Below are positions 1 to 36,243 of a stretch of DNA of 36,243 nt, piece after piece (position 1 is the first letter of the stretch; every line of letters starts with the position of its first letter). Source of the DNA: an uncultured Pelagibacteraceae bacterium (lineage in GTDB: Bacteria > Pseudomonadota > Alphaproteobacteria > Pelagibacterales > Pelagibacteraceae); the NCBI GenBank assembly GCA_902568425.1, contig CACFQM010000008.1:1-36243 (forward strand), in the 5' to 3' direction. The notes beneath the pieces were generated by a model. The model ran no database searches and was not told where the DNA came from. It saw only the letters and a list, made by a program, of their open reading frames with translations. The translations under genes were made by a program, and so were the position numbers.

Positions 1-590
1 AAAATTAAATTTTTTTCATTAATTTTAATCTTTGTAATTTTCTTCCAACTAGTATCTCTAATCGGGAAAGTGTTATCTAAAAATTCTCTTGTAAATTTTA
101 TTACTTTATTTCCTCTATCTTCATTGTAATCTTTACTAATTTCTCCAGGTATCGCATCTGTTCCATACAACGCATCATATAAGCTGCCCCAACGAGCATT
201 GGCAGCATTCAAAGCATATCTTGCGTTATCAACTGGCACCACTAATTGAGGTCCTGCTATTGAAGATATTTCTTTATCAACATTTGATGTATTAATTTCA
301 AAATCAGATTGTTCTTCTACAATATAATTAATTGATTTTAAGAAATCTATATACTCACTTTTGTCAAAATTTGATCCCTTTTTTGATAAATGCCACTGAT
401 CGATTTTTTTTTGAATATCATTTCTTTTTTGAATTAATTCTTTATTTTTTGGAGATAATTCATGTATAGACTTATCAAATTCTGACCAAAACTTTTTCGG
501 ATCTATACCTGTGCCTGGTATTACTTCATTATCTATGAAATCAAGAAGATTTTTATCTACCTTTAGATTATTAATAGCAGTTTTTTTCAT
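1..590 (-). CDS. glcB: malate synthase G, N-terminal part (runs off the window edge)
   Basis: Minus-strand frame open from ATG at 590 to the window edge. Translation includes VDKNLLDFIDNEVIPGTGIDPKKFWSEFDKSIHELSPKNKELI...NVDKEISSIAGPQLVVPVDNARYALNAANARWGSLYDALYGTDAIPG, the malate synthase G signature. Not in the ORF track because it has no stop in the window. Confidence 0.93.
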   Translation of the reverse strand, partial: MKKTAINNLKVDKNLLDFIDNEVIPGTGIDPKKFWSEFDKSIHELSPKNKELIQKRNDIQKKIDQWHLSKKGSNFDKSEYIDFLKSINYIVEEQSDFEINTSNVDKEISSIAGPQLVVPVDNARYALNAANARWGSLYDALYGTDAIPGEISKDYNEDRGNKVIKFTREFLDNTFPIRDTSWKKITKIKINEKNLI

Positions 591-634
591 TTACAAATAA
601 TACAACAAATAAATTAAGTTTTAACAACACTTTA

Positions 635-665
635 TTGACACATTTGAAATTTAGTTAAATTAAAT
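635..665 (+). promoter_or_regulatory. candidate sigma70-type promoter for accA (TTGACA, then an AT-rich -10 such as TTAAAT)
   Basis: TTGACA at 635-640 and TTAAAT at 660-665 (19-bp spacer), upstream of ATG 687. The -10 assignment is weak. Confidence 0.35.
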
Positions 666-686
666 ATATTATTTTTATTATAGTTT

Positions 687-1799
687 ATGAGAAATTACCT
701 GGAATTTGAAAAAGAGATAAAAAGTCTTGAAGAAGATCTAGATCAGTCTAAGAACCCATTCGATAAAGAAGGTATTTCAGAGGTAGATACGAATAAAATT
801 GAAAAAATTCAAGATGAGATAAATGAAAAATTAAGATCTACTTATTCTAAACTAAATAGCTGGCAAAAAACCCAAGTTGCTAGACATGAAGACAGACCCA
901 GAGCAAACTTTTATATTAATAAAATATTTTCAAATTTTACTTTGCTTTCAGGCGACAGACTATTTGCAGATGATAAGTCAATAATTGCAGGTTTTGGTTT
1001 AATTGATGGAAAGTCTGTTTTAATTTTAGGTCAAGAAAAAGGTGACAATTTAAATACAAGACTCGAAAGAAATTTTGGAATGATGAAACCAGAAGGTTAT
1101 AGAAAGTGTATTAGATTAATGAAATTAGCTGATCGTTTTAAAATACCAGTTGTTTCATTTATTGATACACCAGGTGCTTATCCAGGGATTGGAGCAGAAC
1201 AAAGAGGACAGGCAACTGCGATAGCTAGCTCAATAGAATGTTGTATGTCATTAAAAGTTCCAAACATATCTATAATTATTGGAGAGGGAGGATCAGGAGG
1301 AGCAATAGCTTTAGCCTCTTCAAACAAAGTTATAATGTTAGAACATTCAATTTATTCTGTTATCTCACCTGAGGGGTGCGCTTCTATTTTATGGAGAGAT
1401 CCAACTAAGTCGTTAGAAGCAGCAGAGGCAATGAAACTAACTGCAGATGATTTGTTAAAATTGAAAATTATTGATGAAATTATTCCAGAACCACTCGGAG
1501 GTGCTCACCGAGACTCTGAACAAATTGCAATAGAAATAAAAAAATCAATCTTAAAAAATTTAGTAGAATTTGAAAATTTATCCGGTAATCAAATTTTTGA
1601 GCAAAGAAAAAATAGGTTTTTAAAAATAGGTAGAGATCAAGGATTTAAAAAATCATCAGAAAGAGAAACTATAAGTGGTTTAAGCTATATCGAACCTGGA
1701 TTTAATAAAATTTTAAGATTTTTTAAAAACAATAAAAATATTTCTTTAATTGGTTTGGGGGCTTTAGTATTGGCTTCTATTCTTTACTTTTTAGTGTAG
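687..1799 (+). CDS. accA: acetyl-CoA carboxylase carboxyltransferase subunit alpha with C-terminal hydrophobic extension
   Basis: ORF with RPRANFYINKIF, GRDTKENLERNFGMMKPEGYRK-like, FIDTPGAYPGIGAEQRGQ, GEGGSGGAIAL and SVISPEGCASILWRD motifs. Confidence 0.95.
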   Translation: MRNYLEFEKEIKSLEEDLDQSKNPFDKEGISEVDTNKIEKIQDEINEKLRSTYSKLNSWQKTQVARHEDRPRANFYINKIFSNFTLLSGDRLFADDKSIIAGFGLIDGKSVLILGQEKGDNLNTRLERNFGMMKPEGYRKCIRLMKLADRFKIPVVSFIDTPGAYPGIGAEQRGQATAIASSIECCMSLKVPNISIIIGEGGSGGAIALASSNKVIMLEHSIYSVISPEGCASILWRDPTKSLEAAEAMKLTADDLLKLKIIDEIIPEPLGGAHRDSEQIAIEIKKSILKNLVEFENLSGNQIFEQRKNRFLKIGRDQGFKKSSERETISGLSYIEPGFNKILRFFKNNKNISLIGLGALVLASILYFLV

Positions 1800-1847
1800 T
1801 AAATGCGCATTAAATCAAAATTTCTCAAATTAACTTCAATCATTAGC

Positions 1848-1876
1848 TTGACATTTATTCTTTAAACCAGTTAAAG
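1848..1876 (+). promoter_or_regulatory. candidate promoter of the cold-shock gene
   Basis: TTGACA (1848-1853), 17-bp spacer, TTAAAG (1871-1876), about 65 bp upstream of the start codon. Confidence 0.5.
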
Positions 1877-1941
1877 GTCCATAACGGTTTTCTTTTTTTA
1901 AAAGAAGATCAATGTTAAGTTAATAAATAAGGAAGAAAAAA

Positions 1942-2148
1942 ATGAGTCTAAAAGGAAAAGTAAAATGGTTCAATGGAACTAAAGGTTATGGTTTTATTGA
2001 AAGAGAAGATAAGGAAAAGGACGTTTTCGTTCATTCTTCAGCAGTAAGAGCAGCTGGTTTAAAACATTTAAACGAAGGTGATGAGCTTACTTTTGATGTA
2101 GAGAACGGAGAAAAAGGACCTGCCGCGGTAAATCTACAGAAATCTTAA
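1942..2148 (+). CDS. cold-shock protein (CspA family)
   Basis: 68 aa; [31 protein letters not shown], a cold-shock domain with RNP motifs. Confidence 0.96.
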
Positions 2149-2173
2149 ATCTTAATTACCAGCAAAATAATCA

Positions 2174-2211
2174 ATTGGGACAAAGGCAAAGATTTATGTT
2201 TTTGTCCCAAT
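2174..2211. other. strong stem-loop after the cold-shock gene, without a T-tract
   Basis: ATTGGGACAAA (2174-2184) pairs perfectly with TTTGTCCCAAT (2201-2211); 16-nt loop; followed by TAATCAGGGG, so not a canonical intrinsic terminator. Confidence 0.6.
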
Positions 2212-2256
2212 AATCAGGGGTTGAATTTAATTTTTAATTTGTTAAAAACACAAAAG

Positions 2257-2331
2257 ATGAAAAGACAAAAAATCACTACTAAATCACACTCACACTCTCA
2301 CAGAGTGCACGCTAAGCTATTGCTTAGCTAA
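2257..2331 (+). CDS. candidate histidine-rich leader peptide MKRQKITTKSHSHSHRVHAKLLLS (24 aa)
   Basis: ATG 2257 to TAA 2329-2331; four CAC codons in the stretch HSHSHRVH; lies upstream of tRNA-His-hisS-hisZ-hisG; overlaps two stem-loops. No obvious Shine-Dalgarno. Confidence 0.5.
   Translation: MKRQKITTKSHSHSHRVHAKLLLS
2293..2328 (+). promoter_or_regulatory. tandem stem-loops overlapping the candidate His leader (possible attenuator)
   Basis: CACTCT(2293-2298)/AGAGTG(2302-2307), 3-nt loop; GCTAAGC(2311-2317)/GCTTAGC(2322-2328), 4-nt loop. AGTG (2304-2307) can alternatively pair with CACT (2334-2337). Confidence 0.45.
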
Positions 2332-2386
2332 ATCACTACATATTTAAAATACAAATTTATAAACAATTAATATAAAAAGGAGTTAT

Positions 2387-2463
2387 GCAGCAGTAGCTCA
2401 GTTGGTTAGAGCACTAGTTTGTGGAACTAGGGGTCGGTGGTTCGAATCCACCCTGCTGTACCA
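2387..2463 (+). tRNA. tRNA-His (GTG), CCA encoded
   Basis: Cloverleaf by eye: GCAGCAG/CTGCTGT acceptor (G-U closing pair), GCTC..GAGC D arm, CTAGT-TTGTGGA-ACTAG anticodon arm (GTG), GGTGG-TTCGAAT-CCACC T arm, A73, CCA 2461-2463. Confidence 0.95.
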
Positions 2464-2467
2464 TAAA

Positions 2468-3994
2468 ATGGTAAAAGACAAAAAAACCAAACCTTCAAAG
2501 GAATTACCTTTAGGTTTTGTTGATAGACAAGAAAAAGAATTACTTGTACGTGATTTTATAATTTCAAATATTAAAGAAGTTATGATCAAGTATGGTTTTC
2601 AATATCTCGAAACACCAAGTTTTGAGTATACGGATAGTATTGGAAAATTTTTACCAGATAAAGATAGACCAGACGAAGGTGTCTTTTCATTTAAAGATGA
2701 AAATAAATGGCTGTCTTTAAGATACGATCTTACAGCACCTCTAGCTAGGTATGTTGCAAAAAATTATTTAGAAATTCCAAAACCATTTAAAAGGTATCAA
2801 CTAGGGACTGTTTGGAGAAACGAAAAACCAGGACCAGGAAGATTCAAAGAATTTATTCAATTTGATGCAGATTATATTGGCACAAATAATTTATTAGCAG
2901 ATGCTGAGCTATGTATTTTAATGTCAGAAATTTTAAAAAAATGCGGATTATCAGAAAAAGATTTTAAAATAAAAATCTTTAACAGAAAAATTATGGATGA
3001 CTTACTGAATAATCTAGGTCTAGAAAAAAAATATAAAAAAGAAGATGAGCTTGAAAAAATAAAATTAAAAATTTTAAGATCGCTTGATAAAATAGATAGA
3101 CTAGGAGAACAAGAAGTGTTTAAACTTCTAGGAAAGGGCAGAAAAGACAAATCTGGTGACTTCACTGAAGGAGCGCAACTTAATGATAATCAAATTTCAA
3201 TAATTGAAAATTTTTTAAGTGATTTAAAAGTTGCCAGGAGCAAAACTTTAAAAGAGGCAGGTTTAACAGTGAAAGATGACCTTGAAGATGACTCTGCTGA
3301 AGCAGATATTTATAGAGAAGAAATAAAAGGAACTGATGAAGAAAATTATATTTATTTTGACTCTGTTTTTAATGATCGCAAAGGTATTCCAACTGAGGGA
3401 CTTAACGAGTTACAGCAGATCAAAGAAATATTTGGAAGAGCTGGTTTCAAGAATTATATAATTGATCCAACGGTTGTTAGAGGCCTCGAATATTATACAG
3501 GAATCGTATTTGAGGCTGAATTAACTTTCGATGTTAAGAATAATCAAGGTAAAATTATTCAATTTGGTTCTGTTGGTGGCGGAGGCAGATATGACAATTT
3601 AACAAAAAGATTTAACAAAAATTTGGATTTTCCTGCAACAGGTATATCTATTGGTGTTGATCGATTATCTTATGCGATTACGCAAAAAAGAAATTTTAAT
3701 TTAAAAGAGAGTAAACCTGTATTGATTTGTCTTTTTGAAGAATTTTTAATGAAAGATTATTTTGAAATTCAAAGAGAGTTAATAAAGAACGATATTCCTG
3801 TTGAGATATATTCTGGAGAAGGTGAACTAAAAACCCAACTAAAATATGCCAACAAAAGAGGTTCACCCATAGCTATTCTGGTTGGTGCAAATGAAAAAGG
3901 ACAAAATAAAGTTACTCTAAGAAATTTAAGTTCTGGAGAGGAAAAGAGTTTAAATATTAATGATTTAGCAAATGAAATCAAAAAAATTATCTGA
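2468..3994 (+). CDS. hisS: histidyl-tRNA synthetase
   Basis: Start placed at ATG 2468 because the upstream part of the ORF-track frame is tRNA. Class II motifs: FEYTDSIGKFLPDKDRPDEGVFSF, SLRYDLTAPLARYVA, RNEKPGPGRFKEFIQFDAD, GLEYYTGIVFEAEL, GGGGRYDNL. Confidence 0.93.
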   Translation: MVKDKKTKPSKELPLGFVDRQEKELLVRDFIISNIKEVMIKYGFQYLETPSFEYTDSIGKFLPDKDRPDEGVFSFKDENKWLSLRYDLTAPLARYVAKNYLEIPKPFKRYQLGTVWRNEKPGPGRFKEFIQFDADYIGTNNLLADAELCILMSEILKKCGLSEKDFKIKIFNRKIMDDLLNNLGLEKKYKKEDELEKIKLKILRSLDKIDRLGEQEVFKLLGKGRKDKSGDFTEGAQLNDNQISIIENFLSDLKVARSKTLKEAGLTVKDDLEDDSAEADIYREEIKGTDEENYIYFDSVFNDRKGIPTEGLNELQQIKEIFGRAGFKNYIIDPTVVRGLEYYTGIVFEAELTFDVKNNQGKIIQFGSVGGGGRYDNLTKRFNKNLDFPATGISIGVDRLSYAITQKRNFNLKESKPVLICLFEEFLMKDYFEIQRELIKNDIPVEIYSGEGELKTQLKYANKRGSPIAILVGANEKGQNKVTLRNLSSGEEKSLNINDLANEIKKII

Positions 3995-5021
3995 ACAAAT
4001 TATCAAGACTTTTAAAAGTAATGGTTTTGTTTTATCAGAACCAGACGTACTTTTAGATTCAGATTATATCATCGAAAGATCTGGGGAGAATTTTAGGAAG
4101 ATAATGCTTACTTTTGAGGATGATGCTGGAAAAAGCATGTGTTTAAGACCAGATTTGACAGTTGCATCGTGTATTAAATATTTAAAAGATAAATCAAAAG
4201 CAAACTCAAAGATATATTATTCAGGCCAAGCTTATAGAAGGTCGAAAAGTTTGAAAAAAGTCATTAATTATCAATTAGGTTTAGAGATTTTTGGCTCTAA
4301 GAATAAATCAACTGATGATTTAAAAGTTTTAAAAACAATAACTAGTTCAATTAATAAAATAAAAATTAAAAATATATCGATCAAAGTTGGCGATGTAAGT
4401 TTATTTAAGCAATTAATCGAGTCCTTAAAAATACCAGAAAGATGGAGAATGAGATTAAAAAGGCACTTTTGGCGACCAAAATATTTTGAAGATTTACTTA
4501 ATAGGCTTGAAACAAATTCTGACGTTGATCCTGCTATAGTGGAATTGGATAAGAAAAAGTTTTATGAAATGAAGAATATTGATCAAAACAAAGAAGTTGC
4601 CAGCCGAAAAGTTTCGGAAATCATATCTAGATTTGACAGAAAAATTAAAGACCCAAGATCATTTAAAGAAAATAAAAAAATTGTTAAAATTATCAAAGAT
4701 TTTTTAAAAATTAATTGTTCATTGGATAAACTTGATAAAACATTAAATAATTTTATTGATAAAAATCAACTGAGCAGGAGCGTTTTTAAAGACCTATCAA
4801 GTTTGAAAAATTTATCTAGATTAAATTCTAAAATTACTTTTTCTACTAATTTTGGTAGAGATATCGAGTACTATTCTGGAGTAGTATTTGAGATATACAG
4901 TTCATCAAACAAAGAGATAGCACGAGGTGGTAGGTACGATGGTTTGTTGAAAAATCTTGGATCTGATAAAAATATTTCAGCAGTAGGTGCTGCAATCAAT
5001 TTAAATAATTTAAAAATATGA
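3972..5021 (+). CDS. hisZ: ATP phosphoribosyltransferase regulatory subunit (HisZ)
   Basis: HisRS-like protein without the anticodon-binding domain (LRPDLTVASCIKYL, GQAYRRSK, GRDIEYYSGVVFEIY, GGRYDGLL); overlaps the hisS 3' end and precedes a short-form hisG. Confidence 0.88.
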   Translation: MKSKKLSEQIIKTFKSNGFVLSEPDVLLDSDYIIERSGENFRKIMLTFEDDAGKSMCLRPDLTVASCIKYLKDKSKANSKIYYSGQAYRRSKSLKKVINYQLGLEIFGSKNKSTDDLKVLKTITSSINKIKIKNISIKVGDVSLFKQLIESLKIPERWRMRLKRHFWRPKYFEDLLNRLETNSDVDPAIVELDKKKFYEMKNIDQNKEVASRKVSEIISRFDRKIKDPRSFKENKKIVKIIKDFLKINCSLDKLDKTLNNFIDKNQLSRSVFKDLSSLKNLSRLNSKITFSTNFGRDIEYYSGVVFEIYSSSNKEIARGGRYDGLLKNLGSDKNISAVGAAINLNNLKI

Positions 5022-5695
5022 AAAATTTGATAACTATAGGGTTACCAAGCAAAGGTAGATTGAAAGAGAGTTCGATAAACTTTTTTGATAAAAATAATTT
5101 AAAACTTACTACAAATGGTGGAGAGAGAAACTATTTTGCTGCAGTAAAAAATTTCCCCAATATTAAAATAATTTATTTACATGCAAAAGAAATTATCCAA
5201 AGAATTGGCGATGACACCCTTGATATTGGGATTTCAGGTTTAGATCTTTTAAATGAGTCAGCTGCAAACCTGAAACAAAAGATTGAAATTAAGAAAAAAC
5301 TAGACTTTGGTTTAGCAAATGTTGTGATTGCTATCCCAGATGATTGGATTGATGTACAAACCTTAGCTGATTTAGAGGAGGTTTCATTTGATTTTAGAGA
5401 TAAAAAAAATACAAGATTACGAGTTGCAACCAAATATCCTAATCTGACAAATACCTTTCTTGTTTCAAAAGGTATTACACAATACAAAATAGTTCCTAGT
5501 CTTGGTGCAACAGAGACCTATCCCTTTATTGGATCTTCAGAAATTATTACAGATATAACTTCTACAGGAAAAACTTTGAAAGATAATAATCTCAGAATTT
5601 TAAAAGACGGCTTAATTTTGAAATCTCAGGCTTGTCTATTTTACTCAAAAAAAAAGGCTGCGAAATTGCAGCCTTTTTTAAATTCCTTAAAGTGA
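5018..5695 (+). CDS. hisG: ATP phosphoribosyltransferase catalytic subunit (short form)
   Basis: 225 aa; GLPSKGRLKE, DIGISGLDLL, RVATKYPNLT, GATETYPFIGSSEIITDITSTGKTL. Confidence 0.94.
   Translation: MKNLITIGLPSKGRLKESSINFFDKNNLKLTTNGGERNYFAAVKNFPNIKIIYLHAKEIIQRIGDDTLDIGISGLDLLNESAANLKQKIEIKKKLDFGLANVVIAIPDDWIDVQTLADLEEVSFDFRDKKNTRLRVATKYPNLTNTFLVSKGITQYKIVPSLGATETYPFIGSSEIITDITSTGKTLKDNNLRILKDGLILKSQACLFYSKKKAAKLQPFLNSLK
5650..5679. terminator. intrinsic (probably bidirectional) terminator inside the hisG 3' coding end
   Basis: AAAAAAGGCTGC-gaaatt-GCAGCCTTTTTT: GC stem flanked by A-tract and T-tract, located before the hisG stop codon (5693-5695). Confidence 0.8.
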
Positions 5696-5807
5696 TAGGG
5701 ATTACATTCTCATACTGGTATCTAATAATACTTGATTTACTCAACATTTTGAACATTCCTTCATCACTATTTAAAGCAATATCAAAGCAAGTTAAAAGAT
5801 GATTGTT

Positions 5808-6200
5808 TTATTTTTCGAACTCTTTTTTAATTGGAGTAAAATACAAGAAAACTAATATCGCTCCACTATTTGCCCATCCTAATCCATCAAGCAAATAAAA
5901 GATTGGGTCATAAGCACCTATGCCCAATAACAACACCAATATTGATCCCAAAATGAATAGAAATAGATACATTTGTTTTCCAATATTCTTAAATTTATAT
6001 AATAAATATAAATTTACTAAGTATAATACCAAAAAAACTAGAGCAATTACTCCAAGCATATCGCTCATATTGTTTGATTGACTTACACCTTCATTAAAAG
6101 CGATAACTATTTCAGATTCAAAAAAAACAGAAATAAATATTAAAATTAATAATGATAAATCTAATAAAATCAGTCTTTTGAATATTTTTTTTAAATTCAT
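5808..6200 (-). CDS. hypothetical membrane protein (about four hydrophobic segments)
   Basis: 130-aa ORF with several hydrophobic stretches; family not recognised. Confidence 0.65.
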   Translation of the reverse strand: MNLKKIFKRLILLDLSLLILIFISVFFESEIVIAFNEGVSQSNNMSDMLGVIALVFLVLYLVNLYLLYKFKNIGKQMYLFLFILGSILVLLLGIGAYDPIFYLLDGLGWANSGAILVFLYFTPIKKEFEK

Positions 6201-6226
6201 ATTAAGTTAATTATTACTACAATTTT

Positions 6227-6263
6227 CAAAAAAAAACCCCCGAAACTTTCGTTCCGAGGGTTT
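6227..6263 (-). terminator. intrinsic terminator of groES-groEL
   Basis: Minus strand AAACCCTCGGAAC-GAAA-GTTTCGGGGGTTT (13-bp stem with G-U pairs, GAAA tetraloop) followed by a T-tract. Confidence 0.9.
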
Positions 6264-6299
6264 AAATTTTTCTAGGAAACTAGTTAGTTTGAATGGTTT

Positions 6300-7952
<1,653 letters not shown>

Positions 7953-7970
7953 CTATATCTCCTTTTATAA

Positions 7971-8264
7971 TTATTTACTTTTTGTGATACCCATAATGTC
8001 AGACTCTTTCATTATGCTGTATTCTTTACCGTCGATTTTAACCTCTGTTCCAGACCACTTTCCAAATAAAACTCGATCTCCAGCTTTAACATCCATTTTG
8101 ACAATTTTTCCATCTTCGGTTTTTGCGCCATTACCCACAGCAACGACCTCTCCCTCTTGAGGCTTTTCTTTTGCAGTATCTGGTATAATTATTCCACCCT
8201 TGGTTTTTTCCTCACTATCAAGGACTTTGATGAGAACTCTGTCGTGTAATGGTCTAAATTTCAT
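7971..8264 (-). CDS. groES: 10 kDa co-chaperonin GroES
   Basis: [44 protein letters not shown]. Confidence 0.99.
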
Positions 8265-8293
8265 GAAAACTCCTATAATTTATAATAATGTGG

Positions 8294-8322
8294 AATATGG
8301 TATGTATTTAGAAATTTGCAAG
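8294..8322 (-). promoter_or_regulatory. candidate sigma32 (RpoH)-like promoter for groES-groEL
   Basis: Minus strand CTTGCAA, 15-bp spacer, CCATATT; resembles the RpoH consensus CTTGAAA/CCCCATNT. Confidence 0.42.
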
Positions 8323-8365
8323 AGTATGATAATAAAAAATTTGTCAAAAAAAGCTTGAATTTCCT

Positions 8366-9178
8366 ATGAAAATTAAAAAATTGGAGCATCTTTCCGAAAT
8401 TTTTCAAGAATATGATGCATTTATAATCGATTTGTGGGGAGTAATGCATAATGGAGTAAATTTATATAACTCTGCAATTAATGCCGTAAGGGAACTTCAA
8501 TCAAATGGAAAAAGAATTGTTTTTTTATCAAACGCACCACGACCAACAAAAAAAGTAGTTGAATTTTTAAAGAAAATGAAAATGGAGGATAAGTTCCTTA
8601 GAAACGTTTTTACCTCAGGCGAGGCAGCATTGAATTCACTAAAACAAAATAAATTTGGTAAAAAATTTTATCACCTTGGCCCTCAAAGAGATGACTCTTT
8701 ATTTATAGATGTAAAAGAAAATAAAACTACTCTAGAAGGAAGTGACTTTATACTGTGTACGGGACTTTTTGATGAAGAAAGTGAAAATTTACAGTTTTAC
8801 AAAGATTTATTAAAAAATTATGTAAATAAAAAATTAGTTTGCACCAATCCTGATCTAATTGTTCATAGAGGTGGTGAAGAAGAATATTGTGCTGGAAAAA
8901 TAGCTGAAATTTTTGAAAATCTAGGTGGGAAAGTAATATATTTTGGTAAGCCCCATAAAGAGGTTTATCTTTCCTGTTTAAAAACAAATCAAAAAACTTT
9001 AGTAATTGGAGATAATCTTAGAACTGATATTAAAGGTGCAAACAATATGAATCTAGATTCAATATTTATAACTAGTGGCGTACACAAATCAAAAACAATA
9101 AATGAAAATCTAATGGAAAAGTTATTGGCCGAACACAAAGTATCAGCTAATTACTTTCAAAAAGAATTAACGTGGTAG
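8366..9178 (+). CDS. HAD superfamily hydrolase, class IIA (TIGR01459-like)
   Basis: DAFIIDLWGVMHNGVNLYNSA, VFLSNAPRP, GKPHKEVY, VIGDNLRTDIKGAN. Confidence 0.85.
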   Translation: MKIKKLEHLSEIFQEYDAFIIDLWGVMHNGVNLYNSAINAVRELQSNGKRIVFLSNAPRPTKKVVEFLKKMKMEDKFLRNVFTSGEAALNSLKQNKFGKKFYHLGPQRDDSLFIDVKENKTTLEGSDFILCTGLFDEESENLQFYKDLLKNYVNKKLVCTNPDLIVHRGGEEEYCAGKIAEIFENLGGKVIYFGKPHKEVYLSCLKTNQKTLVIGDNLRTDIKGANNMNLDSIFITSGVHKSKTINENLMEKLLAEHKVSANYFQKELTW

Positions 9179-10087
9179 ATGAAAATTTATAAAAATTTTA
9201 ATATTTCTAAAAATTTTGAGAGTTCAGCAATTGCAATTGGTAATTTTGATGGATTTCATTTAGGTCACCAAAAAGTAATTAAGTCTGGAAAATATCTGGC
9301 CAGAAAACATAAACTTAAGTTTGGTTTATTAGTTTTTCACCCCTTACCAGTTATGTTTTTTAACAAAAAAATAAAAAATTTTAGAATAGATTCATTAAAA
9401 CAAAAAATTGAAACATCTAAAAAATTAGGTATTGATTTTATAATAATTAAAAAATTTGATAAAAAATTTTCAAAAACAAGTGCTGAAAATTTCATAGAAC
9501 ATGTTCTTCATAAAAAATTAAAAGCTAAACTAATTTTCATAAGTCAAAATTTTAAATTTGGAAAAAATAGAGCTGGTAATATAAATTTATTAAAAAAAAA
9601 GGAAAGTATTTACAAATATAAAACAAAAACTGTAAAACCATTAAACAAATACAAATCCATCATCTCATCGACCTTAATAAGAAAAAATATAATTAAGGGA
9701 AAGATTGATTCTGTAAATAAAATGTTAGGAAGATATTGGTCTATTGAAGGTATAGTTAAAAAAGGAGAAAAACGAGGAAGAAAAATAGGTTTTCCGACAT
9801 GTAATCTAGAATTGAAAGATTATGTTATTCCAAAGACTGGTGTTTATGCCTCAAAAATAATTTTAAACAAAAATTTTAAAAGAAAGGGTATTGTAAATAT
9901 AGGTTATAAGCCCACTTTCGGAAAAAATAAGCTCTTATTGGAAGCACATATTTTTGGTTTGAAAAAAAATTTATATGATAAAAGTATTAAAATAATGCTG
10001 ACAAAATTTATTAGAAAAGAAAAAAAATTTAAAAATATGATGCAATTAAAAAAACAGATTAAAAAGGATATAAAACAAGCAAAATAA
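9179..10087 (+). CDS. ribF: bifunctional riboflavin kinase/FAD synthetase
   Basis: AIGNFDGFHLGHQKVI, SSTLIRKNIIKGKI, GEKRGRKIGFPTCNLEL, PKTGVYASKI, NIGYKPTFG; ATG abuts the upstream stop codon. Confidence 0.92.
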   Translation: MKIYKNFNISKNFESSAIAIGNFDGFHLGHQKVIKSGKYLARKHKLKFGLLVFHPLPVMFFNKKIKNFRIDSLKQKIETSKKLGIDFIIIKKFDKKFSKTSAENFIEHVLHKKLKAKLIFISQNFKFGKNRAGNINLLKKKESIYKYKTKTVKPLNKYKSIISSTLIRKNIIKGKIDSVNKMLGRYWSIEGIVKKGEKRGRKIGFPTCNLELKDYVIPKTGVYASKIILNKNFKRKGIVNIGYKPTFGKNKLLLEAHIFGLKKNLYDKSIKIMLTKFIRKEKKFKNMMQLKKQIKKDIKQAK

Positions 10088-10092
10088 ATATT

Positions 10093-12837
10093 ATGCCAGA
10101 AAATAATTTAAATCTTCCAAAAACTTCTTTTTCAATGAAAGCAAATTTACCCTCTAAAGAACCAAAAATATTGGAAACTTGGGACAAAATTAAACTTTAT
10201 GAAAGATTAAGAAAAAAATCAGAAGGTAAAAGTAAGTTCGTTCTTCATGATGGACCGCCTTATGCTAATGGTCATATACATATGGGAACAGCTCTAAATA
10301 AAATTTTGAAAGATATAGTTACTAAATTTCATCAAATGAATAACAAAGATTCTATTTATGTACCTGGATGGGACTGTCATGGTTTACCGATAGAATGGAA
10401 GATCGAGGAGCAATATAAAAAAAGAAAAAAAAATAAAGATGAAGTACCCATAAAGGACTTTAGAAAAGAGTGTAGAGAATTTGCAGAAAAGTGGATAGTA
10501 ATTCACAAAAAAGAATTCAAAAGGTTAGGCGTGATAGGTGATTGGGAAAATTATTATTCTACTATGAGCTATGAAGCAGAAGCTCAGATCGTAAGAGAAC
10601 TAGGTAAATTTTTGAAGGAAGGAAGTCTCTATAGGGGTTTCAAGCCTGTTTTATGGTCTACAGTTGAGAAAACAGCTTTAGCAGATGCAGAAGTAGAATA
10701 TAAGGATCACAAATCAAATACTATCTATGCATCTTTTAAAGTAAAAAAAACTGACAAAGATTATTTAAAAAACACTTCTATAATTATTTGGACTACTACA
10801 CCTTGGACGATTCCAGCAAACAAAGCACTAGCTTATAACAAAGATATTAATTATGTAGTTTTAGATATAAATAAAAATAAAATTGTTGTGGCTGAGGAAT
10901 TAATTCGGTCAGTAATAGAAAATTGTGAGCTAGGTAAGCATGAAGTTTTAAAAACGTTTAAAGGCAGCGAATTTAGTAATACTTTATGTTCTCACCCATT
11001 TAAAAATTTAGGTTATGAGTATGATGTGCCGATGTTAGAGGCAAATTTTGTAACTTTAGATCAAGGTACTGGAGTTGTTCACTGTGCCCCTAGTCATGGG
11101 CCTGATGATTTTAATTTGTGTTTGAAACATGGAATGAAGGCAATCGAAACAGTTAATAATGACGGTCTTTATACAAAGAATATACCTATTTTCGAGGGCA
11201 CGCACGTATTTAAAGCTGATGAAATAATTATAAAAAATTTAAAAGAGCAAAATAATCTTTTAGGTAGCGGCAATTTAATACACAGTTACCCTCATTCTTG
11301 GAGATCTAAAGCCCCGCTAGTGCACAGAGCTACACCTCAATGGTTTATATCGATGGAAAGTCATAAGCTTAGAAAAAAAGCAATCGACTCTATTGATCAG
11401 ACAAACTTTTACCCAGAAAAAGGAAAAACAAGAATTAGATCAATGATAGAGACAAGACCAGACTGGTGTATATCAAGACAGCGTTCCTGGGGAGTACCTT
11501 TACCAATTTTTATCGACAAGAAAACTAATGAACCTTTAAGAGATCCCGAAGTAATTGAAAATATAGCAAAAATTTATGAAAAAGAAGGATCTGACTGTTG
11601 GTTTCATGATGATCCACAAAGGTTTCTTGGAAAAAAATATAACAAAGACAATTATATTAAATCAAACGATATAGTAGAGGTTTGGTTTGATAGTGGATCT
11701 ACACATTCATTTGTCTTAGAAAAAAGAAAAGATTTAAAATGGCCAGCATCAATGTATTTAGAGGGTTCTGACCAACACAGAGGCTGGTTTCACTCCTCTC
11801 TTTTAGAATCTTGTGGAACTAGGGGAAGAGCTCCTTTTGAAAGTATACTTTCACACGGCTTTGTTGTGGACGGAAAAGGAATGAAAATGTCTAAGTCTGC
11901 TGGCAATATTATTTCACCTGAAGATATTTTAAAAAAATATGGGGCGGATATACTTAGACTTTGGGTTGCTTCTTCAGACTACGCTGAGGATTTAAGAATA
12001 GATCATACAATATTAGAACAACACGCTGAGTCTTATAGAAAAATAAGAAATACTTTCAGATATATTTTGGGGAATTTAAGAGACAATTACAGTCCACAAA
12101 ATTTCAACTCAATTAAAGTAAAAGATTTACCTGAATTAGAGCAGATAATTTTGCATAAACTTTATTTTTTAAGCTTAGAAATTAAGAAGAGTTTAAAAGA
12201 TTATAATTTCCACAAGCTTCAAAAGGAGTTGTTAAATTTTTGTACTCTTGACCTATCGTCATTCTATTTTGATATAAGAAAAGACACACTATATTGTGAC
12301 GATGTAAGTTCGCAAAAAAGAAAGTCATGTGTAACCTTGCTTAATATAATTCTTGAGTGTTTATTAAAATGGTACGCACCGGTGTTATCATTCACAACTG
12401 AGGAAATTACAGATTTATCAAATAAAAATAAAAAAATAAGCATCCATGAGGAAATTTTTTCTGACTTACCAGAAAATTGGAAAAATGAAACTCTATACAA
12501 AAAATGGGAAAAATTACTTTCTTTTAGACAGGAAGTTAATATCGCTATAGAGGAAAAAAGATCAAAAAAAATAATTGGATCTAGTTTAGAAGCTGATGTA
12601 AAAATTTCTTTATCTAAGAAAGATCATGAAATCCTTAATAGTGTAGACGCAGAAGAACTTTTTATTACTTCTAATGTTACAAAAACTATACAGGATGATA
12701 TAAAAGATAAATTAATAGTATCAGTAAAAAAAGCTGAGGGAACAAAGTGTTCAAGATGTTGGAAAATAGTGCCAAGACCAAATGAAAATAAATGTTCAAG
12801 AACTAAAATTTGTCCGCTACAAAATGTTGGAAAATAA
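10093..12837 (+). CDS. ileS: isoleucyl-tRNA synthetase
   Basis: HDGPPYANGHIHMGTALNKILKD, PGWDCHGLPIEW, GMKMSKSAGN, C-terminal CSRCW zinc region. Confidence 0.98.
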   Translation: MPENNLNLPKTSFSMKANLPSKEPKILETWDKIKLYERLRKKSEGKSKFVLHDGPPYANGHIHMGTALNKILKDIVTKFHQMNNKDSIYVPGWDCHGLPIEWKIEEQYKKRKKNKDEVPIKDFRKECREFAEKWIVIHKKEFKRLGVIGDWENYYSTMSYEAEAQIVRELGKFLKEGSLYRGFKPVLWSTVEKTALADAEVEYKDHKSNTIYASFKVKKTDKDYLKNTSIIIWTTTPWTIPANKALAYNKDINYVVLDINKNKIVVAEELIRSVIENCELGKHEVLKTFKGSEFSNTLCSHPFKNLGYEYDVPMLEANFVTLDQGTGVVHCAPSHGPDDFNLCLKHGMKAIETVNNDGLYTKNIPIFEGTHVFKADEIIIKNLKEQNNLLGSGNLIHSYPHSWRSKAPLVHRATPQWFISMESHKLRKKAIDSIDQTNFYPEKGKTRIRSMIETRPDWCISRQRSWGVPLPIFIDKKTNEPLRDPEVIENIAKIYEKEGSDCWFHDDPQRFLGKKYNKDNYIKSNDIVEVWFDSGSTHSFVLEKRKDLKWPASMYLEGSDQHRGWFHSSLLESCGTRGRAPFESILSHGFVVDGKGMKMSKSAGNIISPEDILKKYGADILRLWVASSDYAEDLRIDHTILEQHAESYRKIRNTFRYILGNLRDNYSPQNFNSIKVKDLPELEQIILHKLYFLSLEIKKSLKDYNFHKLQKELLNFCTLDLSSFYFDIRKDTLYCDDVSSQKRKSCVTLLNIILECLLKWYAPVLSFTTEEITDLSNKNKKISIHEEIFSDLPENWKNETLYKKWEKLLSFRQEVNIAIEEKRSKKIIGSSLEADVKISLSKKDHEILNSVDAEELFITSNVTKTIQDDIKDKLIVSVKKAEGTKCSRCWKIVPRPNENKCSRTKICPLQNVGK

Positions 12838-13315
12838 AATAAAAGTTAAAAAATTTGATATTTTAAGTTTCATAATAATAATTCTTGCTTTTTGTCTAGA
12901 CAGATTTTCAAAAACATACGTAATTAGTCTTATTGAAAAGAACCAAAGTGAACTCTTTATAAATGATTATTTGAATATAACTTTAAACTGGAACAGAGGA
13001 ATTGCATTTGGATTATTAAGCTTTAATGCTACAACAATTTACCATTTAATATCAATCTTAATTTTGACAATAATTATTTATTTAATTTACTTGATGGTTA
13101 AATCAGACTCACTTGGAAAAATTTTATTTGCATTAATTATCGGCGGTGCAGCTGGAAATTTGTTTGATAGATTTACTTATTTTGCTGTTCCAGACTTTAT
13201 TGACTTTCACATTAATTCTTTCCATTGGTTTACATTCAATGTTGCAGATATTTTTATTTCTCTTGGAATTTTTTTAATAATAATTAAGGAATTTTTTTTT
13301 AAACAAAATTTATGA
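12824..13315 (+). CDS. lspA: lipoprotein signal peptidase
   Basis: In-frame ATG 12824 (MLENKIKVKK) preferred to the ORF-track start; LDRFSKTYVI, NWNRGIAFGLLS, GGAAGNLFDRF, VPDFIDFHINSFHWFTFNVADIFISLG. Confidence 0.94.
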   Translation: MLENKIKVKKFDILSFIIIILAFCLDRFSKTYVISLIEKNQSELFINDYLNITLNWNRGIAFGLLSFNATTIYHLISILILTIIIYLIYLMVKSDSLGKILFALIIGGAAGNLFDRFTYFAVPDFIDFHINSFHWFTFNVADIFISLGIFLIIIKEFFFKQNL

Positions 13316-13626
13316 GAAATATTTCAAAATTTTTTTTAGTTTTCATTGTTTTTATATTTCTTAAGGGATGTGGAAATAGCTTTGGCGAATTTAAAGAAAC
13401 AATGAGCGGACAAAAAGTCTCTAATACAGACGAGTTTTTAATAAAAAAAAAGGATCCACTTGTTCTACCTCCTGAATATGAAAAATTACCTTTACCAAAA
13501 ACGGGTAAACAAAAAAGTAATGCGAATACTATTGAGACGGTTTTAAAATCAAATAAAACTAATAATAATAACTCAAAAGTATCAACAGATTTAGAAAATA
13601 TGATTTTAGAGGAATTAAGAAAATAA
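13312..13626 (+). CDS. lipoprotein, DUF3035/BamF-like
   Basis: N-terminal lipobox-like FIFLKGCGNS; TDEFLIKKKDPLVLPPEYEKLPLP resembles DUF3035. Confidence 0.65.
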   Translation: MRNISKFFLVFIVFIFLKGCGNSFGEFKETMSGQKVSNTDEFLIKKKDPLVLPPEYEKLPLPKTGKQKSNANTIETVLKSNKTNNNNSKVSTDLENMILEELRK

Positions 13627-13629
13627 TTA

Positions 13630-14755
13630 ATGTCATCTAATATTAAAATTATTAACGATATAATTACTCAAAACAGCATTCTTTTAAAATATTTAATAAA
13701 CAACTCTAAATTTGAATTCAAATTTAAAAAATTTAAAAAATTTAAAACTATTTTAATTATTGGTATGGGCGGCTCTATTCTTGGTGCCAAAGCTATTTAC
13801 GATTTTCTGAAACATAAAACAAAAAAAAATTTTATTTTTATTGATAATCTTGATGAAAATTATTTAAAAAGTATCAAAAAAAATAATAATTTATCAAAAA
13901 GTCTTTTTATTATAATTTCAAAGTCAGGTAACACGATCGAAACAATCTCGAATACCTATTTTTTTAAATCTTTTCTTAAATCGAAAAATACAATTATTTT
14001 AACTGAAAACAAAAATAGTTTTTTGAGAAATTTAGCAAAAGAAAAGAAATTTAATTTTCTAGAACACAAAAAATTTATAGGAGGTAGGTATTCTGTATTA
14101 TCTGAAGTTGGTATGTTACCCGCATACTTAATGGGTTTTAAAGTAGAAAACTTTAAAAAAAACCTTGGTAAATTTATTTATAATAAAAAAATAATTTTAA
14201 GTTCTACAAACCTCATTAATAAGCTTAAAATTAAGAATGCAAAAATATTAGTTTTTTTTAATTATGTACCAGAACTCAATAACTTTTTGTATTGGAGCCA
14301 ACAACTTTTTGCTGAGAGTTTGGGTAAAAATAAAAAAGGGTTTATCCCTGTAATATCTAATGCTCCAAAGGACCACCATAGCCTACTTCAGCTTTACCTT
14401 GATGGACCAAAGGATAAAGTTTTTTATATCGTTAGTTCAAGAAAGCAAGGAAATTTAAAAACTAAATCAGATTTTTTTAATGATAATGTTCAATATTTAA
14501 GAAAAAAAAAATATAATAATATCAAAGATTCTCAAAAAAATGCCTTTTTAAGAGTGCTGAAAAATAAAAAAAATACCTTTTAGAGAAATCAATATTCAAA
14601 AATTTAATGAGGACACAATTGGTAAATTATTTTTACAATTTATTATGGAAACAATATTTTTAGGCAAGCTAACCAATGTCAACCCTTTTGACCAGCCAGC
14701 TGTGGAAGAAGTTAAGGTGCTAACAAAAAAATTTTTAGTTTCAAAGAAGTTTTAA
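13630..14755 (+). CDS. pgi: glucose-6-phosphate isomerase, +1 frameshift at A8 14566-14573
   Basis: 0-frame to 14583 (IIGMGGSILGAKAIYDFL, ISKSGNTIET, GGRYSVLSEVGMLP, SLLQLYLDGPKD). Removing one A continues as KKIPFREINIQKFNEDTIGKLFLQFIMETIFLGKLTNVNPFDQPAVEEVKVLTKKFLVSKKF to the stop at 14753-14755 (374 aa). Confidence 0.88.
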
Positions 14756-15305
14756 AAAAAAAATTTCTGATCTACCGTAGATCCTACTTTCTAAAATACT
14801 TAAAAGTTTTAAAGGCAACTCGGTTGTCTTCTTCTCTCTATGTAATATTATAAGATGTTCTTTTTTTTAAAATATTTTTTTTTTTTAAATCGTCAAAAAT
14901 TGATAAAAATTCTTTATCTTTATAAGGTGGATCTAAAAATATTATATCAAATTTAAATTTAAAATTGTATTTTTCAATAAATCTTAAAACATTTCCAGAA
15001 TATACTTCAACATTGTTCTCAAGTTTAAGTAAATCGATATTCTTTTTTAAATTTTTTAAAGCTTCAGAATTATTTTCAACAAAAAAACTTTTCTTAGCTC
15101 CTCGTGAAACACTCTCTAAACCAAAAGATCCTATTCCAGCATACAAATCTAAAACAAAAGAGTTTCTTATATCTGTGCCAAAACTAGTTGAATGTTCTAA
15201 AATGTTAAAAATATTTTCTCGCACTCTATCTTTTAAAGGTCTTGTTTTAAGGTTTATTGGGAAATTAAGTTTTTTATTTTTAAGTCTTCCTCTAATTATT
15301 CTCAT
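14741..15305 (-). CDS. rsmD: 16S rRNA (guanine966-N2)-methyltransferase, +1 frameshift in a C-terminal poly-A run
   Basis: MRIIRGRLKNKKL, TRPLKDRVRENIFNIL, VLDLYAGIGSFGLESVSRGA, DIIFLDPPY. After one-base removal: KKEHLIILHREKKTELPLKLLSILESRIYGRSEIFFLKLL, stop at 14741-14743 (187 aa). Confidence 0.88.
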
Positions 15306-16566
15306 TTTTTATGGCTCTCCAACCAATGTCTTTTCTATAAAAACCATCATCCCATTTTATTTTATCTAAATTTGTTAATATTTTTTTACGAGCATCAATA
15401 AGTTCTTTTGCTGATGAAGTTATATTTAATACTCTACCACCATTAGATAAAATTTTTTTATCCTTTATGTAGGTACCTGCATGAAAAACTTGATTATCAT
15501 TATCAATTTTTAAATCTTTCAAATTTTTAATTTCACTATCTTTAATATATTTTCCTGGATATCCTTTTGCACACAAAACAATTGTAATTGATTTATTTTC
15601 ACTCCATTCAATTTTGGTTTTTTGTAAGTTATTTCTAGTTGTAGAGTCAGCTATTTCGACTAAGTCACTTTTTAATCTCATCATAAGAACTTGACACTCA
15701 GGATCCCCCATTCTTATATTGTATTCGATTAAATAAGGTTTACCACCACTTATCATTAAACCTGCATAAAGAAAACCTGAGTATGGGTGACCCAAGTCTT
15801 TCATTGCTTTTAATGTAGGTTCTATAATTTCTTTTTTAATTTTTAATTCGAGTTCAGCTGTAATCAAGTTTGATGGTGAGTATGCACCCATTCCTCCTGT
15901 GTTTGGACCAATATCACCTTCACCAACTTTTTTATGATCCTGTGCAGAGCCAAAAAACTTATAGCAATTATCGTCAGCTAGAACGAAATAACTCAATTCT
16001 TCTCCATGAAGAAACTCCTCCAAAACAACCTTGTTTGAAGATTTGTATTTCCCCTCAATTATCTCTTTGATTTTAATTTTAGCCTCATTATGACTATTGC
16101 AGATTGAAACTCCTTTGCCTGCTGCTAAACCATCAGCTTTGACAACTATAGGTGTTTTACTTTTAGATAAAAAATCACAAGCACTTTGAAAATCTTCGAA
16201 TATACCAAATCTTGCAGTAGGGATATTATTTTCCTTACATAAGTTTTTCATAAATGCCTTCGAACCTTCAAGTTGAGAACTAAATTTATCTGGACCCAAA
16301 ACTCTTATCCCTTCATTTTTTAAAAAATCTACAATACCATTTACCAAAGGTTCTTCAGGGCCAACAATAACAACATCAATTTTGAATTTTTTAATAACAG
16401 CTAAAATTTCATCAAAGTTATTAATATTTATATTTATATTTTCTGCAATTTCTCTTGTACCAGCATTACCAGGAATACAGATTAATCTTTTAATTTTAGG
16501 AGATTGTTTCAATTTAAAGCAAATTGAGTGCTCTCTTCCACCACTTCCTATAACAGCAAAATTCAT
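15292..16566 (-). CDS. purD: phosphoribosylamine--glycine ligase
   Basis: AVIGSGGREHSICFKL, VVGPEEPLVNGIVD, KADGLAAGKGVSI, GDIGPNTGGMGAYSP, RMGDPECQVLMMRL. Confidence 0.98.
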   Translation of the reverse strand: MNFAVIGSGGREHSICFKLKQSPKIKRLICIPGNAGTREIAENINININNFDEILAVIKKFKIDVVIVGPEEPLVNGIVDFLKNEGIRVLGPDKFSSQLEGSKAFMKNLCKENNIPTARFGIFEDFQSACDFLSKSKTPIVVKADGLAAGKGVSICNSHNEAKIKIKEIIEGKYKSSNKVVLEEFLHGEELSYFVLADDNCYKFFGSAQDHKKVGEGDIGPNTGGMGAYSPSNLITAELELKIKKEIIEPTLKAMKDLGHPYSGFLYAGLMISGGKPYLIEYNIRMGDPECQVLMMRLKSDLVEIADSTTRNNLQKTKIEWSENKSITIVLCAKGYPGKYIKDSEIKNLKDLKIDNDNQVFHAGTYIKDKKILSNGGRVLNITSSAKELIDARKKILTNLDKIKWDDGFYRKDIGWRAIKNENN

Positions 16567-16600
16567 ATAATATTATTAGAATTTAATTTCTATAATTAGC

Positions 16601-16801
16601 ATGAACAGAACTAAAGCAAAACTTAAATTTGGACCAAATACATTTGAAGTAATAGAAAAGGGTGACTACGTTGAGTGTGCTGTGTCTGGTAAAAATATCC
16701 CGTTACAAAATCTTGAATATTGGAATGTTGAGTTACAAGAAGCTTATTTTTCACCTGAAGAGGTAAAAATTAGGTTCGAAAAAATAAAATCAAAAAAATA
16801 A
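16601..16801 (+). CDS. DUF2093 family small protein
   Basis: 66 aa; KLKFGPNTFEVIEKGDYVECAVSGKNIPLQNLEYWNVELQEAYFSPEEV. Confidence 0.75.
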   Translation: MNRTKAKLKFGPNTFEVIEKGDYVECAVSGKNIPLQNLEYWNVELQEAYFSPEEVKIRFEKIKSKK

Positions 16802-17678
16802 TTACTTCCATCTGCCATGTGTCCAAATCCACTGACCAGGATTTCTTTTAATCATTTTCTCGATAATTTGATTTATTTTAATTGTAATATTTTCTTTGTC
16901 TTTTTCAAAATCTGTTGTCTTTTCAAAATTGATAGGGTTTAAAATTTCCATTAAAAAAAAGTTATTTTTATCCCTCTTTAAAAATATAGGTATAATTTTA
17001 CAATTAAACTTTAAGGCAAGTTGAGCTGGTAGAGTAGTCGTATGAGCTGGTTTGCCAAAAAAAGGATATCTTTTTGACTCTCCTAATCTTTGATCAACCA
17101 TCAATGCTATACTATTTTTTTTCTTTATAAGATCAATTAGTTCTTTAGTTCCACCGATACCTTTTTTTAATTTGATTTTTACAAATGTATTTTTTTCTTA
17201 TGTAAACCATAAATGGGTTTATAAAAAAATTATTTAAAGGTCTATAAATTGCCGCCAATTTAATTTTACTTTTTTCCAACTCCATTGCCATAAGTTCAAA
17301 ATTTGCAAAGTGACCTGATATAAAAATAGCAGGTTGTTCAGACTTAATTACATCATCAAGAATATCCTTTCCCTTGATAGAAATTTGAGCTTTAGAAAAT
17401 TTGTTTTTTCTAAATTTTGCCATAAATAAGTATTCAGCGAAAGTTAGTCCATAATTGATCCACATATCGTTAACAATATTATTTTTTTCATCCTCTGTGA
17501 GATTTTCATATGCATGTGATATATTTTTTTTAATATTTTTATTTGATCTAAACAGCGAACCAACTTTTAGAAATAAAAAAGTTGAAATTTTTCTTCCAAT
17601 GTTTATTCCTAAAATTTTAATTATCAAAAAAATTGGATAAATAATCAATGCTTCAAGAATATATTTTATATTTTTCAT
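16802..17678 (-). CDS. lipid A biosynthesis acyltransferase (LpxL/HtrB family), +1 frameshift
   Basis: Two ORFs (17145-17678 and 16802-17104) in frames offset by one. FISGHFANFELMA and AIYRPLNNFF in the first, MVDQRLGESKRYPFFGKPAHTTTLPAQLALK in the second. The linking frame GIGGTKELIDLIKKKNSIALMVDQR is open after one-A removal (291 aa). Confidence 0.87.
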
Positions 17679-18607
17679 TTTATTAATTTTTTGATTCTAT
17701 TTTTAAAAGTCTCTTCGTCTTTTAATTTAGGTTCAATTTTAATATAATCATATTTTTTTCTTATAAACGGACTTATTCTTAAAAAATCTTTTTCAGTAGT
17801 TATTAATTTTGCATTATATTGTTTTTCTAACTGATGTAGTTTATTTAAATCTTGTTCACTATAATTATAATGATCAGGAAAACTTATTTCTTTAACTATG
17901 TTCAAATGGTTTTCTTTTAACAAATTAAAAAAATTAACTGGGTTCCCAATTCCAGCAAATGCTATCAGCTTTTTATTTTTAAAATTATCAATATTTTTTG
18001 GAATTGAGTTATAATAAAAAAAATCTAATTTTGAATTATATTTTTTTAGTTGTTGTTCAAATTCAATATCTTGTTTTCCATTTATCAAAACAATTTGACA
18101 ATTCTTTAATTCTGTTAATCTTTCTCTTAAAGGTCCTGATGGAAGTAATAATCCATTCCCTATTCTTTGATCATCGTGAAAACAAATTATATTTAAATCT
18201 TTATTTATAGTCATATCCTGAAACCCATCATCCATCACAACAAATTTATAATTTTTGTTAACAGCTTTTTCTATTGCGTCAACTCTCTTCTTAGATAAAA
18301 AAATTTTATTATATTTTTTAATTAAAGATATTTCATCATCATGACTGCTGTATATTTTCCTAACAATCACTGGATCTTGCTCTAACTCTTTTAAAATTTT
18401 ACATATCTTTAATGTAATCGGAGTTTTTCCTGTTCCGCCAATATATATATTCCCTACACAAATTATAGGAATGGGAAAATTTTTCGGATTTGAAATTATT
18501 TTTTTTAAGTAAACTATAATTAAGTAAATTAATGAAAAAGGTATTAATAGAATAGAAAAGATCGTGAAATAGTTTTGATCCCAAAATTTAGGTTTGAGTA
18601 TTTTCAT
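17675..18607 (-). CDS. lpxK: tetraacyldisaccharide 4'-kinase
   Basis: PIICVGNIYIGGTGKTP, VVMDDGFQD, LLPSGPLRE, AFAGIGNP, TTEKDFLRI. Confidence 0.94.
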   Translation of the reverse strand: MKILKPKFWDQNYFTIFSILLIPFSLIYLIIVYLKKIISNPKNFPIPIICVGNIYIGGTGKTPITLKICKILKELEQDPVIVRKIYSSHDDEISLIKKYNKIFLSKKRVDAIEKAVNKNYKFVVMDDGFQDMTINKDLNIICFHDDQRIGNGLLLPSGPLRERLTELKNCQIVLINGKQDIEFEQQLKKYNSKLDFFYYNSIPKNIDNFKNKKLIAFAGIGNPVNFFNLLKENHLNIVKEISFPDHYNYSEQDLNKLHQLEKQYNAKLITTEKDFLRISPFIRKKYDYIKIEPKLKDEETFKNRIKKLIK

Positions 18608-19869
18608 CTAATATAATCTTTGTATTCAGTAATAACATTCTCAAAAATTTTATTACTAAAATTTTTTATTTTACTAATTTTTTCAAATTTTTTTTCAAAA
18701 CTAGTTGCAAAATTTACTTTTAATTTATTAGCTAAATCCTCAGAACTTAATACTTGCTCTGACATAAGAGACTCATCTAAAAAATTATAAACATCTTTAA
18801 AATTATTCACATACGGTCCATGATAAATATGACAACCAATTTTTGCTGCATCAATGGGGTTTTGTCCTCCGCTATTTTCAAATTTTTTAAGAGTGGATTT
18901 TCCTATAAAAACTTGTCTAGCACTTTTCAAATATTTGTTTACTGAACCGTAATAATTAACCAAAACAACATCTGCAAAATTATTAATATCTTCTTCTTCT
19001 CTCTTTATTTGAATACTTAAACCAAGGTTTTTTAGTTTTTTATAAATGTCATCAATCCTGTTTATATGTCTTGGAATAATGATTGTTAAAAGATCATTAA
19101 TTGTTTTTTTTGCCATTAAGTGGGTTTTTCCGCAAAAAATTTCTTCATCAGCATGTGTACTTAATGCACACCAAATCTTTCTTTTTTTTACCTTATTAAA
19201 TTGATCAAGATATTTATTATCAACATTGATTGAAGAGCAAAATTTAATATTGCCAAAAAATTTTATATTTTGTGCACCTAAAATATCTAAATATCGTGAA
19301 GTATCTTTACTGGAACTTATACAAGACGAAAAAGATTTAAAAATTTTATCTGAGCTCTTTCCAAAAATTCTCCATCTATTAAAACTTTTTTTTGTTATTC
19401 GTGCATTTAATAATATTAGTGGAATGTTAAGGCTTTTCACTTTTAAAATAAAATTTGGCCAAATTTCTGAGTCTACAAATGTCGCAATATCTGGTTTCCA
19501 ATTCTTAAAAAAACTATTAATGAGAAATACAAAATCATAAGGCATAAACTGATGATATACATTTTTATTTGCACCATATTTTTTTTGGAACTCTTCAAAT
19601 GAAGTTAAGGTTACCGTAGTAATAAGAAAATTATTTTGATGATTTTCTTTTAAGTAAAAATCAATAATAGGATAAATACTTTTTAATTCTCCAATACTTG
19701 CCACATGAAACCAAAACAAAAAACCCTTTGGCCTTTTAAATTTGTTTAGAAAAATTTTCTCTTTAAATTTAACTGAATGTTCTTTTTTTAAAAATTTTCT
19801 CAAATAAATTAAAATAATGTATGGAATATAAAAAAGGAAGGTTAAAAAGTTATAAAAAGATATTAGCAT
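18604..19869 (-). CDS. waaA: 3-deoxy-D-manno-octulosonic acid transferase
   Basis: FHVASIGELKSIYPII, DSEIWPNFIL, LLNARITKKSFNRW, GNIKF, ALSTHADEE, IIPRHINR, GGQNPIDAAKIGC. Confidence 0.93.
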   Translation of the reverse strand: MLISFYNFLTFLFYIPYIILIYLRKFLKKEHSVKFKEKIFLNKFKRPKGFLFWFHVASIGELKSIYPIIDFYLKENHQNNFLITTVTLTSFEEFQKKYGANKNVYHQFMPYDFVFLINSFFKNWKPDIATFVDSEIWPNFILKVKSLNIPLILLNARITKKSFNRWRIFGKSSDKIFKSFSSCISSSKDTSRYLDILGAQNIKFFGNIKFCSSINVDNKYLDQFNKVKKRKIWCALSTHADEEIFCGKTHLMAKKTINDLLTIIIPRHINRIDDIYKKLKNLGLSIQIKREEEDINNFADVVLVNYYGSVNKYLKSARQVFIGKSTLKKFENSGGQNPIDAAKIGCHIYHGPYVNNFKDVYNFLDESLMSEQVLSSEDLANKLKVNFATSFEKKFEKISKIKNFSNKIFENVITEYKDYIR

Positions 19870-19870
19870 T

Positions 19871-21618
19871 TTAATGCATCATTTGTTTTTTATATAAGCT
19901 TTCGTATTCTTTTGAGTTTTTTAACAATTCACTATGAGTTCCGTGTTTTAAAACATTCCCATCTTTCATTAAAATAATCTTATCTGCTTTATTTATTGTT
20001 GATAGCCTATGAGCAATGACTAGAGTGGTTCTGTTCTTTGTTAGATTGAATATTGCATTTTGAACTTTTTCCTCTGAGTCCGCATCCAAAGATGATGTTG
20101 CTTCATCTAACAAAATTATTGGAGAGTTTTTTAAAATTGCTCTCGCAATTGAAATTCTTTGTTTCTGTCCACCCGAAAGTCGTATTGCATTTTCTCCGAT
20201 CAATGTTTTATATTTATTTGGAAGCTTATCAATAAATTCATCTGCTGCTGCTAACTTACATGCATTTTTAACTTCCTGTTCTGTTGCATCTAACTTTGCA
20301 TATTTAATATTATTTTCAACACTATCATCAAAAAGGATAACATCTTGGCTAACGAGAGATATTTTATCTCTTAATGATTTAAGAGAAACTTTATTAATTT
20401 CTTGACTATCCAGATATATTTTTCCCCCTTGTGGTTCATAAAATCTCGGAATCAAATTAAGTATTGTACTTTTTCCTGCTCCACTATGCCCAACTAGTGC
20501 AGTAATCTTTTCTCCCTCAATATCAATACTAATATTTTTTATTGCTCTTTCTTTACCTGTCTCATATTGAAAGCTAACATTATCAAATTTTATATTTGAT
20601 TTATCTATTTGAAGACTTGGTAACTTGTTATCATCTTTAATTTTGATTTCTCTATCTATAATTTTGAAAACTCTTTGCCCAGCAGCAGCTCCTTGATATA
20701 TAAGCATGTTAACTGTTGCTAGTGATCTAACAGGTTGGTACGCTAACATCATCGCTGCTAAAAATGAAAAAAAATTATTAATACCAATTTCTCCCTGGGA
20801 AATAAGTATTCCAGCGTAATAGATAAAACCAGCAATCATAAAACCTGTTAGGGTTTCCATAATTGGAGCAGCTCGAATTTGTACTTTACCTATTTTAATT
20901 TGTGTATCAGTTAAATGTTTAATTGCATCAGAGCTTCTGTTTTTTTTCAAAATCTTCTCTTTGATAAATTTTGATAATTTTTGAACTTTTTAAAATTTCT
21001 GAGATTAGAGTTGTAAAATTACCTGAGGAAATAACACTTGCTGTGGTTGCTTTGCCCATTCTTTTCCCAAGTGACTTCGCAACTATAGCAGCCAAAGGCA
21101 TCATGATAAGAGAGAATATTGCAAGCTTCCAATTTTGATAAAACATTAAGCAAATTAGAGTAATCAAAGTTAAACTATCTTTAATTATATTTAGAACTCC
21201 TGTGCTTACTAATTCCTGAATCATTCCGACATCGTATAAAAATGTAGAAATATATTTTCCACTATGTTTTGACTCAATAGTTTGGGAGTCCGAAAGCAAT
21301 ATATTGTTGGTCATTTTATTTTGAAGAGTTTGTTTAATTCGATTTCCTAATACAATTACAATTGATCTTGCATAATACAAAGAAATACCTTTTCCCATAA
21401 AAGCAAGAATTACCAGGACAGGAATAAAAATAGCGAAAGTTTTATCTTGTTCTATAAATATTTTTTTTACTGCAGGATCTAATAACCATGCAATGGCAGA
21501 TGTTGATCCTGCTACAATAACTGATAGAAATATTGCAACAAAGATCCTGCCTAAATATTTTTTTTACATACTCCCTATAAAGCCTTTTAACAATAATAAT
21601 AACTTCATTTAATTTCAT
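19871..21618 (-). CDS. msbA: lipid A export ABC transporter (MsbA-like), with two +1 homopolymer frameshifts
   Basis: ABC TM domain and NBD (VGHSGAGKSTILNLIPRFYEP, LSGGQKQRISIARAIL, ILLDEATSSLDADSE, VIAHRLST) split over three frames. Removing one base at 21558-21565 and at 20940-20947 gives a 581-aa protein; ATG overlaps the ubiA stop. Confidence 0.88.
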
Positions 21619-22484
21619 AACATATCAATAGCTAATGTGAAGAAACCCAAAAAAACCATTAATCCTGAAAGATTATTAATTTTGAATGCTTTAAGACAAT
21701 TAGATGGATTTCGAAGATTAAAAATTTTAATTTGATACAATAATGTTAAAAAGTAGATACCCAAAAAGATTATTGAATAATTTATTTTTAAATTGATCAT
21801 TACTATTATTATCGTAATTAAACTAAGCAAATAACAGACAATTACAAACAAGTTAAGATTATCTTTAAATTTAATTGCTGTAGATTTTACTCCTATCACT
21901 TCATCATCAGAAATATCTTGTACTCCATAAATCGTATCATAACCTAGTGTCCAAAATATGGCTCCACAATATAAAAGGAGCGGTAAATATGAGATATTAT
22001 TTTCAATAGCTGCCCAAGACATAATTATTCCCCAATTAAAAGTAAATCCTAAAAATAATTGGGGCCAGTAAGTAAATCTTTTCATAAAAGGATATGAAAA
22101 TGCAAAAATCATTGAAAATATCCCTAGTGAAATAGTCAAAAAATTGAATTGTATCAAAACTAGGAAAGCTAATAAACACAACATTAAAACATAAATCCAT
22201 GCTGTTGATTTTTTTAAACTCCCGGAGGCAATAGGTCTATTTTTTGTCCTTGAAACTTTTCTGTCTATTTTTTCATCAACAATGTCATTAACTATACAAC
22301 CGGCACTCCGCATTAAAACTGATCCAAGAAAGAATAAAATTAAATAGTAACAAAAGGTATAAAAATTTTTATCAAAATAAAAAGCTAACGACAGGCCCCA
22401 CGTGCAAGGCCAAAATAATAAAAGGAAACCTATTGGTTTGTTTAATCTAGTAACATTAATGAAATTTGTTATATGTTTTGACAT
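21615..22484 (-). CDS. ubiA: 4-hydroxybenzoate polyprenyltransferase
   Basis: RLNKPIGFLLLFWPCTWGL, RSAGCIVNDIVDEKIDRKVSRTKNRPIASGSL, LGYDTIYGVQDISDDEVIGVKSTA. Confidence 0.95.
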   Translation of the reverse strand: MSKHITNFINVTRLNKPIGFLLLFWPCTWGLSLAFYFDKNFYTFCYYLILFFLGSVLMRSAGCIVNDIVDEKIDRKVSRTKNRPIASGSLKKSTAWIYVLMLCLLAFLVLIQFNFLTISLGIFSMIFAFSYPFMKRFTYWPQLFLGFTFNWGIIMSWAAIENNISYLPLLLYCGAIFWTLGYDTIYGVQDISDDEVIGVKSTAIKFKDNLNLFVIVCYLLSLITIIIVMINLKINYSIIFLGIYFLTLLYQIKIFNLRNPSNCLKAFKINNLSGLMVFLGFFTLAIDML

Positions 22485-22524
22485 TAATAGTTCTTGTAAA
22501 TATCAAACACTAAATACATAATCA

Positions 22525-22941
22525 ATGCGATTCGAAATGAACATAGATTATACAGTAACAGCATTAATGTTTCCCGCTATTCCTCTTATAATGGCAGTTT
22601 ATAGTAATAGATTTCATACTTTGAGTGCTTTAATTAGAAAGCTTCATGACGAACACGTATTTGAAAAACATATTCCTCCAGAATGGGAAAAACAGTTAAA
22701 GAATTTAAGTCAAAGAATAAATTATTTAAAATATTCTATCGGTGCTGCCGGATTAGGTTTTCTATTTAACATGATGACAGTTTTGGGTCTTTACTTAAAT
22801 AAAATTATAATTGCCAGATTGATATTTGCAACTTGCTGCATTTCAATGATTATATCAATATTATTGTTCTTATTTGAAATTTTTCTATCTACAAATGCGT
22901 TAAAATTACATTTGTCTGACATGAAATTTGATGGAAAATAA
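22525..22941 (+). CDS. DUF2721 family membrane protein
   Basis: VTALMFPAIPLIMAVYSNRFHTLSALIRKLHDE...; membrane topology and motif of DUF2721. Confidence 0.75.
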   Translation: MRFEMNIDYTVTALMFPAIPLIMAVYSNRFHTLSALIRKLHDEHVFEKHIPPEWEKQLKNLSQRINYLKYSIGAAGLGFLFNMMTVLGLYLNKIIIARLIFATCCISMIISILLFLFEIFLSTNALKLHLSDMKFDGK

Positions 22942-22946
22942 CCATT

Positions 22947-23048
22947 ATGAAAATTAATGCTATTCGAGCCTTTATCATTGCAGCAATAATTATTATCCTT
23001 TTATACGCATTAGGATTGTTTTTGCCAATTATAATGGTATCAAGTTGA
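22947..23048 (+). CDS. putative small membrane protein (33 aa)
   Basis: ATG 22947 to TGA 23046-23048: MKINAIRAFIIAAIIIILLYALGLFLPIIMVSS; fills the gap between two co-directional genes. Confidence 0.5.
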   Translation: MKINAIRAFIIAAIIIILLYALGLFLPIIMVSS

Positions 23049-23050
23049 TT

Positions 23051-23242
23051 ATGTTCTCAAAACCAGTCATCCTTATTATTTTATTAGTACTTCTATTAGT
23101 CTTTTACTTAGTTATTAGATTTGGTGCAGGTAAAAAGGAAGATATTGAAAAGTCAAAAAACTTAACAAGATATTTATTTGGTATTAGAATTTTAATTATA
23201 TTACTAGCAATAGTTGGATTAGGTTTGTGGTTTGTTCTTTAG
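23051..23242 (+). CDS. twin-transmembrane small protein (DUF2909-like)
   Basis: MFSKPVILIILLVLLLVFYLVIRFGAGKK...RYLFGIRILIILLAIVGLGLWFVL; two TM segments around a charged loop. Confidence 0.5.
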   Translation: MFSKPVILIILLVLLLVFYLVIRFGAGKKEDIEKSKNLTRYLFGIRILIILLAIVGLGLWFVL

Positions 23243-23491
23243 ATCTTTAGAATAAACTAGTTTTCCAAATTGGATTTTCTCATCATAAGATTTTTTAAAA
23301 GTCATAAGTTGGGTTTCTTTCATTCTACCCTGTAAAGTAATAAGATTATTTTTTTTCCATTCATTCGGAGTTTCTGGATGTTTCCAAATTTTTTTTTCCT
23401 CATCACTTCTTGCACAACCAAAACATAAATCTGTTTTAGGATCATTTTTACAGATACTTATACATGGACTAATTATTTTGATATCTTTCAT
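23219..23491 (-). CDS. DUF1289 family protein
   Basis: SPCISICKNDPKTDLCFGCARSDEEKKIW, the DUF1289 cysteine pattern. Confidence 0.88.
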   Translation of the reverse strand: MKDIKIISPCISICKNDPKTDLCFGCARSDEEKKIWKHPETPNEWKKNNLITLQGRMKETQLMTFKKSYDEKIQFGKLVYSKDLKNKPQT

Positions 23492-24463
23492 GGCATCAAA
23501 ACAGCTGGACCTAAAATTTTTCTTCCTTCTAGATCTTCATGAGCTTTTTTTTGCATCAGATAAATTGTATTCTTTAAAAATTTTTATTTTAATTTTACCA
23601 AATTTTATTTGTTTAAAAAGAGCATTTGTTCCCTCTTCTAGTGCCGCTCTTCCAGCTCCATAATCAGCTAATCCTGGTCTTGTAAAAAATAAGCTTTTAT
23701 GGGCTATATATTTTTTTACGTTAATAGGATCAAGCGCTCCTGATGCATTCCCGAAAGAAATCATCATACCCATTGGCTTTAAACAATTAATAGATTTTTC
23801 AAAAGTTTTTTTTCCAACACCATCATAAACTACTCCGATACCTTTATTGTTGGTTATCTCAAGAACTTTTTTATCAAAATCTTCATTATTATAATTGATA
23901 ACGAATTCGCATCCATTTTCTTTCGCAATATCAATCTTACTATCAGATCCTACTGTGCCAATAACTCTACACCCAATACTTTTTGCCCACTGGCAAAAAA
24001 CTTGACCAACTCCACCAGCGGCAGCATGAAATAAAATTAACTCTCCAGCTTTTACTTTATAAGTTTTAAACAAAAGATAATGTGAGGTTAAACCTTTGGT
24101 CATTATACTTGCTGCAACTTTTTCACTTACTCCCTCTGGGATTTTTACAGCAATTTTTTCAGGAATAATTCTTTTTTCAGAGTATGATCCTAGAGGCATT
24201 TGAGAGTAAGTTACTCTATCTCCTTTATTAAAATATTTTACTCCAGGACCAATTTCTTCAACAATACCAGCTCCTTCCATTCCAATACCTGATGGTAGGT
24301 TTAATTTGTAAAGCCCAGATCTATGGTAAGTGTCAATGAAATTTAAACCAATAGCTAAATTTTTGATTTTAATTTCTTCAGGGCCAGGTGAACCAACGTT
24401 TACATCCTTAAATTCCAAAACTTCCGGACCACCGTGTTTGCTAATTATAATTGATTTTGTCAT
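23488..24463 (-). CDS. NADPH:quinone oxidoreductase (zinc-independent MDR family), +1 frameshift near the C-terminus
   Basis: GLNFIDTYHRSGLYKLNLPSGIGMEGAGIVEEIG, HAAAGGVGQVFCQWAKSIG. Removing one base in T8 23545-23552 gives YNLSDAKKAHEDLEGRKILGPAVLMP, stop at 23488-23490 (324 aa). Confidence 0.9.
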
Positions 24464-24484
24464 CTTAACTTATATAAATTCTTC

Positions 24485-25204
24485 ATGGCATCAAAAGCAA
24501 GACTTTTTTATACGGACAAATTAAAAACAGGTACTATTTCGAGACTTTCTGAAAAACAATCTCATTATACTAAGAATGTAATGAGACTAAAAGCAGGAGA
24601 TAAAATTTCACTTTTTAATTCACAAGATGGGGAGTGGGATGTAAAAATTACTGATCAAGGAAAAATTTATACCGAATTTAAAGTTGAAAAATTATCAAGA
24701 CCTATTACTAGTGAAAACAATATTTGGTTAGCTTTTTCACCAATTAAAAAAGTTCCTCAAGACTTAATGATACAAAAAACCACAGAACTCGGAATTCAAA
24801 AATTTATACCATTACTTTGCGAGAGAAGTGTAGTCAGAGATATTAATATAAAAAGAGCAGAAAAAATTATAACTGAAGCTTGCGAACAGTCTAATCGAAT
24901 TACTGTGCCGAAAATTCTAGATTTACAGAGACTTATTGATTTTATTAAAACTTTCCCTGAAGATGGAAAAATTATTTTTTGCGATATTAATTCAAATTCA
25001 AACGATTTAAAAAATAAATTATCTAAAAATAATCCAATTTGTATTTTAATTGGACCAGAGGGCGATTTTTCAGAAGAGGAAAGGCAATTTATAATTAATA
25101 ATAAAAATGTAATATCAATCACTTTAGCCAAGAATATTTTACGTGCGGAGACAGCAGCAATTGCATCAACAACAATTTTAAATTACAACTTGGAAAACAA
25201 CTAA
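24485..25204 (+). CDS. rsmE: 16S rRNA (uracil1498-N3)-methyltransferase
   Basis: ARLFYTDKL, HYTKNVMRLKAGDKISLF, TTELGIQKFIPLLCERSV, LIGPEGDFSEEE, LRAETAAIAS. Confidence 0.94.
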   Translation: MASKARLFYTDKLKTGTISRLSEKQSHYTKNVMRLKAGDKISLFNSQDGEWDVKITDQGKIYTEFKVEKLSRPITSENNIWLAFSPIKKVPQDLMIQKTTELGIQKFIPLLCERSVVRDINIKRAEKIITEACEQSNRITVPKILDLQRLIDFIKTFPEDGKIIFCDINSNSNDLKNKLSKNNPICILIGPEGDFSEEERQFIINNKNVISITLAKNILRAETAAIASTTILNYNLENN

Positions 25205-25234
25205 ATATCCCCGAAATTTAAAGCGATTTTAACC

Positions 25235-25262
25235 TTGCAAAAGTGTCGCAAAACCTTATTAA
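25235..25262 (+). promoter_or_regulatory. candidate promoter of the cytochrome oxidase operon
   Basis: TTGCAA (25235-25240), 16-bp spacer, TATTAA (25257-25262); the spacer contains a second GCAAAA. Confidence 0.4.
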
Positions 25263-25304
25263 ACATGCATATAGTTTCTATATATAGTAAAAAGATATTA
25301 AATT

Positions 25305-25565
25305 ATGAGCACAGCATACGCACTATTACTTGGTCTGGTTGTTTTTCTGGCACTATTTATTTACTTCGTTTTTTTTACAGTCTCTTTAAGGCTTGAAAAA
25401 AATGAGAATGAACCAGAAATAGCTGTCAAAAGAAAATCAGTACCGTTTCGATGGAAAGATTTAATTGATCCAAAAAATAAGAAAATTGGTTTAATTGATT
25501 TAGGAAATCATATTTTAATAGCAGGTGTTGTATTAATAGGAATTTTTATTATTTCAAACGCATAA
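25305..25565 (+). CDS. small membrane protein at the head of the cox operon
   Basis: 86 aa; N- and C-terminal TM segments; stop precedes coxB ATG by 1 nt. Confidence 0.65.
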   Translation: MSTAYALLLGLVVFLALFIYFVFFTVSLRLEKNENEPEIAVKRKSVPFRWKDLIDPKNKKIGLIDLGNHILIAGVVLIGIFIISNA

Positions 25566-25566
25566 A

Positions 25567-26403
25567 ATGATAGTAGCTTTAAGTATATTTTTAATAACTA
25601 TTGGCTCAATAGCATTTCACTTTTGGTCACCATGGTGGTGGACTGAAGTCGCATCAAATTGGGGTAACATGGATGATACAATCCTTTTAACCTTTTGGAT
25701 CACTGGTGCTGTCTTTGTAGCTATTTGTTTTTTTGTTGCTTATTGTGTTTGGAAATATAGCTATAAAAAGGACAGAAGAGCAGAATATAAACCAGAAGAT
25801 AAAAAATTAGAGAGCAGATTAACTTGGGCAACCGCAATTGGAGTTGCTGCACTTTTAGCCCCAGGGTTAGTCGTTTGGAATCAATATGTAACAGTTCCAG
25901 AAAATGCTTACAAAGTCGAAGTATTCGCTTACCAATGGGGTTGGAAATACAGATTACCTGGAGAAGATAATATACTCGGCAAAACCGATATTAAATATAT
26001 AAGCGATGAAAATCCTTTTGGATTAATTTTGGAAGACCCAAACGGCAAAGACGATCTATTAGTTGATGAACAGGAGCTTCATGTGTTGAAGGATCGACCA
26101 GTAAAGTTTGAATTAAGAACCATCGACGTTTTACACAATTTCTATGTTCCACAATTTAGAGGTAAAATGGATATGGTTCCTGGGATTGTCACTTATTATT
26201 GGTTGACTCCAACAAGAGTAGGGGATTTTGAAGTTTTATGTGCGGAATATTGTGGAACAGGTCACTATGCAATGCGGGGGAGAGTTATCGTAGATGAAGA
26301 GAAAGATTATAAGAAATGGGAAGCAAAACAGATAACTTTTGAGAAAATGTTAGCAAAAAGTAAAAAAAATGACAATTTGCAACTAGTAAAAAAGGAAAAA
26401 TAA
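25567..26403 (+). CDS. coxB: cytochrome c oxidase subunit II
   Basis: VEVFAYQWGWKYRLPGEDN, VLHNFYVPQFRGKMDMVPG, CuA motif CAEYCGTGHYAM. Confidence 0.96.
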   Translation: MIVALSIFLITIGSIAFHFWSPWWWTEVASNWGNMDDTILLTFWITGAVFVAICFFVAYCVWKYSYKKDRRAEYKPEDKKLESRLTWATAIGVAALLAPGLVVWNQYVTVPENAYKVEVFAYQWGWKYRLPGEDNILGKTDIKYISDENPFGLILEDPNGKDDLLVDEQELHVLKDRPVKFELRTIDVLHNFYVPQFRGKMDMVPGIVTYYWLTPTRVGDFEVLCAEYCGTGHYAMRGRVIVDEEKDYKKWEAKQITFEKMLAKSKKNDNLQLVKKEK

Positions 26404-26424
26404 CCTATAAAACTATAAAATATT

Positions 26425-28254
26425 ATGTCAGATGAACAAGACCATAAACTAGAAGCTAAATCAGACTACGTAGCTGATGCCTCATCAGTATCAACACCCG
26501 ATATCGATGCAGTTCCAGCAGCTGAACTTCCTGATCAAGAACTTTATCACTCACACAGTTGGTGGACTACTTATGTGTTTTCCCAAGACGCAAAATATAT
26601 AGGGATCCAATATGCGTTGACAGCAATTGGAACAGGACTTCTTGGATTAGTTTTATCGTGGTTAATGAGAATCCAGTTAGCTTTCCCAGGACTTGGTTGG
26701 CTTGAACCGTCTTCTTATTACCAGTTCGTTACGATGCATGGAATGATCATGGTCGTATATCTTTTGACAGCATTATTTTTAGGAGGTTTTGGAAATTTAT
26801 TAATACCTTTAATGTGTGGAGCTAGAGACATGGCATTTCCATACGTAAATATGCTCAGCTATTGGGCATTCGTTGTTGCAGTTTTAGTTTTATTAGCAAG
26901 TTTTTTTGTTCCCGGAGGTCCCACCGGAGCAGGATGGACTTTATATCCGCCACAAGCAATTACAGCTGGAACCCCTGGCTATAACGGGGGAATAATACTA
27001 ATGTTGATTTCACTCATATTATTTGTGGCTGGCTTCACGATGGGTGGGTTAAATTATATCATCACAGTTTTACAATTAAGAGCTAGAGGTATGACACTGA
27101 TGAGAATGCCTTTAACAATTTGGGGAATTTTTACCGCAACAGTACTTGCAATGTTCGCTTTTCCTGCACTCTTAGTTGGTTGTTTGATGATGACACTTGA
27201 TAGTTTGCTTGGAACTAGTTTCTTTATGCCTGCTATGGTTTCTTTAGGAGAAAAATTAACACATGAAGGTGGTAGCCCTATACTTTTCCAACATCTTTTT
27301 TGGTTTTTTGGTCATCCAGAAGTTTACATTGTTGCGCTGCCAGCTTTTGGTATTGTTTCAGATTTACTTTCTGTTCATTCAAGAAAAACTATTTTTGGTT
27401 ACAGAATGATGGTTTGGGCGATTGTTGGAATCGGTGCTTTAAGCTTTTTTGTGTGGGCCCACCACATGTATGTAAGCGGTATGAATCCATGGTTTGGTTT
27501 CTTCTTTGCAACAACAACTTTAATAATCGCAGTTCCTACAGCGATTAAAGTATATAATTGGATTTTAACTTTATGGAGAGGAAACATACAATTATCACTC
27601 CCAATGTTATTTTCACTTGGTTTCATAGTAACTTTCTTAAATGGAGGATTAACTGGTTTATTTTTAGGAAACGTAACAGTTGACGTTCCCTTATCAGACA
27701 CATACTTCGTTGTAGCTCATTTTCATATGGTTATGGGTATTGCTCCAATACTTGTTATCTTCGGAGCTATTTATCACTGGTATCCATTAATTACTGGTCG
27801 TATGATGGATGAAACTCTGGGCAAAATTCATTTTTGGATTACATTTTTAGGATCGTATGCAATTTATTTCCCAATGCATTATCAAGGCTTTGTTGGAGTT
27901 CCAAGAAGATATTTTGAAATTTACGATAGCCCATACATTGACACTTCAACTCTACTTTTAAATAAATTCATTACTATCGCAGTACTAATAGTTGGTGCAG
28001 CTCAGTTATTATTTTTATATAACTTATTTGCAAGTGCTAGACTTGGAAAAAAATCTGAAAAAAATCCATGGAAAGCTAACTCTCTGGAATGGCAAACTCC
28101 ACAAATGCCACCAGAACACGGTAATTGGGGCAAAGAACTTCCAAAAGTTTACAGATGGCCATACGACTTTAGTGTCCCCGGCGCAAAAGAGGATTATATT
28201 CCACAAAACCAACCTCCAAGTGAGATTATAGGAGCGAAAGTTGAGAAGACGTGA
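26425..28254 (+). CDS. coxA: cytochrome c oxidase subunit I
   Basis: MHGMIMVVYLLTALFLGGFGNLLIPLMCGARDMAFP, FGHPEVYIVALPAFGIVS, WAHHMYVSGM, VPTAIKVYNW, SDTYFVVAHFHMVMG. Confidence 0.97.
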   Translation: MSDEQDHKLEAKSDYVADASSVSTPDIDAVPAAELPDQELYHSHSWWTTYVFSQDAKYIGIQYALTAIGTGLLGLVLSWLMRIQLAFPGLGWLEPSSYYQFVTMHGMIMVVYLLTALFLGGFGNLLIPLMCGARDMAFPYVNMLSYWAFVVAVLVLLASFFVPGGPTGAGWTLYPPQAITAGTPGYNGGIILMLISLILFVAGFTMGGLNYIITVLQLRARGMTLMRMPLTIWGIFTATVLAMFAFPALLVGCLMMTLDSLLGTSFFMPAMVSLGEKLTHEGGSPILFQHLFWFFGHPEVYIVALPAFGIVSDLLSVHSRKTIFGYRMMVWAIVGIGALSFFVWAHHMYVSGMNPWFGFFFATTTLIIAVPTAIKVYNWILTLWRGNIQLSLPMLFSLGFIVTFLNGGLTGLFLGNVTVDVPLSDTYFVVAHFHMVMGIAPILVIFGAIYHWYPLITGRMMDETLGKIHFWITFLGSYAIYFPMHYQGFVGVPRRYFEIYDSPYIDTSTLLLNKFITIAVLIVGAAQLLFLYNLFASARLGKKSEKNPWKANSLEWQTPQMPPEHGNWGKELPKVYRWPYDFSVPGAKEDYIPQNQPPSEIIGAKVEKT

Positions 28255-28883
28255 GCAAGAAAAAATCCATCTTTCAATTATTAACTGAAAAACCTTGGGA
28301 AACGGATCAAATAGAGGCTGATAACGACCACGAGGGAAGAACAGTTAATTTAACAAAACAAAAACTAGGTTTAAGAACAATAATGGCGGCTAGCACTGTA
28401 TTGTTTTCATTATTTATTGTTGCTTACTCTGATCGAATGCTCGTTAGCGATTGGAGAAATATGCCAGAACCCTGGCTGCTTTGGTTAAATACAGGAATTT
28501 TAATTATAAGTAGTTTAGTTTTTCATCAAACAACTAAATACGCTCAAAAAGAAATCTTTGATAAGACAAAAAACGGTTTATATTTTATTGGCTTTCTATC
28601 CTATTCTTTTTTAATTGGCCAACTGATTGTGTGGTATCAATTAATAAGTTCTGGATATTATGCAACTAGCAACGTCGCTAATGCCTTTTTCTATTTATTC
28701 ACAACTATCCATGGTCTACATATTATTGGAGGAATATATTTCTGGGGAAAAACCACTTCAAAATTTATAAAAAGAAGTCATAAAAAAGAGGAAATAAATA
28801 ATTTAATTGATATTTGTGCGGTTTACTGGCATTTTTTACTTGTTGTTTGGCTTGTACTCTTTGGATTAATGTTAACAAGCTAA
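28251..28883 (+). CDS. cytochrome c oxidase subunit III-like protein (first copy)
   Basis: GTG start overlaps the coxA stop; WLLWLNTGILIISSLVFHQ, GQLIVWYQL, FFYLFTTIHGLHIIGG, AVYWHFLLVVWLVLFGLM. Confidence 0.87.
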   Translation: MSKKKSIFQLLTEKPWETDQIEADNDHEGRTVNLTKQKLGLRTIMAASTVLFSLFIVAYSDRMLVSDWRNMPEPWLLWLNTGILIISSLVFHQTTKYAQKEIFDKTKNGLYFIGFLSYSFLIGQLIVWYQLISSGYYATSNVANAFFYLFTTIHGLHIIGGIYFWGKTTSKFIKRSHKKEEINNLIDICAVYWHFLLVVWLVLFGLMLTS

Positions 28884-28895
28884 GGATTATTAATT

Positions 28896-29600
28896 ATGTC
28901 GGACTCGTCATTAGAAAATCTACCAAAAGGTTGGAAAAGTGTACCTAGTGATTTAGGTTCAGACCAAACCGCTTTTAAAGGCGTTCAATGGGGAAAAGCA
29001 ATGATGTGGATATTCCTATTGAGCGATACTTTTATATTTAGCTGTTTTTTAATTTCTTACATGAAGGGAAGGGCATCAACTGTAGTTGATTGGCCGAACA
29101 CCAGCCATGTTTTCTCATTAGATTTTATGGGAGTGCCAGTACCTTTGCTCTTAATTGCAATAATGACTTTTGTTCTTATCACGAGTAGTGGAACTATGGC
29201 TTTAGCAGTAAAGTATGGTTATGAAAAAAACAGAAAAATGTGTGGTCATCTTATTCTTGCTACAGCCATCGGCGGATTAATTTTTGTTGGAATGCAAGCT
29301 TTTGAGTGGTCTAAACTAATACATGAGGGTGTGAGACCTTGGTCGAATCCTTTTGGCGCTGGTCAATTTGGATCTTACTTTTTCATGATAACCGGTTTTC
29401 ACGGCACCCATGTCTCGATAGGTGTAATATTTCTTTTTATTTTTGCAAGAAAAGTGTACAGGGGAGATTTTGATAAAGGAAGACGTGGATTTTTTACAAC
29501 AATGAAATCAGACTATGTTTCAATTGAAATATTAGGTCTTTATTGGCATTTTGTGGATTTAGTTTGGGTTTTTATTTTCGCATTCTTCTATCTTTGGTAA
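28896..29600 (+). CDS. cytochrome c oxidase subunit III-like protein (second copy)
   Basis: GKAMMWIFLLSDTFIFSCFLISY, FVGMQAFEWSKLI, FFMITGFHGTHVSIGV, SIEILGLYWHFVDLVWVFIF. Confidence 0.93.
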   Translation: MSDSSLENLPKGWKSVPSDLGSDQTAFKGVQWGKAMMWIFLLSDTFIFSCFLISYMKGRASTVVDWPNTSHVFSLDFMGVPVPLLLIAIMTFVLITSSGTMALAVKYGYEKNRKMCGHLILATAIGGLIFVGMQAFEWSKLIHEGVRPWSNPFGAGQFGSYFFMITGFHGTHVSIGVIFLFIFARKVYRGDFDKGRRGFFTTMKSDYVSIEILGLYWHFVDLVWVFIFAFFYLW

Positions 29601-29609
29601 GGTTTTACA

Positions 29610-29960
29610 ATGAATGAAAATACAGAAATAGATAAAAATAAAGATAAACCAGCGACAACGCATAAAATTGGAATATACCTTTGGATATGGGGGCTTTTAT
29701 TTGTTCTTAGCTTTTTTTCTTACATGGTTGACTGGTACCAGTTTCAAGGAATATTAAGATGGTCTCTAATATTATTTTTTATGTTTCTTAAAGCTGGTTT
29801 AATTATGGCCTTCTTTATGCATCTATTTTGGGAACGATATACTCTAGTGAATGTATTACTGTGGCCGATGACAGCGATTGCGTGTTTTGTTGGCCTAATG
29901 GTTGCTGAAGCTAAATACACATTTTTTTCAAGACTTATTTATTTTGTCTTGGGCGGATAA
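29610..29960 (+). CDS. cytochrome c oxidase subunit IV (prokaryotic type)
   Basis: 116 aa; three TM segments; LKAGLIMAFFMHLFWERYTLV; directly follows subunit III. Confidence 0.88.
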   Translation: MNENTEIDKNKDKPATTHKIGIYLWIWGLLFVLSFFSYMVDWYQFQGILRWSLILFFMFLKAGLIMAFFMHLFWERYTLVNVLLWPMTAIACFVGLMVAEAKYTFFSRLIYFVLGG

Positions 29961-29978
29961 TTAATAATAGGATCTCAA

Positions 29979-30893
29979 TTGTTAAATACCAATACAAAAA
30001 CTAGAGAATTTAAATTCGACAGCACTCATTATATTAAGGCTTTGTTCGAATTAATGAAGCCTAGGGTAATGTCTCTTGCGATCTTTACTTGTGTAGTTGG
30101 TTTTTTAATTGCTCCTTATAAAAGCGTGGACTATTTATATGCAATTTTATCCATTACTGCTGTTGCACTTGGATCCGGCGCCGCAGGTTCTCTTAATTGT
30201 TGGTACGAAGCCGATGTTGATAAATTAATGTCTAGAACTTGTTTAAGACCCATTCCAACTGGGAGATTAACTAAAAAAGAAGCTTTAATTTTTGGAGTAA
30301 TATCGTCTTTTGTTTCTTTTGGAGCCTTATATTTTTTTTCAAACCTAATGGCTGCCTCTTTACTTGCGTTGACGATTTTATTTTATGTATTCGTTTATAC
30401 AATTTGGCTTAAAAGAAAGACCCCACAAAATATTGTAATTGGAGGTGCAGCAGGTGCACTACCACCAGTAATTGGATGGGCAATAGCTACAGGGAGTGTT
30501 TCAATAGAACCTATAATTTTATTTTTAATAATTTTCGTTTGGACGCCATCTCATTTTTGGGCTTTAAGTCTATTTAAATCTGATGATTACAAAAAAGCCA
30601 ATATACCGATGTTACCTGTTACATCAGGAGTAGAAACAACTAAAAAAAATATTTTTGTATATTCAATATTATTATTTCCAGTAGCAATAGCTCCATACTA
30701 TATTGATTTTTTGGGTATTATCTATTTACTATTTTCATTTCCTTTAAGTGCATATTATATTTTTATTTGTTTTAGGCTTTTAAGAACAAAAGATAAAAAG
30801 TCTGAAAGAAGTATTTCTAAACAAATATTTGCTTTTTCAATTCTATATTTATTTGCAATTTTTATATCAATTTTAGTGGACAAATTTGCTTAA
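29979..30893 (+). CDS. ctaB: protoheme IX farnesyltransferase (TTG start)
   Basis: LMKPRVMSLAIFTCVVGF, NCWYEADVDKLMSRTCLRPIPTGRL, PPVIGWAIATGSV, WTPSHFWALSLFKSDDYKKANIPMLPVTSG. Confidence 0.96.
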   Translation: MLNTNTKTREFKFDSTHYIKALFELMKPRVMSLAIFTCVVGFLIAPYKSVDYLYAILSITAVALGSGAAGSLNCWYEADVDKLMSRTCLRPIPTGRLTKKEALIFGVISSFVSFGALYFFSNLMAASLLALTILFYVFVYTIWLKRKTPQNIVIGGAAGALPPVIGWAIATGSVSIEPIILFLIIFVWTPSHFWALSLFKSDDYKKANIPMLPVTSGVETTKKNIFVYSILLFPVAIAPYYIDFLGIIYLLFSFPLSAYYIFICFRLLRTKDKKSERSISKQIFAFSILYLFAIFISILVDKFA

Positions 30894-31323
30894 AAATAAA
30901 AAATTAATTTTCATACTAATAAGCATTATTACTTTAATAATAGCCCTTTCTTTTTTGTTTTTTCAAAATGGGAGAAATATTACCCAACAAATTCCAACTA
31001 AACTAATAACAAGCGTTCATAAAGATTTGCCGTTAAAGTTTGAGTCAGATCAGACAAATATCATTTTGCAGCCAGGCGAGATACAAACAATAAATTATTC
31101 AGTAGAAAATTTGGGTAACAAAAGTGTTTCAGCAATGGCAACCTTTCAGGTTTACCCTCCTGAACTTAAAGATTTTATGACTAAAATGAACTGTTTTTGC
31201 TATGAGAAACAAACTTTAAAAGCAGGAGCCAAAGAAAAATATGCCTTAGTTTTATTAGTTGACCCAAATGTGACAAAGAATATAAAAGAAGCTATAATTC
31301 AATTTGTATATTTTAAAAAATGA
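30886..31323 (+). CDS. ctaG: cytochrome c oxidase assembly protein CtaG/Cox11
   Basis: N-terminal TM; NKSVSAMATFQVYPPEL, NCFCYEKQTLKAGAKEKYALVLLVDPNV with the Cox11 CFC copper motif. Confidence 0.92.
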   Translation: MLKNKKLIFILISIITLIIALSFLFFQNGRNITQQIPTKLITSVHKDLPLKFESDQTNIILQPGEIQTINYSVENLGNKSVSAMATFQVYPPELKDFMTKMNCFCYEKQTLKAGAKEKYALVLLVDPNVTKNIKEAIIQFVYFKK

Positions 31324-31493
31324 TTATTGATATTTCAAATCCTGAAACACTCAAAATGTGCGCCGTATGTATATCAGAAACCTCAGGTGGTCAGATGGCA
31401 TTATTAGTTATTGTAATTTCACTTTCACTTCTAGGATTGCTTAATAGATCTTGGAAGAAAAATTTTAAAAAAGAGACAAAATTATCTAACTAG
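31320..31493 (+). CDS. putative 57-aa single-TM protein with CxxC, between ctaG and thrC
   Basis: ATGA overlap with ctaG and TAGTG overlap with thrC; MIIDISNPETLKMCAVCISETSGGQMALLVIVISLSLLGLLNRSWKKNFKKETKLSN. Confidence 0.62.
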   Translation: MIIDISNPETLKMCAVCISETSGGQMALLVIVISLSLLGLLNRSWKKNFKKETKLSN

Positions 31494-32869
31494 TGGAATA
31501 TATCAGCACAAGGAATAAAAATCTTAAATATAATTTTAAGGATATTTTTTTTAGAGGTCTAGCTCCCGATGGTGGACTTTTTATTCCAAATCAAATCAAA
31601 AAGTATAATGAAGCAGAGATTAAAAAATTAAGTACCTTAAATTATGTTGATCTTGCAACAGAAATAATATTTAACTTTTGTTCATCAAGTCTAGAAAAAA
31701 ATAAATTAAAAAATATAATTAAAAAATCATACAAAAACTTTTCTTCCGAAGAAGTTATAGAACTCAAGAAGTTTGGAAATTTAAATTTAATAGAGCTTTA
31801 TCATGGCCATACATTGGCCTTCAAAGATATAGCAATGCAAGTTCTAGGAAACATGTATGATGAATTTAATATTTCCTCAGACAACAAAGTAAACATTATA
31901 GTTGCTACATCAGGTGATACTGGTTCAGCAGCTATCGCAGCATTAAATGATAGAAAAAATATTAATGTATTTGTTTTGCACCCACATAAAAAAATTTCAA
32001 ATATACAAAGAAAAATAATGACAACAATTGGATCCAACAATATTTACAACATTGCTATTAAAGGAACATTTGATGATTGCCAAAAACTTGTAAAAGAAAT
32101 GTTTTCTGAAAATGATTTTAGACAAAAAATTAATATGTCGGGTGTAAATTCTATAAATTGGGCAAGAATAATTTGTCAAATAGTCTATTACTTTTACTCT
32201 TATTTTAAATTTCAAAATAAAAAGGTTAGCTTCGCAGTTCCAACTGGTAATTTCGGTGATGTTTTTGCAGGGTATGTAGCAAAAAAAATGGGATTACCAA
32301 TTGAAAAATTAATAGTGGCAACTAATGAAAATGATATTTTAGAAAGGGTAATAAATACTGGTGAATACAAACCAACTAAAGTAAAACCATCACTTTCCCC
32401 AAGTATGGATGTTCAAATATCAAGTAATTTTGAAAGACTACTTTTTGATGTACTCAATGAAGATGATAAACAAGTATCAATTTTTATGAATAATTTAAAA
32501 TCCAAAGGTTCTTTTTTATTAAATAAAAAACAGGTTGCCGTCATAAAAAAAGATTTTAATGCTAAAAAAATTAATGATAAAGAAACTATTGAAATAATAA
32601 AAAATTTTTCAAAAGAATATAATTTTGTCATTGACCCACATACAGCAACTGCAGTAGGTGCCTCCAAAGATATAAAAGATGGTTCTGAAATTTTAATTTT
32701 GGGTACAGCTCATCCTTATAAGTTTTTAGAAACAATAAAAATGGCAACTTCACAGGAAGTCGAAACCCCTAAACAGATAGCACATTTAATGAATAAAAAA
32801 GAAAATTATGATATTCTGGAAAACAAAATAAAGGATGTGAAAAACTATATATTAGGTAAAATATCATGA
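31493..32869 (+). CDS. thrC: threonine synthase (GTG start)
   Basis: MEYISTRN, FRGLAPDGGLFIP, LYHGHTLAFKDIAMQVLGN, VATSGDTGSAAIAA, FAVPTGNFGDVFAGY, DPHTATAVGA. Confidence 0.96.
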   Translation: MEYISTRNKNLKYNFKDIFFRGLAPDGGLFIPNQIKKYNEAEIKKLSTLNYVDLATEIIFNFCSSSLEKNKLKNIIKKSYKNFSSEEVIELKKFGNLNLIELYHGHTLAFKDIAMQVLGNMYDEFNISSDNKVNIIVATSGDTGSAAIAALNDRKNINVFVLHPHKKISNIQRKIMTTIGSNNIYNIAIKGTFDDCQKLVKEMFSENDFRQKINMSGVNSINWARIICQIVYYFYSYFKFQNKKVSFAVPTGNFGDVFAGYVAKKMGLPIEKLIVATNENDILERVINTGEYKPTKVKPSLSPSMDVQISSNFERLLFDVLNEDDKQVSIFMNNLKSKGSFLLNKKQVAVIKKDFNAKKINDKETIEIIKNFSKEYNFVIDPHTATAVGASKDIKDGSEILILGTAHPYKFLETIKMATSQEVETPKQIAHLMNKKENYDILENKIKDVKNYILGKIS

Positions 32870-33355
32870 AAATAAAACTTGGCGATAAACTACCTCAGAA
32901 TGATTTTTTTTTATTTGGACGATTCAAATGAAGTAAAAAAAATTTCATCTAACGATTTATTTAAAGCTAAGAAAATAATAATTTTAGGGATGCCTGGAGC
33001 TTTCACAAAAACTTGTTCAGCAATTCATTTGCCAGGTTACATAAAAAACTATGATCTTGCAAAAAAAAAGGGGGTTACAAAAATAATTTGTTTAGCGGTT
33101 AATGATCCAAACGTAATGAAAGCTTGGGGACAAAATCAAAACGTAGGAAACAAAATATTAATGGTGGGAGATCCTTTTTGTAAATTTACTAAAGCTATTG
33201 GGGCTGAAGTAGATAAATCGGTAAAAGGTTTAGGAATAAGGTCAAATAGATATACAATGTTATTGGAAGATGGAATTGTAAAAAAAATTGAAGAAGAAAA
33301 AGAAACAGCAACTTGTGAATTGTCCGCAGCAGAAAATTTTTTAAATAAAATTTAA
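32866..33355 (+). CDS. peroxiredoxin (Prx5/AHP1-like), +1 frameshift near the N-terminus
   Basis: ATG 32866 overlaps the thrC stop. MKIKLGDKLPQNDFF, then one base removed from T9 32904-32912, continues YLDDSNEVKKISSNDLFKAKKIIILGMPGAFTKTCSAIHLPGYI (162 aa). Confidence 0.9.
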
Positions 33356-33736
33356 TTATTTAGTTGGAAGTTGATTATTTTTCCAACCAATTTTCTCTCC
33401 ACCGTCTCCTCTAAAACCATCTGAAACATTTAAACATTTAAAACCTTTTTCAGTTAAAAGTTCCGCTGCTCTTTGTGATCTAATACCTGATCCACACATT
33501 ACTAGAATTTCAGAATTTTTATCAATTTTTAAATCTTCAAATTCTTTTATAAAATTTTCATTAATAATTCTTCCTTGAAACTGGGACGATAAAAAATATG
33601 TTTTAATTCCTATTTTATCACCATCGGGTTTTCCTATTTGGTCCCACTCTTCTTTTGTTCTCACGTCTAACAAAATACTTTTTGGATTCTCTTTTATGAA
33701 ATCTTTAATTTTATCACTTGGAATTTGTTTAATCAT
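33356..33736 (-). CDS. rhodanese-like domain protein
   Basis: SILLDVRTKEEWDQIG, ILVMCGSGIRSQRAAELLTEKGF; active-site CGSGIRS loop. Confidence 0.92.
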   Translation of the reverse strand: MIKQIPSDKIKDFIKENPKSILLDVRTKEEWDQIGKPDGDKIGIKTYFLSSQFQGRIINENFIKEFEDLKIDKNSEILVMCGSGIRSQRAAELLTEKGFKCLNVSDGFRGDGGEKIGWKNNQLPTK

Positions 33737-34166
33737 TTATCTTTTTATAGCTCCTTGTGCAATTTCATCAACAAGATTATTGTACTTATTTTGAGCGTGA
33801 CCCTTTACCCATATCCATTTTATAGAATGTTTTGAGGATAAATTTTTCAACTTTTTCCATAGTTCGATATTTTTAACTGGTTTTTTTAGAAGCAGTTTTC
33901 CACCCATTTTTTTCCCATTTTTTTATCCAAGTTGTAATACCATCTTTTACGTAAGTAGAGTCTGTGTAAATTAAAATTTCAGATTTTTTTTTAAATTTTT
34001 GTATCGCTCTAATTGGTGCTAATAACTCCATTTTGTTATTTGTTGTGTTTTTTTCACTACCCGAGATCTCATCTTTTATTTTATCATCTACTAGTATTAT
34101 CGCAGCCCATCCACCAGGACCTGGATTTCCTGAGCATGCACCGTCAGTATAAATTTTGTATTTCAT
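33737..34166 (-). CDS. rnhA: ribonuclease HI, +1 frameshift at T7 33881-33887
   Basis: [59 protein letters not shown]. One base removed continues [47 protein letters not shown] (142 aa). Confidence 0.92.
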
Positions 34167-34167
34167 A

Positions 34168-35136
34168 TTAAATCAAATAATCTTCAAAACTTTTTGCGTT
34201 TTTATGAAATTCAAGCCTTTTTAAGTATTCTTCTGGATCTTTTATTTTCACAACTGCATTATCAACTGTATTAATATAATCAAAAACTCTCGTTAGAAGA
34301 AATCTTAAAGCAGCACCTTGGGACAGAACCTTAATAGCAACTTTTTCATCTTTAGATATTTTTCTAACTTCATTATATCCTTCCATTAATTTTTTTGCTT
34401 TTGTTACATTAAAACTTAAATTTTGTTTCATGCCATCAAAGCATAGTGCATTGAAGCATATTGCTATTTCAAAAGCATAAAAATCATTACACGAAAAATA
34501 AAAATCAATAAATCCAGAAAACTTATTATTCTTAAAAAAAATATTATCACTAAATAAATCTGCATGAATAATTCCAGATGGTAAATTTTTTGGCCATTCT
34601 TTCTCAATACTAGATAAATTTGCCTCAATTAAACTTGGGAGCTCTGCATGAATTTTATTACACCTGTCCTTAACTTGAGAAAAAATACTTCTCCAAGATC
34701 TAACTGATAAATCATTATTCCTTGTGAATTTAAAATTTTTTGTGATTTGATGCATTCTAGCAATTTGGTTTCCAACAATCTTGCATTCAGAAGGTGATAA
34801 ATTACTTTTTGATTTTCCATCCAAAAAACTGACGATCATAAATTTTTTATCATTAAAATCCGATATATAGTTATTGTCCTTATTTGATATAGGTTTTGGA
34901 CAAACAAAACCATTTTTACTAAGTTCGACCATCAAATTTGAAAAAAACGGTAAATCAGTTTCCTTAACTCTTCTCTCGTAAATTGTTAAAATATATTTAC
35001 CCTTTTCAGTTTCAATAGAATAATTTGTATTTTCAATACCTTCTTTAATACCCTCAAATTTTTTAAGTTTACCCAGTTTATAATTTAATAAAATATTATT
35101 AATCTCTTCTTGTTCTAATTTTGTGTATACAGCCAT
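34168..35136 (-). CDS. thrB: homoserine kinase (APH-like, type II ThrB)
   Basis: [75 protein letters not shown]. Confidence 0.94.
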
Positions 35137-36072
35137 TTAACTCACTTCTTTTGGCAATTTAAAAACGACTTTTTCGTTTGCAGTAATAATTTCTTCAATT
35201 GAAACATTCATACTTTCTTTTATTTCTGAAATAAAGTTTTGCACTAATTCTTCAGGTGCTGAAGCACCAGATGAAAGACCAATAGTCTTACAATTTTTTA
35301 TTTTATCTATTGGAGCTTTTTTACCATAAAAAATTAATTCTGAATTTTCACATCCAGATTTTTTAGCTACTTCAACCAATCTTGCTGAATTTGATGAATT
35401 TCTACTTCCTAAAACAAAAAACATCTCACAATTTGGAGCAATTTTTTTAACCGCTGATTGTCTATTCGTTGTTGCATAGCAAATATCTTCTTTAATTGGT
35501 CCCTTTATTTCTGGAAATTTTTGTTTCAATGCATCAATAATTTCTTTTGTATCATCAACAGATAGTGTTGTTTGAGTAACATAAGCAACTGGTTTTGAAA
35601 AACTTAAATTTTTAACATCCCCAACAGTCTCAATTAGCTTAATGGAACCCGTGGGTAGTTGTCCCATTGTGCCTATAACTTCTGGATGATTTTTATGACC
35701 AATTAGAACAATATCAAAACCCTTCTTAAATAGCTGCTCTGTTTCTCGGTGAACCTTCGAAACAAGAGGGCAAGTAGCATCTACATAAAAGATTTTTTTT
35801 GATTTTGCCTCTTCAGGTATTTTTTTTGGTACGCCGTGTGCTGAAAAAATAACTGGTCTAGATGCATCCTTTATTTCGGATAACTCTTCTACAAAAACGG
35901 CACCTAGTTTTTTTAAAGACTCGACTACATTTTTATTATGAACTATCTCATGTCTTACATAAACTGGAGAACCATATTTATCTAAAGCTTTTTTTACTAT
36001 CTCTATAGCTCTATCAACGCCAGCACAAAATCCTCTTGGAGCAGCTAAATAAATTTTAATTTCTTTTTTCAT
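35137..36072 (-). CDS. ispH: 4-hydroxy-3-methylbut-2-enyl diphosphate reductase
   Basis: LAAPRGFCAGVDRAIEIV, VYVRHEIVHNKNVVESLKKLGAVFVEEL, FSAHGVPKKI, DATCPLVSKVH, YVTQTTLSVDDT, GLSSGASAPE. Confidence 0.97.
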   Translation of the reverse strand: MKKEIKIYLAAPRGFCAGVDRAIEIVKKALDKYGSPVYVRHEIVHNKNVVESLKKLGAVFVEELSEIKDASRPVIFSAHGVPKKIPEEAKSKKIFYVDATCPLVSKVHRETEQLFKKGFDIVLIGHKNHPEVIGTMGQLPTGSIKLIETVGDVKNLSFSKPVAYVTQTTLSVDDTKEIIDALKQKFPEIKGPIKEDICYATTNRQSAVKKIAPNCEMFFVLGSRNSSNSARLVEVAKKSGCENSELIFYGKKAPIDKIKNCKTIGLSSGASAPEELVQNFISEIKESMNVSIEEIITANEKVVFKLPKEVS

Positions 36073-36243
36073 TAATATCTAACAAATATTCCAACAATAT
36101 ATGCGGAAAAGTAAGTGACGCCAAACCAATAAATATAACCTTGATGATCACGTCATTTAAACCATAGGATTTTGATAAGAAAATGCTTGCTACCAAATAC
36201 AAAATTGCTGTTACAACCGTTAAAGGCAAAGCTTTTTTAATAT
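36056..36243 (-). CDS. C-terminal fragment of a membrane protein, possibly Brp/Blh-like (tentative)
   Basis: Minus-strand frame open from the window edge to TAA at 36056-36058: IKKALPLTVVTAILYLVASIFLSKSYGLNDVIIKVIFIGLASLTFPHILLEYLLDINEKRN. Overlaps the ispH start. Family guess rests on the ALTFPHxLLE-like end only. Confidence 0.45.
   Translation of the reverse strand, partial: IKKALPLTVVTAILYLVASIFLSKSYGLNDVIIKVIFIGLASLTFPHILLEYLLDINEKRN

Follow-up and report, generated by a model that had tools for sequence, protein, structure and literature searches.

We propose that the segment 2221-2386 (+ strand) of the 36,243-nucleotide stretch of uncultured Pelagibacteraceae DNA analysed here (contig CACFQM010000008.1; the window) is the control region of a tRNA-His-hisS-hisZ-hisG operon. 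In our preferred reading, to which we assign a probability of roughly 0.78, a ribosome-mediated leader sensing histidine controls this operon, and a hairpin within it (stem 2) acts as a switch that responds to ribosome position. Very probably such a leader would let the cell tune the operon to its histidine supply. Comparative sequence analysis shows a leader ORF with His codons that is conserved across SAR11, its constant association with the operon, the stems and their spacing.

Leader ORF, promoter-like site and operon

The leader ORF occupies 2257-2331 (+ strand), consists of 24 codons plus TAA and reads MKRQKITTKSHSHSHRVHAKLLLS. A check of the sequence placed its start ATG at 2257-2259 and its stop TAA at 2329-2331. 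Four His codons, at 2287, 2293, 2299 and 2308, are all CAC. The first-pass annotation, in which this region had been noted as a candidate histidine attenuation leader, was right to the base about the ORF and its CAC codons, both stems and the CACT at 2334-2337. Its emphasis on CAC fits the four codons of the window but does not carry over to relatives, whose 128 leaders contain 231 CAC and 211 CAT codons; in the long ORFs of the window, CAC makes up 41 of 128 His codons (about a third). The all-CAC usage is mild evidence for a leader. When short ATG ORFs were screened for at least four His in eight codons, this density was reached by 1 of 321 in the window and by 6 of 4,270 in 400 kb of a relative. 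Taken alone, the His density of the leader is only moderately unusual, and the ORF is judged to be real on the grounds of conservation, not of His density alone. With promoter and intergenic filters switched on, the His leader became the top candidate among residue runs in both the window and the 400 kb of the relative. Searches of the leader against Rfam and Pfam returned no match; the Rfam His_leader covariance model gave none at the gathering score or at E up to 5, and neither did the T-box family. A ten-base direct repeat, AAATCACTAC, occurs at 2270-2279 within the ORF and again at 2330-2339, spanning the leader stop codon.

A promoter-like site is found at 2221-2248 (+ strand), with TTGAAT at 2221-2226, a spacing of 16 nt, TG at 2240-2241 and TAAAAA at 2243-2248; TTTGTTAAAA in this region shows 99% identity within the genus. 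The pattern TTGnn-N15-18-TAnnnn, ending 2-16 nt before the ATG, is present in 117 of 121 distinct leaders and in 10.7% of mononucleotide shuffles, a contrast that is somewhat optimistic, the pattern having been defined after inspection of the sequences. The gap between promoter and ATG is usually 6-8 bases, and 13 in two genera. A general sigma-70 scan gave no site at the leader. The predicted transcription start falls at about 2254-2257, and we infer that transcription begins upstream of the leader ORF, at or just before its AUG. Shine-Dalgarno-like words precede the ATG in 5 of 128 leaders, and the leader mRNA is probably near-leaderless. In Sinorhizobium meliloti, the trpL RNA begins at the ATG of its leader ORF (PMC7298713); for the SAR11 leader, such a start is a prediction. 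Further upstream, behind the cold-shock gene, an 11-bp perfect inverted repeat (ATTGGGACAAA/TTTGTCCCAAT, 2174-2211) with no U-tract after it probably marks the 3' end of the cold-shock transcript.

The first gene behind the leader is tRNA-His (anticodon gtg; 2387-2463, + strand; ARAGORN and Rfam RF00005). It is followed on the same strand by hisS for histidyl-tRNA synthetase (2468-3994; TIGR00442, 343 bits, above cutoff), hisZ for the regulatory subunit of ATP phosphoribosyltransferase (3972-5021; assigned from its best NCBIfam match, NF008953, with E = 1.5e-89 but below the cutoff, together with Pfam PF13393 and position) and hisG for ATP phosphoribosyltransferase (5018-5695; TIGR00070, above cutoff). 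ARAGORN/Rfam, NCBIfam and Pfam thereby bore out the gene order read earlier from the letters. Among 80 named relatives, hisZ lies behind hisS in all 80 and hisG was found in 74. The hisS AUG is located 4 nt past the tRNA CCA in the window and about 4-7 nt past it in most relatives, so that, once the tRNA is processed, the hisS mRNA would be almost leaderless. The sequence AAGGAG (2378-2383) lies a short way ahead of tRNA-His; as a Shine-Dalgarno sequence for hisS acting across the folded tRNA it was rejected, being missing in genera g5, g9 and g12.

Two observations concern the genes themselves. The HisRS of the window appears mosaic-like: identity to HisRS of the same genus is about 90% over residues 1-150 and, in bins of 50 residues, about 40-70% over the remainder, where some 60 additional residues occur around 152-312. 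The neighbouring HisZ shows 82-90% identity, and recombination inside hisS of the window is likely. In genus g3, ARAGORN detected no tRNA-His at loci L118, L120, L124 and L128-L130, where a tRNA-like sequence with GTTTGTGG precedes hisS, pointing to unusual tRNA-His genes.

Conservation of the leader among SAR11 genomes

DNA upstream of hisS was sampled from about 110 loci of 13 genera. Another 20 loci have a divergent hisS, with 19 belonging to a single genus and the last to a 14th, and a further 20 come from a second SAR11 family. Many of the assemblies behind these loci, from single cells or metagenomes, are incomplete. A DNA search recovered the leader in nearly all genomes of the same genus and, for other genera, stretches of it, and a short His ORF stands at the same position in 26 of 26 other same-genus loci. 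Across the 14 Pelagibacteraceae genera and the second family, nearly all of the roughly 150 loci carry a short ORF with 2-6 His codons, so that the conservation on which the first-pass annotation had made its claim depend was indeed found. L082 is truncated, and L116 yielded no ORF by the rule applied. The arrangement looked for in leader-peptide control, a short ORF rich in the cognate codon directly upstream of the histidine genes, is present at nearly all of the SAR11 loci examined.

The peptides themselves differ. Their endings (asterisk, stop) include HSHRVHAKLLLS, KHHFAHARLLLS, HRHHFHAGCKLAI and FKHHHYHI, and the forms encountered include HSHRVHA[KR]LLLS*, KHHFAHA[KR]LLLS*, HRHHFHAGCxLAI*, SHHLMHAKHMLG and THRHHPHAEHALS as well as GTHRHFHAG* and STHRxCFHSL*. 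In the second family the peptide, of 11 residues, is mostly M[FI]xxxHHHYHI*, and hisS follows directly behind the leader with no tRNA-His in between. The leaders of the divergent hisS loci (L114-L133, for the most part from genus g3) often exceed the others in length and have many Thr and Arg residues ahead of the His codons, an example being NRGTQRSTLRGTNRGTHRHFHAG in L118.

Gaps within the aligned leader ORFs are triplets. Identity within the genus is 100% for the ATG, 72% for codons 2-10, 94% for the His/stem 1 part, 97% for stem 2 and 97-99% for the 58 bases between stop and tRNA, and falls to just 68% at 2248-2256; given this uneven profile, relatedness alone does not explain the conserved parts. 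The conserved start, frame and stop, together with the triplet gaps, suggest that the leader ORF is translated. A search of 20 other alphaproteobacteria with the same HisRS type yielded no convincing His leader; the idea of the same leader beyond SAR11 was dropped, and the His leader appears to be a SAR11 feature.

Stems, ribosome position and the block before tRNA-His

The leader folds modestly better than its shuffles (z = -1.76). Stem 1 (P1; 2293-2307, + strand) pairs CACTCT at 2293-2298 with AGAGTG at 2302-2307 over His codons 2 and 3. In an alignment of the window's genus and g4, 94% of its cells are paired. Compensatory changes, proposed by the first-pass annotation as a check on both stems, were found in stem 1 as a C-G/U-A exchange that divides the sequences 11 to 11, but in stem 2 the base changes in alignments A2 and A3 are mostly one-sided. 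None of 500 shuffles, which keep no account of relatedness, attained the covariation score of the structure as a whole. Other genera show a different hairpin at the place of stem 1, with weaker statistics, and several have no evident stem 1.

Stem 2 (P2; 2311-2328, + strand) is formed by GCTAAGC at 2311-2317 and GCTTAGC at 2322-2328 around a TATT loop; it begins directly after the last His codon, and its right arm ends just ahead of the TAA. No sequence of A2 or A3 lacks this pairing. With the changes in these alignments being mostly one-sided, the case for stem 2 rests on divergent loci, where other complementary arms take its place. Across SAR11 leaders a late His codon usually precedes stem 2 directly, and the stop codon ranges in position from the loop of the hairpin to a few bases past its end. 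The motif is present in one copy per genome in 8 of 8 genomes, always at the leader.

The window contains no intrinsic terminator (hairpin plus U-tract) on the + strand before the first gene, so that the leader departs from the classical hisL type. Behind stem 2, the window's genus has 2 T in 8 bases, in agreement with the earlier remark that no U-tract follows; some divergent loci have up to 6 T in 8. In families with more U after stem 2, a terminator at this position would reverse the logic of the switch.

Ribosome positions were modelled with a footprint extending from 17 bases before to 13 bases after the first A-site base. In 17 of 17 representatives, stem 2 stays folded with the ribosome at the first His codon and is melted with the ribosome at the stop codon, where no new conserved downstream hairpin appeared. 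Within this model, stem 2 fits the role of a marker of slow His decoding.

Across the SAR11 leaders, the stems have no conserved, mutually exclusive partner. The exclusive fold suggested earlier, between AGTG at 2304-2307 and CACT at 2334-2337, pairs fully in 23 of 27 same-genus leaders and, in the form AATG:CATT, in 7 leaders from a second genus. It fails in the remaining leaders and is not supported as a general mechanism. Two further candidates were set aside. A helix joining the bases around the start codon to those behind stem 2 has support in most genera; the window's own genus lacks it. Ten base pairs are possible between the loop region of stem 2 (AGCTATTGCT, 2315-2324) and the 5' end of tRNA-His (AGCAGTAGCT, 2389-2398), a complementarity found in five genera; it was taken as coincidence because the loop does not track changes in the tRNA (L037, L043, L044).

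Between the leader stop and tRNA-His lies an A+T-rich block (2329-2386, + strand) with 97-99% identity in the genus, which may be an internal promoter, a processing signal or part of the switch. The TTGnn-type promoter pattern was found before the tRNA in 0 of 73 distinct upstream regions; a relaxed TT[GT]-type promoter-like pattern was found in 46 of 73, against 17.7% of shuffles. The block is nearly identical among the window and loci L032, L033, L049 and L031, some of whose genera differ in peptide and stem 1, and the close relatives L037 and L088 bear other blocks, so block and tRNA may have been exchanged jointly. Since such blocks are common to genera with different peptides, part of the cross-genus identity downstream of stem 2 may be due to recombination.

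In the mechanism that we propose, RNA polymerase would start on the leader AUG or no more than a few bases from it, and ribosomes would load onto a near-leaderless message. When charged tRNA-His is scarce, decoding would slow at the His codons of the 24-codon peptide. A ribosome at the first of these codons would cover the stem 1 region and leave stem 2, just past its footprint, folded, and one that reaches the stop codon would melt stem 2. We infer that the state of stem 2 is passed on to the downstream transcript in the direction of a higher output under histidine shortage. The readout would occur ahead of the tRNA gene, through Rho, pausing or processing and not through a classical hairpin-U terminator; it is placed there because the tRNA sits between leader and hisS and will be excised. 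What counts against this reading is the lack of a terminator hairpin on the + strand and of an alternative hairpin with the ribosome at the stop, the absence of stem 1 from several genera, the mostly one-sided changes in stem 2 and the possible internal promoter before the tRNA.

Alternative explanations, related systems and significance

This last point leads to the alternative that tRNA-His and hisS are expressed mainly from a promoter of their own within 2329-2386, the leader RNA or peptide being a separate short product that possibly acts in trans and affects the operon only via read-through. The 58 bases before the tRNA match stem 2 in conservation and the relaxed promoter-like pattern is enriched there, as such a promoter would have it, and a trans role of leader RNA and peptide has been published for trpL of Sinorhizobium (rnTrpL/peTrpL; PMC7298713). 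However, none of the 73 regions has the leader's TTG-type promoter pattern before the tRNA, the second family has His leader and hisS with no tRNA-His between them, and the leader is tied to the operon in every genome tested. We consider this alternative unlikely, though it deserves more weight than either of the following two.

That the ORF is a chance His-rich frame, untranslated and lying in a conserved, structured 5' region, would agree with the six short ORFs of comparable His density in 400 kb and with the constraint that the stems place on the DNA. Start, frame, stop and His codons are nevertheless kept among leaders too divergent to align, and in two families, and the filtered scans of the window and of the 400 kb rank the His leader as the best residue-run candidate, which makes such an accident very improbable. 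Slightly less credible still is a small functional His-rich peptide, for instance a metal-binding one, whose site before hisS is incidental. Its C-terminal part is well conserved within groups of genera, as a functional peptide might be; against this, the early codons are free to vary (72% identity), length and sequence differ among genera down to the 11 residues of the second family, and what persists is the His codons, their distance to stem 2 and the constant location before hisS. The histidine-sensing leader remains our preferred reading.

Several known leader systems come close in logic to the SAR11 leader. In the enterobacterial hisL, histidine genes are preceded by a leader that can fold and that carries a short ORF with regulatory His codons (PMC9413887), an arrangement that the SAR11 leader shares. 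It differs from hisL in that its His codons are not in a single run, no intrinsic terminator is present, no Rfam match is obtained, the predicted start is near-leaderless and the first genes are tRNA-His and hisS. Among alphaproteobacteria, uORFC-8-2 is the cysS leader of Rhodobacterales, with two stems of which the first bears the regulatory codons (PMC8632094). In both systems the codons of the leader ORF match the synthetase gene behind it, Cys in uORFC-8-2 and His in SAR11, whereas the terminal U run of uORFC-8-2 fits an intrinsic terminator and its description includes no tRNA gene. In bacilli, leader peptides with a stretch of His codons precede hisS* and hisZ, and the same paper reports that Firmicutes and proteobacterial leaders are not similar in sequence (PMC2965389). 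Short His-codon ORFs before the same gene families are common to both, but the Firmicutes ones were found by their terminators. The S. meliloti rnTrpL/peTrpL system is likewise alphaproteobacterial; it has Trp codons, is terminator-based, and its RNA and peptide were shown to act in trans. In the non-subscription literature covered, we found no report of a SAR11 His leader and no system combining a near-leaderless start, the cognate tRNA as first gene and the lack of a terminator. A 2009 search for structured RNAs in Pelagibacter removed intergenic regions containing tRNAs from its list (PMC2704228), which may be why the leader was missed before.

The fullest version of our reading is more tentative than the control of the operon itself, and we hold it at slightly less than even odds. 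It states that a near-leaderless His leader jointly sets tRNA-His, HisRS and ATP phosphoribosyltransferase throughout SAR11, with stem 2 as a ribosome-position switch and no intrinsic terminator, and would put the gene for tRNA-His under the control of a sensor that itself reads this tRNA. SAR11 bacteria are among the most abundant in the ocean and have few known regulators. The missing terminator turns the readout step into a concrete, testable question, and, if the reading is true, tRNA supply, charging and synthesis could all be set in these organisms by one signal of histidine charging.
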